Source: Kordiimonas pumila
GTDB lineage: Bacteria > Pseudomonadota > Alphaproteobacteria > Sphingomonadales > Kordiimonadaceae
DNA: 64,000 bases
Assembly: GCF_015240255.1 (NCBI RefSeq)
Contig: NZ_CP061205.1
Coordinates: forward strand, 806,001-870,000
Reading direction: 5' to 3'
Part shown: piece after piece, positions 1 to 64,000 of the stretch
Layout: the number at the start of each line of letters is the position of its first letter
Position numbering within the stretch: position 1 is the stretch's first letter
Program-made: the position numbers and the translations under genes
Notes under the pieces: model-generated
What the model was told of the DNA's origin: nothing
Database searches by the model: none
Seen by the model: only the letters and a program-made list of their open reading frames with translations

Positions 1-819
1 GGTTTTACCGCCCCGTGCCACAAAGCGGTCGATGACCATTTTGCAAAGCGCATTACCCATACCGCCTTTTTGAACACGGGGGTCTACACCCAGTTTGGTT
101 AGCTCAAACCGGCCATCTGGTTCTGCTTTCAGCGCAACGGTGCCAACGGCTTTGCCCTCTGAAACGGCAAAATATATCTCGCCGCCTTTTGACAGAATGA
201 AGTTTTCCGGGTCTGAAAGAAGCTTTATATCCGGTTCTTCCATCGAAAAATACTTCTCCACCCAAAAAGCGTTCAGATCGTAAAATGCCTGCCGGTATTG
301 AACATCATATGGCACAATTTCGAAAGAGCAGGAGCTTTTGGCATGGGCGAGCTTTTCTCGCACCCTGTCATGAAAACTTACCTCCTGAAGGCCAGCTTCG
401 AGTTTTGTAAGGCAGCCTAAAAAGTCGGTGCCTGATGCTGCAATCAGGTCTTTCATGGCGTCTTCTATCGCCTGCCATATTGGCGCGATAGTTGTGTAGA
501 CATGCTCGCCTTTTTCTGTAAGGCCAACAAGTTTTTGGCGACCATCGTGTGTGGCAGACGTGGTTATCAGGCCATCCTTAACCATTTGTTTTACCGTTTG
601 GCTAACAGCGGAGTGGGAAAAGCCTGCCAGTGCTGCAATGCTGGAAATAGGCATGTTGCCTTGTTTTACAAGTGCATAAAAAACGTAAAAATACCGAGCT
701 TTAAAGGCGACGCCTGTTCCTTTGTAAATTTTATCAACGCCTGTTGCGAGCATATCCATAAAGCGCCGCATGCGCGTGCCAATGCCAAGCTCAAAGTATA
801 TTTCTTTAGTATGGGGCAT
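1..819 (-). CDS. MarR-GNAT fusion: transcriptional regulator with acetyltransferase domain (partial)
   Basis: The frame starts at an ATG at 819 and is still open at base 1, so the C-terminus lies outside the window (273 codons visible). Residues about 1-145 form a MarR-type winged helix, with a recognition segment containing AGFSHSAVSQTVKQM followed by a wing with HDGRQKLV. From about residue 165 a GNAT acetyltransferase fold begins, with the acetyl-CoA region LGVDPRVQKGGMGNALC near the edge. MarR-GNAT fusions are a known family whose substrate and ligand are usually unknown. A near-perfect inverted repeat lies about 30 bases upstream of the start and suggests autoregulation (inference). Neighbours give no metabolic hint. 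Confidence 0.85.
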   Translation of the reverse strand, partial: MPHTKEIYFELGIGTRMRRFMDMLATGVDKIYKGTGVAFKARYFYVFYALVKQGNMPISSIAALAGFSHSAVSQTVKQMVKDGLITTSATHDGRQKLVGLTEKGEHVYTTIAPIWQAIEDAMKDLIAASGTDFLGCLTKLEAGLQEVSFHDRVREKLAHAKSSCSFEIVPYDVQYRQAFYDLNAFWVEKYFSMEEPDIKLLSDPENFILSKGGEIYFAVSEGKAVGTVALKAEPDGRFELTKLGVDPRVQKGGMGNALCKMVIDRFVARGGKT

Positions 820-848
820 AAAAATTAAATTCCAGAAATGCACACTAT

Positions 849-868
849 TTACATAAGCATTTATGTAA
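849..868. promoter_or_regulatory. Inverted repeat, probable MarR operator
   Basis: Two perfect 8-base arms, TTACATAA and TTATGTAA, are separated by GCAT, 30 bases upstream of the start codon at 819. Length and symmetry fit a MarR dimer site. A further half-site-like TAATGTAAATA follows at about 873-883. The role as an autoregulatory operator is inferred from position. Confidence 0.6.
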
Positions 869-954
869 TTGCTAATGTAAATATACAAACAAAAATATGT
901 GAACTATGGAAATATTTTTAGTGTTGATCTGTCTAGAACGGTGAGGTTTGAGGC

Positions 955-1473
955 TTATTCAACCACTTCACCGGTATAAACCCCCCACAGGTGCTTGCGC
1001 TCAATCCAGCCTTTGGTGCCATCAATATATAAGCGACACCACGCTGCATCACATGTCAGCAAGGTGCCAATAACACCGGCATCTGCAATGATAACAACGG
1101 GTGAATTGCTAGTATTATCATCATAAAGCTTTTGCTGCTTGCCTATAACCATAGCAGTTCGGTTACCGTATAGCAGGGAAACCAGCATCCAGCCTTCAAT
1201 GCCTTCATGATCACGTACTTTGCGCCACGGGCCATGTTCGTCAATAATTTCGAAAGGCAACCCTTGCCTGTTATAGACCCAGTCAACAGGATATTGACGA
1301 CCGGGGCCGGTGCGCAGGTATGCTTTTTTGGCACTAAGGGCGACAAAACGAGGAATCGGGTTACCACTTGGGCCAATTGTGACGGGCCCCTGTGGCTGCT
1401 CAAAGGCCGCGACCTTGCCAGCAAATAGTGATATTATCGTAAAAAAGATAACAATATACTTAATCACAGCCAC
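955..1473 (-). CDS. Exported SH3-domain protein
   Basis: A 172-residue protein with an N-terminal signal peptide (hydrophobic residues about 5-22, cleavage near KVAAFEQ). The body resembles the bacterial SH3 domain family found in many alphaproteobacteria (SH3_4/DUF1058 type), with LRTGPGRQYPVDWVY, GPWRKV and EGWMLVSLL, followed by a second SH3-like repeat ending in the stretch with WCRLYIDGTKGWIERKHLWG. Such proteins act in the periplasm, probably binding peptidoglycan or peptides; the exact role is unknown. It is divergent from the hydroxyacid dehydrogenase downstream at 1578. Confidence 0.8.
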   Translation of the reverse strand: MAVIKYIVIFFTIISLFAGKVAAFEQPQGPVTIGPSGNPIPRFVALSAKKAYLRTGPGRQYPVDWVYNRQGLPFEIIDEHGPWRKVRDHEGIEGWMLVSLLYGNRTAMVIGKQQKLYDDNTSNSPVVIIADAGVIGTLLTCDAAWCRLYIDGTKGWIERKHLWGVYTGEVVE

Positions 1474-1577
1474 TTCCCTGTCGCTTGGCGTTTGAATAAC
1501 CTCTCACCTTCTGGTACAGAACGCAGAAGTCTTTATACAGGTATTATTGCGCCTGCCAGAAAAGGTTATTTTGCTCC

Positions 1578-2570
1578 ATGAGTCAAACAAGAAACAAAAA
1601 TCGTCCAAAGGTTGTTGTCACACGTAAATTGCCAGACAGTATTGAAACCCGTATGGCCGAGCTTTTCAACGTTACCCTAAACCTTGCAGACACACCTTTA
1701 ACGCAGGATGAGCTAAAAGCGGCCGTTGCTGAAGCCGATGTGCTGGTGCCTACTGTAACGGATACTATTGATTCGGATGTTCTCGCTGCCGCCGGTAAAA
1801 AACTGAAGCTGATTGCTAACTTTGGCGCGGGTGTTGATCATATTGATTTAGCGGCTGCCCACGAAAAAGGTATTACCGTTACAAACACGCCCGGTGTTTT
1901 AACAGAAGATACGGCTGACCTTGCAATGGCGCTTATTCTTTCTGTACCGCGCCGTTTGTTCGAAGGTGAGAAAATACTGCGTTCCGGTGACTGGACAGGC
2001 TGGACCCCCACTTTCCTTATGGGCCACAGAATTCAGGGCAAGCGCCTTGGTATTATTGGGATGGGTCGCATTGGCCGCGCTGTTGCGCGCCGCGCTAAAG
2101 CCTTTAATATGTCGATTCATTATCATAAACGTACCCGGTTGCCCGAGCAGGTAGAGGACGAGATGGAAGCAACTTACTGGGAAGATCTGGATCAGATGCT
2201 GGCCCGGATGGACTTTGTTTCTGTTAACTGCCCGCTAACAGATGAAACCTATAAGTTGCTTGATAGAAACCGCCTGAAAAAACTGCAACCTCATGCTGTT
2301 ATTATTAATACGGCGCGCGGCGGCATTGTTGATGAAGAAGCCCTTGCAGACCTCATTGAAGTAGGGCGCATTGCAGGGGCTGGGCTTGATGTGTTTGAGG
2401 AAGAGCCTACAATCAACCCCAAGCTGCTTGAACTGGATAATGTGGTTTTGTTACCGCATATGGGATCAGCCACTATTGAGGGCCGCGTTGCCATGGGTGA
2501 AAAAGTTCTCATCAATATCCGTACATTTGTGGACAAGCACCGTCCACCAGACCGAGTTCTGCCGTTTTAG
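1578..2570 (+). CDS. 2-hydroxyacid dehydrogenase (glyoxylate/hydroxypyruvate reductase type)
   Basis: A 330-residue D-isomer-specific 2-hydroxyacid dehydrogenase, full length for the family. The catalytic domain includes NFGAGVDHIDL. The Rossmann dinucleotide motif is GMGRIGRAVARRAKAF (about residues 157-172). The substrate-binding Arg region is NTARGGIVDEEAL and the catalytic His is in LPHMGSAT near the C-terminus. It should reduce glyoxylate or hydroxypyruvate with NAD(P)H in the cytosol; the precise substrate cannot be told from sequence. It is followed 59 bases later by lepA on the same strand. Confidence 0.88.
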   Translation: MSQTRNKNRPKVVVTRKLPDSIETRMAELFNVTLNLADTPLTQDELKAAVAEADVLVPTVTDTIDSDVLAAAGKKLKLIANFGAGVDHIDLAAAHEKGITVTNTPGVLTEDTADLAMALILSVPRRLFEGEKILRSGDWTGWTPTFLMGHRIQGKRLGIIGMGRIGRAVARRAKAFNMSIHYHKRTRLPEQVEDEMEATYWEDLDQMLARMDFVSVNCPLTDETYKLLDRNRLKKLQPHAVIINTARGGIVDEEALADLIEVGRIAGAGLDVFEEEPTINPKLLELDNVVLLPHMGSATIEGRVAMGEKVLINIRTFVDKHRPPDRVLPF

Positions 2571-2629
2571 TTTTGCCACTGCAAAATATTGCCCAGAGCC
2601 CTATAAAAGAAAAGTAACAAGTACCGGCC

Positions 2630-4432
2630 ATGACCGAAACAAAATTTATTCGCAACTTTTCAATTGTTGCGCACATTGACCACGGCAAATCCACCCTTGC
2701 TGACCGCCTTATTCAGAATACAGGCGCCCTGACCGACCGCGAGATGAAGGCGCAGGTGCTCGATTCGATGGATATCGAGCGGGAACGTGGTATCACAATT
2801 AAAGCGCAAACCGTTCGCCTTGAATATAAGGCGCAGGACGGTGAAAATTATGTGCTGAACCTGATGGATACCCCAGGCCACGTTGACTTTGCTTACGAGG
2901 TAAGCCGCTGTCTTGCTGCCTGCGAAGGGTCGCTTCTGGTGGTGGATGCCAGTCAGGGTGTTGAGGCGCAGACGCTTGCAAACGTTTATCAGGCGATTGA
3001 TAACGAGCATGAGATTGTGCCGGTTCTGAATAAAATTGATCTCCCGGCCGCAGAACCCGAGCGGGTACGGCAACAGATTGAAGATGTGATAGGCCTTGAT
3101 GCTTCTGAGGCTGTTCTCTGTTCTGCAAAGTCAGGCATTGGTATTGCCGAAGTGCTGGAGGCAATTGTTACCAAGCTGCCCGCCCCGGAAGGTGACAGAA
3201 ATGCTCCGTTGAAGGCCATGCTGGTGGATAGCTGGTATGACACTTATCTCGGCGTGATGGTTTTGGTGCGTATCATTGATGGTGTGCTGAAAAAGGGCCA
3301 AACCATTAAAATGATGGCAGCGGGCAGCGAGCACCATGTTGAACGAGTTGGTGTATTCACCCCCAAGGGTGTGATTGTACCAGAGCTTGGGCCTGGCGAG
3401 GTTGGTTTCATTACCGCCTCGATCAAAGAAGTTGCTGACACGAATGTGGGTGATACGATTACCGAGGCGAAACGCCCGTGCGCAAAAGCTTTACCGGGCT
3501 TTAAGCCTAGTCGGTCTGTTGTGTTTTGCGGCCTGTTCCCAGCTGATACGGCAGAATATGAAAACCTGAAAGATGCGCTTGGCAAGCTGCGCTTGAATGA
3601 TGCCAGCTTTGAATATGAAGTTGAAAGCTCTGCTGCACTTGGTTTTGGTTTCCGCTGTGGTTTCCTTGGTATGCTGCACCTTGAAATTATTCAGGAACGC
3701 TTGAACCGTGAATATGATCTTGAGCTTATTACAACAAGCCCAAGTGTTATTTATAAAATCCATATGACTGACGGCAGCATGATCGAGCTGCATAACCCGG
3801 CTGATATGCCTGATGTTGTGCGGATTGAAACTATTGAAGAGCCATGGATTGATGCAACAATTCTTGTGCCGGATGAATATTTGGGTACGGTTCTCAAGCT
3901 TTGCGAAGACAAACGCGGTATTCAATCTGACCTGACCTATGTGGGTTCGCGGGCTATGCTTAAATACCGTCTGCCGCTTAACGAAGTGGTGTATGATTTT
4001 TACGACAGGCTAAAGTCTGTTAGCCGTGGCTATGCAAGTTTTGACTATGAAATAGCGGGCTACGAGCCGTCGGACCTTGTGAAAATGTCTATTCTTGTGA
4101 ACGCTGAACCGGTTGATGCGCTTTCGATGCTGGTGCACAGGTCACAGGCTGAAAGCCGTGGGCGTGCGCTCTGTGAAAGGTTGAAAGACCTGATTCCCCG
4201 CCAGCTGTTTAAAATTCCAATTCAGGCCGCTATTGGTGGCCGTGTTATTGCGCGTGAAACTATCTCTGCTATGCGCAAAGATGTGACAGCTAAATGTTAC
4301 GGCGGCGACGTGACCCGTAAGAAAAAGCTTTTGGAGAAGCAAAAGAAGGGTAAGGCAAAAATGCGAATGTACGGGAAGGTTGAAATCCCGCATAGCGCCT
4401 TCATTGCAGCCCTTAAGATGCGCGAAACATAG
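2630..4432 (+). CDS. lepA: Translation elongation factor 4 (LepA), ribosome back-translocase GTPase
   Basis: A 600-residue, full-length LepA/EF4. GTPase motifs are in order: G1 AHIDHGKST (residues 14-22), G2 around RERGITI, G3 DTPGHVDF and G4 NKID. Domain II, the EF-G-like domains and the LepA-specific C-terminal domain follow ([20 protein letters not shown], then a lysine-rich segment). The protein acts on stalled or stressed ribosomes at the membrane/cytosol. The ATG at 2630 gives the canonical N-terminus ([20 protein letters not shown]). It is probably transcribed from the region shared with the upstream dehydrogenase. Confidence 0.97.
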
Positions 4433-4436
4433 TGAA

Positions 4437-4455
4437 AAGGGCTTTATGAGCCCTT
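4437..4455 (+). other. Hairpin just behind lepA
   Basis: Stem AAGGGCT / AGCCCTT with a 5-base loop, 5 bases after the lepA stop codon. No T-run follows, so it may stabilise the 3' end rather than terminate. Confidence 0.4.
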
Positions 4456-4588
4456 AAAGAGCTGAATTTAGGCAAAAACAGATAAAATAGTCTCTTTTCT
4501 GTATTTTGTTTACCGGATGTTAACAGCCATTCCCGTATAAAGGTTGTGCTGATACAGCCTAACAGCTCCCTTGATCTGACTGTGTCGC

Positions 4589-4632
4589 GCGGAACCGCAT
4601 ATCCTCCCCCGAGTGCGGTTCCGCTTTTTTAT
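4589..4632 (+). terminator. Rho-independent terminator with CCUCCCCC loop; possible sRNA 3' end
   Basis: An 11-bp perfect stem (GCGGAACCGCA / TGCGGTTCCGC) is followed by six T residues at 4625-4630. The 14-base loop contains CCTCCCCC, an anti-Shine-Dalgarno-like sequence. It lies about 157 bases after the lepA stop and about 105 bases before the next gene. It most simply ends the lepA transcript, but the exposed loop is also typical of some alphaproteobacterial sRNAs. I see no convincing promoter in the rest of 4433-4736, which otherwise holds nothing recognisable. Confidence 0.7.
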
Positions 4633-4736
4633 TCAGCTGCTTTCATGTTAAAAGGAACACAGGCATTACCATGTTGCATATGGTGGCGCTTTGCTTTTGA
4701 ATAGAGACTAACCTGAATCGCTGGGGATTACAGTAT

Positions 4737-5585
4737 ATGCGCCGTTCGACAATGAAGCTTCTGTTTACCACACAGTTGTTTTTAGTAGCCTTTATAGCAG
4801 GCCCTGCGCATTCTCAGGTAGAGACCAGTGACCCCCGGCAGTTGGCGCTTGATATATATACAGGCATTAACCGTGAAATGCCGGTAGACTCTATCGCTAT
4901 TAAGCTGCAACAAGTGATCGAAATTTTTCGCTATCGCTGTAACCGGGTAACAGATTACCAAGTTTATACCCTACGGCCTAACCTCACTGATCTGAAGGTG
5001 AAGTGCAGCGGCGACCCCTTATACGGGGTTACGGTTGCTTCAAACGGCTATGTATCTGTTTTTGGCGGTAACGGAATTCTGTCCGGCCTCGATAGACGAG
5101 ACGCTATTATATATAGTTTTGGTTCTGAAGGTGAACTGGCTTTTGATTCAAGTTTAACGGTTGGCGATGCCCTTGAAGAGACCATGGCGCGGGTCGAATT
5201 GGGCGATGAGTATAACTATATTTATCTCTTCGGCATGTTCATGATGATTTTGGCTATTATGCTGATGGGAAGTGTTGTCTTCTTTAGGGCATGGCGCAGG
5301 AAAACCGGGCGCAAACCCCGTCAGCGTATGAGGCCCATGCAAAAACACCGCGTCAGCCTTTCAAGTAGCATGAAAGACCAGATGTTTCAGGAAGCGACAG
5401 AGGTGTCAAAATTTGTTAGGAAGCACCCGAGCGGGGTTTATATTGCCGTTGGTAAGCGCGGGAAAAGAAGGCTTTTTAATGGGTTTTTGTGGGCAAAGGT
5501 TTATGCGGTAATGGGTGTACGGTTTTTTGAAACCTCTGCACCGGACGAGTTTACAGATCACCATACTGATCAATCGGTCAATTAA
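4737..5585 (+). CDS. Unknown exported/membrane-anchored protein
   Basis: A 282-residue protein I do not recognise. It has an N-terminal signal peptide (about residues 1-26, cleavage near AHSQ), a periplasmic portion of about 130 residues containing two cysteines (in RYRCNRV and VKCSGD, possibly a disulfide), one transmembrane helix at about 161-184, and a basic cytoplasmic tail (RRKTGRKPRQRMRPMQKHR). The tail ends in a short domain with YIAVGKRGKRRLFNGFLW. Start ATG 4737 is preceded by GGGGATT; ATG 4752 is an alternative. A single-pass sensor or scaffold is possible, but no function can be assigned. Confidence 0.7.
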   Translation: MRRSTMKLLFTTQLFLVAFIAGPAHSQVETSDPRQLALDIYTGINREMPVDSIAIKLQQVIEIFRYRCNRVTDYQVYTLRPNLTDLKVKCSGDPLYGVTVASNGYVSVFGGNGILSGLDRRDAIIYSFGSEGELAFDSSLTVGDALEETMARVELGDEYNYIYLFGMFMMILAIMLMGSVVFFRAWRRKTGRKPRQRMRPMQKHRVSLSSSMKDQMFQEATEVSKFVRKHPSGVYIAVGKRGKRRLFNGFLWAKVYAVMGVRFFETSAPDEFTDHHTDQSVN

Positions 5586-5794
5586 CGCATAAAGGGTGGT
5601 TGCCATTCAATGCCGGTTACCAAGGCAAACAGATGGGCACACAGAACCAGAATAAAAATCAGTAAAGAAAACTGCAGATAGTAATAGGGAATGAGCGACA
5701 CTGTCCCAAATTGCCGCCGTTTTTCACGCCACCAGAAAAATAACCATAAAAACAGGCAGGCCCCTATTCCGGCTAGTGTTTGTGTGGTGGACAT
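5582..5794 (-). CDS. Small two-helix membrane protein
   Basis: A 70-residue protein with two hydrophobic helices (about residues 5-22 and 37-58) separated by a charged, tyrosine-containing loop with EKRRQFGTVSLIPYYYL. It lies 33 bases downstream of the EAL protein gene on the same strand and probably shares its transcript. Its last bases overlap the end of the convergent gene at 4737-5585 by four. Family unknown. Confidence 0.5.
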   Translation of the reverse strand: MSTTQTLAGIGACLFLWLFFWWREKRRQFGTVSLIPYYYLQFSLLIFILVLCAHLFALVTGIEWQPPFMR

Positions 5795-5827
5795 TCAGTA
5801 TTTCCGTGATGGTAAAGAGGAAGCTGG

Positions 5828-7441
5828 TTAGTTTGTGCGCGGCGCATAATCTGGCTTTCCGTAATGAAAGCCTTGCCCATAATGAACACCGATGGATCGT
5901 AGGAAATCTGCTTGAAAGTTGGTTTCAACATGCTCGCCAATAGTTTTAATGCCAAGGTCATCGCACAGACGAATAATGGATAGTAGGAATGTTGGTTTAT
6001 AGTCTTTGCGCACAATATCCTTCACGTATGACCCATCAATTTTGACATAATCTACATTAAAGGCCCGCAAATATTGATAGCCAGAGGCACCTGCGCCAAA
6101 GTCATCAAGGCATAGTTTAAAGCCAGCGGCTTTCAGGTCATTTAAAACTGCCTCAACCTTTACCAGGTTTTTGATGGTTGCCGTGTCGGTGAGCTCTAGC
6201 AACAAAGAGTGCGAAATGTCCTTTGCAGCTAATAGTGTTTTGAGCAATGGCTCAATGCCGCGTGAGTTGTCAAATGTGCGTCCGGATAAATTAACTGACA
6301 AACGTACGGGTGTCCCAAGCTTTTTCATTTTGCGAATATAATCAATCGCTTTTCTGCACAGGGCCAGATCAAATTCTTCAATCACGCCTATATCTTCGGC
6401 AAATTGAATCACTTCCAACGGTGTATAGTCGCTGGTGCTATCATTAAAGCGGCTAAGCACTTCATTATGTAGAATAGTACCGTTTTGAAGGGACACAACG
6501 GGCTGGAACGCAATTTTGAAATTCCCCGTTTCGATCATGCTGCGCATATTGGTTACACGTAGCTGTGCCTCAGATGCCATTACGTTAAAGGCATTTGACA
6601 GGCTTTCAAAGTTTACAGATTTTGGGTTTTCACAAAATTTTGACAGGATATACGACAAGGTGCGAATAACTTGGTCTTCTGGTACGCCTGTACCGTTTGC
6701 AGCCACTGTAGAATAGGTAGATTTCAATGTTACATTGGCATCTACTGTCTTTAGGCTTTCGCTCAGGTGGCTACCATCATTTTTGGCGCGGTGGAGGAAA
6801 GCAAAATGCTTGTCGCTTAATTGCCCGGCCAGTTCTCCGTCCAGTGACAAAGTTGTAAGGTGCGCTGAAATTTTATGCAAAAGAGACTGAGTGAATTTGG
6901 GACCAAAGTTCTTGCGCGCATCCTCAAGGCCTTCGACCTCGATAGCTGTCATATAGACATTGTTCTCTGAGGGGCTGGCAGCCATTGTTTTGGAAGCAAG
7001 TTCAATAAAAGCATTTTGCCCTAAAAGCCCGGTTTCCTCGTTATCACTGGAATCGCTGGTGCCGCGGCCCCCAAGAGGCGCTGATCTGAGAGAAAGAAAA
7101 GTGCGGGCGTCGCTGCCGGGCATGCCAAGTGCAAACACACGCAGCGCGAGAGAGCGATTGTTTTCCGTCAAGAACCTGATGGGGATGGGGCCTATTCTGC
7201 CTTTGTACTGTAAGTGCAAGATGAGCGCTTTATACACTTCCACGTCGTCAGGATCTATTATGTTTTCAATATTGTTACCTACAAGAGAACTGGTTTTCTC
7301 CGCACCAATGCGCTCAACGGCTCCTCCTTCAAAAAGGATGTTGCCAGCGCTATCCAGCTCCATAAATATTTCCGCAGCAGCAAAGGCAAATGCGACAAAG
7401 CGTTCGCGCTCTTTTTTGATTTCCTCCAGCGTTCCAGTCAT
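5828..7441 (-). CDS. EAL-domain cyclic-di-GMP phosphodiesterase with degenerate GGDEF domain
   Basis: A 537-residue protein. Residues about 1-120 look like a PAS sensor. Residues about 150-280 are GGDEF-like but without a GG(D/E)EF active site. From about 290 an EAL domain carries all expected catalytic residues: FQPVV, NEVLSRF (E of E-x-L), SVNLSG, LELTD, LDDFGAG, VKIDGSYV, GEHVET and GQGF. It should therefore hydrolyse c-di-GMP to pGpG in the cytosol, with the PAS and GGDEF-like parts regulatory. No transmembrane helix is seen. A small membrane protein gene follows on the same strand. Confidence 0.88.
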   Translation of the reverse strand: MTGTLEEIKKERERFVAFAFAAAEIFMELDSAGNILFEGGAVERIGAEKTSSLVGNNIENIIDPDDVEVYKALILHLQYKGRIGPIPIRFLTENNRSLALRVFALGMPGSDARTFLSLRSAPLGGRGTSDSSDNEETGLLGQNAFIELASKTMAASPSENNVYMTAIEVEGLEDARKNFGPKFTQSLLHKISAHLTTLSLDGELAGQLSDKHFAFLHRAKNDGSHLSESLKTVDANVTLKSTYSTVAANGTGVPEDQVIRTLSYILSKFCENPKSVNFESLSNAFNVMASEAQLRVTNMRSMIETGNFKIAFQPVVSLQNGTILHNEVLSRFNDSTSDYTPLEVIQFAEDIGVIEEFDLALCRKAIDYIRKMKKLGTPVRLSVNLSGRTFDNSRGIEPLLKTLLAAKDISHSLLLELTDTATIKNLVKVEAVLNDLKAAGFKLCLDDFGAGASGYQYLRAFNVDYVKIDGSYVKDIVRKDYKPTFLLSIIRLCDDLGIKTIGEHVETNFQADFLRSIGVHYGQGFHYGKPDYAPRTN

Positions 7442-7548
7442 AAATCCCCGCTTATGAAATACCTGCCATGCTCGGCAACGTTAATCATTAGTCGTTAATA
7501 GTAAATAAACTTTACATATCTGTAAAAAAACGCGTTGTAGTCCTTATT

Positions 7549-9273
7549 TTACGGTGCTGTATAAGCAATTTTACCAGCGATAATGGTCATGGCTGTTTTC
7601 CCGGATAAAATTTCTGTTTCTGGCACGGTCATCAGGTCAATCGTAAAAATTGATATATCCGCGTGTTTTCCTGCTTCAAGGCTACCCGTTTTAGTTTCTT
7701 GAAAAGAAGCAATAGCAGGCCACAGAGTGAACATTTTAAGCGCATTTGCCCGGGATACAGCCTCTTCCGGGTGCCAGTCTGCATCCTGATAGCCATTTAA
7801 GGCACGTCGGGCAGTTGCTGCATAAAACTCGATGAAAGGATTCCCTTGCTCGACGGGTGCGTCAGAGCCGCCCGCAATAAGGGCGCCGCTCTCAATCAGG
7901 CTTTCCCAGCTATAGGCCCCTTTGAGGCGTTCTTCCCCAAGGCGGGAGGGTGCAAAGAATAGATCCCCGATGGCATGGCTTGGCTGCATGGATGCAATAA
8001 CACCCAGTTCGGCAAACCGGTTTATGTCGGCAGGGTTTAGTATTTGGGCATGCTCAATGCGCCATCTTGGGTCTGGGCGATTGCGTTCAATTTCTGGAAT
8101 GGTATTGAATGCTTCCTGATACCAATCTAGGACCATCCGGTTAGCTTTGTCGCCAATAGCATGAGTATTAATTTGGATACCGTTTGCAAGCGCCTTGAGC
8201 AGTAAGGGCAGGGTTGTTGCTTTATCCCGCATCAGGAGACCTGATGTGTTTGCATCAGAATACGGCTCAAGCAGTGCAGCCCCCCGTGAACCTAATGCTC
8301 CGTCTACCATCAATTTTATGGCATTGGTCTGAATTTGTCCGTCTGCCGCACTGAAAGGGCCATGGCTTAATAGGTCCTGTGCGTAGTCAGGGCTGAGGCT
8401 GTTATAAACTTGCAGGCTTATAGCATCTGTTTCAGCTAATTGTTCCAGCAGGGTCATCTCTTGCAGGGATACCGACATATTATGAACAGTGGTCCAGCCT
8501 TGCTTAACGGAGATGTCGGCGCCCGTTTGTAACTGTTCCTGCAAGGTTTCTTTTGTTTCTGTTGGAATAAGGGTGTCGAGAAGCGCTTGGGCCGTATCGA
8601 CAAAAACACCGGTTATTTCGCCCAGAGCATTTTTATGGATAGCACCGCCGTCTGGAATGGAGGTCGTATCTGTAATGCCAGCTTGTTCTATGGCAGCACT
8701 ATTGGCGACCAATGCATGATGATCTGCTCTTGTTAAAATAATAGGCTTGTCACTGGAAATGGCGTCTAGGTCCCAGCGGGTTGGAAAGCGCTTTTCTGGC
8801 CAATGGGTTTCAATCCAGCCACTACCGGTGATAACAGTTTCTTCTGGATGCGTGCGTATCCAGTCAGAAAGGCTTTCTAAAAAAGCGGTTAGGGATTGGG
8901 CTTGATCTAGGTTCAGGGTGAGCGCTCGTTTGCCTACACCACTTAAGTGAACATGCGAATCTGTAAAACCTGGAAAGGCACTTTTGCCCCTTAGTTCAAT
9001 AACATTTGTTTCTGGGCTTAACATGGTTGCCGTTTTAGCGCGTGTCCCCGCATACAGGATAGTATTCCCTTTGATGGCGATAGCTTCTACCTGAGGGTTT
9101 TGGTCGTTTGCAGTATAAATTGGTCCGCCCCAAATGATGATGTCAGCCTGAGGTGTGCTGGCTTGAGAGTCACCAAAACTATCCGGGGCGACCTCTTGCG
9201 CAACAGCATGAAAGCTCAGCAGCGCACAAAGGGGCGCGATTAGGGTACGACGCATAAAGGTTTCCTTTTTCAA
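7549..9273 (-). CDS. Exported metal-dependent amidohydrolase (YtcJ/AepA-like)
   Basis: A 574-residue amidohydrolase of the amidohydrolase-3 (YtcJ-like) group. A signal peptide spans about residues 8-26 (APLCALLSFHAVAQ), implying a periplasmic location. Metal-binding and catalytic motifs are FTDSHVHLSG, a carboxylysine/glutamate region in the barrel, NTHAIGDKAN, RIEHAQ and GGSDAPVEQGNP. Family members hydrolyse amide or cyclic C-N bonds of varied substrates, so the substrate here is unknown. The start could be ATG 9273 or the in-frame ATG 9255, which sits directly before the basic n-region MRRTLIAP; both keep the signal peptide. Confidence 0.85.
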   Translation of the reverse strand: MKKETFMRRTLIAPLCALLSFHAVAQEVAPDSFGDSQASTPQADIIIWGGPIYTANDQNPQVEAIAIKGNTILYAGTRAKTATMLSPETNVIELRGKSAFPGFTDSHVHLSGVGKRALTLNLDQAQSLTAFLESLSDWIRTHPEETVITGSGWIETHWPEKRFPTRWDLDAISSDKPIILTRADHHALVANSAAIEQAGITDTTSIPDGGAIHKNALGEITGVFVDTAQALLDTLIPTETKETLQEQLQTGADISVKQGWTTVHNMSVSLQEMTLLEQLAETDAISLQVYNSLSPDYAQDLLSHGPFSAADGQIQTNAIKLMVDGALGSRGAALLEPYSDANTSGLLMRDKATTLPLLLKALANGIQINTHAIGDKANRMVLDWYQEAFNTIPEIERNRPDPRWRIEHAQILNPADINRFAELGVIASMQPSHAIGDLFFAPSRLGEERLKGAYSWESLIESGALIAGGSDAPVEQGNPFIEFYAATARRALNGYQDADWHPEEAVSRANALKMFTLWPAIASFQETKTGSLEAGKHADISIFTIDLMTVPETEILSGKTAMTIIAGKIAYTAP

Positions 9274-9459
9274 GTAGGGTTCATGCTATTGCTCAGGCGG
9301 GCTTTGTTCAAGCGCTTTTAGCTTTATTTGGGTAGGAATTCAGGCGCTATGCGATCTGGTTTTGTGCTATTGTCGAGAATAAGTTTGTTTCTGTGGGTAT
9401 GAATGCTGCATAATAACAGAAATAATTTGTAACAGGCCAACACAGGATACAGCTTTTAC

Positions 9460-10803
9460 ATGCGCGGACTTATTGTTGCCTTGCTAATTTTTGCTTGGCT
9501 GCCGGTTATCTTTTTCAAGCCGTTTATAGGGGTTCTTGTCTGGAGCTGGGTGTCGCATATGGTCCCGCAAAGCTACACCTATAATTTTGCAAGCACGTTT
9601 CCGTTTCTGGTGGTGGTTGGGGGCCTAACAACACTGGGCATGTTTTTGAGCCGGGATAAAAAGGGGCTGCCGGGACACCCTATAATATTTGCGATTTTCC
9701 TTTATTGGATATGGATTTGTGTCACGACCATTCTGGCTTTCGAGCCTAGTGTTTCGGTGGAAAAGCTTATTCACTTATCAAAAGTTTTGGTGTTTGCATT
9801 GGTGTCTGTTGCCATTATGCAGTCGCCAAACAGGCTAAAAGGTTTTGTATGGGTTATGGCGCTTTCCCTTGGCTTTATCGCGGTGAAAGGTGGTTTGTTC
9901 ACATTGCTTACAGGTGGTTCATCCCGAGTGGAGGGCGCGGGTGGCATGATGAAGGATAACAACCAACTTGCTATGGCTATGTCGATGATGGTGCCTATTG
10001 CTATATATTTAGTACAACACCCCCCTATGAAGCAGTTAAAGTGGCCTTTGATTGGGGGGGCGGTTATGGTGCCGTTATCGGTTCTTGGTACCCAGTCCAG
10101 GGGTGGCTTTGTCGCGCTCGCAGCTGTTACCGCTATGCTTATTATGAAAACCAAGCATAAGTTTAAATTGCTTATACTGATATCTGTCTTGGGGTATGCG
10201 GGTGTCGCCTTTATGCCGGATAGCTGGAAAAACCGCATGGAATCGACCGAGGGAGCCGCGACGGAGGATAATAGTTTCAGGGGGCGCGTTTCTATGTGGA
10301 AATTTTCCTCCAATCTTGTTGACGATATTCCGGTGCAGGGCGGTGGGTTTAATATCTTTTATGTGAGGCGTGCACAGGAGCTTTATATGCCACCCGGCTT
10401 TAAACCCCGTGCTCCGCATTCCATCTATTTTGAGGTCCTCGGTGAACATGGCTATGTAGGATTGGTGCTGTTTTTGACAATGCTGTTTACCGGGTGGTAC
10501 TCGGGGGGGACACAAGCCAAGAAGTTTAGGCAGTACCAGGAAACAGTGTGGCTCGGTGATTTGTGCAATGCCATGCAGATCTGCATTGTTGGTTTTGCTG
10601 TTGGGGGGCTAACTGTAAATATCGCCACTTTTGATGTCTTTTACCATGTGCTGGCCATCATTGTAATGTGCAATGTCGTGGGTATGCAGATATTGGCGGG
10701 TGATTTAACGGACGCTAAAACAGGCCTGAAACTATCAGCGAAGAGCGCCAGCGAAAAATGGCAACCAAGTGCCGCTGCTGCACCGCAAAGGACACGCTTT
10801 TAA
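9460..10803 (+). CDS. O-antigen ligase-like polytopic membrane protein (exosortase-A-type O-glycosylation ligase family)
   Basis: A 447-residue, very hydrophobic protein with about 10-12 predicted helices. The N-terminal segment with VLVWSWVSHMVPQSYTYNF and the middle MMKDNNQLAMAMSMMVPI plus TQSRGGFVALA are characteristic of the 'putative O-glycosylation ligase, exosortase A-associated' group (Wzy_C superfamily). The large periplasmic loop with RMESTEGAATEDNSFRGR and APHSIYFEVLGEHGYVGL matches the ligase signature. It would transfer or polymerise lipid-linked glycans at the periplasmic face. No exosortase or polysaccharide gene lies nearby, so it is an orphan here. Function within the family is inferred. 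Confidence 0.82.
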   Translation: MRGLIVALLIFAWLPVIFFKPFIGVLVWSWVSHMVPQSYTYNFASTFPFLVVVGGLTTLGMFLSRDKKGLPGHPIIFAIFLYWIWICVTTILAFEPSVSVEKLIHLSKVLVFALVSVAIMQSPNRLKGFVWVMALSLGFIAVKGGLFTLLTGGSSRVEGAGGMMKDNNQLAMAMSMMVPIAIYLVQHPPMKQLKWPLIGGAVMVPLSVLGTQSRGGFVALAAVTAMLIMKTKHKFKLLILISVLGYAGVAFMPDSWKNRMESTEGAATEDNSFRGRVSMWKFSSNLVDDIPVQGGGFNIFYVRRAQELYMPPGFKPRAPHSIYFEVLGEHGYVGLVLFLTMLFTGWYSGGTQAKKFRQYQETVWLGDLCNAMQICIVGFAVGGLTVNIATFDVFYHVLAIIVMCNVVGMQILAGDLTDAKTGLKLSAKSASEKWQPSAAAAPQRTRF

Positions 10804-10814
10804 ATTTAGGCATG

Positions 10815-11150
10815 CTAGTGGGGGCGGTGGTCTTTTTCACTGGAAATGAAGGCTTCCAGACCATCATGCTTTTTTCGTACACGACGCAGGGCTGCAACAA
10901 TAATGCCAACGATAGCTGCAAGGGTTATTATGCTGCCAAGAAGAAGTCCAGCCCCTAAAAGCCATGTATATATACTATACTGGCTTTCGCAGGCGCCGGT
11001 GCAGGCACTATCGCCGATAGAGCCAAACTCAAGATAAAAGCCTACTAAAAGAATAAAGCTTAAAAAAATCAGGCTAAAGATAAAGCGGATCGTTAAAAAA
11101 GACCTGCCACGGGCGCGCTTGCGTTTTTGAATAAAAATATTTTCTGACAT
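10815..11150 (-). CDS. Small two-helix membrane protein of unknown function
   Basis: A 111-residue protein with a basic N-terminus (IQKRKRARGRS), a helix at about 19-43, a short loop with two cysteines (SACTGACES, C-x3-C), a second helix at about 63-88 and a basic tail (RRVRKKHDG). Both ends should be cytoplasmic and the CxxxC loop periplasmic. Family not recognised. It sits 53 bases downstream of pspF on the same strand and could be co-transcribed with it. Confidence 0.6.
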   Translation of the reverse strand: MSENIFIQKRKRARGRSFLTIRFIFSLIFLSFILLVGFYLEFGSIGDSACTGACESQYSIYTWLLGAGLLLGSIITLAAIVGIIVAALRRVRKKHDGLEAFISSEKDHRPH

Positions 11151-11203
11151 GGCTGCACTATGGTCTGTTCACCTGTAACAATCAAGGCGGTCTGGTTATC
11201 CTA

Positions 11204-12220
11204 TTAGCATGATAATTGATATTTTTTTATGAGATGCCTTAACTGGTCATATCCAAGGCCCATGTTTTTTGCTGCGAGCCGTTTGTTATACCGGGTGGTT
11301 TTGAGCGCATGGTCTAAAAGGCGGCGCTCCAGAGCTTCCACTTCTGCGCGGTAATCAAAAGGCACCGTTGGCAGTAAAGCTTCGGTGTGTGAAGCCTGAT
11401 CAGTAGAAACGGTGGCGGAAAGGTTTGTGGGTGCACTGTTTTTGGCTGCAGGGCGAAAGGGGCTGTCAAAGGGGTCAAAGATAATATTATTAATGGGCTC
11501 TTCGCCGTCCCAGGCTTGATAGATTGCCCGTTCCACAACATTTTTTAGTTCCCGAATGTTGCCGGGCCAAGCATAATTTTCCATGGCCTCCATTGCGGTA
11601 TTTGTAAAACCCGGGAAGTGTAACCACTCCAGTTCACTGGCCATTGCCGCACCAAAGTGGTTTGCGAGCACAGGGATATCTTCAGGGCGTTCCCTGAGGG
11701 GTGGAACGGTGATGACATCAAAGGCAAGCCGGTCAAGCAGGTCGTGCCGAAATTCGCCGCTGTCGGCCGCGGAGGGTAGGTCAATATTGGTTGCAGCAAC
11801 AACGCGGACATTCACCTGGATAGTTTCTGTGCCGCCAACCCTTTCAAATTCACCATATTCAATAACACGTAAAAGCTTTTCCTGTGCTGCCATACTCATT
11901 GTGCCAATTTCATCGAGAAATAGCGTGCCCTGATCTGCGGCTTCAAAACGGCCCGCCCTCTGCCCTCGCGCGCCAGTAAAGGCGCCCTGTTCATACCCAA
12001 ACAATTCGCTTTCCAGTAGGGTGGTAGTAAGAGCAGCACAGTTTAACTTTTGATAGGTGTTTTCCCAGCGATTAGACAGAAAGTGTAGGCGTGCTGCGAT
12101 CATTTCCTTGCCAGTGCCACGCTCACCAATCACAAGCATCGGGCGGTCCAAAGGCGCAGCGCGGCTTACTTGGTCAATCATGTCTAGAAACGTTGGTGAT
12201 GATCCTATAATTTGGTCCAT
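11204..12220 (-). CDS. pspF: PspF: sigma-54-dependent activator of the phage-shock operon
   Basis: A 338-residue enhancer-binding protein without an N-terminal receiver domain, as in PspF. The AAA+ domain has Walker A GERGTGKE, the sigma-54-contacting loop GAFTGA, Walker B LFLDEI and the arginine-finger region NVRVVAATN. A C-terminal Fis-type helix-turn-helix includes RLAAKNMGLGYDQLRHLIKKY. ATG 12220 is chosen because it begins the family N-terminus (MDQIIGSSPTF); the frame extends 33 codons upstream but that stretch is hydrophobic, AT-rich and unlike the family. It is divergent from the psp operon, which it should activate with sigma-54; PspA normally inhibits it. Confidence 0.93.
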   Translation of the reverse strand: MDQIIGSSPTFLDMIDQVSRAAPLDRPMLVIGERGTGKEMIAARLHFLSNRWENTYQKLNCAALTTTLLESELFGYEQGAFTGARGQRAGRFEAADQGTLFLDEIGTMSMAAQEKLLRVIEYGEFERVGGTETIQVNVRVVAATNIDLPSAADSGEFRHDLLDRLAFDVITVPPLRERPEDIPVLANHFGAAMASELEWLHFPGFTNTAMEAMENYAWPGNIRELKNVVERAIYQAWDGEEPINNIIFDPFDSPFRPAAKNSAPTNLSATVSTDQASHTEALLPTVPFDYRAEVEALERRLLDHALKTTRYNKRLAAKNMGLGYDQLRHLIKKYQLSC

Positions 12221-12341
12221 AAAATTTCCGATAAATAGAAATATATTCGATTTAATGAAATTATTTACAAGAAATTTAAATGTTATCAAGGGGCAAAAAA
12301 TAAAATCTTTTAAAATCAATAGGTTATTTTTTTCTTAAAAC

Positions 12342-12357
12342 TGGCACGGCACATGCA
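12342..12357 (+). promoter_or_regulatory. Sigma-54 promoter of the psp operon
   Basis: TGGCACGGCACATGCA matches the -24/-12 consensus (TGGCACG-N4-TTGCA) at all but one base, with GG at 12343-12344 and GC at 12355-12356, exactly 12 bases apart. It lies 70 bases before the first psp start codon and next to pspF, as expected for PspF control. Upstream activator sites should lie in the AT-rich 12221-12340 interval but I cannot point to them. Confidence 0.88.
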
Positions 12358-12426
12358 ATTATATGTGGGTCAGCACAAAACGACTGACAAAACGACAGCA
12401 AAAATAAGAACCGAAGGAATACGAAA

Positions 12427-12591
12427 ATGACGATCCAGTTACAGCAATCAGCTTTTGAAATAAGAGGTACCAATACCCGCTCAGTGGAAAGCCTGATCTT
12501 TGGTGGGGTCCCTGATGCGCTTGTTAAAAGGCCAGTCAGTGACAGTCTGCGCCGCTTACGCCGCCAGTCACGTCGTCGTCGGGCCCTTTAG
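12427..12591 (+). CDS. Arginine-rich small protein, first gene of the psp operon
   Basis: A 54-residue frame beginning MTIQLQQSAFEIRG and ending in an arginine cluster (SLRRLRRQSRRRRAL). It starts 70 bases after the sigma-54 element. Its ribosome-binding region AAGGAATAC plus AAAATG is identical to those of pspA (12741) and pspB (13475), which argues strongly for real translation. It is not PspB, PspC, PspD or PspE and I do not recognise a family. The tail, with nine arginines in the last 14 residues, could bind RNA, acidic lipid or a partner. It is separated from pspA by about 160 bases containing hairpins. Confidence 0.62.
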   Translation: MTIQLQQSAFEIRGTNTRSVESLIFGGVPDALVKRPVSDSLRRLRRQSRRRRAL

Positions 12592-12602
12592 GTTCAACTG
12601 AC

Positions 12603-12629
12603 GGCCCGGTTCACCTATGTGACCGGGCC
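12603..12629 (+). other. GC-rich hairpin between the small gene and pspA
   Basis: GGCCCGGT(T)CAC pairs with GTGACCGGGCC (11 bp with one bulged T, loop CTAT). No T-run follows, so it may be an mRNA processing or stability element that sets different levels of the first gene and pspA. A second long-range pair CTGACGC (12634-12640) / GCGTCAG (12671-12677) follows. The function is inferred. Confidence 0.5.
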
Positions 12630-12752
12630 TCATCTGACGCTCATCAGTGTCACCACAAGAAGTGAAGATGGCGTCAGGTACGATAAGTATAGTCCTTAAA
12701 AAGTGGCATAAGCCCGAGGACGAAGCGAGGATAATTAAGAAAGGAATACAAA

Positions 12753-13454
12753 ATGGGTGTTTTCTCCCGTCTAACAGACATTATAAATTCAAACATCAAT
12801 GCTATCTTGGATAGGGCTGAAGACCCTGAAAAAATCATTCGAATGGTTATTCAGGAAATGGAAGACACTCTTGTTGAGGTGCGCTCAACTGCGGCTAAAT
12901 CCATTGCGGACCAAAAAGACTTGGAGCGCCGCCTGTCAAAGATCGTTAAAGCCCAGTCTGACTGGGAAGCAAAAGCAGAGCTGGCTATTTCTAAAGGCCG
13001 CGATGATCTTGCAAAAGGCGCGCTTATAGAGAAATCAAAAGTTGCCGAAATGGCGGCTCAGTTGCAGGAAGAACTCTATCTACTGGCTGAAGCTCTGAAA
13101 CGGAGTGAAGAAGATGTCATCAAGCTTGATGCTAAGCTTCGCGAGGCTCGTGCCAAAAAGGTAGTCATGCAAGCACGCCACAAAACCGCCTCTGCGCAGG
13201 TTAGAGTTAAAAGAAACCTGTATGACAACCGCATTCAGGATGCTTTCGACAGGTTTGATAAAGTAGACTCGCGCCTTGACCGTATGGAAGCAGAAGCAGA
13301 GGTTTACGACCTTGGCAGAGGCCAAACGCTTGCCGAGGAAATTGTTGGTCTTGAAGCTGGCGAAGAAATAGAAAAAGAACTGGCGGCTTTGAAAGCAAAA
13401 AATTCAGGTGCAGGCAAGCCAGAGGCTGTAAAGAAAAAAGCCGGGTCTAAGTAA
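12753..13454 (+). CDS. pspA: PspA, phage-shock membrane-stress effector
   Basis: A 233-residue PspA/IM30 protein of usual length. The N-terminal amphipathic helix (MGVFSRLTDIINSNINAILD) and the EDPEKIIRMVIQEMEDTL motif are diagnostic; long coiled-coil helices follow to about residue 190, and the tail is lysine-rich. PspA binds stressed inner membrane as an ESCRT-III-like polymer and restrains PspF in unstressed cells. The ribosome-binding site is AAGGAATAC. It is followed 32 bases later by pspB. Confidence 0.95.
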   Translation: MGVFSRLTDIINSNINAILDRAEDPEKIIRMVIQEMEDTLVEVRSTAAKSIADQKDLERRLSKIVKAQSDWEAKAELAISKGRDDLAKGALIEKSKVAEMAAQLQEELYLLAEALKRSEEDVIKLDAKLREARAKKVVMQARHKTASAQVRVKRNLYDNRIQDAFDRFDKVDSRLDRMEAEAEVYDLGRGQTLAEEIVGLEAGEEIEKELAALKAKNSGAGKPEAVKKKAGSK

Positions 13455-13486
13455 GTCAGGGCAGATTAAATAAAAGGAATACTAAA

Positions 13487-13711
13487 ATGGAAGCACTAGT
13501 GCCTATGGGCATACTCTTTGTGATCCTGCCCTGGATCCTGTTTCACTATATTACAAAGTGGAAAGAGATGAAGGGCTTCACACCAGAGGATGAAGCAACC
13601 CTTACGGATCTAAGAAAGTCGGCTGAACGGCTAGAAGATCGCCTTCGTACGGTGGAGCGCATTCTTGATAGCGAAGTGCCTGATTGGAGGAGCCGTCATC
13701 ATGACCTTTAA
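13487..13711 (+). CDS. pspB: PspB, phage-shock membrane sensor subunit
   Basis: A 74-residue protein with one N-terminal transmembrane helix (about residues 4-23), then a basic/acidic cytoplasmic part with the leucine-zipper-like stretch LRKSAERLEDRLRTVERILD, as in PspB. With PspC it senses membrane stress and relieves PspA inhibition of PspF. Its ribosome-binding site shares AAGGAATAC with pspA. Its 3' end overlaps the pspC start by 11 bases, indicating translational coupling. Confidence 0.9.
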   Translation: MEALVPMGILFVILPWILFHYITKWKEMKGFTPEDEATLTDLRKSAERLEDRLRTVERILDSEVPDWRSRHHDL

Positions 13712-14090
13712 AAAAAGCCCAACACGTCTGTATAAAAACCCTGAACGCGCTAAAATTATGGGTGTTTGTGCTGGTTTAGCCGACTATCTGGATATGAATG
13801 TCACCCTTGTGAGGGTTTTGGTAGTGATCGGCGCTTTTATGACCGGTATCTTCATGTTTATCATTGGATATATAATTTTGGGGATGGTGTTAGAGAGCAA
13901 GCCGCTTGATTTATATGCAGATGAGCAAGACGAGCAGTTTTGGAAGCAAACACGTAACGCCCCAGACTATACCGCGGCAGAACTGCGGAAAAGGTTTCGG
14001 GATATAGAACGCAGAACAGCCGACATGGAAGCCTATGTCACGAGCAAGAAGTTTCGGCTTGAACGCGAATTGAAAGCCTTGGAAGAATAA
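13701..14090 (+). CDS. pspC: PspC-domain phage-shock membrane protein
   Basis: A 129-residue protein with the PspC domain at about residues 6-65 (RLYKNPERAKIMGVCAGLADYL, then a transmembrane helix with VVIGAFMTGIFMFIIGYIILG). A cytoplasmic helical tail follows with RKRFRDIERRTADMEAYV. The start at ATG 13701 is chosen because GGAGG lies at 13686-13690 inside pspB. It acts with PspB as the membrane partner of PspA. It is the last recognised gene of the operon. Confidence 0.92.
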   Translation: MTFKKSPTRLYKNPERAKIMGVCAGLADYLDMNVTLVRVLVVIGAFMTGIFMFIIGYIILGMVLESKPLDLYADEQDEQFWKQTRNAPDYTAAELRKRFRDIERRTADMEAYVTSKKFRLERELKALEE

Positions 14091-14113
14091 TAATACAACT
14101 TTAGGGTGTTTAT

Positions 14114-14153
14114 GGAAGATTATTCTTGACTAAAAAGTCAGGAATAATCTTCC
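14114..14153. repeat. Long inverted repeat behind pspC
   Basis: A 17-bp stem (GGAAGATTATTC T TGAC / GTCA G GAATAATCTTCC, one G-T wobble) with loop TAAAAA, 24 bases after the pspC stop. It is too long and lacks a downstream T-run for a classical terminator on the plus strand. It could be a 3'-end stability hairpin, an RNase III site or a dimeric protein-binding site. Confidence 0.6.
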
Positions 14154-14257
14154 GAAACCCGCATAAACCTTAGTATTAAGCGTTTTTTGTGCGTGTTATT
14201 TTTTGCTATTTTTGGTGGTAATGATTGTAGGGCGATGTTATGGTCCGCCTCGAAATA

Positions 14258-14279
14258 AGCTCTTCAGTGCAAAGAGGCT
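14258..14279 (+). promoter_or_regulatory. Hairpin that can mask a Shine-Dalgarno sequence
   Basis: AGCTCTT (14258-14264) pairs with AAGAG(G)CT (14272-14279, one bulged G). The right arm contains the AAGAGG that would serve the small frame starting at 14283. It could be a translational switch if that frame is real. Confidence 0.3.
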
Positions 14280-14282
14280 GTC

Positions 14283-14372
14283 ATGAATGTAGTATATTTC
14301 GGGCAGCATAGAATGGATTTTGCTACTGAAAGCGTACCAAGTTTGCTTTTAATGTCCTCCCAAGGGATTTGA
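14283..14372 (+). CDS. Candidate 29-residue microprotein
   Basis: ATG 14283 is preceded by AAAGAGG at a spacing of 5 bases. The frame reads MNVVYFGQHRMDF and on to a stop at 14370-14372, only 6 bases before a strong terminator. There is no homology I recognise. The compact arrangement of ribosome-binding site, short frame and terminator is what a microprotein gene or a dual-function sRNA would look like, but a frame this short can occur by chance. Confidence 0.25.
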   Translation: MNVVYFGQHRMDFATESVPSLLLMSSQGI

Positions 14373-14378
14373 AAGCAT

Positions 14379-14411
14379 GGGGCAAGGATGTGCCAATCCT
14401 TGCCCCTTTTT
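14379..14411 (+). terminator. Strong rho-independent terminator
   Basis: An 11-bp perfect stem GGGGCAAGGAT / ATCCTTGCCCC with a 6-base loop is followed by TTTTT. The T-run is on the plus strand, so it ends a rightward transcript arising from the psp operon or from 14091-14378. A CCTCCC stretch lies just upstream at 14356-14361. This 325-base interval between pspC and the MFS gene therefore holds an inverted repeat, a possible microprotein/sRNA and this terminator. Confidence 0.85.
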
Positions 14412-14415
14412 ATTG

Positions 14416-15795
14416 TTATTTCACGTCAAGAGCTGCAAGGCGCGCTTCTTCTTCAATCAGGGCACCAGCATAAGCTTTACGGCCCCATATATAAAAGCCA
14501 AGACATAGTGGCACTGTAATGGCTGCAAGCAGCACCAAAGAATAGTTCAGCAGCATCTCATCACCAAAAACAGAATCCGTGAAAAACCCCAAAAGGTAAG
14601 GCCCTGCGCCGTAGCCAATAATGCTTGTACACAGTACATACATGGAAATTATTTGCCCGCGCATTCTATTGGGGGTGATAAGCTGCAGGCAGGCAAACGC
14701 AACACCGGAAGGCAAATTCAGGAAGACTGTGTTGATAGAAATTAAAACCCAGACCGTATTTATATCATCGATAAAAGGGTATGTGAGCGAGGGTATGGCA
14801 AAACCCAGAGGGGCTACCATTAAAGCAATAATATGGCCGTCTTTTCTGCCCATTCGGTAAAGCTTATCAGCAAGCCACCCGCCTAAAAGTAACCCTGCGG
14901 GGCCTGCAATAAGCGATATGGTACCAAATTTCATCCCTACTTCAGCGGGGCTAAGGCTGTGGTACCTATGAAAATATAAAGCCAGAAAGATGATGGTGCC
15001 AAAGCCCAGAGCAGCGTTTAGGGAAACGCCGATGCAAATGCCAGCGTAAGCTTTGAACTGTTTCTTAACATGGTGGACAACTTCCTTGACCGGGATGCTG
15101 GAGGCTGGGCCGGAAAGGCCTTTTCTAACAGGTTCTTTTATGGTGAAGAGCAGCAAGGTTAACAGAATACCGGGCAAGCCTACCATGAGGAATGTTTTCT
15201 GCCAGCCACCCATAAGGCCGTATCCGGGGATTTCAATATCCGGCAGGCTCTCAGCAATTTCGATGACTTTACCACCCACTATAAAGGCAAGGGCAGACCC
15301 AACAGGGATGCCCATAGAATATACAGAAAGTGCTGTTGCCAGCCGTTCTTTCGGGAAACTGTCAGCCAGTATGGAGTTTGCGGCGGGCGCAAGGGTGGCT
15401 TCGCCTATACCCACACCGATCCGCATCAGAAACAGGTGGCTAAAGCTGCGGGCAAGGGCGGAGGCAGCTGTCATGATGCTCCAGACGAGCAAGCCAACGG
15501 CGATTAGCCCTCTGCGGCTGCGGCTATCAGCAATGCGGGCACACACAAGGCCAAATAGCGTATAAAATATAGCAAAGGCAAAGCCGGTTAAAAGGCCAAA
15601 CTGGGTATCACTAATGCCAAAATCTTCTTTAATGGCGTGGCCAAGTAGCCCTAGAATTTGCCTGTCGATAAAAGAAAAGGTGTAAACTACTAGTAATAAG
15701 ATAACCATATACCAAGCATATGCTGGTTTTGGGTATGCCTCAGACTCTTTCACACCTGTTGCTTGTGGTGCTGCCGTTTTGGTTGCTTGTGTCAT
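14416..15795 (-). CDS. MFS transporter, spinster-like
   Basis: A 459-residue major facilitator with 12 predicted helices. The first helix region (YTFSFIDRQILGLLGHAIKE) and DTQFGLLTGFAFAIFYTLFG are typical of the spinster-like MFS family in alphaproteobacteria, with the MFS loop motif ARIADSRSRRG between helices 2 and 3 and GVGIGEATLAPAANSI in helix 4-5. Substrate unknown; relatives move lipids, sugars or organic acids. It stands alone, convergent with the locus at 14283. Confidence 0.9.
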   Translation of the reverse strand: MTQATKTAAPQATGVKESEAYPKPAYAWYMVILLLVVYTFSFIDRQILGLLGHAIKEDFGISDTQFGLLTGFAFAIFYTLFGLVCARIADSRSRRGLIAVGLLVWSIMTAASALARSFSHLFLMRIGVGIGEATLAPAANSILADSFPKERLATALSVYSMGIPVGSALAFIVGGKVIEIAESLPDIEIPGYGLMGGWQKTFLMVGLPGILLTLLLFTIKEPVRKGLSGPASSIPVKEVVHHVKKQFKAYAGICIGVSLNAALGFGTIIFLALYFHRYHSLSPAEVGMKFGTISLIAGPAGLLLGGWLADKLYRMGRKDGHIIALMVAPLGFAIPSLTYPFIDDINTVWVLISINTVFLNLPSGVAFACLQLITPNRMRGQIISMYVLCTSIIGYGAGPYLLGFFTDSVFGDEMLLNYSLVLLAAITVPLCLGFYIWGRKAYAGALIEEEARLAALDVK

Positions 15796-15905
15796 AAATC
15801 CCCCGATGAACCCCTTTTAGCCTTTAAAAGATTGGCCGATTCCGCTAGAGGTCAAGTAAATTGAATCGAAGCCGGTTTCGGTAAAGGTTATATCTGGAAT
15901 AGTTT

Positions 15906-16325
15906 ATGTCACTTGAAAATACAACACTTGTTGAAATTCAGGATACTTTCGAGTTTTTGGAAGACTGGGAAGAACGCTATAAATACATCATAGACTTGGG
16001 TAAAAAGCTACCGGCCCTTGCGGACGAGGAAATGACAGATACCTATAAAGTGCGGGGGTGCCAAAGTCAGGTGTGGCTTATCCCTGAAATAGATGCGGCT
16101 GGGCATATACACCTGCGGGGGGATAGTGACGCTTTTATTGTAAAGGGTCTTGTGGCTTTGATGCTGATCATCTTTTCAGGCAAAACAGCAGTGGAAATCA
16201 GAGATATAAACGCCCGCGCCCTTCTCGACGATTTGGGACTTGCGGCACACCTTTCGCCGCTTAGGGCTAACGGCCTGTTTTCAATGGTTGAGCGTATCCA
16301 ATCCATTGCCGCTGAAAACCTGTAA
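15906..16325 (+). CDS. sufE: SufE family sulfur acceptor for Fe-S cluster assembly
   Basis: A 139-residue SufE-fold protein. The sulfur-accepting cysteine is in VRGCQSQVWL, the hallmark motif, preceded by EDWEERYKYIIDLGKKLP. It takes persulfide from the SufS desulfurase and passes it to the scaffold in the cytosol. No other suf gene is adjacent. A palindromic pair CCGCTGAA/TTCAGCGG spans the stop codon (16309-16337), between this gene and the convergent NSS transporter. Confidence 0.93.
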   Translation: MSLENTTLVEIQDTFEFLEDWEERYKYIIDLGKKLPALADEEMTDTYKVRGCQSQVWLIPEIDAAGHIHLRGDSDAFIVKGLVALMLIIFSGKTAVEIRDINARALLDDLGLAAHLSPLRANGLFSMVERIQSIAAENL

Positions 16326-16352
16326 GGCCTTCAGCGGTAAAGGTATAGCGCT

Positions 16353-17714
16353 TTAGGCTACGAATTTCTCATAGAGCAGGAACACGAACACTGCTCCGAT
16401 GGCGAGGGGGCATACAAACCGCACCAGAAAATACCATAGCTTGAACCATTTTTCTGTCATGGCCAGTTCTTCCAGCAGGTTTTTACGCAGTATAAACCAG
16501 CCCATAAACAGCGCCATAAACATGCCAGCAAGGGGCATCATCAGGTTATTTGTCAGGAAATCGAACAGATCAAACAGTGTCATGCCAGCGAATGTAAAGT
16601 CGGCAAGCAGGTTAAAGCTGAAGACAGTCAGAATGCCTAGCATAAATGTACCAAAGCCGATAGATAGAGCGGCTTTTTTACGGGTGTACCCTGTTTTTTC
16701 CTGAAGGTACGAAACAGAAGGCTCCAGAAGGGATATGGAGCTGGTGATGGCTGCAATGACAAGAAGAGCGAAGAAGAGCGCACCAAAAATAACGCCAAAA
16801 TGCATCTGACCAAAGGCGATAGGCAGTGTTACGAAAATAAGGCCGGGGCCGCTGCTTAAGTCAAGGTTGTAGGCAAAAACCAGTGGGAAAATCGCAAGAC
16901 CAGCAAGCAAGGCAACAGCCGTGTCAGCGCTTGCGATAATTACCGCAGATTTGCCAACACTTGTATCTTTTTTAAGGTACGATCCATATGTCATCATGGA
17001 ACCAAGCCCTAGCGAGAGCGAGAAAAAGGACTGGCCGAGAGCTTCCAGAGCGACGCTGAAAGTAACCTTGCTAAAGTCAGGTTTGAATAAAAACGAAACT
17101 GCTTGGGCAAAATCTCCGGCAACGGCCGCATAAATAACAAGCGCAATAAGCAGAATAAAAAGCGCAGGCATCAATATAGTTACAGCTTTTTCAAGGCCGC
17201 CTTCCACGCCTTTTGCCACAATAAACATAGTGAGAGATATAAAGCCGGCATGCCATAGTATCATCGTTACCGGGCTAGCTAGCATCGTACCGAACAGCGC
17301 GCCAGCCGCTTCAGCCGTAATGCCGTCAAAAGCGCCGATAATAGATTGAATGATGTAAGAAAGTGTCCAGCCACCAATAACAGAATAGAAGCTTAGAACA
17401 ATGAATGACCCCAAAACGCCAGACCAGCCAACAAGCTGCCAGGCGCTGCTTCTGCCTTCTTCTTTTGCAATTTTCAGCATGGAGCCGATGGGGGATAATT
17501 GACCGCGCCGTCCAAGCGAAAGTTCAGCAACAAGAACCGGGGTACCAATAAGAAACACAAAACCTAGGTACATAAGGACAAAAGCCCCGCCGCCGCCTTG
17601 CCCTGCTTCATACGGGAACCGCCAAATGTTTCCCAAGCCTACTGCGCTGCCCACAGCGGCCATAATGAATGTCCACTTGGATGACCAATTTGAATGTTCT
17701 TTAGCTGCCGCCAC
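16353..17714 (-). CDS. Sodium-dependent transporter, neurotransmitter:sodium symporter (NSS) family
   Basis: A 453-residue NSS/LeuT-fold transporter. The first helix has the signature AAVGSAVGLGNIWRFPY with the unwound sodium/substrate site, followed by GGGAFVLMYLGFVFLIGTPVLVAE. About 11-12 helices are predicted. It probably imports an amino acid or related amine with sodium; the exact substrate cannot be read. It stands alone between sufE and the SPOR lipoprotein. Confidence 0.92.
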   Translation of the reverse strand: MAAAKEHSNWSSKWTFIMAAVGSAVGLGNIWRFPYEAGQGGGGAFVLMYLGFVFLIGTPVLVAELSLGRRGQLSPIGSMLKIAKEEGRSSAWQLVGWSGVLGSFIVLSFYSVIGGWTLSYIIQSIIGAFDGITAEAAGALFGTMLASPVTMILWHAGFISLTMFIVAKGVEGGLEKAVTILMPALFILLIALVIYAAVAGDFAQAVSFLFKPDFSKVTFSVALEALGQSFFSLSLGLGSMMTYGSYLKKDTSVGKSAVIIASADTAVALLAGLAIFPLVFAYNLDLSSGPGLIFVTLPIAFGQMHFGVIFGALFFALLVIAAITSSISLLEPSVSYLQEKTGYTRKKAALSIGFGTFMLGILTVFSFNLLADFTFAGMTLFDLFDFLTNNLMMPLAGMFMALFMGWFILRKNLLEELAMTEKWFKLWYFLVRFVCPLAIGAVFVFLLYEKFVA

Positions 17715-17793
17715 GTTTTATCCCCCTGATAATTTCAAGATTGTTGCATAATGAAACTATTTGCCAATGTCTATAAGGAACTCTCTATAGCGT

Positions 17794-18597
17794 TTATAGG
17801 GCGGTATCTATGACAGCGCAGTATTCACCCTGACTCTTAACCGCTGTGCAAAAAGCCTGTGCATCGGCTTTATCGCGGGACCGTATGCCAAGCCGTATAG
17901 CTGTCTTGCCTTTCACCACAGTTTCCCACTGGTCAAGAATGCCTTGAAGGGCCGGATATTTGGCTTCAAGCGTACTTTTATGGCTCACAGCACTTTCGAA
18001 CGAACTGTATGATGCCAGATGGGAAAACCATTGCCCAAAAGGAGATTGGCTATCTGGCCGTGTTACGTCGATCGGTGGCCCGTTATAGGTAGTGGTGGTA
18101 CCAGATGTTTCTTTTTTAGGTTCACGTTCGGGCAGGCCTTCAGGTAAACGCGGTTCTGGGCGCAGGTTTGCATCAAGTACAGCAAGGTTGCGGGCAACGG
18201 TCGCCAGCCTGCGGGCTGCTTCCTCAGAAAGGCTGCCATCTACCATGGCTTCGCGCCCACACTTAATGCGAACATAGCCGTCATAACCAGCTTGCATAAG
18301 CTGGGCGTACAGGCCTTGTGCCCGGCTCGGGTGGCCGCTTTCTTCCAAGGCCAGAGCCAAATAAAAGCGGTCAATCGGTGAGGCGAGTGGCTCACTGGTG
18401 AGCTGTTTTACCACATCATCAGCGCGGCCTTCGCACATGGCAGCTTCAATAGTTTGTTGCATATAGCTGCTATAATTTTCGCTGTCTTGGCTGCGGGTTG
18501 TGGGTGCATACGGGCTAGGTGAACATGCGGTGATAAGCCCTGTCAGGAGAACCACCAGTGCTGTGCCAGCAGGGCACAATGTGCTAAGCTGTTTCAT
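17794..18597 (-). CDS. SPOR-domain lipoprotein
   Basis: A 267-residue protein read from ATG 18597, which gives a clean lipoprotein signal with lipobox ITAC (C at about residue 25); longer starts would overlap the upstream carbonic anhydrase gene. A helical, TPR-like region with DRFYLALALEESGHPSRAQGLYAQLM (split by a bend) follows. The C-terminal 80 residues are SPOR-like (WFSHLASYSSFESA through RLGIRSRDKADAQAFC), a fold that binds denuded peptidoglycan at division sites. It starts 4 bases after the carbonic anhydrase stop, so the two are one operon. Confidence 0.75.
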   Translation of the reverse strand: MKQLSTLCPAGTALVVLLTGLITACSPSPYAPTTRSQDSENYSSYMQQTIEAAMCEGRADDVVKQLTSEPLASPIDRFYLALALEESGHPSRAQGLYAQLMQAGYDGYVRIKCGREAMVDGSLSEEAARRLATVARNLAVLDANLRPEPRLPEGLPEREPKKETSGTTTTYNGPPIDVTRPDSQSPFGQWFSHLASYSSFESAVSHKSTLEAKYPALQGILDQWETVVKGKTAIRLGIRSRDKADAQAFCTAVKSQGEYCAVIDTAL

Positions 18598-18601
18598 CTT
18601 T

Positions 18602-19375
18602 TTATTGAGGCCGCGCATCGAGAATAATCCTGTTATTGCGGTTCTGGGTTGGTCTTGCTGTGTTGCCGCCCAGTAAGCCACGCATCAAATTAATCTGTTC
18701 GCCTGAAAACTCTACCGGCGTTTTTAAAACATACCAGTTTACATCCTCGGTACAGGGCGGTGTGGTAAGGGACCCCATATAGCGATAGTAGGATTTATCA
18801 TTTGGCATCAGGTCGCGCGCATTGATCAGCACTTTGTCTTTGTGAATAATCTGGTCAGATTCGAGCGGTATGTTTTCATAAAGTTCTTGGGCCGCTATGT
18901 TTGCTTTACCCTCTTTTACAAAAACAGCAATAACAGCCAGACTGCCATCAACTGCTTTATGCACAAAGTGTATCGCCATGGGGTATTGCTCTCCCATCAC
19001 AGTGTGTTCTGCGGGGGTATGAAAATGAAATTGCTGTAGCTCAAACCGTTTTGCGCCAACCAGAAGATAGCTGCCTTTATCATAATCCTGCATAATGGAA
19101 ACACGGTTATTACTGAGGTGCACGGGGGTAACCTGATAGTCTGTTTCCAGCCTGTGCATGATCGCCGGGTCTGTGCCTTCAATATCAATGGGGGATTGTT
19201 GTTTGCCGTACAGGCAAAGGCCATTTGCGGGCGACAGGTCGTGCCAGTTTGCAGGTCCGTTTGACCCAGAGTAGCTCCAGTTGCTTGGCCCGCCGTCATA
19301 TGCGGCGATACTGGCCGTTAGCACTAAAGATGCCAGCAGCGTTGCAGCTACTTTCCCTTTTTTAAATGCCCCCAT
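18602..19375 (-). CDS. Periplasmic alpha-carbonic anhydrase
   Basis: A 257-residue alpha-class carbonic anhydrase with a signal peptide (hydrophobic KVAATLLASLVLTASIA). Zinc ligands are the two histidines of QFHFHTPAEH and the histidine of AIHFVH. QSPIDIEG and GSLTTPPCTEDVNWYVL are conserved substrate-pocket motifs. It interconverts CO2 and bicarbonate in the periplasm. The start at ATG 19375 is preferred because AGGAGG lies 9 bases upstream; an ATG at 19399 lies upstream of that site. The SPOR lipoprotein follows in the same operon. Confidence 0.93.
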   Translation of the reverse strand: MGAFKKGKVAATLLASLVLTASIAAYDGGPSNWSYSGSNGPANWHDLSPANGLCLYGKQQSPIDIEGTDPAIMHRLETDYQVTPVHLSNNRVSIMQDYDKGSYLLVGAKRFELQQFHFHTPAEHTVMGEQYPMAIHFVHKAVDGSLAVIAVFVKEGKANIAAQELYENIPLESDQIIHKDKVLINARDLMPNDKSYYRYMGSLTTPPCTEDVNWYVLKTPVEFSGEQINLMRGLLGGNTARPTQNRNNRIILDARPQ

Positions 19376-19480
19376 CGTCTGTTGCCTCCTGAAAGTCATG
19401 AACAGCTGCCCTAATTATGTGCGCTTTTATGTTTGTTATTTAGATAAGCTACTATGCAGTTCATTTTATTAAAAGTCTGT

Positions 19481-20914
19481 TTATTCAATTATATAAGATG
19501 AAAATGCCTTTAGGGCATGATCTATATGACGATCTTCAAGGTTGGCAAATCCTATAAGGAGGCCTTCTTTTACGGGTCCATCCGTGTATGTGGAGGATAG
19601 ATTGACAGCACCAATACCGCAAAGACGCGCTTTTTCGGCAAGCTTGCTTCCGTTAAAATCGCGGTTCCTTTTGGGGTATACAACGAGGTGAAGGCCCGTA
19701 TCTGTAGGGTTTAAGGTAAAATGGCGAGACAGATGTTTTACAAAAGATGCCTGAAAAAGTTGTTTTCTGTGGGCATGCACTTTTCTGAGACGTCTTATAT
19801 GTCGGGCAAAATGACCTTCATTTATAAAGCTGGCGAGTGCTATTTGCGGTAATATAGAGGGGAAACTATCAACAGTGGACCTGTGCAGAGCAAGTTTTTT
19901 AACAAGGCCTTCTGGCATTACAAGATATCCAAGCCTAAGGGCCGGGAAAACTGACTTTGAAAAGCTGCCCCCATAAATAACACGCTGGCCACCATCAAGC
20001 CCCTGCATGGAGCCAAGCGGTTTGCCTGCATAGCGAAACTCGCTATCATAATCATCCTCAAGGATCAGGGAATTGCTTTTGCTGGCCCAGTTCAGCAATT
20101 CCAGTCTGCGGGCAAGCGGCATTGTAATGCCAAGTGGATATTGACGTGAAGGGCACGTAACCAGCAAACCGGAAAGTGTGTTTGAGGGCGGCAAAGCGCC
20201 TTGCCCGTCAAGGGGGATATAGTCAACCGGTTGCCGTATGTTTTGAGAGGCTTTCTGAAAGCCGCTGTAGCCGGGATTTTCAAGATAAACAGGCGCATGT
20301 GCAGAAAGCAGGCAATCTGTTATCAGTCGAAACCCTTGTATAAGGCCAGATACAATAATAACTTGGTCTGGCTGTGCCACAACGCCGCGCGATGCACCTA
20401 AATAGATGGATATGGCTTTTCTAAGCGGCGCGTATCCCAGTGGGTCATTATGGGTATAGACGGCCTCATCAGCCTTGCGCCAGACGCGGCTAATGAGGCG
20501 TGCCCACAGGTCGCGCGGAAACGCATCAAACGCTGGCATGCCGGGCCATACGGCACCGTGGTTGTGGACGGCGGGGCCTGTGCCATTCTTGCTGACTGTT
20601 GGCTCGCTTAGGGGCGCGGCTGTATTGAACGTGTCTGGTATCTCAGCATTTACAAAAGTACCTGCACCGGTTTTGCTGGTAAAATAGCCTTCCGCCACAA
20701 GCTGGTCGTATACGGCCAGAACAGTATTGCGCGAGATGCCTAAATGCTGTGCCAAAGCCCGACTAGACGGCATTCTTGTGCCTGTGGGGGTTTTTCCTTC
20801 TAAAACAATGTCACGTAATTGGGTGTATAGCTGTTGCTGCAAAGATATACTGGTCTTTGCAGTTAGGGGTACCATGAGAGTTGTTTCAAATATACGGTCC
20901 ATAATTGGTACCAT
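19481..20914 (-). CDS. MocR/PdxR-type regulator (GntR helix-turn-helix fused to aminotransferase)
   Basis: About 477 residues from ATG 20914 (ATG 20902 is equally possible; no clear ribosome-binding site decides). The N-terminal winged helix carries MPSSRALAQHLGISRNTVLAVYDQLVAEGYF. A linker leads to a type I aminotransferase fold with the PLP lysine in GGSFSKSVFPALRLGY and an upstream aspartate in LILEDDYDSEFRY. MocR proteins bind PLP or amino-compound aldimines and control a divergent gene. Here that is the flavin-binding protein at 21000, a fitting target since such proteins relate to pyridoxamine-phosphate oxidase. The longer upstream frame runs into the divergent gene and is not credited. 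Confidence 0.9.
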   Translation of the reverse strand: MVPIMDRIFETTLMVPLTAKTSISLQQQLYTQLRDIVLEGKTPTGTRMPSSRALAQHLGISRNTVLAVYDQLVAEGYFTSKTGAGTFVNAEIPDTFNTAAPLSEPTVSKNGTGPAVHNHGAVWPGMPAFDAFPRDLWARLISRVWRKADEAVYTHNDPLGYAPLRKAISIYLGASRGVVAQPDQVIIVSGLIQGFRLITDCLLSAHAPVYLENPGYSGFQKASQNIRQPVDYIPLDGQGALPPSNTLSGLLVTCPSRQYPLGITMPLARRLELLNWASKSNSLILEDDYDSEFRYAGKPLGSMQGLDGGQRVIYGGSFSKSVFPALRLGYLVMPEGLVKKLALHRSTVDSFPSILPQIALASFINEGHFARHIRRLRKVHAHRKQLFQASFVKHLSRHFTLNPTDTGLHLVVYPKRNRDFNGSKLAEKARLCGIGAVNLSSTYTDGPVKEGLLIGFANLEDRHIDHALKAFSSYIIE

Positions 20915-20999
20915 GGATATACTTAAATTGGATCTTTTTATAGTATCAATATTAAGGCACCCTATGTTTCCAGTGCATGAATGACCTAGGAAATACATT

Positions 21000-21671
21000 G
21001 TGGACCAGCAAAAAACATCGGCGTTTAAACGAAATGACCGTAACCGCATAAAACGTGGCCATAAACGCGGGCACTATGACCAAAAGACAGTTTATGACAT
21101 TATCGACAGCCATTTTTTATGTCATGTGGCCTATGAAGTGGATGGTCAGCCTTTTATTGTGCCAACATCGCATTGGCGTGAAGGGAACAAGCTTTACTGG
21201 CATGGTTCTATCAAAAGCCAGATGATTAGGCACTTGGCCAAAGGTAATTCTGCAACGGTGAGTGTTACCCATATTGATGGGCTGGTGCTGGCACGTTCCG
21301 CTTTTTCAACTAGCGTTAATTATCGCTCGGCTATTTGTTATGGCACGCCGACACTTGTGACCGACAAGGATGAGTGGGTGCGTGTGATGAAGCTTTTTTT
21401 TGACAAATTGGCACCAGAACGTTGGGAACAACTGCGCCCCATGACGGATCAGGAATATAAAGCAACAGGCTTGTTGGAGATGGATATTGAAGATGCAGCG
21501 GCCAAAGTACGGGCTGACCCACCAGGCGACGGGGAAGAAGCAGACTGGCCTATTTGGGCAGGCGTTATACCGCTTGATATTGTGGAGCGTGCGCCAATTA
21601 AAGCGCCGGAAAAAGGGGGTGCGCCATTATTACACGGTATTATGCCGGCATATGACTGGAAAAAATCGTAG
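21000..21671 (+). CDS. Pyridoxamine 5'-phosphate oxidase-like flavoprotein (NimA-type)
   Basis: A 223-residue protein starting at GTG 21000 with AGGAA about 9 bases upstream. The split-barrel FMN-binding fold shows FLCHVAYEVDGQPFIVPTSHW, LYWHGSIKSQMIRHL and SVNYRSAICYGTPTLV, as in the COG3467/NimA group. Members reduce nitroimidazoles or bind flavin; the physiological substrate is unknown. The basic N-terminus (FKRNDRNRIKRGHKRGHYD) is usual for the group. It is divergent from a MocR regulator that probably controls it. Confidence 0.85.
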   Translation: MDQQKTSAFKRNDRNRIKRGHKRGHYDQKTVYDIIDSHFLCHVAYEVDGQPFIVPTSHWREGNKLYWHGSIKSQMIRHLAKGNSATVSVTHIDGLVLARSAFSTSVNYRSAICYGTPTLVTDKDEWVRVMKLFFDKLAPERWEQLRPMTDQEYKATGLLEMDIEDAAAKVRADPPGDGEEADWPIWAGVIPLDIVERAPIKAPEKGGAPLLHGIMPAYDWKKS

Positions 21672-21680
21672 TGACGGCTC

Positions 21681-21709
21681 GCCCAAAGCCCGTTAAAGCG
21701 GCTTTGGGC
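21681..21709. terminator. Hairpin between convergent genes
   Basis: GCCCAAAGCC / GGCTTTGGGC, a perfect 10-bp stem with a 9-base loop. It lies between the flavoprotein stop and the end of the EamA gene, overlapping the latter's last codons. T-runs are poor on both sides, so termination is only moderately likely. Confidence 0.45.
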
Positions 21710-22619
21710 ATTCCTTGACCGGTGGTGCAAGGGGGGCCGTTTTGGCCATTATGGCAATGACAATACCGCTTATAATGGCTAGAAGGCCAAGCTGCTCAAT
21801 CTGGTTGGGTATTTCACCCAAAATTATAACAGCCAGCACTACAACGATGGCCGGTACTGACGCATTTAGAACAGAGGTGCGACCAGAACCTAATATGGCA
21901 ACTGCCTTGTTAAAAAAGATAATAGCAACAACGGCGCTGAACACACCTTGCCACAAAACCTGTAGGGCAATGGTTTCCACCGGCATGGCAAGAAAATGAG
22001 TTTCTGGCCCCCAAAACACATGGTACGTGCCCATCAGGGCGCAGGAAACAAATGCTATCCGGGCCGCCACGGTAAGGGGCGGCATTGGCCACCTTTTAAT
22101 GAGGGTGGTATAGGTACCCCACAAGAGCCCTGCGAGCACAAACAGGCAGTCGCCAATCCAGCTGTTGGCCTTGTGTGCAGCCCCTGTGCTGGCCCCAATA
22201 GAGAGGCATAATAAACCTGCTGCAATAATGGCAGCGCCTAAAACGCGCTGTTTTGTTAGCCGTTCTTTAAGCCAGAAGTGGCTAACAGTCAGGGTGAACA
22301 GCATTACCGTGCCGGGAATGATAACCCCGCCGTGGTTCGCTGGGGCATAGGTAAAGCCATTGATAGATGCCACGCTGTATGTAACACCGGCCGTACAGGC
22401 AAAGAGCAGGGATGTAACCCATTCTTTCAAAGAATTGTTGCCCCGAAACGCGAAAGGTAACAAAATAACACTAGCTACACTAAAGCGCAGTAACAGCAGT
22501 TCATAAGGTGTCATGCCTTGTTTCATGCCAAGGGCTGTTACGACAGGCCAACTGCCCCATATCATAATAGATATAAGGCCAAATAGAACACCTTTGCGGA
22601 TTTCGCTTGTTTGCTGCAC
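21693..22619 (-). CDS. DMT superfamily exporter (EamA family)
   Basis: A 308-residue protein of ten predicted helices made of two EamA repeats. The N-terminal repeat has GLISIMIWGSWPVVTALGM and RFSVASVILLPFAF; the second begins near LFVLAGLLWGTYTTLIKRW and ends ILGEIPNQIEQLGLLAIISG. Members export amino acids or other small metabolites. Substrate unknown. It is convergent with the NimA-like gene. Confidence 0.9.
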   Translation of the reverse strand: MQQTSEIRKGVLFGLISIMIWGSWPVVTALGMKQGMTPYELLLLRFSVASVILLPFAFRGNNSLKEWVTSLLFACTAGVTYSVASINGFTYAPANHGGVIIPGTVMLFTLTVSHFWLKERLTKQRVLGAAIIAAGLLCLSIGASTGAAHKANSWIGDCLFVLAGLLWGTYTTLIKRWPMPPLTVAARIAFVSCALMGTYHVFWGPETHFLAMPVETIALQVLWQGVFSAVVAIIFFNKAVAILGSGRTSVLNASVPAIVVVLAVIILGEIPNQIEQLGLLAIISGIVIAIMAKTAPLAPPVKECPKPL

Positions 22620-22734
22620 AGAATATCTCGCTATCTTTTTATGGCATACGCCTATATTTTTTTTACAGATTAGCGCACTATGCCAGCATTTTGTTAATAC
22701 AAAAAAGCGTGTCTGTCAGTCGGCATCTGCATGG

Positions 22735-23250
22735 CTATAAGCTTTTATCGCGCAGCAATTCGTAGGCAGATTGTATTTTGTGGAAACGCTCCGCGGCGTC
22801 AGGATCACCCCTGTTTGCGTCAGGGTGGTAGGTTTTGGCCAGCTTTCTGAATTGGCGCTTGATCGCGTCCTGATCACTTGTCGCTTCCAGTTCCAGTGTG
22901 TCAAAGGCCGCTTGTTCGGTTGATGTGTACCCATCTTCGTCAACAGCCCCACCCCATTCGAATGTGCGTGCGCCTGCAAAAGCATCTGACGATTCGCTAT
23001 TATCCTGCATATGGCGGCGGGCTTCTTCGTCGCTCATACCCTCAAAAAAGTTCCAGTTACGGTTATATTCCGCAGCGTGGGACTGGCAAAAATACCACCG
23101 TTCTTTGGACCCGGGTGACTTTGGTGCGGGGTGATTGCCGGTTTCAGAGCAACCAACATAGTCGCACATCCTTAAGGCTTGGGTGTCTTTGTCGCGCCCA
23201 TACTCCCCCCAGCGAGGGAAACCAAAATTTTTAATATAGTCGCTTGCCAT
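22735..23250 (-). CDS. J-domain co-chaperone
   Basis: A 171-residue protein. The N-terminal part has two cysteines and histidines in RMCDYVGCSETGNH and YFCQSHAAEYN, possibly a metal site. The C-terminal J domain (about residues 117-170) has the HPD motif in AKTYHPDANRGDPDAAERFHKIQSAYELL (split over helices II-III). It should stimulate DnaK ATPase for specific clients. This architecture is common in alphaproteobacteria but not the DnaJ housekeeping protein, as it lacks the G/F and zinc-finger regions. Confidence 0.88.
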   Translation of the reverse strand: MASDYIKNFGFPRWGEYGRDKDTQALRMCDYVGCSETGNHPAPKSPGSKERWYFCQSHAAEYNRNWNFFEGMSDEEARRHMQDNSESSDAFAGARTFEWGGAVDEDGYTSTEQAAFDTLELEATSDQDAIKRQFRKLAKTYHPDANRGDPDAAERFHKIQSAYELLRDKSL

Positions 23251-23513
23251 ATCACCAGTTACGTTTGCAAGGGTTCAACATCTGTTTTTGCACAGCAGCA
23301 AAACATGGAAGCAGGCTGTTTACCTCAATAGACCTCGAAGGTCCAGCATGCAGGTATATCGTTTTACTGTTTTCTATGGAATCACCCTTCGAACTCCATA
23401 CTATAAGATGATAATATCCTTGTGGGAATTAGCACATCCTTATTTCATACCTTTATGTTGTATAGGCTAGTTTAGGCATTACATATAAATTCTAACCGAA
23501 GAAAGGCATAGCG

Positions 23514-24191
23514 ATGCGGTCATTTCAGGAGCTTCAAGAGCTTGCGGAACAGTACCGGGCACCAGAGGAACTGGCTGCCATGATGCCAGCCGTTAAAACG
23601 GCTGATGAAATAATGGGGGTCTCTGAGGACCGTATTTTAGCACTTATGACCCGCGGTGTATTTCAGGCTGGATTTAGCTGGAAAGTTATAGAGGCTAAAT
23701 GGCCAGGTTTTGAGGAAGCGTTTGAAGGGTTTGTGCCTGTACGCTGGAAATTTATGTCAGACGATGATCTGGATAGCTTGCTGAAAGATACACGCATTGT
23801 CAGGAACGGGCAGAAAATTCTGTCTGTGCGCGATAATGCTATTATGCTCTGTGATCTTGAAGATGAGCATGGTTCTGCAGCGGCCTTTTTTGCCACTTGG
23901 CCCCGGGAAGACCATTTTGGCCTGCTTGAACTTCTGAAGAAGCGTGGCAGCCGGCTGGGTGGTGCAACAGGGCAGTATTTCTTGCGCCAACTTGGTAAAG
24001 ACGGATGGGTTTTATCGCAAGATGTGGTAATGGCACTGATCCGCGAGGGTGTGGTAGATAAAAACCCGACCTCGAAATCTGCCATGAAGGCTGTGCAGGC
24101 CGCTTTTAATGAATGGGCAACAGAAAGTGGTCGGCCATTTGCGCATATCTCACGCATGCTGGCTTTTAGTGTTGGTCCAAAAACAATTTAA
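23514..24191 (+). CDS. DNA-3-methyladenine glycosylase I (Tag)-like protein
   Basis: A 225-residue member of the Tag-like superfamily: FQAGFSWKVIEAKWPGFEEAF, a middle segment with TRIVRNGQKILSVRDNAIML and GGATGQYFLRQLGKDGWVLS match the helix-hairpin-helix core. The classical Tag N-terminus with its zinc-binding cysteine is absent, so this is a divergent branch whose activity on alkylated bases is inferred. It is followed 24 bases later by a TerB-domain gene, suggesting one transcript. The preceding 263 bases (23251-23513) hold nothing I can identify. Confidence 0.78.
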   Translation: MRSFQELQELAEQYRAPEELAAMMPAVKTADEIMGVSEDRILALMTRGVFQAGFSWKVIEAKWPGFEEAFEGFVPVRWKFMSDDDLDSLLKDTRIVRNGQKILSVRDNAIMLCDLEDEHGSAAAFFATWPREDHFGLLELLKKRGSRLGGATGQYFLRQLGKDGWVLSQDVVMALIREGVVDKNPTSKSAMKAVQAAFNEWATESGRPFAHISRMLAFSVGPKTI

Positions 24192-24215
24192 AGATTTACT
24201 CTTGAAGGGAATAAA

Positions 24216-24665
24216 ATGTTACGCCGTGTTTCACAGTTATTAGGGTTTGCTGAAAAAGAGGCAGGTGCTCCAAACGATCTGGCGCTTGCCACTGCAGCGT
24301 TACTTGTTCAGGTATCTGTTGCAGATGGAGATTTCAGCGCTGAGGAGCATAGTCGCTTGGAAGAATGCCTGATGGCACATTTTCATCTGGACGCTACTAC
24401 GGTGGCAGGACTTGTTGAGCGCGCAGCGCGGGATCAGGCAGATGCGACATGCCTTTATGCCTTTACCCGCACGATTGCTCATGAGCTGGACCAGCAAGGC
24501 AGACAGGATATTGTGCGTTTATTGTGGCAGGTAGCGCTTGTGGATGACAGCCTTGATAACGTTGAGGCTAATGTCATTGCTAAAATTGCCGGGCTTTTGG
24601 GGGTGAGTACAGCCGACCGTGTTCGCTTGCGTGACGAGGTGAAAACGTCCAGTACAATAGCCTGA
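24216..24665 (+). CDS. TerB-family protein
   Basis: A 149-residue all-helical protein of the TerB/tellurite-resistance fold: ALATAALLVQVSVADGDFSAEE in the first repeat and WQVALVDDSLDNVEANVIAKIA in the second, with conserved acidic residues that bind metal in relatives. A role in tellurite resistance is unlikely without other ter genes; small stand-alone TerB proteins are common in alphaproteobacteria and mostly uncharacterised. It follows the Tag-like gene directly. Confidence 0.82.
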   Translation: MLRRVSQLLGFAEKEAGAPNDLALATAALLVQVSVADGDFSAEEHSRLEECLMAHFHLDATTVAGLVERAARDQADATCLYAFTRTIAHELDQQGRQDIVRLLWQVALVDDSLDNVEANVIAKIAGLLGVSTADRVRLRDEVKTSSTIA

Positions 24666-24761
24666 AAGCGGCTTTTTACTTTCCGTAAAGATATTTTGTC
24701 GTACACTCATAGTTGAACTGCTTTGTAAAGAGTTGTGCTAGGAACAGGAGATGCGGCCTTA

Positions 24762-26858
24762 ATGATGTACTACAGGCAGGTTTGCCCAACTCTGTTTCAC
24801 GTCTTTTGGGCTGTTTTTCTGAATAGTATTATATGCCTGTCTGCCTCTGCGGAGAATGCGCGTCCGCTGGATCAAGTCGACCTGTCAGCATGGTCCTTTG
24901 AAGATGATGGTAAAGAACTTCTAAAATATGGCTGGTCGGTGTATCGCGGCCATATTTTATCGCCTCACCTTATTGCGGAAAAAGGGTGTGCCATTATTGG
25001 CGGTGGACAAACTTTAAATAGCGAACAGGTTGTTCCGCCAGATTTATGGGGTTCTGTGTTTACCACGTCCCTGAAAACAGGCCACGGAAAAGCAACATAC
25101 TGCCTCAATTTAGCTCTACCGGATGACGGTGCTTTTCATGCGGTTAGAATGGGTACTCTGCGATCTGTTTCTGCGATTTATGCCGTTTACACAACGTCTG
25201 ACGGCAGGCAAATGGTTTCGCTTTTGCATAAGAACGGCGACCCTAAACTTGAAGGATACCAGTTTGTGGGGAATCCGGCACCGCCCCTTATTACCCTGCC
25301 TTACGGTGTGCAGGCACTCACCCTTGTTGTGCAGGTAAGCAACAATATCCATAAGCAGGGCGGTATGGTCGAAGTGCCCATTATTGGCCTTAAATGGCAA
25401 CTGGAAGCCGGGCAAAACCGGGAAGCAGCCTTGCCAAGCGCTTTGGTGATTTTGCTACTCATTTTCTCGGTAGCGGCATATGTGGTTGGGCGCCGGTATG
25501 TGGACTCGCTTGGGCATAATATTTTTGCCTTTCTAACATTTGCGTCTGCTCTCAGGGCGCTTTTTGTGAGCGATGTGGTGTGGGACTATTTCCCGGCCTT
25601 TCCGCTTGAGCGCAAGTATGACCTTGAATATCTCTCGCTGTTTTTAATTGGCCCCGCTTACTATGCTTTTATCATGTATCTTTTCCGGGGCAGAAAGCTG
25701 CTGAAGCCTGACATTGCGCTCTATGGGGCTGCTTTTTTACTCGCTCTTTATGCCCTCTTTATTGGGCCTCTGCTGCCCCCGGGTTCTATTACGCTACTGC
25801 GTGAATTTATTCAGATTTTATGGGTATTCATTGGGCTTTCAGTGGCGCTTGTGGTGGCGCGCTCCTTCTTTGTAAATCCCGAACAGTATAAAGAAGCGCT
25901 GTTTGTTATTACTGCTGCTGTTGTGACGATCGCATATGAACTCTTGTCGGTCACGGGAGTTATTTCCTTATCGCTTGAATGGTCACAGTTTATTGTCATT
26001 CTGGTTTTGCTGATGCATGCGCGGGCATTTGTTATTAAATCCCGCCGGGTTGAGCGGGAACGGGATGATTTAACAAACCGGTTACAAACGGTGAATGAGG
26101 ACTTAAAGCAGCGCGCTGTATATCTTGATTTTGCCTTGATGCGCGCTGAGGAGGCATCGCAAGCAAAAAGTGAATTTCTGGCCAGTGTTAGCCATGAACT
26201 GCGCACGCCGCTGAATGCGATTATCGGGTTTTCAGAGCTTATGATGCGTGAAGTTTTTGGGTCTATAGGTAACAAGCGCTATAAAAGTTATGCGGGGGAT
26301 ATTCACGATTCAGGTGTGCATTTATTATCCCTTGTGAATGATATTCTGGACCTGTCACGTATTGAGGCTGGCACAGATCATTTGAACGAAGAATTGATCA
26401 ATGTTCCCAATGCGGCGAACTCTATTCTTAAAATACTGAAGCCACATGCCCAGAAAAGCAATGTTACTTTCCTGCTGGATACAAAAGATCCTTTGCCGGA
26501 ATTGTATGCGGATGAGCGCAAGCTGAAGCAAATTTTTATTAACCTGGTCAATAACGCGATTAAGTTCAATGTGCCGGACGGCCTGATAACCATTAAAATT
26601 TCAGCGACCAAAAAAGGTATGACAATTGAGGTGAAAGACACAGGTATTGGTATTGCTGAAAAGGATATACCGCTTGTGTTGACTCGTTTCGGGCAAGTGG
26701 ACAGCAAACTGAACAAGAAATATGCTGGTGTTGGTATTGGCCTGCCTCTTACACAGGCTTTGGTAAGGCAGCACGGCGGTGAACTGTCTATTAAAAGCAA
26801 GGTAGGTGAAGGCACCTCGGTTATTATACAATTTCCGCCCCATCGCTGCATATATTAA
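24762..26858 (+). CDS. Membrane sensor histidine kinase with DISM-type sensor
   Basis: About 698 residues from ATG 24762 (AGGAG 11 bases upstream; GTG 24735 in frame is less likely). A signal/anchor helix is followed by a periplasmic domain of about 180 residues and a block of about seven helices (about 235-430), the 7TM-DISM arrangement. After a coiled coil the HisKA domain has the phosphoacceptor His in SHELRTPLN (about residue 475). The HATPase has N-box NLVNNAIKFN and G boxes DTGIGI and GVGIGLPL. No response regulator is adjacent, so its partner is unknown. Its transcript should end at the terminator at 26881. Confidence 0.88.
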   Translation: MMYYRQVCPTLFHVFWAVFLNSIICLSASAENARPLDQVDLSAWSFEDDGKELLKYGWSVYRGHILSPHLIAEKGCAIIGGGQTLNSEQVVPPDLWGSVFTTSLKTGHGKATYCLNLALPDDGAFHAVRMGTLRSVSAIYAVYTTSDGRQMVSLLHKNGDPKLEGYQFVGNPAPPLITLPYGVQALTLVVQVSNNIHKQGGMVEVPIIGLKWQLEAGQNREAALPSALVILLLIFSVAAYVVGRRYVDSLGHNIFAFLTFASALRALFVSDVVWDYFPAFPLERKYDLEYLSLFLIGPAYYAFIMYLFRGRKLLKPDIALYGAAFLLALYALFIGPLLPPGSITLLREFIQILWVFIGLSVALVVARSFFVNPEQYKEALFVITAAVVTIAYELLSVTGVISLSLEWSQFIVILVLLMHARAFVIKSRRVERERDDLTNRLQTVNEDLKQRAVYLDFALMRAEEASQAKSEFLASVSHELRTPLNAIIGFSELMMREVFGSIGNKRYKSYAGDIHDSGVHLLSLVNDILDLSRIEAGTDHLNEELINVPNAANSILKILKPHAQKSNVTFLLDTKDPLPELYADERKLKQIFINLVNNAIKFNVPDGLITIKISATKKGMTIEVKDTGIGIAEKDIPLVLTRFGQVDSKLNKKYAGVGIGLPLTQALVRQHGGELSIKSKVGEGTSVIIQFPPHRCIY

Positions 26859-26880
26859 GTTCTTTTGCAGCTAGGTAATA

Positions 26881-26908
26881 AAAAACACGGCGATGAAGCC
26901 GTGTTTTT
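26881..26908. terminator. Bidirectional terminator between the kinase gene and pckA
   Basis: AAAAACACGGC / GCCGTGTTTTT with a 6-base loop. The A-tract and T-tract let it work in both directions, ending the rightward kinase transcript and the leftward pckA transcript. Confidence 0.88.
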
Positions 26909-26928
26909 GCATTTATACTATCAATAGA

Positions 26929-28533
26929 TTAAGCAGCGGTTGGTGCGGCTGCTTTTACTTCATCGTCTACATAATCGGTAAAGGCGGCAAAGTTATTGAT
27001 AAACAGAGTAACCAGATGTTTGGCTTTGGCATCGTAAGCATCTTTATCGGCCCACGTTTCACGGGGGTTAAGAATTTTACTGTCAACGCCGTTTACCTCG
27101 GTTGGTACTTCAAAGCCGAAGTTTTCATCTATGCGCATGGGGGCACTGTTCAGGCTGCCATCAAGGGCCGCGTGCAGTAGTGCCCGTGTCGCCTTAATAG
27201 GCATCCGGTTACCAACACCGTAAACGCCGCCAGTCCAGCCGGTGTTTACCAGCCAGCATGTCACCCCTGTTTCAGCAATCTTTTTACGCAGCAGGTTGCC
27301 ATAAACACTTGGGTGGCGCGGCATGAACGGTGCACCAAAGCAGGTAGAGAAAGTTGCCTGTGGCTCTTTAACGCCAATTTCCGTGCCGGCAACTTTTGCA
27401 GTATAACCGCTTAGGAAGTGATACATGGCTTGTTCTGGTGTTAACCGTGAAATAGGCGGCAGTACGCCAAAAGCATCAGCCGTTAGCATGATGATATTTT
27501 TGGGTTTGCCACCTCGGTTTTCAGCAGATGTATTAGGAATAAAGTGAATCGGATACGCCGCACGTGTGTTTTCAGCAAGTGTGTTGTCGTTGAAATCCAG
27601 CTCGCGGGTTTCCTCGTCCATCACCACATTTTCAAGCACTGTACCAAAGCGCTTTGATGTGGCGTAGATTTCCGGCTCGGCTTCTTCGGAGAGGTTGATC
27701 ATTTTGGCATAACAGCCGCCTTCAAAATTGAAGACACTGTCGTCTGACCAGCCATGCTCATCATCGCCGATAAGGGTACGGCTACTGTCAGCAGAGAGGG
27801 TTGTTTTACCGGTCCCTGAAAGGCCAAAGAATATGGCAACATCGCCTTCTGGGCCAATATTGGCAGAGCAGTGCATGGGCATGATGCCTTTTTCAGGCAG
27901 CAGGTAATTAAGAATAGAGAAAACAGATTTTTTATTTTCTCCGGCATACTGTGTACCACCGATCAGAACAATGCCTTTGGTGAAGTTCACAGCGATAACT
28001 GTCTCAGAGCGACAGCCCATAGTGGCTGGGTCAGCTTTGAAACTTGGCAGGTTTATGATGGTAAACTGCGGCGCCATATTTGGCGTTTCTGCATCTGTTG
28101 GGCGCACAAGTAAGGTACGGCAAAACAGACTGTGCCATGCAAATTCGCCAATTGTGCGAACGGCAACACGGTGCTCAGGGTCAGAACCACCCCATAAGTC
28201 TTGTACAAAAACATCCTTGCCTTTGATATGGTCAAGAAATGCCTTGTGAATTGTTTCGAAGTGGGCTTGCGACATGGGGCGGTTTACATCGCCCCATGCA
28301 ACCGCATTTTCTGTACCTTCATCGCGCACAGTGAATTTGTCGTTGGCAGAGCGGCCCGTATGCTTGCCGGTTTTAACCACAAGAGGCCCATCTTTGGCAA
28401 TTTTACCTTCGCCGCGACGGATTGCTTCTTCATAAAGCTGGGCTGTACCCAGATTCCAGTATTGATTGCCGGTGCCAGTAATGCCATGAGCATCCAGGCC
28501 GACTCGCTTGGAGTAGGTTCCAAAAACTTGCAA
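26929..28533 (-). CDS. pckA: Phosphoenolpyruvate carboxykinase (ATP)
   Basis: A 534-residue PckA from a TTG start at 28533, which has GGAAGGAAGGA immediately upstream and gives the family's usual length. An ATG at 28617 would add 28 residues with no family resemblance. It converts oxaloacetate plus ATP to PEP plus CO2, the first step of gluconeogenesis. Motifs: [25 protein letters not shown], Walker [12 protein letters not shown], the metal site [10 protein letters not shown] and [12 protein letters not shown]. It is divergent from chvI, an arrangement shared with rhizobia. Confidence 0.95.
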
Positions 28534-28830
28534 TGTCCTTCCTTCCAGTAACCATTGGTGCGTTGACGCAGCCTTGTCATTATGGATGTCAGAGCTTTTT
28601 ATATATGCCCTGATCATTGTATGTAATATCTTCCCCGGGACGGGGTGGATAGCATGCGGAAATACATGCTAGAATCAAGTGGATTCTTGTTTTCTGTGCA
28701 CAATCTGGTCATGCTGTCTTAATGCGGCCTAGCCAGTGCCATGATTTTGTCTTAAATCCGACTTACTCCGTTGAGTGTTACTGGATTGAAATGGCTGTAT
28801 TATTGCTGCCGATGAACAAAGGGGAACTGA

Positions 28831-29538
28831 ATGTCAGCTTCGATTGCACTTGTAGATGATGACCGCAACATTTTGACATCTGTCACGATTGCGCTTGAGG
28901 CAGAGGGTTTTCTGGTTCGCACATATCCAGACGGCCAAAAAGCATGGGATGCACTTTCCAAAAAACCGGCTGATCTTGCGGTTGTTGATATAAAAATGCC
29001 GCGTATGGATGGTATGGAGCTTTTGAAGCGTTTGCGTGAAGTATCTGATATTCCTGTTATATTTCTGACATCAAAGGATGAAGAGATTGATCAGGTTTTG
29101 GGCCTAAGGATGGGCGCTGACGACTATATAGGGAAGCCCTTTTCGCAGCGGCTATTGATCGAGCGTATCAGGGCACTGTTGCGCCGGGCAGAAGTTCGGC
29201 GGGCTGCCCCCGAAGAACATGAAGACACGGAAGAAACGGTTATGCAACGCGGCAGGCTTGTGCTTGATTCGCTGCGACATAGTGTTTCATGGGACGGTAA
29301 AGATGTAACCCTGACTGTCACCGAGTTTTTGATCTTGCAAACGCTGGCCCAACATCCGGGGCATGTGAAAAGCCGTGATCAGCTAATGGATGCTGCCTAT
29401 TCTGATGATGTGTATGTGGATGACAGAACTATTGATAGCCATATAAAACGTCTGCGTAGAAAGTTTCGTGCTGTTGCTGATGACTTTACGTCCATTGAAA
29501 CTCTCTACGGTGTGGGGTATCGGTACAAGGACATGTAA
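28831..29538 (+). CDS. chvI: ChvI-type OmpR-family response regulator
   Basis: A 235-residue response regulator. The receiver has the acidic pair DDD at 9-11, phosphoacceptor Asp53 ([11 protein letters not shown]), the Thr/Ser in [10 protein letters not shown] and Lys in IGKPF. The C-terminal winged helix has [19 protein letters not shown] and [18 protein letters not shown]. With ChvG it regulates envelope and acid-stress genes in rhizobia and relatives. Placement before chvG-hprK-rapZ-manX-ptsH supports the name. The 297 bases between the pckA TTG and this gene hold no feature I recognise. Confidence 0.93.
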
Positions 29539-29654
29539 ACATACGGCCTTAACTGACCGATTAGGAGGATGCTACGCAGCCCCAAACACCCGAAAGCGAT
29601 GCGGATTTTCGCAATAACCGGCCTCGGCATTATACACGAGGCCTTTCGCCGTTG

Positions 29655-31217
29655 ATGCTGCGCATTATGGCGGTGAATGTTATTGCGCTTATTACGCTTG
29701 TTGTAAGTGTTCTTTATCTTAACCAGTTTCATGAAAACCTGATCAATGCACGGATTGAAAGTTTAACGGTTCAATCTGAAATTATTGCTGGCGCACTTGG
29801 GGAATCTGCGGCAACCGGGCCAGAAGCCACAACGATTGATCTGGCTCCCGCCCGGCAAATTATAACCCGTCTTGTTGGTCCAACAGATAACAGGGCGCGG
29901 GTGTTTTCTCCTGACGGTGCGATGATAGCAGACAGCCGGTTTGTCGCGGGGGATAAACGGCTTATTGAAGAACCGCTGCTTAGCATAAATTATAAACCTA
30001 CTTTACGGGAACGTTTTGTAAATGCCGTGCATGGGTTCTTGGACAGCTTTGGTCAACATATTGTTGCACCCCCTGTAGTAGATAGGCCCGGGATGCGGGC
30101 GGATGATTTTCTGGAAGTGCAAATTGCTCTTGAGGGGGAAATAGCATCGCAGCTACGGGCCCGCGCTGATGGTAGCCTTGTTATTAATATTGCAGTGCCA
30201 GTGCAGCGTTTCAGGCGTGTTCTTGGGGTCATGTTGCTCACCGCACAAACCGATGATATTGACCGGATCGTGCGGGCCGAGCAGATGTTGACAGTGAAGG
30301 TATTTGCAGGTGCTTTGGCACTTACAATTTTATTGTCGTTTTTCCTGAGCCGCACATTGGTGCGTCCTATCAGGGTTTTGGCACGGTCGGCAGAACGTGT
30401 GCGGCGCGGGCTGGGGCGTGAAGAAAATATTCCTGAATTTGCCGAACGGCTTGATGAAATTGGTGATCTTTCGCGGTCACTGTCTGATATGACACGGGCT
30501 TTGTATAACCAGATTGATGCTGTTGAGCGCTTTGCGGCTGATGTTGCCCACGAAATTAAAAACCCTTTGTCCAGCATGCGCAGTGCCCTTGAGACCCTTA
30601 ATGCAACAGAAAAGCCCGAGATCAGGGCTAAGCTTTTTGCTATTCTTGAAGATGATGTAAAGCGGATTGACCGGTTGGTGACAGATATTTCTGATGCGTC
30701 ACGGCTGGATGCAGAACTGACTCGTGGTAAAATGGAATCAGTCGATTTGGGCCTGATGATGCGTATGTTGGTGGACGGCTACCGTACAACAAGGCTGCCT
30801 GAAGGGCTTTCTCTTTCCTTTTCTGACCCTGAGGCGGGTGTTTATCTGGTGCGGGGCATTGAAGGTCGCTTGGGGCAGGTTTGGCGCAACCTGCTTGATA
30901 ATGCGCTGAGCTTCAGCCCAGAAAACGGCACAATATGGGTAGACCTTTCGGTCCGTGAACGGTTTGTGGTGGTGAAGGTTGAGGATGAAGGCCCTGGCCT
31001 GCCAGACGGCGCTGAAAACAAGGTGTTTAAACGGTTTTATTCAGAACGCCCGGATAGCGAAGCTTTTGGCGGTCATTCTGGCCTTGGGCTTTCTATTTGC
31101 CGACAGGTGATCGAGGCCCACGGCGGGCGTATTACGGCACATAATAGAAAAAATGATGATGAAACGGTTGAAGGTGCGGTTTTCACAGTTAGACTACCTC
31201 TGTATCAGCAGGGATAG
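29655..31217 (+). CDS. chvG: ChvG-type sensor histidine kinase
   Basis: A sensor kinase of 520 residues from ATG 29655 (a TTG at 29652 precedes it). First helix about residues 5-24 (AVNVIALITLVVSVLYLNQF), periplasmic domain to about 215, second helix about 215-235, then HAMP, HisKA with AHEIKNPLSSM and an ATPase with NLLDNALSFSP, DEGPGLP and GLGLS. ATG 29655 lacks a ribosome-binding site. The same frame is open upstream to an ACG at 29574 placed 5 bases after AGGAGG, and those 27 codons look like the usual ChvG cytoplasmic N-terminus, so the true start may be upstream (see findings). Confidence 0.92.
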   Translation: MLRIMAVNVIALITLVVSVLYLNQFHENLINARIESLTVQSEIIAGALGESAATGPEATTIDLAPARQIITRLVGPTDNRARVFSPDGAMIADSRFVAGDKRLIEEPLLSINYKPTLRERFVNAVHGFLDSFGQHIVAPPVVDRPGMRADDFLEVQIALEGEIASQLRARADGSLVINIAVPVQRFRRVLGVMLLTAQTDDIDRIVRAEQMLTVKVFAGALALTILLSFFLSRTLVRPIRVLARSAERVRRGLGREENIPEFAERLDEIGDLSRSLSDMTRALYNQIDAVERFAADVAHEIKNPLSSMRSALETLNATEKPEIRAKLFAILEDDVKRIDRLVTDISDASRLDAELTRGKMESVDLGLMMRMLVDGYRTTRLPEGLSLSFSDPEAGVYLVRGIEGRLGQVWRNLLDNALSFSPENGTIWVDLSVRERFVVVKVEDEGPGLPDGAENKVFKRFYSERPDSEAFGGHSGLGLSICRQVIEAHGGRITAHNRKNDDETVEGAVFTVRLPLYQQG

Positions 31218-31223
31218 GACTAT

Positions 31224-31664
31224 ATGAAAACGTATCACGGAACTGTGGTGGATATTGCCGGTAAAGGTGTGTTTTTGCGCGGGCCTTCTGGTTGCGGCAA
31301 GTCTGATATTGCCTTGCGCCTAATAGATCGGGGCGCCTCTTTTGTGGCTGATGATCAAATATTGCTGGAATCCCGCAAACGGGGCTTGCTGGCGACAGCG
31401 CCACAATCAATACGGGGGTATCTTGAGGTAAGGGGTATTGGTATTGTTTCCATGCCTGTAACGGGGGGAAGTTACATTCACCTTGTTGTCGATCTGGTTG
31501 ACTTGGGTAATGTGCCGCGCTTGCCTGATACGGAAATGATTGACTTGTGTGGTGTTAAGGTCCCACGCTTGCACCTTAATGCTTTTGAAGCATCCGCGCC
31601 TCTCAAAATAGAACTGGCGGTAAGTGATGTTTCCAGAATAGGCGGAGTAGGCCCTAGTGCATGA
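31224..31664 (+). CDS. hprK: HPr kinase/phosphorylase, short alphaproteobacterial form
   Basis: A 146-residue protein that corresponds only to the catalytic C-terminal half of Firmicute HprK, as usual in alphaproteobacteria. Walker A is GPSGCGKSDIALRLIDRG (residues about 18-35); the HprK signature is YLEVRGIGIVSM. It phosphorylates and dephosphorylates the regulatory serine of HPr encoded four genes on. It begins 6 bases after chvG and overlaps rapZ by 8 bases, so the genes are translationally coupled. Confidence 0.92.
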   Translation: MKTYHGTVVDIAGKGVFLRGPSGCGKSDIALRLIDRGASFVADDQILLESRKRGLLATAPQSIRGYLEVRGIGIVSMPVTGGSYIHLVVDLVDLGNVPRLPDTEMIDLCGVKVPRLHLNAFEASAPLKIELAVSDVSRIGGVGPSA

Positions 31665-32571
31665 AATGACGTCTGAAGATGTGGATAAAACGGCTGGTGG
31701 TAAACAGCAGCTTGTTATTGTGACCGGCCTTTCCGGGGCTGGTAAATCTGCTGTTTTACATTCTTTTGAAGACCTTGGGTATCAGGCAGTAGATAACCTG
31801 CCGCTTACTCTTGTGGAGCCTTTGCTTGCCGATAGCCTTGATAAGGGTGAAACAGGCGCGGTGGCGGTGGGCATCGATTCGCGGACATTGCATTTTTCCC
31901 CTGATACCTTTGCAGAAACCATAGGGCGGCTGAGAAAACGGTCTGACGTCAAGTTGCATGTTCTGTTTATGGATGCGTCAGATGATGTGTTGATGAAGCG
32001 GTTCTCCGAGACCAGACGCCCCCACCCACTTGGGGATACACAGTTACTGCGTGCTGCGATCAAACAGGAACGCGATATTATGATTCCTGTTCGCGAGCAT
32101 ATAGATGGTATTCTGGACACAACAACCAGAACAGCCGCAGAAACCCGGCGAATAGTGCGGCGACGGTTTACCAGTTATGCGCCGTCTAAACTGATTGTTA
32201 CATTTATGTCGTTTGGTTTTGCGCACGGTGTGCCCCGTGACGCAGATATGGTTTTTGATGTACGATTTCTTAGAAACCCACATTATGATGATGATCTTCG
32301 CCCCATGACAGGGCGTGAAAAACAGATTGCAAATTTTGTAAGAGCTGATGAAGGGTTTGGCGATTTTATTAAGAAGGTTGATGACTTGCTCTTGTTTTTG
32401 TTGCCGCGGTACCGCGACGAGGGTAAGTCTTATTTGACAATTGCTTTTGGATGCACGGGGGGCAGGCATCGTTCGGTTGCTGTGGCCGAAGAACTGGCAG
32501 CGCGCAACAGTATGGACGATTTGACGGTTAATCTCTATCACCGGGAACTTTCCGGTGATGAATTAAGGTAA
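31657..32571 (+). CDS. rapZ: RapZ-family nucleotide-binding protein
   Basis: A 304-residue RapZ/YvcJ protein starting at GTG 31657. Walker A is GLSGAGKSAVL. Family motifs include QAVDNLPLTL, DVRFLRNPHYDDDLRPMTG and near the end GCTGGRHRSVAVAE. In enterobacteria it presents small RNAs to RNase E to control amino-sugar synthesis; in alphaproteobacteria its target is less clear and it may act in the PTS-linked network. It lies between hprK and the EIIA gene in one operon. Confidence 0.95.
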   Translation: MHEMTSEDVDKTAGGKQQLVIVTGLSGAGKSAVLHSFEDLGYQAVDNLPLTLVEPLLADSLDKGETGAVAVGIDSRTLHFSPDTFAETIGRLRKRSDVKLHVLFMDASDDVLMKRFSETRRPHPLGDTQLLRAAIKQERDIMIPVREHIDGILDTTTRTAAETRRIVRRRFTSYAPSKLIVTFMSFGFAHGVPRDADMVFDVRFLRNPHYDDDLRPMTGREKQIANFVRADEGFGDFIKKVDDLLLFLLPRYRDEGKSYLTIAFGCTGGRHRSVAVAEELAARNSMDDLTVNLYHRELSGDELR

Positions 32572-32583
32572 TACGGAGTTTAC

Positions 32584-33000
32584 ATGGCTGATGATACTCA
32601 GGTGATAGGCATGGTTGTGGTGACGCATGGCAGGCTGGCAGATGAATTTGTTTCTGCAACCGAGCATGTGGTGGGTGCGCAAGAACAACTGCGTGCTATT
32701 TGTATTGGCCCCGATGATGATATGGAGCGCCGCCGCAAGGATATTATGGATGCAGTGAAAGAAGTGGACAGTGGTCACGGCGTTGTTTTGCTGACAGACA
32801 TGTTTGGCGGGACACCATCTAATCTTGCTATATCTCTGCTTGAAAAAGGGAGAGTAGAAGTGATCGCGGGTATTAACTTGCCCATGCTGATAAAACTTTC
32901 CAGTGTGCGTCGTGGCTCTGATCTGGCAACTGCTGTAGAAGCCGCAAAAGAGGCTGGTATTAAATATATCAATGTGGCCAGCCAGGTTTTGGGCGCATAG
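32584..33000 (+). CDS. manX: PTS EIIA component, mannose family (regulatory)
   Basis: A 138-residue EIIA-Man domain. The phosphoacceptor is His15 in MVVVTHGRLADEF, and TDMFGGTPSNLA is the second signature. No EIIB, EIIC or EIID is present, so it works in a regulatory phosphorelay rather than sugar uptake, as known for this alphaproteobacterial cluster. ptsH starts 11 bases downstream. Confidence 0.93.
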   Translation: MADDTQVIGMVVVTHGRLADEFVSATEHVVGAQEQLRAICIGPDDDMERRRKDIMDAVKEVDSGHGVVLLTDMFGGTPSNLAISLLEKGRVEVIAGINLPMLIKLSSVRRGSDLATAVEAAKEAGIKYINVASQVLGA

Positions 33001-33010
33001 GCACGGGGCT

Positions 33011-33292
33011 ATGGCTAGCGATATGACATCACGTGAAGTTACAATAGCAAACAGGCGCGGGCTGCATGCACGCGCTTCTGCCCGGTTTGCACGGGAAGCT
33101 AGTACGTACGATTCGACCGTGGAGGTTGCTAAAGATGGTATGTCCGTGGTTGGCACCTCTATTATGGGTTTAATGATGCTAGGGGCCGCAAAAGGCGATA
33201 CCATCATGATATCGGCGAGTGGGTCTGATGCTGATGTAGCAGTAAAAGCCTTGGAAAATCTTGTAGAGACCCTGTTCGGGGAAGATGAGTAA
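33011..33292 (+). CDS. ptsH: HPr phosphocarrier protein
   Basis: A 93-residue HPr from ATG 33011; a longer frame from 32972 would overlap manX and lacks family similarity. The phosphoacceptor is His19 in NRRGLHARASARF. The regulatory serine is in VVGTSIMGLMMLGA, the site for HprK. It relays phosphate from EI-Ntr to EIIA proteins. It closes the operon chvI-chvG-hprK-rapZ-manX-ptsH. Confidence 0.94.
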   Translation: MASDMTSREVTIANRRGLHARASARFAREASTYDSTVEVAKDGMSVVGTSIMGLMMLGAAKGDTIMISASGSDADVAVKALENLVETLFGEDE

Positions 33293-33333
33293 ATGCACCC
33301 TCTAAGCGCAATTGAATATTAGGTTAAATTTAT

Positions 33334-33349
33334 ATAAAGAATTCTTTAT
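33334..33349. promoter_or_regulatory. Perfect 16-base palindrome upstream of ahcY
   Basis: ATAAAGAATTCTTTAT is perfectly self-complementary and lies 62 bases before the ahcY start, close to a TATATAA that could be a -10 element at about 33372. It could be an operator, or a weak AT hairpin ending the ptsH transcript since TTTT follows shortly. No SAM- or SAH-riboswitch fold is apparent in this 118-base gap. Confidence 0.35.
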
Positions 33350-33410
33350 CTTTTATTAAGTTTCCTGCTATATAACGTCAAAAGTAATTTAGGACGATGC
33401 AGGAGCTGTC

Positions 33411-34697
33411 ATGACAGACTATAAAGTAGCCGACATTTCCCTTGCTGCTTGGGGCCGTAAGGAAATCAACATTGCTGAAACAGAAATGCCGGGTCTTATG
33501 GCTCTGCGGGAAGAGTTTGGCGCCGCACAGCCACTAAAAGGCGCACGTATTGCTGGCTGTCTTCATATGACAATCCAGACTGCCGTTCTGATTGAAACGC
33601 TGACTGCGCTTGGTGCAACGGTGCGCTGGTCCAGCTGTAATATCTTTTCGACTCAGGATCAGGCTGCTGCTGCTATTGCCGAAACAGGCGTTCCTGTTTT
33701 TGCCTGGAAGGGTGAAACAGAAGAAGAAGCAGAATGGTGTATTCACCAAACGGTTAAGGGCCCTGATGGCTGGACCCCTAACATTATTCTCGATGACGGC
33801 GGTGATCTGACCCAGATTATGCACGATGATTACCCCGAGCTGATGAAAGACGTTAAAGGGATTTCTGAAGAAACCACAACGGGCGTTATGCGTCTTTATG
33901 AAATGGCAAAAGAAGGCCGCCTTCTGGTACCTGCCATCAATGTGAATGACAGCGTGACCAAATCGAAATTTGATAACCTTTATGGTTGTCGTGAAAGCCT
34001 TGTGGACGGTGTGAAGCGCGCTACAGATGTTATGATCGCTGGTAAAATTTGCGTTGTTGCAGGCTACGGTGATGTGGGTAAAGGCTCGGCTGAGTCTCTC
34101 AGAAGTCAGGGTGCTCGTGTGTTGGTTACGGAAATTGATCCGATCTGTGCTTTGCAGGCGGCAATGGAAGGCTACGAGGTTACCACTTTGGATGATGCGG
34201 CTGCTATTGGTGATATTTTCGTCACGGCGACCGGCAACAAGGATGTCATTACCCTTGATCACATGCGGGCGATGAAAGACCGTGCCATTGTTTGTAACAT
34301 TGGTCACTTTGACAGTGAAATCCAGATTGCAAGCCTCAAGAACTATACATGGGAAGAAGTAAAGCCACAGGTAGATGAAGTTGTGTTCCCTGATGGCAAA
34401 CGCCTTATTGTGCTCGCCAAAGGCCGCCTTGTGAACCTTGGCTGTGCAACAGGCCACCCAAGTTTTGTGATGTCAGCAAGCTTTACCAATCAGGTTTTGG
34501 CTCAAATGGAGCTATGGAACAACGCGGATAAATACGGGCTTGATGTTTATGTTCTGCCAAAGCACCTTGATGAAAAAGTTGCGGCTCTGCACCTTGGTAA
34601 ACTGGGCGCAAAACTTACAACCCTGACAGCAGACCAAGCAAAGTACCTTGGCCTTAAACAAACAGGCCCCTTCAAGCCGGATCATTACCGTTACTAG
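33411..34697 (+). CDS. ahcY: S-adenosylhomocysteine hydrolase
   Basis: A 428-residue AhcY. It splits SAH into homocysteine and adenosine using a bound NAD, keeping methylation going. Motifs: [31 protein letters not shown], the catalytic [13 protein letters not shown], the NAD loop [12 protein letters not shown] and the C-terminal KPDHYRY with its NAD-binding Lys/Tyr. It is followed 43 bases later by metK, so two halves of the methyl cycle sit together. Confidence 0.97.
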
Positions 34698-34740
34698 GGC
34701 AGGTTTCATCAGGCGAAAGATTTAAAGGGGGAGAGACTCC

Positions 34741-35910
34741 ATGAGCGACTATGTTTTTACAAGTGAATCTGTTTCAGAAGGCCACCCAGACAAGGTAGCA
34801 GACCGTATTTCAGACGGTATTGTTGATCTATATCTTGGTGCCCAGCCTGATGCGCGGGTTGCTGCAGAGACGCTGGTTACCACTAACCGCATTGTTTTGG
34901 CCGGTGAAGTACGTGGGCCAGAAAGCATCAAGCCTGATGATATTGAAGCAGTGGTGCGCGACGCGGTTAAGGAAATTGGCTACGAGCAAGAAGGTTTTCA
35001 CTGGAAAACAGCGGAACTTTCAAATTATCTGCACGAGCAATCAGCCGATATTGCGATGGGCGTGGATGCATCTGGTAATAAAGATGAAGGCGCGGGTGAC
35101 CAAGGCATTATGTTTGGGTATGCCACAAGCGAAACGGAAAGCCTGATGCCTGCCCCTATTGATCTGTCACACCGTATTCTGCGGTCAATTTCGGCAGCGC
35201 GGCATGCTGATGCGAATTCGCCGTTTGAGCCTGATAGCAAAAGCCAGGTAACATTGAAATATGTTGATGGTAAGCCTGTGGGTGCTACCACCATTGTGGT
35301 GTCTACACAGCATAAAGCAAATGTACTGCAATCAGACCTGCGCGAACAGGTGCGTGCGCATGTTGAGAAAGTGTTGCCAGAAGGCTGGATGTGCCCGGAA
35401 GACGATTTTTATGTAAACCCAACGGGCAATTTTGTGATTGGCGGCCCGGACGGTGACGCAGGCCTCACAGGTCGTAAAATCATTGTTGATACATACGGCG
35501 GTGCAGCCCCGCACGGGGGGGGTGCTTTTTCTGGTAAAGACCCAACCAAGGTTGACCGGTCAGCGGCCTATGCATCCCGCTATCTTGCTAAAAATGTTGT
35601 GGCGGCAGGCCTTTCCAGCAATTGCACCATTCAGCTTGCTTATGCGATCGGTGTTTCAAAGCCGCTTGCTGTGTATGTTGATCTTTGGAAAAATGAAATG
35701 GGCATTGACCCTCACAAGCTTTCCAAAGTTTTGCAGGAACTGGTAAATCTTAGCCCACGCGGTATTCGGGAACATCTAAGCCTGAACAGGCCTATTTATG
35801 CCCGTACGGCAGCTTATGGGCACTTTGGTCGCACATCGACTGCCGATGGTGGTTTCTCGTGGGAACGTACAGATCTGGTTGCTGCATTAAAGGCTGAATT
35901 CGGCCTTTAG
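34741..35910 (+). CDS. metK: S-adenosylmethionine synthetase
   Basis: A 389-residue MetK, full length. N-terminal [20 protein letters not shown], the hexapeptide [12 protein letters not shown] and the P-loop-like [19 protein letters not shown] are all present. It makes SAM from methionine and ATP in the cytosol. It begins after a GGGGGAGAG ribosome-binding region and is downstream of ahcY. Confidence 0.97.
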
Positions 35911-36003
35911 TAAAAAGCTCTTAATCACCGGCTTGTTCTGGCGCATTAAGAAGGCTACTCTCCTTCAGGCTATCTGTGCAGCTTGAGGGAGAGATATATC
36001 ACC

Positions 36004-38358
36004 ATGGAATTTGCAAGCGGCTTAACTGTGACAGCAATGGCTGTTCTTTTTGCAGTGCTGCTGACATGGTTCGGCGTCAGTCTATACGCTTTTTGGCGTG
36101 CAGGGCGCATGAATGATCGGGCACAGTCGCTTCAGGATCTGGCAGATTTTCTGGACAGCATGATCAAAACCGATCATCGCTATCCCATATGGTTGTGGCC
36201 AGATGGCCGGGTGCAGGCAGATGCTGGGGCCTTTTCACTTTTGGGTGTCCCTGAAAAAATAACCAATCTTGATGACCTGGCATCTTCCACATCGGGCAAA
36301 GGTTTGCCTGAAGAAACGATACAGGTTATTCGGGATGGTTTGGAAACAGGCTGTTATGTGCCCAGCCCTCTGGTGATTGACCGGGGCCGTAACAAGGCGC
36401 GTTTAATTATCGATATACAGTGGCTTCCCTCAAAGGAGATGCGGTGGCCGTATGCTATTATGTGGCTTGAAGAAGCACTGGAAAACCCAGGCATTAAAAA
36501 ACGTCGGGGGGTAAGGGCGCTTGAGCTGCGCTTGAAAGATTTAACACGGGCTTTTAACAGCTTGCCTTATCCTGTGTGGGTCAGGGGGGCAGATAATAGC
36601 CTTGTAGAAGTGAATGAATCTTATGTTGAGGCTGTTGACGGTATATCGGCTGAGGATGTGTTAGATAAAGGGCTGGAGCTGTTTGACAGGGGTAAATATG
36701 CATCCTTGCAGAAGGCGCGGGAAACTGGCCACTCTGTTCGCGAACGCCGCTTTGGTGTGATTGCGGGGCAAAGAAGGGCTTTTGCGGTTACAAAAACACC
36801 ACTTGATGCAGAAGGGCATGTCCTCTCTATTGCGGTAGATGTAACGGGGGAAGAAGAGGCGCTATCTGAGCTTTCACGCGTGTTGGAATCGCAGTCTGAA
36901 ACATTGAACAGGCTGAGAAGTCCGGTTGCTATTTTTGGGCCCGGCCAAACGCTCAGGTTCTACAATAGCGCCTTTGCACGCCTCAGCCATGTTAGCGAAG
37001 ATATACTGTCCTCTGAAATTTCGCATAGTGAGTTATTAGATGCCATGCGGGATAAAAGACGCCTGCCAGAGCAGGTTAATTTTCTGCAATGGAAAGTGAA
37101 TATTCTACGGCAGTATACTACGCTTTTGGAACCATTTGAGGAAATGTGGCATTTGCCGGATGGCAGTGCACACCGAGTTGTTACCCAGCCCCATCCGCTG
37201 GGTGGTCTCTTGATCCTGTTTGAAGATGTGACAGATAGTTTAGCACTGGAGCGCTCTTATAACACGCTTATTGCCGTGCAGCAGGAAACGCTCGATAGCA
37301 TGCGTGAAGGCATTGCGGTGTTTGGCTCGAATGGCCTTTTACAGTTTTCAAATCCGGCCTTCAGTGAAATGTGGGGGCTTGCAGAAGCAGATCTCAAAGG
37401 GGACATGCACCTCTCTTCTTTTGTTGAGCGGGTTATTGAAAAACAGATTGTTGAGCATAGCCAGACTGGTTTTTTGGCAGAGCTTTCAAGCCTTGTGGCA
37501 GAACGAAAGCATGCAACGGGCCGTATAAAACAGCGTTTGGGGCCGGTACTTGATTGTGCACTGGTGCCAATGCCGGACGGCGGCATAATGTTAACGCAAA
37601 CTGATATTACAGATACCTTCAAGGTTGAGCAGGCACTGCGCGAGCGTTCCAGTGCGCTTGAGGCGGCGGACAGGCTTAAAAGTGAATTTATTATGAGCAT
37701 GTCATACGAACTTAGAACGCCGCTCAATTCTATTATGGGTTTTGCAGAGATGCTTGATCAGCGTATTTTTGGGGATATGACGGACCAGCAACAAAGCTAT
37801 ATTAAAAATATTCTCAGTGCCGCCGACCAGCTTAAAAAGCTGATCTCCGATGTGCTGGATCTGGCGGTTATTGAAGCCGGTGAAGTTTCCCTCGATTTCA
37901 TAGAGGTTGATGTAAGAGATGCTATGAAAGAGGCTGCTGATCTGGTGCAGGAACTGGCTCGTAAAGTAAACATTGCCCTAACACTCGATTGTCCTGATAC
38001 GGTGGGCCATATTATGGCAGATGAACTGCGTTTGAAGCAGACTTTTTATAATATGGTTTCTTCCATGCTGAATTTTGCCAGATACGGGGGTGAAGTGTTT
38101 GTCAAACTATCGTCAACAAACGACAGTGTGTCAGTGTCTGTTGGGAACCAGTTTTCAGGCATGGTTGCGGTTGAGCGAGACCGTTTGATTGAAACGTTTG
38201 AAATGGGTGCCTCGCCGGGTGGAAGGCGGGCCACCGGTCTTGACCTTTCGCTTGCGCGCAGCATTATTAAAATGCATCAAGGGGAGATCAGGCTTGAACC
38301 GCTGGACGCAGAAGGTCTTGTTTTAAGCTGTGTTCTACCCCGGGTTCAAAAAGTATAG
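36004..38358 (+). CDS. divL: DivL-type sensor kinase with tyrosine in place of the phosphoacceptor histidine
   Basis: A 784-residue protein from ATG 36004 (GGGAG upstream; an in-frame TTG at 35983 is discounted). One N-terminal helix (about 8-30) is followed by several PAS-like domains (about 40-540). The dimerisation helix reads SMSYELRTPLNSIMGFAE, with Tyr568 (codon TAC at 37705) where histidine kinases have His, the hallmark of Caulobacter DivL. The ATPase domain is degenerate in its N-box (FYNMVSSMLN). DivL controls CckA and so CtrA and cell polarity. Its position just before tsaE is conserved in alphaproteobacteria. Confidence 0.9.
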   Translation: MEFASGLTVTAMAVLFAVLLTWFGVSLYAFWRAGRMNDRAQSLQDLADFLDSMIKTDHRYPIWLWPDGRVQADAGAFSLLGVPEKITNLDDLASSTSGKGLPEETIQVIRDGLETGCYVPSPLVIDRGRNKARLIIDIQWLPSKEMRWPYAIMWLEEALENPGIKKRRGVRALELRLKDLTRAFNSLPYPVWVRGADNSLVEVNESYVEAVDGISAEDVLDKGLELFDRGKYASLQKARETGHSVRERRFGVIAGQRRAFAVTKTPLDAEGHVLSIAVDVTGEEEALSELSRVLESQSETLNRLRSPVAIFGPGQTLRFYNSAFARLSHVSEDILSSEISHSELLDAMRDKRRLPEQVNFLQWKVNILRQYTTLLEPFEEMWHLPDGSAHRVVTQPHPLGGLLILFEDVTDSLALERSYNTLIAVQQETLDSMREGIAVFGSNGLLQFSNPAFSEMWGLAEADLKGDMHLSSFVERVIEKQIVEHSQTGFLAELSSLVAERKHATGRIKQRLGPVLDCALVPMPDGGIMLTQTDITDTFKVEQALRERSSALEAADRLKSEFIMSMSYELRTPLNSIMGFAEMLDQRIFGDMTDQQQSYIKNILSAADQLKKLISDVLDLAVIEAGEVSLDFIEVDVRDAMKEAADLVQELARKVNIALTLDCPDTVGHIMADELRLKQTFYNMVSSMLNFARYGGEVFVKLSSTNDSVSVSVGNQFSGMVAVERDRLIETFEMGASPGGRRATGLDLSLARSIIKMHQGEIRLEPLDAEGLVLSCVLPRVQKV

Positions 38359-38378
38359 TATGTATCAGGTATATTCTG

Positions 38379-38855
38379 TTGGAAAAAAAATGCTCTAATC
38401 AGGCAGAAACTGAAAAGCTTGCTGCTGCCATCGCATCTGCCGCCAAGGCTGGGGATTTGTTTGCCCTTAACGGTGATTTAGGTGCGGGGAAAAGCACCTT
38501 TGCGCGTGCTTTTATTCGGGCTTTGCTTGATAATCCAGAAGCAGAGGTGCCAAGCCCAACATTCACGCTGGTGCAACTGTATGATGTGCCGTTATGCAGT
38601 GTTTTTCATACAGATCTGTACCGGATTAAAGACCCTGACGAGGTTTATGATCTGGGCCTTGATGATGAGCGAGGTGATAGCATTTTGCTGGTTGAATGGC
38701 CTGATAGAATGCCTGCTGAGTGGTGGGATAACGCTTTGGTGCTGTCCTTGAAGCAGCCTGAGGGCGCCCCAGTTGGTATAGATGAAGCACGACTTGTTAC
38801 CTTCAGCGGCAATGAAGAGCGCTGGCACCAAATCCTTAAAGGCGGGTTTTTATGA
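38379..38855 (+). CDS. tsaE: TsaE, ATPase for tRNA t6A modification
   Basis: A 158-residue TsaE starting at TTG 38379. Walker A is LNGDLGAGKSTFARAFIRAL; PSPTFTLVQLY and HTDLYRI are family motifs, and the late LVEWPDRMP is also typical. It works with TsaB, TsaC and TsaD to make threonylcarbamoyl-A37 on tRNAs. Its stop overlaps the next start by 4 bases (ATGA). Confidence 0.94.
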   Translation: MEKKCSNQAETEKLAAAIASAAKAGDLFALNGDLGAGKSTFARAFIRALLDNPEAEVPSPTFTLVQLYDVPLCSVFHTDLYRIKDPDEVYDLGLDDERGDSILLVEWPDRMPAEWWDNALVLSLKQPEGAPVGIDEARLVTFSGNEERWHQILKGGFL

Positions 38856-39583
38856 AAGCGCGTAAGGCTATAATATTGGCGGCAGGCAAAGGCACCCGTA
38901 TGGGGGCGCTTTCAAGCCAGATGCCAAAACCGCTTGTGCCGGTTGCTGGGCGGGCGCTGCTCGACCGTATTTTAGACCGCTTGAAAGAAGCGAAGGTTAT
39001 GTCCGTTGTCGTTAACATACATCATTTGCCGGATATGATGGAAGCGCACTTACAGCCGGAAATAGAAACCCGGTATGTGCAAGTGTCTGATGAGCGTGCA
39101 GCCTTGCTGGAAACCGGGGGCGGGGTGAAAAAAGCCTTGCCGTTACTTGGCACCTTGCCGTTTTTTGTCATTAACGGCGATGCGCTTTGGGTGGATAACA
39201 GCACCTCCAGTCTAGACCGTATGGCTGCGCTATTTGACCCTGAAAAAATGGATATTCTTTTATTGCTTGCCCCTGTTTCAGAAGCGCTTGGTTATGACGG
39301 TGCAGGTGATTTTACGGGTGCTTTCACAAAGGATGCATTTCCTTTGTCCTTTAGGGGGGAAGCTCTAAGCGCCCCTTATGTTTTTGCGGGTGTACAGGTT
39401 ATCAAACCAGCCCAGTATGACGGTAGCCCAGAGGGCGCATGGTCTAATGTTGAGCTCTTTAGAAAAGCCGCCGCTGCAGGCCGTCTTTTTGGCACTGTTA
39501 TTGAGGGGCACTGGATGCATGTGGGTACTGTGGCAGCCATTCATGAAGCTGAGGCAAAACTAACAGCCTTGGGGGTACAGTAA
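38852..39583 (+). CDS. Sugar-phosphate nucleotidyltransferase (MurU-like)
   Basis: A 243-residue nucleotidyltransferase: AIILAAGKGTRMGALSSQMPK (signature, with PKPLVPVAGRALLD after it), the metal-binding FFVINGDALWVD, and EGHWMHVGT near the end. In related genomes the enzyme here is MurU, which makes UDP-MurNAc in peptidoglycan recycling, paired with the kinase AmgK. AmgK is not found next to it in this window, so the MurU name is an inference. Confidence 0.85.
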   Translation: MKARKAIILAAGKGTRMGALSSQMPKPLVPVAGRALLDRILDRLKEAKVMSVVVNIHHLPDMMEAHLQPEIETRYVQVSDERAALLETGGGVKKALPLLGTLPFFVINGDALWVDNSTSSLDRMAALFDPEKMDILLLLAPVSEALGYDGAGDFTGAFTKDAFPLSFRGEALSAPYVFAGVQVIKPAQYDGSPEGAWSNVELFRKAAAAGRLFGTVIEGHWMHVGTVAAIHEAEAKLTALGVQ

Positions 39584-39585
39584 GC

Positions 39586-42570
39586 ATGGTTGGCCCCCGT
39601 ATATATACCATTGACCCAAACCACTCTTTTGTAGACAGCTTGGCAGCAGGGTTGCTTGAAATGGCAAAAGGCGATGCATTGGCACTCGCTGGCATGACAG
39701 TGTTACTACCAAACAGGCGTGCGCAGCGATCCTTGCAGGAAGCCTTTTTAAGGATACTGGAACATAAAACAACCCTACTGCCGGTTATGCGGCCCATAGG
39801 GGATGTCGAAGATGATGACATTAGCTTTTTGGGTGTGGGCTTGGGTCTTGATCCTTCAACATTTTTACCGCCGATTGCGGCCGAGCGACGGCAGGCATTA
39901 TTGATGCAACTTGTGATGAAGTGGCAAGGTGCGGGCGGCGGGCATGAAACTCCGTCCCCGGCACAGTCATGGCGTTTGGCGGCAGACCTTGCAAAGCTTA
40001 TGGATCAGGTCGATACCGAAGGCCTGCCATATGAAAAACTTGCTGACCTAGTACCGGAAAACTTGGCGCAGCACTGGGAAATTACCCTTGAGTTTCTCAA
40101 GATTGTAACAGAAACATGGCCTGCTGTGCTGGCCGCAGAAGGCGCGTCTAATCCGGTGCAATACCGCGATCAAATGCTCGCGGTGCTTGCGGATGCATGG
40201 CAAAATACCCCCCCGAAAGGGCCAATCATTGCGGCGGGGTCAACAGGCTCCATTCCAGCAACAGCAAGGCTGCTGTCTGTGGTGGCGCGGTTGCCCGAGG
40301 GCATGGTTGTTTTACCGGGCTTTGACTGCGGCATGACAGATGATATCTGGGATGCAATAGACCCTGCGCATCCGCTGAAATCATCGCATCCGCAAACGGC
40401 AATGAAAAACCTGCTGCTTGAAATGGGGGCAAGTCGGCACGAAGTAGCCCCGTGGCCTGTGGGCGGCAATACAGGCTCCAGAACCATGTTTTTCAGAGAT
40501 GCCCTGTTGCCCGCCGCTTTAACACCAGCATGGCGTACTATGCCGTATGTGGATATACCAGACAGTGAACTGTTTGCGGGTGTGCGGTCCATCGTAACAC
40601 CTACGCGCCGGGAAGAGGCTGACGCTATTGCTGTTCTGATGCGCGAGGTACTGGAAACACCGGGCAAAACAGCGGCGCTTGTAACACCTGACAGGCAGCT
40701 TGCGCGGCATGTGCGGGCTAGCCTTGGTCGGTGGCAGATTGAGATTGACGATTCCGGCGGTGACAGGGTTTTAAACACAGTGCCGGGGCGACTATTTGCG
40801 CTTATTGCTGATGCGGCTGTTGCTGATTTTGCACCAGTTGCCTTGCTTGCCCTGTTGCAGCACCCCCTGGTGTCGTTTGGTAGTACGCGGGCAGAGTTTC
40901 TGGAAATGCTCAGGCGGCTTGACAAATATGTACTGCGGGGTGTGAGGCCAGCGGGTGGCCTTGGCGGCCTTCTTGACCGAGCTGCAGAAGTGGCTGCTGA
41001 TAGCAATGCCCCCTTTACAGGTGCTGATCTTGCTATCCTTACGGAGCTGGAAAAAGTTTTTGCTCCGTTTGCGGGGTCACTATCGCTGGAAACCAGCCTT
41101 GCCGAGTTATTGAACCAGCATATTCTGGTGGCAGAAGAGTTAGCAAAAACCATAGAGGCAAGCGGCGAACACGTTTTGTGGCAAGGCGAAGCCGGGCAGG
41201 CGCTTGCGGATGCTATTTCCGCGCTTGTAGCGGAAACAGGCTCTGTTCCTGCGGCCAGTGCAGAAGGCTATGCGCCGCTGTTTGCCGAAATGCTGGCGGG
41301 TGTTATGGTGCGCCCAGTATGGCGGCGGCACCCGCGCCTCAGCATTTGGGGGCCGCTCGAGGCCCGTTTGCAGCGCGCTGATGTGATGATCCTTGGCGGC
41401 CTTAATGAAGGGGTGTGGCCTACAGAAATGCAGCCTGACCCGTGGATGAACCAGAGCATGAGACAAGCCTTTGGCCTGCCGCCGCTCACCCGCCGGATTG
41501 GCCAATCTGCTCACGATTTTGTGCAGGCAGCCTCTGGTGGCACAGTGTATTTGACACGTGCCGAAAAAGTCGATGGTTCGCCGACAGTACCAAGCCGCTG
41601 GTGGTACCGGATTGAGGCGCTTTCCGGCCGTTCTGTACCGCTTGCTGCACGCTACCACAGGTGGGCTGAACAGCTGGCACATGTGCCGCACACTGTGCCA
41701 TCTGCGCCGCCCGCACCAAAGCCGCCGCTGGATGCCCGACCAAAGCGGCTTTCCGTGACACAGGTTGAAAACTGGATGCGGGACCCATACGGCCTGTATG
41801 CCAAAAAAATACTGAACCTTTACGAGCTGGACCCGGTTGACGACAGGCCCAATGCTGCCAAAAAAGGCGTGCTGTTGCACGAGGCGTTGGAATGTTTCCT
41901 CAAAGAACCGGGGCCGCGTTTTCAGCAGGAAGGGCTACAGCGTCTTATTGCTATTGGCCACCGTGTATTTGAGCCTGTTCTTAATCAGCCAGCGGTTTAT
42001 GCTTTTTGGTGGCCGCGTTTTATGCAAATTGCAGAATGGTTTGTCGCCCATGAAGAAGAACGCATGCAGGCGTATGCCGTTGCCGCGATTGAGGTTTACG
42101 GCGAACGGTCGGTACCGGGGACAGATTTTACCGTTTTTGCTATAGCTGACCGTATTGATGTTGATACGCGGGCGGATACACTTGCGGTTATTGATTATAA
42201 AACGGGCGGCGTTCCCAGTGCTAAAACCATTGCAGCGGGTTATGCGCCGCAGCTCCCCCTAGAGGCATGGATCGCAGAAAGCGGTGGCTTTAAGGGTGTG
42301 CCCGCAAAAGCAGTGTCTGATCTTGTGTTCTGGAAGCTTTCTGGTGGCACCCCGGTGCAGGAGCAGAAACGCCCTATTAAGGATATCGACCATTCTGTAC
42401 AGGCAGCGGCAGAGGGTTTGGCGCGCTTGATAGACGCGTTTTCACGTGAAACAACGCCCTATCTTTCGAACCCGCTACCGAGTGAGGCTGGATACGGCAC
42501 CTATGACCATCTGGCGCGGGTTAAGGAATGGCGCGGCGGTAAAGACCCGTTTGAAGGGGGCGAAAGCTAA
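39586..42570 (+). CDS. addB: AddB subunit of the AddAB helicase-nuclease
   Basis: A 994-residue AddB of the alphaproteobacterial type. The N-terminal inactivated helicase core has MTVLLPNRRAQRSLQEAF; mid-protein motifs include GLNEGVWPTEMQPDPWMNQ; the C-terminal RecB-type nuclease has LAVIDYKTGGVPS with the catalytic Asp-Tyr-Lys. With AddA it resects double-strand breaks and handles Chi-like sites for RecA. Its stop shares a base with the addA start (TAATG). Confidence 0.94.
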   Translation: MVGPRIYTIDPNHSFVDSLAAGLLEMAKGDALALAGMTVLLPNRRAQRSLQEAFLRILEHKTTLLPVMRPIGDVEDDDISFLGVGLGLDPSTFLPPIAAERRQALLMQLVMKWQGAGGGHETPSPAQSWRLAADLAKLMDQVDTEGLPYEKLADLVPENLAQHWEITLEFLKIVTETWPAVLAAEGASNPVQYRDQMLAVLADAWQNTPPKGPIIAAGSTGSIPATARLLSVVARLPEGMVVLPGFDCGMTDDIWDAIDPAHPLKSSHPQTAMKNLLLEMGASRHEVAPWPVGGNTGSRTMFFRDALLPAALTPAWRTMPYVDIPDSELFAGVRSIVTPTRREEADAIAVLMREVLETPGKTAALVTPDRQLARHVRASLGRWQIEIDDSGGDRVLNTVPGRLFALIADAAVADFAPVALLALLQHPLVSFGSTRAEFLEMLRRLDKYVLRGVRPAGGLGGLLDRAAEVAADSNAPFTGADLAILTELEKVFAPFAGSLSLETSLAELLNQHILVAEELAKTIEASGEHVLWQGEAGQALADAISALVAETGSVPAASAEGYAPLFAEMLAGVMVRPVWRRHPRLSIWGPLEARLQRADVMILGGLNEGVWPTEMQPDPWMNQSMRQAFGLPPLTRRIGQSAHDFVQAASGGTVYLTRAEKVDGSPTVPSRWWYRIEALSGRSVPLAARYHRWAEQLAHVPHTVPSAPPAPKPPLDARPKRLSVTQVENWMRDPYGLYAKKILNLYELDPVDDRPNAAKKGVLLHEALECFLKEPGPRFQQEGLQRLIAIGHRVFEPVLNQPAVYAFWWPRFMQIAEWFVAHEEERMQAYAVAAIEVYGERSVPGTDFTVFAIADRIDVDTRADTLAVIDYKTGGVPSAKTIAAGYAPQLPLEAWIAESGGFKGVPAKAVSDLVFWKLSGGTPVQEQKRPIKDIDHSVQAAAEGLARLIDAFSRETTPYLSNPLPSEAGYGTYDHLARVKEWRGGKDPFEGGES

Positions 42571-45500
42571 TGGCAAAACCCCGTATGACCCCGGCGCAGG
42601 CCCATGCCACTCACCCGGCGCTTACAGCATGGGTGGGCGCGTCGGCAGGTACCGGTAAAACCCACGTTCTAACGGCGCGGGTACTGCGGCTGATGCTAAC
42701 AGGCACCAAGCCATCAAACATTGTATGCCTAACCTTCACGAAGGCCGCAGCGGCTGAAATGAAAAACCGCATTTTTGCCGAGCTTGGCCGCTGGGCCTTG
42801 ATGCCGGATGACATGCTCGCCGCCGAGATAAGCCGTCGAACGGATGAAATGCCGGACGAGGTAATGCTGGACCGCGCTAGGTCATTGTTTGCAGAAATTA
42901 TTGACCTCTCCCCCGGCCTGCAAATTCAGACTTTTCACAGCTTCTGTCAGGCGCTTTTGGGGCGTTTTCCGCTTGAGGCAAACATGACACCGGGTTTTGA
43001 AGGCGTGGATGAAAGCGAAGCCCGCGATCTGCTTGCAAGCGCCCGCGACCAGATTTTAGCCTCAACCCGCAAACAAGGTATGAAGGGGCTTGCCGAAGCG
43101 CTTGCAGTTGTTGCCCGGCTGGTAACGGAATCCACATTTGATGAATTGATCGACCGGTTGCTGTTTGAGGCACCGTCCATTAACCGTGCCCAAAAAGCAT
43201 ACGGCGAACTTGGGATTGCGGCGGCGCTCTATCAGGCACTTGGTGTAACACCCGGCCAGACAGAAGAACAGCTTCGCACAGCAGCTATAGCGGATAGTGC
43301 TTTTGATGTTGCCGGTATTCGCAGTCTGGCAGCTACCTTGCCTAAAGGGTCTGCCGCCGACAGTGGACGGGCAGATATACTTAACCACTTTACAGCGGGG
43401 GATGACCAACAGCGGCTTGCGGCGCTTGATGGCTATATGGCAGTTTTCCTGACACAGGAAAACACCCCGCGCAAAGTGGTTGCCACTAAAAAAGTGCTGG
43501 AGGCAGACCCGGCCCTTGCTGACATCATTGAAAAAGAGCAAAGCCGGTTGGTGTGGCTTGCTGATCGTATGCTGCGCATAAGGGCGGCTCATGCTACTGC
43601 ATGCCTGCTACAGTTGGGCCTAACGCTGATAAACCGGTACAAGGCGATGAAGCATGAGCGCGGCCTTGTTGATTTCGAAGATATGATCCAGAAAACACGG
43701 CAATTGTTTCATGCTGAGGAAAATGCGGCATGGATCCTGTTTAAACTGGACGCCGCAATTGACCATATTTTGGTGGATGAAGCGCAGGATACCAACAGTG
43801 ACCAGTGGCAGGTGGTGGAAAGCCTGTCATCAGAATTTTATGCTGGTGAAAGTGCCCGCGATACCCAGCGTACTGTGTTTGCGGTCGGTGATGCAAAACA
43901 GTCTATTTTCTCGTTCCAGCGCGCAGACCCAAAAGAGTTTATCCGCGCTCAGAAAAAAATATTCAAACGTGCGACAGAAGCTGGCGCCCCAGCAGAGGCA
44001 GTGCCCCTTAATCTGTCGTTTCGGTCTGGGGCAGCGGTTCTCGGGCTTGTGGATGCTGTGTTTACGCCTGATGCGCGTGCGGCCATTGGCCTAACGGCAT
44101 CTGGCGAAACGGTGCAGCATGATTTTATCCGGCAAGGGCAAGCGGGGCTTGTAGAATTGTGGCCGCTTGAAGTGCCGATTGACAGATCAACAGAAGATAC
44201 CCCTGAATGGGCCTTGCCGCTGGTGCAGGAAAGTGCGGATGATGCAGAAGAACGCGCCGCATGGCGCATTGCCCGCCGTATTGAGGCCATGATCAGGGAC
44301 GGCGAACCCTTGCCGTCTAAAGGCCGAGGCGTGAAAGCGGGTGATATTCTGGTGCTGGTGCGGCACAGAACCGGTTTTGTTGACCATCTGGTACGGGCTT
44401 TTAAAGTGCTTGGCATTCCTGTTGCTGGCCGTGACCGAATGAAGCTGACAGAAGAGCTGGCAGTGATGGACCTGATCGCGCTTGCGCATTTTGCCTTGCT
44501 ACCGTCAGATGACCTAACCCTTGCAACGGTGCTGAAGGGGCCTTTTGTCGGGCTGGGCGATGAAGCATTGTTCACGCTTGCGCACGGGCGGAAAGGTAAC
44601 TTGTGGCAGGCGTTACTGCGCCGCAAACATGAACCACAGTTTTCTGGCCCGGCGGCGTTCCTGTCGCAGATGGCAAGCAGTGTTGATTTGAAAACCCCGT
44701 TTGAGTTTTTTACCAAAGTGCTAACGGACCTTGGCGGCCGCAAAAAGCTGGTGGCGCGCCTTGGGGCAGAAATTCATGACCCGGTTGATGAACTGCTGGA
44801 AGAGGCACTGCGGTTTGAACTGAAAGGTGCCGCGACTATGCAGGGCTTTTTGCATAGTGTGGAAAGCGGCGGCTTGCAGATAAAGCGCGACCTAGAGGCA
44901 GCTGGTAACCAGATACGCATTATGACCGTGCACAGCGCCAAGGGCTTGCAGGCCCCTATAGTGTTCCTGTCGTCTGATCTGGTTGCCTTGCCGGATTCCA
45001 AGCGGGAAAACCGTATATTGTCGCTTGCAAGTGCTGTGGCTGGCATGCCGCCGCTGCCTTTCTGGACATCGCCCGCCGCAGGCCTTGATGTGGTGGAAAC
45101 CATGAAGGCCGAGGTTAAAGAGCGGCAACTGGCTGAATATAGACGGCTGTTGTATGTTGCGCTGACACGGGCCGAAGACAGGCTTTATATTGCTGGTTGG
45201 CGCGGTAAAACAGATCCTTCGGAAGATTGCTGGTATAGTGCCTTGAAAGCAGGGTTTGAAAAGCTGGCCTCAAACCCGGTTATTTTGGGTGCAGGCCGTG
45301 AAGGCATACGGTTTGAAGTGCCGCAAACTGAGGCAGCGGTTGTTGATAAAACGGATGCAGTTACCGCGCCAGAAGAAGCGGCACCTGACTGGCTTTTTAA
45401 AATTATGCCAGAAGAACCCTTGCCCCCGCGCCCGGTCGCGCCATCGCGCCCTGAGGAAGAACCCGCTGTAACCAGCCCGCTTGTGAGGAATGACAAGCGC

Positions 45501-46007
45501 CGTTTTGCCCGTGGTATTTATATTCATGCACTTCTGGAGCATTTACCGGATCTTGCGGTAGAGATGCGGCAGGCGGCTGCTATGCGCTATCTAGCGCGCC
45601 GTGCCCCGGAACTTGTGGATGAGGCCCGCACCGCTTTGTGGCTAGAGGTTGAAAAGCTGCTGAACGACCCGGCCTTTAGCCCGCTCTTTGGTGTGGGCAG
45701 CAGGGCTGAGGTACCTATTGCGGGTATTGTCTCTGGTACTGCTATTGCCGGGCAGGTAGATAGGCTGGTGGTAACAGACAAGGAAGTGCTGATTGTAGAT
45801 TATAAAACCAATCGCCCCCCACCACTTGCTGTAGCGGGTACCGCGCCAGTATATTTGCGGCAAATCGGGCTTTATGTGCGGGCGCTTGAGGGTGTGTATC
45901 CCGGCCGCAGGGTGCGGGCTGCTTTCCTGTGGACAGATGCGGCCCGGCTTATGGAAGTGCCAAAAGACCTAATGGAACAAGCACTCATTGAGAAAGGCTA
46001 TCTGTAA
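42570..46007 (+). CDS. addA: AddA subunit of the AddAB helicase-nuclease
   Basis: A 1145-residue UvrD-type helicase fused to a nuclease. Walker A is VGASAGTGKTHVLTARVLR, then LTFTKAAAAEMKNRI. Motif II is ILVDEAQDTN, motif III VGDAKQSIFSFQRADP, motif V/VI MTVHSAKGLQAPIVF and YVALTRAEDRLYIAGW. The C-terminal nuclease has VLIVDYKTNR. It is the motor and one nuclease of the AddAB complex. Confidence 0.96.
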   Translation: MAKPRMTPAQAHATHPALTAWVGASAGTGKTHVLTARVLRLMLTGTKPSNIVCLTFTKAAAAEMKNRIFAELGRWALMPDDMLAAEISRRTDEMPDEVMLDRARSLFAEIIDLSPGLQIQTFHSFCQALLGRFPLEANMTPGFEGVDESEARDLLASARDQILASTRKQGMKGLAEALAVVARLVTESTFDELIDRLLFEAPSINRAQKAYGELGIAAALYQALGVTPGQTEEQLRTAAIADSAFDVAGIRSLAATLPKGSAADSGRADILNHFTAGDDQQRLAALDGYMAVFLTQENTPRKVVATKKVLEADPALADIIEKEQSRLVWLADRMLRIRAAHATACLLQLGLTLINRYKAMKHERGLVDFEDMIQKTRQLFHAEENAAWILFKLDAAIDHILVDEAQDTNSDQWQVVESLSSEFYAGESARDTQRTVFAVGDAKQSIFSFQRADPKEFIRAQKKIFKRATEAGAPAEAVPLNLSFRSGAAVLGLVDAVFTPDARAAIGLTASGETVQHDFIRQGQAGLVELWPLEVPIDRSTEDTPEWALPLVQESADDAEERAAWRIARRIEAMIRDGEPLPSKGRGVKAGDILVLVRHRTGFVDHLVRAFKVLGIPVAGRDRMKLTEELAVMDLIALAHFALLPSDDLTLATVLKGPFVGLGDEALFTLAHGRKGNLWQALLRRKHEPQFSGPAAFLSQMASSVDLKTPFEFFTKVLTDLGGRKKLVARLGAEIHDPVDELLEEALRFELKGAATMQGFLHSVESGGLQIKRDLEAAGNQIRIMTVHSAKGLQAPIVFLSSDLVALPDSKRENRILSLASAVAGMPPLPFWTSPAAGLDVVETMKAEVKERQLAEYRRLLYVALTRAEDRLYIAGWRGKTDPSEDCWYSALKAGFEKLASNPVILGAGREGIRFEVPQTEAAVVDKTDAVTAPEEAAPDWLFKIMPEEPLPPRPVAPSRPEEEPAVTSPLVRNDKRRFARGIYIHALLEHLPDLAVEMRQAAAMRYLARRAPELVDEARTALWLEVEKLLNDPAFSPLFGVGSRAEVPIAGIVSGTAIAGQVDRLVVTDKEVLIVDYKTNRPPPLAVAGTAPVYLRQIGLYVRALEGVYPGRRVRAAFLWTDAARLMEVPKDLMEQALIEKGYL

Positions 46008-46054
46008 AATCGATAAATTCCTTTACTGCAGGCTTCACTAGGCCTTGACCACGG

Positions 46055-46147
46055 AGGGGCGGCTACCTACTTTAGGTAACAAGGCTATGATGCCAGCCGA
46101 AGTCGGTATCAGTAAAAGTATAAAGCGCCCCTTGGTTAAGGGTAACC
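46055..46147 (+). promoter_or_regulatory. Multi-hairpin leader of trxA
   Basis: An outer 7-bp stem AGGGGCG (46055-46061) / CGCCCCT (46126-46132) encloses hairpins TACCT/AGGTA (46064-46068/46074-46078) and GGCT/AGCC (46083-46086/46095-46098). A further hairpin GGTTA/TAACC (46134-46138/46143-46147) follows, and the trxA ribosome-binding site is 10-23 bases beyond. It is a candidate cis-regulatory RNA; no known riboswitch class is recognised. Confidence 0.35.
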
Positions 46148-46176
46148 CGGCGGCATTGAAGGAAAGAGAGTATAAA

Positions 46177-46494
46177 ATGGCGACAATTAGTGTAACGGAC
46201 GCAGACTTTGAAAGTGTTGTTCTAAAATCCGACAAGCCTGTTCTGGTTGATTTTTGGGCGCAGTGGTGTGGCCCGTGTAAAATGATTGGCCCGGTTCTTG
46301 AAGATATTTCAAACGAACGCGATGATGTGATTATCGTGAAAATGGATATCGACGAAAACCCTGAAACGCCCATGAGCTTTGGTGTGCGGTCTATCCCAAC
46401 AATGCTGATGTTTAAAGACGGTGAAGCCGTTGCAACAGCCATGGGTGCAAAACCAAAAGCACAGCTTGCAGCATGGATTGATGGCGCCCTTTAA
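46177..46494 (+). CDS. trxA: Thioredoxin
   Basis: A 105-residue thioredoxin from ATG 46177, preceded by GGAAAGAGAG. The active site WCGPCK uses Cys31 and Cys34; the cis-proline is in [10 protein letters not shown]. It reduces protein disulfides in the cytosol. The frame stays open upstream into the structured leader but that part has no thioredoxin similarity. It follows addA as in many alphaproteobacteria. Confidence 0.97.
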
Positions 46495-46523
46495 GGGGTG
46501 CATGGCATATTAGAATAGTAAGG

Positions 46524-46551
46524 GAGCGTTTCTGATGGAGGCGCTCTTTTT
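46524..46551 (+). terminator. Rho-independent terminator of trxA
   Basis: GAGCG (46524-46528) pairs with CGCTC (46542-46546), extended inward by TTTC/GGAGG pairs including two G-T wobbles, and is followed by TTTTT. It lies 29 bases after the trxA stop, before the convergent folC. Confidence 0.8.
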
Positions 46552-46573
46552 ATGTGTGATGCGTTTTGAACGT

Positions 46574-47920
46574 TTAGGTTGGGTATAATTCTGCTGCGCG
46601 CAACACCTGCCCAGCAAGATAAAGCGACCCCCCAATAAGCACCAGTGGTTTGTGGCCGGTTTTTGCTGTGGTGGCCACCATTTCAAGGGCTGATTTGAAG
46701 TCTTTCCCTATCACGCCGCTGATGCCGATGTCTGTTGCTGAACCCGCAAGCGTTGCGGGGTTTGCGGCATTTTCTTCGCCCGGTATACCCACCGCAATCA
46801 CACGGTTTATAATGCCAGCAAGGGGTTGCAGGTATCCGCTGGCATCTTTGGTATTCAGCATGCCAAGAATAAGCGTAATAGAATGCTCTGCGGGGTCAAA
46901 ATTTTTCAGAAATTCGCGGATAACAAGGCCTGCTGCCGGGTTGTGGCCACCATCGAGCCATAGTTCAGACCCGTCTGGCAGCATATCATGCAGGTTACTA
47001 CCCGCCAGGTTTTGCAGACGTGCAGGCCAGCGTACCCAGCCAAGCCCGGCTTTGATGGCAGCTTCTGGTATTTGCACCGCTTTCTGTGCGTGGGCAACCG
47101 CAATGGCTGTTGCCGCATTCATGATCTGGTGGTCGCCCACAAGGCTTGGGTGCGGTAGCTCAAGAACAGACTTCCAGTCTTCATAGAGAAAGCCATCGCT
47201 CGCAGGCTTTTTTTCTGCGTGAAACGCCTCATTATAATAATGTGGCATTACGCCGTGATCAGCCGCAATTTTAGCGATTACGGTATGGGCCGCTTTTTTC
47301 TGCGGGCCAACAATCAGGGGTACATTTTTTTTAATAATACCGGCTTTTTCAGCGGCAATTGCTTCAAGCGTGTTCCCCAGAAATTGTTCGTGGTCCATGC
47401 TAACAGGGGTGATGCAGGTGGCGGCAGGCTTGTCTATCACGTTGGTGGCGTCTAGCCGTCCACCGAGGCCAACTTCTAAAATACAAAGGTCGGCGGGCGT
47501 TTCAGAAAAGGCAAGGAAAGCCGCAGCGGTGGTAATTTCAAAAAAGGTAATGGGCTGGCCTGCGGCGGCGGTTTCACAGCGTTCCATCAGCTCGGTTAGG
47601 TCGGCTTCATCTATAAGCTTGCCTGCAACCCGAATACGCTCGGCAAAGCGTACTAAATGGGGCGATGTGTAAACATGCACGCGGTGGCCAGCGGCCTCGG
47701 CCATAGCGGTAAGTGTTGCAACAACAGAGCCTTTGCCGTTTGTGCCAGCAACATGGATAACCGGGGGTAGTTTTTTCTCCGGGTTACCAAGTGCCTTTAA
47801 AATGCTGTGCATGCGGTCGAGTGAAAGGTCGATCTTTTTTGGGTGCAAATCCATCAACCGCGCAAGAACGGCGTCGCTTGCGCTGGTATTTATGGGCGTG
47901 CTGTTGGCACCTGGCATCAT
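46574..47920 (-). CDS. folC: Bifunctional dihydrofolate synthase/folylpolyglutamate synthase
   Basis: A 448-residue Mur-ligase-fold enzyme. The ATP loop is HVAGTNGKGSVVATL; the folate-binding and catalytic regions include YTSPHLVRFAERIR, LEVGLGGRLDATN and SMDHEQFLG, with the C-terminal WLDGGHNPA. It adds glutamates to dihydropteroate and folates. It is the last gene of the minus-strand trp-acc-fol operon, 19 bases after accD. ATG 47920 is followed by a second ATG. Confidence 0.95.
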   Translation of the reverse strand: MMPGANSTPINTSASDAVLARLMDLHPKKIDLSLDRMHSILKALGNPEKKLPPVIHVAGTNGKGSVVATLTAMAEAAGHRVHVYTSPHLVRFAERIRVAGKLIDEADLTELMERCETAAAGQPITFFEITTAAAFLAFSETPADLCILEVGLGGRLDATNVIDKPAATCITPVSMDHEQFLGNTLEAIAAEKAGIIKKNVPLIVGPQKKAAHTVIAKIAADHGVMPHYYNEAFHAEKKPASDGFLYEDWKSVLELPHPSLVGDHQIMNAATAIAVAHAQKAVQIPEAAIKAGLGWVRWPARLQNLAGSNLHDMLPDGSELWLDGGHNPAAGLVIREFLKNFDPAEHSITLILGMLNTKDASGYLQPLAGIINRVIAVGIPGEENAANPATLAGSATDIGISGVIGKDFKSALEMVATTAKTGHKPLVLIGGSLYLAGQVLRAAELYPT

Positions 47921-47939
47921 AATGTGATCCGAAAGGGGC

Positions 47940-48812
47940 TTATTCTGCCGCTGCTTTATGCGCTTTTCCCGCCATTAAGATAGGCAGAATAGTACCTAGT
48001 TTTGCGGGCAGTTCGTGGCGGTGTGTCACCATATCTACCATACCGTGCTCCAGAAGATATTCTGATTGCTGGAACCCTTCAGGCAGCTTTTCACGAATAG
48101 TTTGCTCGATCACGCGTGGGCCAGAGAAAGCGATCATCGCACCCGGCTCTGCAATTTGTACATCGCCGAGCATGGCGTATGATGCAGAAACACCACCCGT
48201 TGTGGGGTCAGTGAGCACAACGACATAAGGCAGGCCAGCATCGCGTAGCATCTGGATAGCCACTGTCGTGCGCGGCATTTGCATAAGCGACAGGATACCT
48301 TCCTGCATGCGTGCACCGCCAGATGCTGTGAACATCACAAACGGGGCGTTTAGCTTTAAGGCTTCACGGGCACCGGTAATAATACCTTCGCCCACTGCCA
48401 TGCCCATAGAGCCGCCCATGAAAAAGAAGTTTTGCACCGCGATCACGGTTTGCTGGCCGCCAATTTTGCCAACGGCAACCTTGATGGCATCGTCATCGCC
48501 TGTGCTAGACCGCGCAGCCTTTAACCGGTCAGTATACCGCTTGGTGTCTTTAAACTTGAGTGGGTCTATTTTAACCTTTGGCAGGTCCAGTAGGCTATAA
48601 ACTGCATCATCAAACAGGCTGTCAAAACGCTGTAGTGGCCCGACGCGGTCATGGTGGTCACAGTGTGCACAAACATGCTGGTTTGCGGCAAACTCCTTTT
48701 GAAAAATCATTTGCCCACAGTTTTTACACTTGTGCCAAAGATTATCCGGTGTGTCCTTTGGGTTAAGGACTTTCCTCAGTTTTGGTTTGACATAATTTGT
48801 TAGCCAGCTCAT
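47940..48812 (-). CDS. accD: Acetyl-CoA carboxylase carboxyltransferase subunit beta
   Basis: A 290-residue AccD. A four-cysteine zinc ribbon lies at the N-terminus (WHKCKNCGQ and HVCAHCDHH). The crotonase-like core includes [29 protein letters not shown] and [16 protein letters not shown]. With AccA it transfers the carboxyl group from biotin to acetyl-CoA, the first step of fatty-acid synthesis. It lies between trpA and folC, the usual alphaproteobacterial order. Confidence 0.97.
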
Positions 48813-48828
48813 GCACTGTGTCCCTTTT

Positions 48829-49653
48829 TTAGTCGCGTCCGCGTCTTACACCATCTGATAGTTTTTGGCTAAAGTCCAGCACTTCACGTACGAGACTAGC
48901 CTTGACTGATCCGTCTTCACCTGTTGCGGCAGCAATCAAATCAACGATTGCAGAACCCACAACTGCCGCATCTGCGCGGGCTGCGACAGCTGCTGCGGCC
49001 TCCGGTGTTCTAATACCAAAACCAACCGCAACCGGCAGGTCTGTGTGGCCTTTAATACGTTTTACAGCGTCGCCGATATCATCTGCCGTTGCAGACTTGC
49101 CGCCAGTGACCCCCGCAACAGCGACATAATAAACAAAGCCGCTGGCACCATCTATAATGGCGGGTAAGCGCTTGTCGTCAGACGTGGGCGTGGCGAGGCG
49201 AATAATATCAATACCTGCTGCATTTGCAGGCAGGCGCAGTTCTTCGTCTTCCTCTGGTGGCAGGTCAACCACAATCAGGCCATCAACACCGGCTGCTGCT
49301 GCATCGGTACAGAATGTATCAATGCCGTAGGCATAAACCGGGTTAAAATAGCCCATCAACACAAGGGGTGTGGTGTTATTACCGGCTCTGAAATCCCGCA
49401 CCATTTGCAGCGTTCGCTTCATGGTAGCACCAGCTTTCAGGGCGCGCTGTGCCGCCTTGTCGATCGCGGGGCCATCAGCGGCGGGGTCTGTAAACGGCAT
49501 GCCAAGCTCAATAATGTCAGCGCCAGCACCAGCAAGGCCTTTGAAAATTTCCAGCGACACATCGTGGTTTGGGTCGCCGCCCTGAATGTAGGCAATGAAA
49601 GCTGCCCGGTTTTCAGCACGTAGGGCATCAAAACACGCTTTTAATCTGCTCAT
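48829..49653 (-). CDS. trpA: Tryptophan synthase alpha subunit
   Basis: A 274-residue TrpA starting at ATG 49653, which has GAGGAG upstream inside the end of trpB and begins one base after the trpB stop. Catalytic Glu is in [16 protein letters not shown], catalytic Asp in [21 protein letters not shown] and VGFGIRTPE form the phosphate site. It cleaves indole-glycerol phosphate and channels indole to TrpB. Confidence 0.97.
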
Positions 49654-49654
49654 A

Positions 49655-50863
49655 TTACAGCTCCTCGCCCAGTTCACTGGCGACCGTGAAAATATCTTTG
49701 TCGCCGCGCCCAGAGAGGTTAATCACCATCAGGTGGTCTTTTGGCAAAGTCGGTGCCCGCTTGATAACCTCGGCGAGCGCATGGCTTGATTCAAGCGCCG
49801 GGATAATGCCCTCGGTTTTACAGCATAGCTGGAATGCTTCTAGCGCTTCACTGTCAGTGGCTGATACATATTTCACGCGGCCATTTTCGTGCAGCCAGAC
49901 ATGCTCTGGTCCAATGCCGGGGTAATCAAGTCCTGCGGAAATGGAATGTGCTTCGGTTATCTGGCCGTCAGCATTTTGCAGCAAATAGGTGCGGTTACCG
50001 TGCAGTACCCCCGGTGTACCGCCTGAAATAGAAGCTGCGTGCTTGTCTGTATCTACACCGTGGCCTGCTGCTTCAACCGCGATAATATCAATATCGGGGT
50101 CGTCAAGGAACGGGTGGAAAAGACCAATGGCGTTAGAGCCACCACCAACACAGGCAATAAGGCTGTCAGGCAGGCGGCCTTCTGCTTCCAGTATCTGTTC
50201 GCGGGTCTCGCGGCCAATGATGCTTTGGAAATCGCGCACCATCATGGGGTAGGGGTGGGGGCCTGCAACGGTGCCGATAATGTAAAACGTGTCGTGTACG
50301 TTAGTAACCCAGTCGCGCAGCGCATCATTCATCGCATCTTTAAGCGTGGCCGAACCTGATGTAACAGGCTTCACTTCGGCACCAAGCAGCTTCATACGGA
50401 ACACGTTGGGTTTTTGGCGTTCAATGTCAACAGCGCCCATAAAGACTGTGCATTTAAGGCCAAAGCGCGCTGCCACTGTCGCGGTTGCAACGCCGTGCTG
50501 GCCTGCACCTGTTTCCGCAATCACACGGGTTTTGCCCATGCGCTTTGCCAAGAGAACCTGCCCGATTGCATGGTTGATCTTGTGCGCGCCGGTGTGGTTC
50601 AGCTCTTCGCGTTTGAAATATACCTTGGCACCGCCCAAGTGTTCGGTTAGCCGCTCCGCATAATACAGAGGGCTTGGCCGCCCAATATAAACACGGTTCA
50701 GGTAATCAAGTTCTGCAATATAAGCGGGGTCCTTAATTGCTTTGCGGTATTCTTTCTCAACGTCAAGGACCAGCGGCATCAGGGTTTCTGATACATAGCG
50801 GCCACCGTAAATGCCAAAATGGCCTTTTTCGTCAGGCCCCGTGCGATAGCTGTTAAGCGTCAT
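49655..50863 (-). CDS. trpB: Tryptophan synthase beta subunit
   Basis: A 402-residue TrpB. The PLP lysine lies in [29 protein letters not shown] and the phosphate-binding [12 protein letters not shown] are diagnostic. It condenses indole with serine to tryptophan in an alpha2-beta2 complex with TrpA. It overlaps trpF by 4 bases, so the genes are coupled. Confidence 0.98.
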
Positions 50864-51537
50864 GGTATTTCCACTGTTTTTAATTTGGTGCTTTCCTTAA
50901 CGCCTTTTACGGCAGTTAGAAAGGCTTTGATCAGTTCTGATGATTTTTTTCCGGGTTCAGTTTCAACACCGGATGATACATCAAGCGCCGTGGCACCGCT
51001 GGCTGCAATGGCTGCGGCTGCGTTTTCAGGCGTTAAGCCCCCTGCCATAAGCCAAGGATAAGGCAGGTTTTTGCCTTTTAAAATGCCCCACGGAAACGAA
51101 ACAGCATTGCCGCCGGGCAGTACCGCGCCCTTTGGGGGCTTTGCGTCAAACAGGATCATGTCGGCGATACCGCTGTAGGTATCCGCTTTCTGGATGTCAC
51201 TTTCCTCTGAAACTGCCAGAGCTTTGATAACCGGCAGACCGGTTTCAGCTTTAATCAGCGCTACATCAGCTGGTTTTTCACTACCGTGTAGCTGTATCAT
51301 GTCAAGCGTCAGTGCTTCTACCCGGGCTTTAATGAAAGGGATGTCCGCATTCACAAACACACCAACCCGCTTGGGGCCAGAGGGTAGGTTGGGTGCAAGG
51401 CGCATGGCTTCCATTAATGTCAGGTTGCGGGGTGATTTGGCAAAAAAGATAAAGCCTACATACGCAGCGCCGTGTGCAGCAGCGGCTTTGGCATGTTCGG
51501 CCTCGTGTATGCCACATATTTTAATATCAATTGACAC
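50860..51537 (-). CDS. trpF: Phosphoribosylanthranilate isomerase
   Basis: A 225-residue TIM-barrel enzyme from GTG 51537, preceded by GAGGTG. An ATG at 51573 would extend it 12 residues into the upstream gene. The general-base Cys is in IKICGI near the N-terminus; [15 protein letters not shown] and QLHGSE are family motifs. It isomerises phosphoribosylanthranilate in tryptophan synthesis and heads trpF-trpB-trpA-accD-folC. Confidence 0.94.
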
Positions 51538-51547
51538 TAAGGACACC

Positions 51548-52945
51548 TCAATAGCGTTCGCTGACATCTGCAAACTTCTGTGCTTTCTTTATATCTTTAT
51601 CCAGCTTGCCTTTTTCAAGCCAGTTTACAGAAAGCTTTTGTGCAGCCTTTGGTGCTTTTACTTCAGCGATTACATCGGCCAGCATCAGATAGCCTGCATT
51701 GCTGTTTGGCAGTTCGGTGCGCAGTGTGCGGGCAAAGGCCATAAAATCATCATGCCCCAGCCGGTCATACAGCAGCCAAAAAAACAGCGTGCCCACGGCA
51801 TCTTTATCTGCCGGGTTTTGATAGTCGCCGACCGGCATTTTACCAAGGGTTGTGTTTAGGTTCACGGCGTTCTGTGCGGCTTTAAAGGCTGCCGCTTCTG
51901 CACTGGCCACCGCTTCGGTGCCGTCAAACAGGATTAAAAGAACTGTGTTGAGGCCGTTATCCCACGCGCCGGGCGCGCCTTGATAAATACCCCAAGCGGC
52001 TGGAATGGCGGCTTTCACCATGTCTGCACTGGCGGCGGCTACTACTGTGTTTCCGCCGCTGTTTTCAGGCAGCATTATAAAGCCCGGTTCTGTAAAGGTG
52101 CCGTAGCCATCTGGCACAAAACTAATTTGCAAGGGTGTTTTGGGCGTTCCTAACCAGTCGGTAAGCTGTGCAGCAAGCGGCGCGTTTGTTGCCAGCACAT
52201 CAGTGCTGTTTACAGTGTTGCCGGTAAGCGAGGCAAGGAGAAAGGCCCCTTGCTGTTCTTTAGTGAAGCGCCCTATAGGCAGTACCATAGCTGCGACAGG
52301 TGTGTCACTTTTCAGATCTATTTTGGCAGCGTCTGCGGGGCTGTCGGTTATTAGGTTACCTGCAACACTGTAACCGGATGGCAGTTCAAGTGTCGCTGTT
52401 TGGTAATAAGGGGGCTGGTTAATCGCCATATTAATGCTGGCTTTAGTGGGTGCAGCAATCACTGGATAGCCGAAGCTTTCCGCGCGGATCATGGTAAAGT
52501 CAGGGTTTAGGGTTTCTTTTGCACCAAGGATGCCGCCGCTTTCCAGCGGGCTTAGGATACCGCGGTACTGAATAACAATTTCTGCTTCGCTGCCTGCGGG
52601 AACAGGGGCGCTTAAAGAGACCGTGCCAACAGTAGCACGCAGCCCGGCATAGCCGCTAACAGGGCTAAGGTTTGCAGAAAAACCTAGGGCAGCACCAGCC
52701 CCATTTGTAACCTTGGTTACATGGAGACCGGGGTTTAAAATAAAGGGAACTTCCACAAGCGGTCTGTCCGTGGTGTTTTTAACCCGTATCCATGCAGCGC
52801 CTACCATTTGTCCATTACGGTCATCAAGGTGCAGCTTCATGGATACATAGCTGTTAAGGACAGGCAAAAAGCTATTTTCTGCTGCCTGCAAGGGTAGCGA
52901 AAAGGTAAAAAAGGCCAAACTTAAAAAGGCTGCTAAAAGGCGCAT
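51548..52945 (-). CDS. Exported M1-peptidase-like protein lacking the zinc motif
   Basis: A 465-residue protein from ATG 52945 (GGAG 7 bases upstream), with a signal peptide (LLAAFLSLAFFTFSLPLQA). The N-terminal beta domain resembles aminopeptidase N-like (M1) proteins. The central region has FTEPGFIMLPENS where M1 enzymes have the substrate loop, but the following segment (ASADMVKAAIPAAWG) replaces HExxH and its third-ligand Glu. It is therefore probably a non-catalytic periplasmic binding or scaffold protein. Its stop is 11 bases before the trpF GTG. Family placement is tentative. Confidence 0.6.
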   Translation of the reverse strand: MRLLAAFLSLAFFTFSLPLQAAENSFLPVLNSYVSMKLHLDDRNGQMVGAAWIRVKNTTDRPLVEVPFILNPGLHVTKVTNGAGAALGFSANLSPVSGYAGLRATVGTVSLSAPVPAGSEAEIVIQYRGILSPLESGGILGAKETLNPDFTMIRAESFGYPVIAAPTKASINMAINQPPYYQTATLELPSGYSVAGNLITDSPADAAKIDLKSDTPVAAMVLPIGRFTKEQQGAFLLASLTGNTVNSTDVLATNAPLAAQLTDWLGTPKTPLQISFVPDGYGTFTEPGFIMLPENSGGNTVVAAASADMVKAAIPAAWGIYQGAPGAWDNGLNTVLLILFDGTEAVASAEAAAFKAAQNAVNLNTTLGKMPVGDYQNPADKDAVGTLFFWLLYDRLGHDDFMAFARTLRTELPNSNAGYLMLADVIAEVKAPKAAQKLSVNWLEKGKLDKDIKKAQKFADVSERY

Positions 52946-53045
52946 TGGCTTACTCCGTTCGAAAGTAACCTCCTTTGCTAGCCAATGAAAGGGCATTAGG
53001 GCAAGTCAAATTATCCTGACCTTAGAGAAATGCGCCGGAATACCC

Positions 53046-53894
53046 TTAGTCATCTGCGGCTAATAGGTCAGCGAAGGTTACCTCCTGCCGGGTGAGGGCG
53101 GCGGTCGCAGCTTTTACCACATCTTCCCCAAGTAGTTGCCCGCTGTTCCATGCGGCCACATACTCAAGCCCGTCGCGCAAGCTATGATCGCGTGAGTGAT
53201 TAATGATAGCCTTGGTGCCGGTTACGGCCATCGGGCTTTTAGCAGCGATGGCGTGGGCAAGCGCGGTTGCGGCGGCAAGTGCTGCTTCCTTGTCAGCATG
53301 CACACTGTTTACAAAACCATATTTATCCGCCTCAGCGCTGGTGAACTTGCGGCCGGTGTATGCCAGTTCGCGCAGGATACCTTGCGGCAGCAAATGCGGC
53401 ATGCGTTGCAGGGTGCCAACATCAGCGACAATGCCAACGTTTACTTCCTGAATGGTGAAATAAGCGTCTTCTGTACATATACGCATATCAGCGGCGGTAA
53501 TAAGGTCTATGCCGCCGCCAAGGCAGGCACCGTGCACACAAGCGACCACCGGGGCGCGGCATTCCTCAAGCGTGGATAGGCAGTCTTGCCAAAAAAGAAT
53601 GTGCCGCCGTAATTTTTCGCGCACCCGTGCCGGGTCTCCTTCGGCTTGGCCAAGCAGGCTGGCGCTTTCTTTCAAATCAAGGCCAGCGGTAAAAAGCTTG
53701 CCGTTGCCGGATAGCACCACGGCCCTAACACTGGGGATAGCATCCAGCGCCCTAAAAGCCTCGCCAATTTCCCGGAACATATCGCCGTTCATGGCATTCA
53801 ATTGTTCGGGGCGGTTAAGCGCAACATGGGCGATATTCCCCTCAAGGCTGACAGCAAGGGTTTCAAACGTCAAAACGGGGGCTGATTGTGGCAT
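53046..53894 (-). CDS. Enoyl-CoA hydratase/isomerase family protein
   Basis: A 282-residue crotonase from ATG 53894 with AAAGGA upstream. HVALNRPEQLNAMNGDMF, the oxyanion-hole segments LFTAGLDLKESASLL and CVHGACLGGGIDLITAADMRI, and IVADVGTLQRMPHL match the delta3,5-delta2,4-dienoyl-CoA isomerase-like branch, which carries Glu/Asp at the catalytic positions. The true substrate is uncertain. It is close to, but on its own transcript from, the larger beta-oxidation operon. Confidence 0.87.
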   Translation of the reverse strand: MPQSAPVLTFETLAVSLEGNIAHVALNRPEQLNAMNGDMFREIGEAFRALDAIPSVRAVVLSGNGKLFTAGLDLKESASLLGQAEGDPARVREKLRRHILFWQDCLSTLEECRAPVVACVHGACLGGGIDLITAADMRICTEDAYFTIQEVNVGIVADVGTLQRMPHLLPQGILRELAYTGRKFTSAEADKYGFVNSVHADKEAALAAATALAHAIAAKSPMAVTGTKAIINHSRDHSLRDGLEYVAAWNSGQLLGEDVVKAATAALTRQEVTFADLLAADD

Positions 53895-53993
53895 CGGGCA
53901 TCCTTTCAAAACGGTTGACCTTAATATTGGTCAAAAACCCGGCTTGACCAGTAGGTCGTACCTTCGGTGCGTTCTAATAGGGCTGAAGGGGCT

Positions 53994-54632
53994 TTAGTCT
54001 GGTGCGCAGAAGCGGCTAATGATCATGTCAGCCATTTCGGCGGCGGCCTCCACATGCGCGACATCAACATTCAGCCCGTAAATAACAAACTTCAGGTTTT
54101 TGGTGCGGTCACCTACAGCCGTGCGGCCACTATCTGAAAACGGGCTACCAAACGCGCCGCTGGTGTCTGCCAGTACAGGCAGGTTTTCAAGGTTTACATC
54201 GCCGCGGCCAATACCGTCGTAGGTTTCGCCCGGCATACCAACCCTGAATTCAATGGGGCCTTTTATCCATGCAGCATCATAACAGCCAATTGGAAGGCCG
54301 GTCATAAGGGAAATAAGGTTGCCGCTGTCCACCACATTATTCACATGATACAGCGCTTTGCCAGACAGCACCCGGCGGGTTAGTGCCTCAGACGATGGCC
54401 GGTAGCGGGACGGATCTTTACCAAGCGACTTGAAGGCCGCCCTGACGCCAGCAATAACCGGGTCAGTAGAGGCCGCTTCGCCCAATAGCTCGTTCATGCG
54501 GGTTTCGGCACCGTCTTCCATTGCGGCAAGGAGCGCGGGGCCAGACGGCCCCACTTCTACTTCAAAGTCCAGTATGCCAATATGGGTTTCCAGACCCAGT
54601 TTTGAAAATTTTTCATCTATTTTAAGGGTCAT
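53994..54632 (-). CDS. B3/B4 tRNA-binding-domain protein
   Basis: A 212-residue protein of the B3/B4 family (COG3382), the fold of the editing-like domain of phenylalanyl-tRNA synthetase beta. Typical segments: KSLGKDPSRYRPSSEALTRR, LYHVNNVVDSGNLISL and LPIGCYDAAWIKGPIEFR. Stand-alone members may hydrolyse or bind misacylated tRNA, but this is not established. It lies 14 bases downstream of the MetY-like gene and probably shares its transcript. Confidence 0.83.
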   Translation of the reverse strand: MTLKIDEKFSKLGLETHIGILDFEVEVGPSGPALLAAMEDGAETRMNELLGEAASTDPVIAGVRAAFKSLGKDPSRYRPSSEALTRRVLSGKALYHVNNVVDSGNLISLMTGLPIGCYDAAWIKGPIEFRVGMPGETYDGIGRGDVNLENLPVLADTSGAFGSPFSDSGRTAVGDRTKNLKFVIYGLNVDVAHVEAAAEMADMIISRFCAPD

Positions 54633-54646
54633 ACCGGTTTGCTGCC

Positions 54647-55930
54647 TTAGAGAGAAAGCGCACTATTCAGGTCTGCTATCAGGTCGGCTGCATCCTCAAT
54701 ACCCACAGAGAGGCGCACCACATCTGGCCCAGCGCCCGCTTTTGCCTTTGCTTCGTCAGAAAGCTGCCGGTGGGTGGTAGAGGCCGGGTGAATAATAAGG
54801 CTTCTGACATCACCGATGTTTGCAAGATGCGAGAACAGTTTGGTGTTTTCCACCAGTTTTACGCCAGCCTCGAACCCGCCCTTTAAACCAAAGGTAAACA
54901 CGGCGCCCGCTCCTTTGGGGGCATATTTCTGCGCGAGGGCATGGCCCTTATCGCCCGGCAACCCCGCATAGTTCACCCAGCTAACGGCTGCATGGCCTTG
55001 CAGAAATTTAGCAACCGCCAGCGTGTTTTCCACATGGCGCTGCATGCGCAGATGCAAGGTTTCAACTCCTTGTAAAATCTGGAACGCATTCATGGGTGCA
55101 AGGCACGGCCCAAGATCGCGCAGCGATATTACCCTGACGGTGATCGCATAAGCAAAGGGGTCAAACGTGTCAGCAAAACACATGCCGTGGTAACAGGGGT
55201 TTGACTCGCTGATCTCAGGGAATTTGGCGTTGCCTTTCCATTTAAACGTGCCTGCATCTACCACAATACCCCCCAGCGATGTGCCGTGCCCGCCGAGGAA
55301 TTTGGTCATGGAATGTACCACAATATCGGCGCCGTGCTTGATAGGCTGGCACAGATACGGGGTTGCGAGCGTGTTATCCACAATTAGCGGTACGCCGCCT
55401 TTGTGCGCTGCATCTGCAATGGCGGCGATATCAACCACCACGCCGCCGGGGTTTGCAATACTTTCAATGAAAACAGCGCGGGTTTTATCGTCAATTGCAG
55501 CCGCAATACCTTCAATGTCAGCAGGGTCAACAAAGGTGACACCCCAACCCATTTTTTTAAACGAGTGCGCGAACTGGTTCATGGTGCCGCCGTATAGCTT
55601 GTTGGCAGCCACAATGTTGCAGCCCGGCTCCATAAGGGGGTGAATGGCAAGTAACTGTGCCCCGTGGCCGGATGATGCCCCAACAGCCGCCACGCCGCCC
55701 TCTAAGGCTGCAATACGTTTCTCAAGCGCATCAACCGTGGGGTTCATAATGCGGGAATAAATGTTGCCGAACGCCTTTAGGTCAAACAGGTTTGCCGCGT
55801 GGTCCACACTGTCAAAAACATAAGATGCGGTTTGGTAAATGGGTGTTACGCGCGCACCTGTTGATGGGTCTGGTTCTGCGCCCGCGTGCACGGCCTGTGT
55901 TGCAAAACCATATGTTGGTGTGTCTGTCAT
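54647..55930 (-). CDS. O-acetylhomoserine sulfhydrylase / Cys-Met PLP-dependent enzyme
   Basis: A 427-residue Cys/Met metabolism enzyme, of MetY length. GFATQAVHAGAEPDPSTGAR at the N-terminus, YSRIMNPTVDALEKRIAALE and the PLP lysine in VHSMTKFLGGHGTSLGG support the assignment. It should make homocysteine from O-acetylhomoserine and sulfide in the cytosol. No other methionine-biosynthesis gene is adjacent. Confidence 0.9.
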   Translation of the reverse strand: MTDTPTYGFATQAVHAGAEPDPSTGARVTPIYQTASYVFDSVDHAANLFDLKAFGNIYSRIMNPTVDALEKRIAALEGGVAAVGASSGHGAQLLAIHPLMEPGCNIVAANKLYGGTMNQFAHSFKKMGWGVTFVDPADIEGIAAAIDDKTRAVFIESIANPGGVVVDIAAIADAAHKGGVPLIVDNTLATPYLCQPIKHGADIVVHSMTKFLGGHGTSLGGIVVDAGTFKWKGNAKFPEISESNPCYHGMCFADTFDPFAYAITVRVISLRDLGPCLAPMNAFQILQGVETLHLRMQRHVENTLAVAKFLQGHAAVSWVNYAGLPGDKGHALAQKYAPKGAGAVFTFGLKGGFEAGVKLVENTKLFSHLANIGDVRSLIIHPASTTHRQLSDEAKAKAGAGPDVVRLSVGIEDAADLIADLNSALSL

Positions 55931-56000
55931 GATATCCCCCTAAAAGTGTTCCGGAAATGAAAGCCCATATAAAGCCAGAGTCAGCATACTCGCAACATGA

Positions 56001-56032
56001 AAAAGGCCGCGCCTGAACAGGTGCGGCCTTTT
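56001..56032 (-). terminator. Terminator of the acyl-CoA degradation operon
   Basis: AAAAGGCCGC(G)CCT pairs with AGG(T)GCGGCCTTTT, a 14-bp stem counting one G-T pair, loop GAAC. On the minus strand the T-tract follows the stem, 19 bases after the stop of the fadJ-type gene. Confidence 0.88.
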
Positions 56033-56050
56033 ACTAGGTATTTAATTTTA

Positions 56051-58267
56051 CTACGCGGCTTTGGTGAGGCGCCCGCGTGTGTCGCCTTTGCCGTAAAAGG
56101 TTTCGCCTTTGGCTGCCATATCGCGCAGCAACTTGGGCGGGGTAAAGCGCGGTCCGTAAGCTTGGGCCAGCCTGTCTGCTTCCGCCACAAATTTGGCAAC
56201 GCCGTATGTGTCAATAAAGCTGAACGGGCCGCCGGTCCACGGTGCAAAACCCCAGCCGAAGATAGCGCCGATATCGCCAGAGGAGGCATCAATCAACACG
56301 CCTTCTTCAAAGCAGCGGGCGCATTCAACAGCTTGGCGTACCAGCAGGCGGGACTGTACTTCATCCACGCTGGGTTGGTTTGCGGCCACGGGGAAATGGT
56401 CAGACAGTTCTGGCCACAGGTGCTTTTTGCTGCCGTCTTCGGGGTAGACATAGGCACCCTTGCCGTTTTTGCGGCCAAAACGCTCCAGCTCCACCACCAT
56501 TTTTTCAGCAAAAGCGTCTGCGGGGCTGGCTACATATTTGTCGCCCAGCGCCTTTTTGGTTGCGATACCAATTTTGTAGCCAAGGTCGATCGCTACTTCG
56601 TCGCCCACGGCCAAGGGGCCAACCGGCATACCGCTCATTTTGCCGACATTTTCGATCAGCGCTGGTTTGACGCCTTCTTGCACCATGGCGTACCCTTCTG
56701 ACACATAAGTGCCAAAACAGCGGCTGGTATAGAAGCCCCGACTATCGTTCACCACAATCGGTGTTTTCTTGATCTGGCTTACATAATCAAGCGCAAGCGC
56801 AAGGGTCTCGTCGTCTGTTTTTTCACCCATGATAATTTCAACCAGCGGCATTTTATCAACGGGCGAGAAGAAATGAATGCCGATAAACTGGTGCGGGCGG
56901 GTGAAGTTTTTGGCAAGGCCTGTGATCGGCAGGGTGGAGGTGTTACTGGCGAACACCACATCCTTGCCGATAACGGCTTCGGTTTTCTGCGTTACGTCGC
57001 GCTTCACTTCGTCAGCCTCGAACACGGCTTCGATAATAAGGTCGCAGTCTTTAAGGTCAGCATAATCCGATGTGGTGTGAATGCGCGACAGAAGCGCTTC
57101 GCCCTTTTCCTTTGTTACCTTGCTGCGGCTAACGCCGGTTTCTACAAGCTTACGGGAATAATCTTTGCCTTTTTCGGCTGCTGCCGCGTCGCGGTCTAGA
57201 AGCACCACATCCATCCCTGCTTTAGCAGACACATAAGCTACGCCCGCGCCCATCAGGCCCGCGCCCAGCATGCCAAGGCGCTTCACGGTTTTGCGCTCAA
57301 AGCCTTTTGGCCGCAGCGAGCCTTTTTCAACGGCCTGCTTGTTAATAAACAGGCTGCGGATCATGTTGCCGGCCACTGGGCCAGATAGCAGCTTGAGGAA
57401 ATATTTGCTTTCGATTCGGATGGCGGTGTCAAAATCAACAATGCCGCCCTCATAAAGGCAGGAAAGTACGGCTTCAATCGCCGGGTAGTTATGCTGGGTT
57501 TGCTTTTGCGCCATCGCGTTCGCGCCGATAAAGGTTTGCACAGCAGCGGGGTTCATGGCGCCAGCGCCGCCGGGGTATTTAAAGCCTTTTTTATCCCACG
57601 GCGCGATGGCAGAAGATGTTTTCTTTACCCATTCTTTTGCTTTTGTAACCACATCAGCAAGAGGTGCCACTTCGTTCACGATACCAAGGCCAGCCGCTGT
57701 CATTGGGTTAAAGGGTTTACCGGTTGTAATGGCTTGCGCTGCTGCCTGAATGCCAATAAGGCGTGGCAGGCGCTGTGTGCCGCCGCCGCCCGGCAATAAG
57801 CCCACTTGGCTTTCTGGTAGACCAAGCTGAATGCGCGGGTCATCGGCTACCACACGGTAATGGCAAGCCAGCACAAGCTCAAGCCCGCCACCAAGGGCAA
57901 GACCATTAATGGCGGCTGCAAATGGTTTGGTGCCTTCTATTGCCAACACTTTTGGCGCCTTGCCGCCGGTTTCCATTTTGCGAAATAGTTTGTTAAGGGC
58001 AAAGGCGCCTGCGAACTTTTCTTCTAAAGTCGCACCCTTGCCAGACTGGCTGCCGAGCATATTAAGGTCAGCGCCTGCAAGGAAGGTTGATTTACCAGAG
58101 GTAATGACCGCGCCTTTCACGGCATCATCGGCCAGAATTTTGTCAACGCAGGTATCAAGGTCTTTGATAAGTTGTTCGTTGAACACATTCATGCTGGCGC
58201 CCGGTAGGTCAATGGTCAGAAGGGCGATACCGTCAGCATCTGTTTCATAGCGAATTGTATCAGTCAT
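56051..58267 (-). CDS. fadJ: Bifunctional enoyl-CoA hydratase/3-hydroxyacyl-CoA dehydrogenase
   Basis: A 738-residue FadB/FadJ-type enzyme from ATG 58267 (GGGGAG upstream); a longer frame from 58387 overlaps the thiolase gene and is discounted. Residues about 1-190 form the hydratase (STFLAGADLNMLG; LALGGGLELVLACHYRV). The NAD site starts near residue 320 (GAGLMGAGVAYVSAKAGMDV), then the dehydrogenase with HFFSPVDKMPLVEII. It performs steps 2 and 3 of beta-oxidation. It is the last gene of the operon. Confidence 0.94.
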   Translation of the reverse strand: MTDTIRYETDADGIALLTIDLPGASMNVFNEQLIKDLDTCVDKILADDAVKGAVITSGKSTFLAGADLNMLGSQSGKGATLEEKFAGAFALNKLFRKMETGGKAPKVLAIEGTKPFAAAINGLALGGGLELVLACHYRVVADDPRIQLGLPESQVGLLPGGGGTQRLPRLIGIQAAAQAITTGKPFNPMTAAGLGIVNEVAPLADVVTKAKEWVKKTSSAIAPWDKKGFKYPGGAGAMNPAAVQTFIGANAMAQKQTQHNYPAIEAVLSCLYEGGIVDFDTAIRIESKYFLKLLSGPVAGNMIRSLFINKQAVEKGSLRPKGFERKTVKRLGMLGAGLMGAGVAYVSAKAGMDVVLLDRDAAAAEKGKDYSRKLVETGVSRSKVTKEKGEALLSRIHTTSDYADLKDCDLIIEAVFEADEVKRDVTQKTEAVIGKDVVFASNTSTLPITGLAKNFTRPHQFIGIHFFSPVDKMPLVEIIMGEKTDDETLALALDYVSQIKKTPIVVNDSRGFYTSRCFGTYVSEGYAMVQEGVKPALIENVGKMSGMPVGPLAVGDEVAIDLGYKIGIATKKALGDKYVASPADAFAEKMVVELERFGRKNGKGAYVYPEDGSKKHLWPELSDHFPVAANQPSVDEVQSRLLVRQAVECARCFEEGVLIDASSGDIGAIFGWGFAPWTGGPFSFIDTYGVAKFVAEADRLAQAYGPRFTPPKLLRDMAAKGETFYGKGDTRGRLTKAA

Positions 58268-58280
58268 AATATGTCTCCCC

Positions 58281-59486
58281 TTACACACGTTCAATGATGG
58301 TGGCTGTACCCATGCCTGCACCAATGCAGAGCGTGGCAAGCGCGGTGGATTTACCGCTACGCTCAAGCTCGTCAAGCACAGTACCAAGGATCATGGCGCC
58401 CGTTGCACCCAGCGGGTGCCCAAGGGCGATCGAGCCGCCGTTTACGTTCATCACACTGTGGTCAACATTCAGGGCATCCATAAAGCGCAGCACAACAGCG
58501 GCGAAGGCTTCGTTCAGTTCCCAAAGGTCAATGTCAGAGGTGCTCATGCCCGCGCGCTTCAGGGCCTTTTCTGCGGCAAAGCTGGGGCCGGTTAGCATGA
58601 TAGTGGGTTCTGACCCGATAGAAGCCATTGACCGAATGCGGGCGCGGGGCTTTAGGCCAAGCTTTTTGCCCATTTCCTTGGTGCCAACCAGAACAGCGGC
58701 AGCGCCGTCCACAATACCAGACGAGTTGCCAGCATGGTGCACATGGTTGATCGCCTCAAATTCCGGGTATTTCTGAAGCGCAACATTATCGAAGCCAATT
58801 TCACCCATCTGGCTAAAAGCAGGCCGTAAGCCACCAAGCGACTGCATGGTGGTTTCTGGCCGGATATACTCGTCGTGATCCAGCACGGTCATGCCGATAA
58901 CATCTTTCACGGGCACAATGGATTTTGAAAAGCGCTTTTCATCCCATGATTTTTTAGCGCGTTTCTGGCTTTCAACGGCGTAGGCGTCTACATCGTCGCG
59001 GCTATAGCCATATTTGGTGGCGATCAGGTCTGCCGAGACACCCTGCGGTACAAAGTAGGTGTGGAAGGCAACAGCGGGATCAACCGGCCACGCGCCGCCG
59101 TCAGAGCCCATCGGTACCCGGCTCATGCTTTCAACACCGCCGCCGATCGCCATATCTGTTTCACCGGCCATAACCTTGGCGGCTGCAATGTTCACAGCTT
59201 CAAGGCCAGAGGCGCAGAAACGGTTTACCTGAAAGCCTGCGGTGGTCTCGGCGTAGCCTGCGTTAATGGCCGCAACACGGGCAATATCTGCGCCTTGTTC
59301 ACCAACTGGTGATACGCAGCCAAAAACAACGTCTTCCACATAGCTGGTGTCAAGGTCGTTACGGTCCCGCACGGCTTCCAGCACTTGGGTGCCAAGCTGA
59401 ATGGGCGTTATTTCATGAAGCGAGCCGTCACTGCGACCACGGCCTCGCGGCGTTCTAACAGCATCATAAATGTAAGCTTCGGTCAT
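58281..59486 (-). CDS. Acetyl-CoA acyltransferase (thiolase)
   Basis: A 401-residue thiolase. The nucleophilic Cys is in NRFCASGLEAVNIA, the activating His in GGSIALGHPLGATGA, and the second Cys in TLCIGAGMGTATII. It releases acetyl-CoA in the last step of beta-oxidation, or works in the synthetic direction. Spacing to its neighbours is 13 and 19 bases, so it is in one operon with the fadJ-type enzyme and the acyl-CoA dehydrogenase. Confidence 0.94.
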   Translation of the reverse strand: MTEAYIYDAVRTPRGRGRSDGSLHEITPIQLGTQVLEAVRDRNDLDTSYVEDVVFGCVSPVGEQGADIARVAAINAGYAETTAGFQVNRFCASGLEAVNIAAAKVMAGETDMAIGGGVESMSRVPMGSDGGAWPVDPAVAFHTYFVPQGVSADLIATKYGYSRDDVDAYAVESQKRAKKSWDEKRFSKSIVPVKDVIGMTVLDHDEYIRPETTMQSLGGLRPAFSQMGEIGFDNVALQKYPEFEAINHVHHAGNSSGIVDGAAAVLVGTKEMGKKLGLKPRARIRSMASIGSEPTIMLTGPSFAAEKALKRAGMSTSDIDLWELNEAFAAVVLRFMDALNVDHSVMNVNGGSIALGHPLGATGAMILGTVLDELERSGKSTALATLCIGAGMGTATIIERV

Positions 59487-59505
59487 CGTGTTATCCCCTC
59501 AAGAA

Positions 59506-61299
59506 TTAAAAGTTTGCTGCATCAAGCGCCATAACATCGGCTGAACCTGCTTCAATTTCTGCAAGCAGCGCTTTTGTCTCTGGCAGGCGGCGTTTCATGT
59601 AATACCGGCCGGTTGCAAGCTTGTTCTCATAGAATGTAGCGTCGTCAGACCCTTCTTCCAGTTTTTCAACAGAAGTTTTTGCCATCTCAAGCCACTGAAG
59701 CCCAATAAGCACATGGCCAAACAGGTGCATGTACGGTGTGGAGGCAGCACCAGCGTTATCAGGGTTTTGCATGGCGTTCTGCATCAGCCACATGGTGGCG
59801 GTTTGCAAATCGGCGGAGGCTTTCTCAAGCGGGCCAGTGAAATCAGCCAGTTTTTCGTTTGTCTTGCAGTCAGCAACAATGGTCATGACATGCTTGAAAA
59901 AGCGCTGAACTGCCCGGCCACCATTTGCAGGCAACTTGCGGCCCACAAGATCAAGCGCCTGAATACCGTTCGCACCCTCGTAAATTTGGGTGATGCGGGC
60001 ATCGCGGACAAATTGTTCCATGCCCCATTCCTGAATATAGCCGTGGCCACCGTAAACCTGCTGCGAACTGGCGGCATATTCAAAGCCGCGGTCCGTGAAC
60101 ACACCTTTCATCACAGGTGTTAAAAGGCCAACGATATCATCTGCCCACTCGCGCTGTTTTTCAGATTCACTGCCGTGTGACAGGTCAACCAGCATTGCGC
60201 ACCAGAAAGCGGCGGCGCGTGCGCCTTCATTGAAGGATTTGGCGTTCAGGAGGTTCCGGCGCACATCGGGGTGCACGATAATCGGGTCTGCGGCTTTGTC
60301 TGGTGCTTTGGGGCCAGAAAGCGAGCGACCCTGAATACGGTCTTTCGCATAATCAACCGCGTTTTGGTATGCGACTTCAGACTGGCCGTAGCCTTGCACT
60401 GCCACGCCGAGACGGGCGGCGTTCATCATAATAAACATGGACCTGAGGCCCTTGTGAGGTTCGCCGATCAGGAAGCCTTTGGCACCGTCATAATTCAGCA
60501 CACAGGTAGAGTTGGCATGAATGCCCATTTTTTCTTCAATAGAGCCACAAAGAACAGCGTTACGCTCGCCGAGCGAGCCGTCATCGTTCACAAGGAACTT
60601 GGGCACAATAAACAGTGAGATACCTTTCACACCTTTTGGCGCATCCGGCAGGCGTGCAAGCACAAGGTGAATAATATTGTCGGCTAGGTCGTGCTCACCC
60701 GCTGAGATAAAAATTTTACTGCCTGTTATCGCGTATGAACCATCATCGTTTGGTTCTGCTTTGGTGCGCAGCATGCCAAGGTCTGTGCCACAGTGTGCCT
60801 CGGTCAGGTTCATGGTGCCTGTCCATTCACCCGATATCATTTTAGGCAAGTATGTTTGTTTTTGCTCGTCTGTACCGTCAATGGTGATGGCCGCGCGGGC
60901 ACCGGCTGATAGGCCTGGATACATGGCAAAAGCCATATTGGCCGACACCATCATTTCTTCCATGGCAAAGCCAATCACATGGGGCAGGCCTTGTCCGCCG
61001 TATTTGGGGTCGTCTGTTAAGCTGCCCCAGCCGCCTTCAGTAAATTTTTGATACGCTTCCTTGAAGCCTTTTGGCGTTGTAACTGAACTATCATCATGGC
61101 GCGTACAGCCTTCCTGGTCGCCAGAATGGTTGAGCGGGGCAAGTTCGTTTTCACAGATTTTTGCGCCTTCTTCGAGAATGGCAGCAATCAGGTCTGGCGT
61201 TGCTTCAGAGAAAACTGGCAGATTGGAATATTTACCAATATTCAGCACCTCGTTTATGATAAAGTTCATATCCTTGGTTGGGGCGCGGTATGTAGGCAT
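59506..61299 (-). CDS. Acyl-CoA dehydrogenase
   Basis: A 597-residue flavoprotein of the long acyl-CoA dehydrogenase type with an extra C-terminal domain. FAD/substrate segments: MNLTEAHCGTDLGMLRTKA, KIFISAGEHDL and the catalytic region QVYGGHGYIQEWGMEQFVRD followed by IYEGANGIQALDLVGRKL. It oxidises acyl-CoA to enoyl-CoA, passing electrons to ETF. The ATG at 61299 has AAGGAC upstream. It follows the MerR gene by 53 bases. Confidence 0.94.
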   Translation of the reverse strand: MPTYRAPTKDMNFIINEVLNIGKYSNLPVFSEATPDLIAAILEEGAKICENELAPLNHSGDQEGCTRHDDSSVTTPKGFKEAYQKFTEGGWGSLTDDPKYGGQGLPHVIGFAMEEMMVSANMAFAMYPGLSAGARAAITIDGTDEQKQTYLPKMISGEWTGTMNLTEAHCGTDLGMLRTKAEPNDDGSYAITGSKIFISAGEHDLADNIIHLVLARLPDAPKGVKGISLFIVPKFLVNDDGSLGERNAVLCGSIEEKMGIHANSTCVLNYDGAKGFLIGEPHKGLRSMFIMMNAARLGVAVQGYGQSEVAYQNAVDYAKDRIQGRSLSGPKAPDKAADPIIVHPDVRRNLLNAKSFNEGARAAAFWCAMLVDLSHGSESEKQREWADDIVGLLTPVMKGVFTDRGFEYAASSQQVYGGHGYIQEWGMEQFVRDARITQIYEGANGIQALDLVGRKLPANGGRAVQRFFKHVMTIVADCKTNEKLADFTGPLEKASADLQTATMWLMQNAMQNPDNAGAASTPYMHLFGHVLIGLQWLEMAKTSVEKLEEGSDDATFYENKLATGRYYMKRRLPETKALLAEIEAGSADVMALDAANF

Positions 61300-61352
61300 A
61301 TTTCATGTCCTTCGTTTAAGTATTTCTGAATTAAGCTATGCGTGAAACTGTT

Positions 61353-61796
61353 TTACGGGGCGTAATTTCTGATTGGTTCGCCGGTGTCTTCCCGAATCCA
61401 GCGGCCGGTTTTCTCACACCGTTTCAAGTTCATCAGTGTGTCACAGAATTCTTGCAACTCGTCGATTGTGGCGTTTATGTCGTCGCGCTGGTTTTCAAGC
61501 GCTTTAATACGGTCCGTGCAGCGGCTTATTGTTACGGCACGTTGTTTTTCCCGGCCGTCCCCCTGACCGTACAGGTCAAGCATCTCGCCAATTTCCTGCA
61601 GAGAAAAGCCTACACGTTTACCGCGTAGAATCCAGGCAAGCCGTGCGCGGTCTTTTGTGTGGTAAATTCGGGTCTGGCCTTGACGCAGAGGGGACAACAA
61701 GCCTTGGTCTTCATAATGTCTGAGGGTACGCGGCGTAACATTATATTCGCGCGAAAGTTCATTAATAGAATAAGTTATTAACTCTTTATCAGGCAT
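61353..61796 (-). CDS. MerR-family regulator, LiuR-like
   Basis: A 147-residue regulator from ATG 61796. The winged helix is SINELSREYNVTPRTLRHYE followed by DQGLLSPLRQGQTRIY, then a dimerisation coiled coil (RIKALENQRDDINATIDELQ). The two C-terminal cysteines are not in a metal-sensor arrangement. LiuR/MerR regulators of this form control branched-chain amino-acid or fatty-acid degradation and respond to acyl-CoA-linked metabolites. An operator-like repeat lies upstream, and the degradation genes follow in the same operon. Confidence 0.88.
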   Translation of the reverse strand: MPDKELITYSINELSREYNVTPRTLRHYEDQGLLSPLRQGQTRIYHTKDRARLAWILRGKRVGFSLQEIGEMLDLYGQGDGREKQRAVTISRCTDRIKALENQRDDINATIDELQEFCDTLMNLKRCEKTGRWIREDTGEPIRNYAP

Positions 61797-61830
61797 AGTT
61801 AATGCTTCCCCAGTTCGAGAGAAATCATAA

Positions 61831-61852
61831 TTAACGTTAACGTAAACGTCAA
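61831..61852. promoter_or_regulatory. LiuR-type operator upstream of the merR gene
   Basis: Overlapping palindromes TTAACGTTAA and ACGTTAACGT form three ACG repeats spaced 6 bases apart (from 61834, 61840 and 61846), ending CGTAAACGTC. It lies 35-56 bases upstream of the MerR start. LiuR regulators are known to bind ACGT-rich palindromes in proteobacteria; the match to this site is made by eye. Confidence 0.6.
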
Positions 61853-61986
61853 TACTTGCTATGGCGTAAGTTGCTACCTGCATGAAATTGCACTATATTT
61901 TACAAATATGGCATCTATGCAGCAGGTAAGCTATAATAGAAAAAACGGGGGTTTTTCGCGCGACTCGGCGTATGGGGAGATAAAAC

Positions 61987-62355
61987 ATGGCACCAAAATT
62001 TGACAGTTTCAGCGAGTTTTTCCCATATTATTTATCGGAACATTCGCTACCGGTGTGTCGGGCTTTGCATTATATTGGCACCAGCCTTGGAACTGTCATT
62101 ATGCTTTATGCTCTTTTGAGTCAAAAATGGTGGTTGCTGCTTTTATTCCCTGTTGTGGGCTATGGTTTTGCATGGGTTGGCCATTATGTGTTTGAGAAAA
62201 ACCGCCCTGCGACTTTTGATTACACATGGTGGTCGCTGCTTGGTGATTACAAAATGTTTAGCTTGTGGGTCACAGGCCGGATTGGCCCTGCGATGGAAGA
62301 TGCACTTGCTAAATATGGCCGGCGTAATAGCAAAGGTGCTTCCGGCGCAGCATAA
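61987..62355 (+). CDS. Mpo1/DUF962-family membrane protein
   Basis: A 122-residue protein with LPVCRALHYIGTSLGTV and GYGFAWVGHYVFEKNRPATF, the iron-binding histidine motifs of the Mpo1 (2-hydroxy fatty acid dioxygenase) family, and two to three helices. In yeast the relative shortens 2-hydroxy fatty acids; bacterial members are largely unstudied. It lies at the end of the fatty-acid region but on the opposite strand. Confidence 0.85.
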   Translation: MAPKFDSFSEFFPYYLSEHSLPVCRALHYIGTSLGTVIMLYALLSQKWWLLLLFPVVGYGFAWVGHYVFEKNRPATFDYTWWSLLGDYKMFSLWVTGRIGPAMEDALAKYGRRNSKGASGAA

Positions 62356-62468
62356 TGACAGGGAACGTGCCGCTATTATTGCAATTTGTTTCAACATTCG
62401 TTACCACTGAAAGAGAGGGGATGTCAGCCCCTGACTTTATCGGCCCCTTTTGTCTGGATCAGTCATAA

Positions 62469-63410
62469 ATGCCACTTTATTTACCGATCGCCGAACTCTC
62501 TATGAATATATTTCTAGTGATTGGTATGGGCGCGATTGTTGGCTTCTTATCGGGCATGTTTGGGGTGGGCGGTGGCTTTTTGATGGCGCCGCTTTTAATT
62601 TTTGTAGGGATTCCGCCTGCGGTTGCTGTGGCGACCCAGTCTAACCAGATCACCGCCGCTTCTGTTACGGGTGCACTTGCGCATTATAGGCGACAAGGCA
62701 TCGATTTTAAGATGGGCACCGTTTTAATTGTTGGCGGTGCTGTTGGGTCATTTTTTGGAGCGCAGGTTTTTACGTATCTGAGGGGACTTGGGCAGGTCGA
62801 TCTCATGATTGCCCTTGCTTATGTAATGTTCCTTGGCTTGGTTGGCGGCCTTATGTTCTGGGAAAGTGTGCGCGCAATCCTGCGGCAATATCGGGGTTAT
62901 GTAGCGCCAAAAGGCCCGAGGGAGGACCGCCATAAAGCGTGGATCCATGCGCTACCCTTTAAAATGCGATTCCGGAAATCTCGGCTTTATATATCTGTTC
63001 TGTTGCCACTTGCAATTGGCACTCTTGTGGGGCTTTTGTCGGCCATTATGGGCGTTGGCGGTGGCTTTATTATGCTGCCAGCCATGATCTATCTGTTAGG
63101 AATGCCAACCAATGTGGTGATTGGTACCTCGCTGTTTCAGATTATTTTTGTAACAGCTCTAACAACTATTTTTCATTCGGTCAGTAGCCAGACAGTTGAT
63201 ATTTTTCTGGCGATCCTGCTGTTGATAGGTGGTGTTTTTGGGGCACAGATGGGCGCGCAGGTTGGCATGAAAATGAAAGGCGAGCATTTGCGCGCCTTGC
63301 TCGCGCTGCTTGTTCTCGTGGTCTGTGCTAAAATGGGCTACGGCCTGATTGTGGAACCAGATGAGCTATATAGTGTATCGCCGGTTGATGCAAACGGTGA
63401 GGCATCTTGA
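62469..63410 (+). CDS. TauE/SafE family sulfite/organosulfonate exporter
   Basis: A 313-residue protein with eight to nine helices in two repeats, each beginning with a glycine-rich segment: GFLSGMFGVGGGFLMAPLLI and GLLSAIMGVGGGFIMLPAMI. These are the signature of the TauE/SafE (DUF81) family, which exports sulfite, sulfoacetate or similar anions. It overlaps the next gene by one base (TGATG), which supports a functional pair. Confidence 0.92.
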   Translation: MPLYLPIAELSMNIFLVIGMGAIVGFLSGMFGVGGGFLMAPLLIFVGIPPAVAVATQSNQITAASVTGALAHYRRQGIDFKMGTVLIVGGAVGSFFGAQVFTYLRGLGQVDLMIALAYVMFLGLVGGLMFWESVRAILRQYRGYVAPKGPREDRHKAWIHALPFKMRFRKSRLYISVLLPLAIGTLVGLLSAIMGVGGGFIMLPAMIYLLGMPTNVVIGTSLFQIIFVTALTTIFHSVSSQTVDIFLAILLLIGGVFGAQMGAQVGMKMKGEHLRALLALLVLVVCAKMGYGLIVEPDELYSVSPVDANGEAS

Positions 63411-64000
63411 TGGTACGGTTTCTGGCAGTACTGGCTTTACTTCTTATCGGCCTTAAGCCTGCTGCAGCCCTTGTCACTGACCTGACAAACAAGCGTATTG
63501 AAATTAGATATAGCTTTAACGGCGCGGACCTTATTCTATTTGGCGCTATTGGATCCTCTGGCGTAAACCCGATGAAAGAACCCTTTGATGTGGTGGTTGT
63601 GGTGCGCGGTCCTGAATCAAAAGCGGTGGTGCGCCGTAAAGACAAAGTTGGCATTATCTGGATTAATAACGAAGATATCATTTTCCCGGCGGCCCCCGGC
63701 TATTATGCCGTTGCGGCAACCCGGCCAATTAAAGAAATAGCCAGCAGGGCTGCTTTTGAAAGCTACGGTATCGGGTTTGATTATTTGCCACTGGTTGCAG
63801 AAACTGACCACGGCCTTGTGGTGCCACCAGCCGAATTTAGAAATGCACTTTTTAGACTGCGGGCAACTGAAAACCTGTACAGGCAGGAACTAGATACGGT
63901 TACCCACGTGGCTGAGGGCCTGTTTCGAACCGATGTGCATTTACCGGCCAAGGTGCCTGTTGGAGAATTTATTGTTGAAACTTTTCTATTTCAGCACGGT
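63410..64000 (+). CDS. Alph_Pro_TM family protein (TIGR02186-like), partial
   Basis: The frame starts at ATG 63410, overlapping the TauE stop, and runs off the right edge (197 codons seen). A signal peptide (FLAVLALLLIGLKPAAA) is followed by LTNKRIEIRYSFNGADLILFGA and a beta-rich periplasmic domain with VVVVRGPES and GIIWINNEDIIFPAAPGYY. This matches the alphaproteobacterial membrane family that regularly follows TauE/SafE genes. The family's C-terminal helix is outside the window. Function unknown, probably a partner of the exporter. Confidence 0.88.
   Translation, partial: MVRFLAVLALLLIGLKPAAALVTDLTNKRIEIRYSFNGADLILFGAIGSSGVNPMKEPFDVVVVVRGPESKAVVRRKDKVGIIWINNEDIIFPAAPGYYAVAATRPIKEIASRAAFESYGIGFDYLPLVAETDHGLVVPPAEFRNALFRLRATENLYRQELDTVTHVAEGLFRTDVHLPAKVPVGEFIVETFLFQHG

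Follow-up and report, generated by a model that had tools for sequence, protein, structure and literature searches.

The phage shock protein (Psp) response is a much-studied envelope-stress system. In the DNA analysed here, a stretch of 64 kb called the window (C1:806001-870000 of genome G000, 4.04 Mb), the psp operon begins with a small open reading frame. Is this frame a gene, and what could its product do? The window PspA is nearest to Kordiimonas among named records, with a best segment 82% identical to K. laminariae. The elements of the locus are listed below.

11204..12220, minus strand: pspF, divergent activator (TIGR02974, 489.6 bits, cut-off 443.55)
12342..12356, plus strand: sigma-54 -24/-12 promoter element TGGCACGGCACATGC (pattern match)
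12414..12422, plus strand: ribosome-binding sequence AAGGAATAC of the small gene (identical copies at 12741 for pspA and 13474 for pspB)
12427..12591, plus strand: small gene, 54 aa, C-terminal RRLRRQSRRRR (open reading frame, same-slot relatives, selection in relatives)
12603..12629, plus strand: GC-rich hairpin with no U-run behind it (fold z -3.64 for 12588-12650)
12711..12734, plus strand: predicted sRNA pairing site immediately ahead of the ribosome-binding sequence of pspA (duplex -36.0 kcal/mol)
12753..13454, plus strand: pspA (TIGR02977, 277.3 bits, cut-off 242.95)
13487..13711, plus strand: pspB (TIGR02976, 73.2 bits, cut-off 51.7)
13701..14090, plus strand: pspC (TIGR02978, 133.7 bits, cut-off 104)

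PspF, PspA, PspB and PspC each exceed their own NCBIfam cut-off. A sequence-only reading had placed a 54-codon frame between the PspF/sigma-54 promoter and pspA, and both the frame, which opens with ATG, and its psp neighbours were verified. Lying behind the promoter, ahead of pspA and near pspF, the small gene has the position of an operon component. The same reading had it share one exact ribosome-binding sequence with pspA and pspB; indeed, AAGGAATAC occurs exactly three times in the 64 kb (both strands), each time before one of these three genes. The nine arginines reported for the last 14 residues have to be corrected to eight (LRRLRRQSRRRRAL), and the whole protein contains 11. The promoter and ribosome-site sequences suggest that the small gene would be induced in the manner of psp genes and translated.

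Sequence similarity alone gave no relative at a psp locus. A direct search of 98 genomes with the window protein gave weak matches only and no psp-linked relative; the best match outside G000 (E 5.2e-4, G003 C6:494252) lies far from the pspA of that genome (C6:977553). Likewise, a class-wide profile search of 385 genomes yielded 19 weak matches outside G000, none of them (0/19) with pspA within the fetched stretches of about 1.5 kb on each side. Since similarity uncovered no psp-linked relative, we looked for relatives by position, in the gap between pspF and pspA.

We read 167 psp loci, which correspond to 121 distinct leaders. A sigma-54 -24/-12 element was present in 115 of these, and the six leaders without a promoter match were set aside. 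The 115 comprise 35 short (33–101 nt) and 80 long (at least 175 nt) leaders. The called frame of a leader is the longest one that starts with ATG, reaches 30 codons and has a ribosome-site-like sequence; none was called in the short leaders (0/35). SD-preceded ATG frames of at least 30 codons occur in 72 of the 80 long leaders, against 12.6 expected from shuffles, and frames of at least 45 codons in 68 (6.1 expected). Genomes of genus g42 (e.g. G103, G111, G119) gave two PspA matches each rather than one.

Five families of the window's order (f1, f2, f3, f6 and f7, taken by family label) form a group of 46 distinct leaders, 42 of which carry a frame in the psp slot. An arginine-rich tail (RRxRRxxRxRR) ends 33 of these frames: 32 were called by the rule, and L195, equally arginine-rich although the hydropathy rule called it TM, was counted as the 33rd. 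The other nine frames lack the tail; eight have another ending (L007, L011, L021, L024, L116, L119, L202, L209), and that of L023 has a ribosome site outside the list used. Four leaders have no frame (L015, L017, L019, L025). No tailed frame was called in the 69 leaders outside the group (0/69).

To estimate selection, all 15 pairs of relatives above 50% identity were compared, 12 of them at 50–80%; as the pairs share lineages, they are not fully independent. The small-gene family evolves as a protein: dN/dS in the 12 pairs was 0.06–0.31. Their pS was 0.43–0.72 in the small gene versus 0.52–0.80 in pspA, while nonsynonymous change (0.12–0.30 versus 0.02–0.17) was far faster than in pspA. Two of the three closer pairs gave dN/dS of 0.13 and 0.30 on few changes, and the third, L003/L109, differs by a single change. 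Synonymous change in two of these three closest pairs was lower in the small gene than in pspA (0.07 versus 0.32 and 0.00 versus 0.20), a sign that the RNA, too, may be constrained. In seven ungapped pairs, differences on codon positions 1, 2 and 3 numbered 84/76/188 (p 2e-15), and the other two reading frames of the same pairs showed no such pattern. The lowest dN/dS, 0.06, belongs to the tail-less pair L116/L119; together with the nine tail-less frames among 42, this means that the arginine tail does not explain the function in full. The result named beforehand as speaking against a gene, frameshifts or much nonsynonymous change among closely related species, was sought in the relatives and not found. 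No relative exceeds 50% identity to the window copy, so that the selection test concerns the family and not the window lineage.

Could the window frame nevertheless be an accident of a long leader, or a frame in decay? Taken alone, it is only mildly unlikely by chance: 3.65% of 2000 dinucleotide shuffles of the window leader produce an ATG frame of 54 codons or more behind an SD sequence. The absence of a close relative of the window copy and the loss of frame or tail in some relatives point the same way. The frame stands above chance because frames recur across psp leaders and the relatives are under purifying selection: position, length, ribosome site and arginine tail all return in five families, and the dN/dS and codon-position tests in relatives argue against decay. 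We therefore regard a chance frame as very improbable. Gene status is supported at the family level. We read 12427-12591 as protein-coding, almost certainly a true member of the psp operon, and as the gene with which the PspF/sigma-54 psp operon opens in Kordiimonas-type bacteria.

No Pfam, NCBIfam or PHROG family matched the window protein at E up to 1, and the family profile found only a weak best match among solved structures (E 0.57). Pfam likewise returned no families for L016, L020, L022, L129, L092 and L012, and for L009 only Terminase_4, below cut-off. A Psp-partner survey from 2024 (PMC11237479) shows no such gene in its available part. Within these searches, the description of the gene as undescribed holds. 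Literature joining Kordiimonas and phage shock was not found, and a search on small frames upstream of pspA showed no such gene by title among the matches listed.

An alignment of 25 selected tailed members shows four invariant arginines, which belong to a motif much like RRxRRxxRxRR, and variable sequence otherwise. AlphaFold2 predicts a C-terminal helix (residues 39–53) for the window protein, with pLDDT block means of 88 and 82 over residues 41–54; the mean is 61.9, with low values outside this helix. For the relative L009, it predicts three helices at low confidence (mean pLDDT 69.2). In a number of relatives, mainly of the order's other families, the N-terminus may resemble the first PspA helix in sequence profile, whereas that of the window copy does not. 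Against a PspA N-terminal profile, seven of 40 members, which are not independent, score above all 341 background N-termini (L023, L028, L078 and L082 from f2, L092 from f7, L129 from f6 and L022 from f1; L078 and L082 have the same N-terminus), and 16 of the 40 non-independent members are at or below the 5% level. The window N-terminus has a value of 0.31, i.e. 31% of background N-termini score as well. That the small gene arose by duplication of the pspA start is not supported, as DNA identity of the first codons exceeded codon-shuffled nulls only mildly and in only 3/11 loci (p 0.019–0.033, including the window; the other eight were not above the null). An amphipathic N-terminus is likewise not supported as a family trait (mean z only 0.66), and the window N-terminus is not amphipathic beyond shuffles (z -0.5).

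Other alphaproteobacteria fill the same slot differently. Among their 34 long leaders, 26 carry a called TM frame, i.e. one with a predicted hydrophobic helix (17-residue hydropathy over 1.4), and no tailed frame was called (0/34). Five were called other (L162, L172, L175, L177, L179), of which L175, L177 and L179 end in a hydrophobic stretch just below the TM threshold. Three had no called frame (L090, L163, L210), although L163 does have a frame with a hydrophobic end. In L164, an uncalled alternative frame has six basic residues (R or K) among its final 15. Slot frames of L161, L164–L166, L169, L182, L186, L187 and others end in a predicted hydrophobic helix, e.g. ESWLFFAAGLVLGGIVM, and the slot proteins of L165 and L166 had no Pfam family match. 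In family f5 (L083, L085, L093, L095, L098, L125), the slot frames are about 50–60 aa long with an N-terminal hydrophobic stretch and endings such as VEIA or VELA. These hydrophobic slot frames have the position of the small gene, between sigma-54 promoter and pspA, and mostly a similar size; they differ in having no arginine tail, and by eye they bear no sequence relation to it and look like several separate groups. They hint that the slot serves membrane-directed accessories.

The gene for the accessory protein PspD lies downstream in the psp operon. PspD and other accessory Psp proteins are also small psp-operon products; unlike PspD, however, the small gene comes first in the operon, and NCBIfam yields no match for its product up to an E of 1. 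Another parallel is DUF1127/YjiS (PF06568), whose members are short (about 50 aa), arginine-rich and stress-linked like the small gene. According to the available part of PMC11707872, the 54-aa arginine-rich YjiS of Salmonella is called inner-membrane-associated and enriched PspA in co-immunoprecipitation, its infection phenotype was independent of PspA, and the small, arginine-rich CcaF1 of Rhodobacter has RNA binding associated with its arginines. PF06568 nevertheless did not match the window protein or three further members at E up to 1, and DUF1127 proteins have a DIGL-like end after the arginine segment, whereas the aligned small-gene members end within or just after the arginine run. The leader L172 of another alphaproteobacterium has a DUF1127-like frame of 213 nt in the psp slot (PF06568 E 0.012, below cut-off), which ends about 160 nt before pspA.

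The leaders of the five-family group also share an RNA-level feature, a motif of roughly GCCYGRGYnACGACAGCGAGGA. When 20 chosen genomes were searched by pattern, many turned out to have a near-perfect copy outside psp. On the opposite strand, this copy reads as the 3' part of a terminator-ended RNA, a candidate sRNA. Its position in the window genome is as follows.

G000 C1:3741180-3741262 (locus L223, about 1428-1545), plus strand: candidate sRNA near oxyR, outside the window (conservation, covariation, terminator)

Fifteen sRNA sequences, picked by a pattern covering part of the core, were aligned (A7), and they display an invariant 19-nt core ATCCTCGCTGTCGTGACTC between a covarying stem and a terminator stem. 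The covarying stem has changes on both sides in 9/9 pairs, and the terminator stem has none. In the whole structure, 94.9% of cells can pair, compared with 31–54% in slid controls, and 38 cells are changed on both sides versus 11.9 in shuffles (0/500 reach 38). The number of pairs with two-sided change (reached by 42/500 shuffles) and the number of pair types (64/500) are not exceptional. The copy in G000 has a fold z of -5.77.

A model of the sRNA (R1) scored at least 60 bits in 44 of 147 genomes of the order, 29 of them outside the 15 training genomes. The matches are spread over f1 (28/29), f2 (8/8), f6 (6/7) and f7 (2/2). The remaining f1 genome, G002, has a 35-bit match that starts at base 4 of its contig. 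With the stricter filters of the order and class searches, which can lose weak matches, nothing was detected in f3 (0/1 genome), the other 100 order genomes gave no match over 32 bits, and G000 alone of the 385 class genomes passed 40 bits. The 19-nt core is exact in all 30 loci fetched by the R1 search, 20 of which come from genomes outside training. Four of the five families are thus predicted to encode a covarying, terminator-ended sRNA.

The E. coli sRNA OxyS is encoded beside oxyR. Here, 25 of 35 sRNA loci have a relative of OxyR, AhpC or AhpD no more than about 1.5 kb away, and two of the 35 loci end within 0.8 kb downstream; the OxyR and AhpC assignments are best matches below curated cut-offs, and AhpD was over the subfamily cut-off in two of three. 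On the upstream side, 27/35 loci have a relative of one protein that we take to be TadC-like. Sub-threshold covariance matches over the whole model were obtained with SorY (RF02651; 27.9–35.6 bits, gathering 111) and SorX (RF02784; at most 32.8 bits, gathering 46.6), each in six of the nine loci searched. By their Rfam names these are oxidative-stress sRNAs; such matches would fit an sRNA of that kind, yet they prove nothing.

Does the candidate sRNA target psp? Its seed is predicted to pair with the psp leader of the same genome in 15/15 genomes (energies between -28.9 and -48.3 kcal/mol, z between -3.1 and -9.7); in three of these genomes, one or more of 200 shuffles pair as well as the real leader, and in two more one shuffle comes within 1 kcal/mol. 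The window site has a z of -5.7 against 200 shuffled leaders, and the segment starting at 12691, in the pspA leader, pairs best of all 4264 segments in the window. We compared leader regions with 19 control windows in pspA across 34 genomes with both sRNA and leader (G059, without leader, was skipped). The 60 nt before pspA outperformed all 19 controls in 29/34 genomes, the stretch between small gene and pspA did so in 14/20, and at least one of three leader regions did so in 33/34. A further site in the 60 nt upstream of the small gene was rejected (better than all 19 controls in only 4/30 leaders); GACAGC is seen about 30 nt upstream of the small-gene start in many leaders. As the pairing site lies mostly between small gene and pspA, pairing could act on pspA alone. 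A model in which pairing frees or hides the pspA ribosome site found no direction (opened in 3/33, closed in 5/33) and was dropped.

The window psp leader is strongly structured (fold z -4.25); its single Rfam match was sub-threshold and was given no weight. Hairpins like that at 12603-12629 are visible by eye in other leaders of the group, and in L006, L008 and L010 the hairpin after the small-gene stop appears to carry the sRNA site in its loop. Elsewhere, L240 has an exact copy of the target motif shortly upstream of a 47-codon frame and L241 one in a stretch with a second similar copy; both are possible further targets. Control of psp at the RNA level has a precedent: the available part of PMC11882849 reports a CsrA binding peak upstream of the pspABC mRNA in a Pseudoalteromonas. 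CsrA, too, is an RNA-level regulator upstream of pspABC, but it is a protein with antagonist sRNAs of its own, whereas base pairing is predicted here. The available part of a Zymomonas sRNA paper had no psp content, and neither the small-gene family nor the sRNA-psp link was found in the literature searched.

What, then, might the small protein do? The best explanation as a whole is a psp-operon gene for a basic protein that assists PspA at the inner membrane, to which we would give a little less than an even chance. The small gene would be induced together with pspABC, and its short basic product would bind anionic surfaces through the C-terminal arginine helix; from such binding we propose that it acts as a PspA accessory at the inner membrane, much as YjiS may. 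The PspA/membrane role in itself, which we infer from position, basic tail, the hydrophobic same-slot proteins elsewhere and the analogy to YjiS, is a tentative proposal that may well prove wrong.

The main rival is an RNA-binding regulator, in which the arginine helix would sit on RNA, perhaps the psp leader or its sRNA. We presume that RRxRRxxRxRR resembles arginine-rich RNA-binding motifs. The structured leader with its predicted sRNA sites would offer a ligand, CcaF1 is a precedent in the available part of PMC11707872, and the arginine-tail family, leader motif and sRNA occur in nearly the same families. However, common descent alone may account for this shared distribution, and the overlap is imperfect: the four frame-less leaders belong to genomes that keep both sRNA and motif, while f3 (one genome, L029) has the frame and no detected sRNA. 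The YjiS pulldown, as far as the available part of PMC11707872 goes, also came without evidence of associated transcripts. We consider RNA binding rather doubtful, though a serious contender. Alternatively, translation of the frame could itself control pspA as a leader peptide, via arginine supply, ribosome pausing or the post-stop hairpin. Its first position in the operon, the arginine run at its end, the hairpin that starts 12 nt after the stop and, for two of the three closest pairs, the scarcity of synonymous change would fit. Yet a leader peptide should show no selection on the protein, and nonsynonymous change is suppressed in relatives, with purifying selection in the 12 more distant pairs. 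Moreover, 8/11 arginine codons are CGC or CGT, nine members keep the frame without the tail, the distance from stop to pspA varies from roughly 35 to 240 nt in relatives, and the hairpin has no U-run behind it, making this reading improbable. We judge it equally improbable that the protein co-regulates PspF or PspA, as a small feedback factor by which the operon is reset once stress has passed. The gene sits between pspF and pspA, and PspA itself restrains PspF (PMC6003685, available part); against this, no interface or structural support emerged, and all 35 short leaders do without a frame.

Beside the small gene, the sRNA-psp link is a second result, perhaps the more consequential one; both remain predictions from sequence. 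Combined, they could make psp a hub under dual control, in which a PspF-driven leader carries an arginine-tailed gene and an sRNA-targeted RNA before pspA, and the small protein forms a new class of Psp effectors; we think this combination unlikely, if conceivable. The RNA between small gene and pspA would then be the main target of the sRNA adjacent to oxyR/ahpCD, and peroxide status would set pspA translation apart from that of the small protein on the same transcript. The new effector might bind PspA, the membrane or the psp leader RNA.

In many of the alphaproteobacterial psp loci that we read, the first gene appears to encode a small protein, and different lineages fill the slot with different ones. 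If these slot proteins work with PspA, they would give direct access to the tuning of PspA at membranes. If true, pairing of an oxyR-linked sRNA with psp leaders would join peroxide and membrane stress by RNA.
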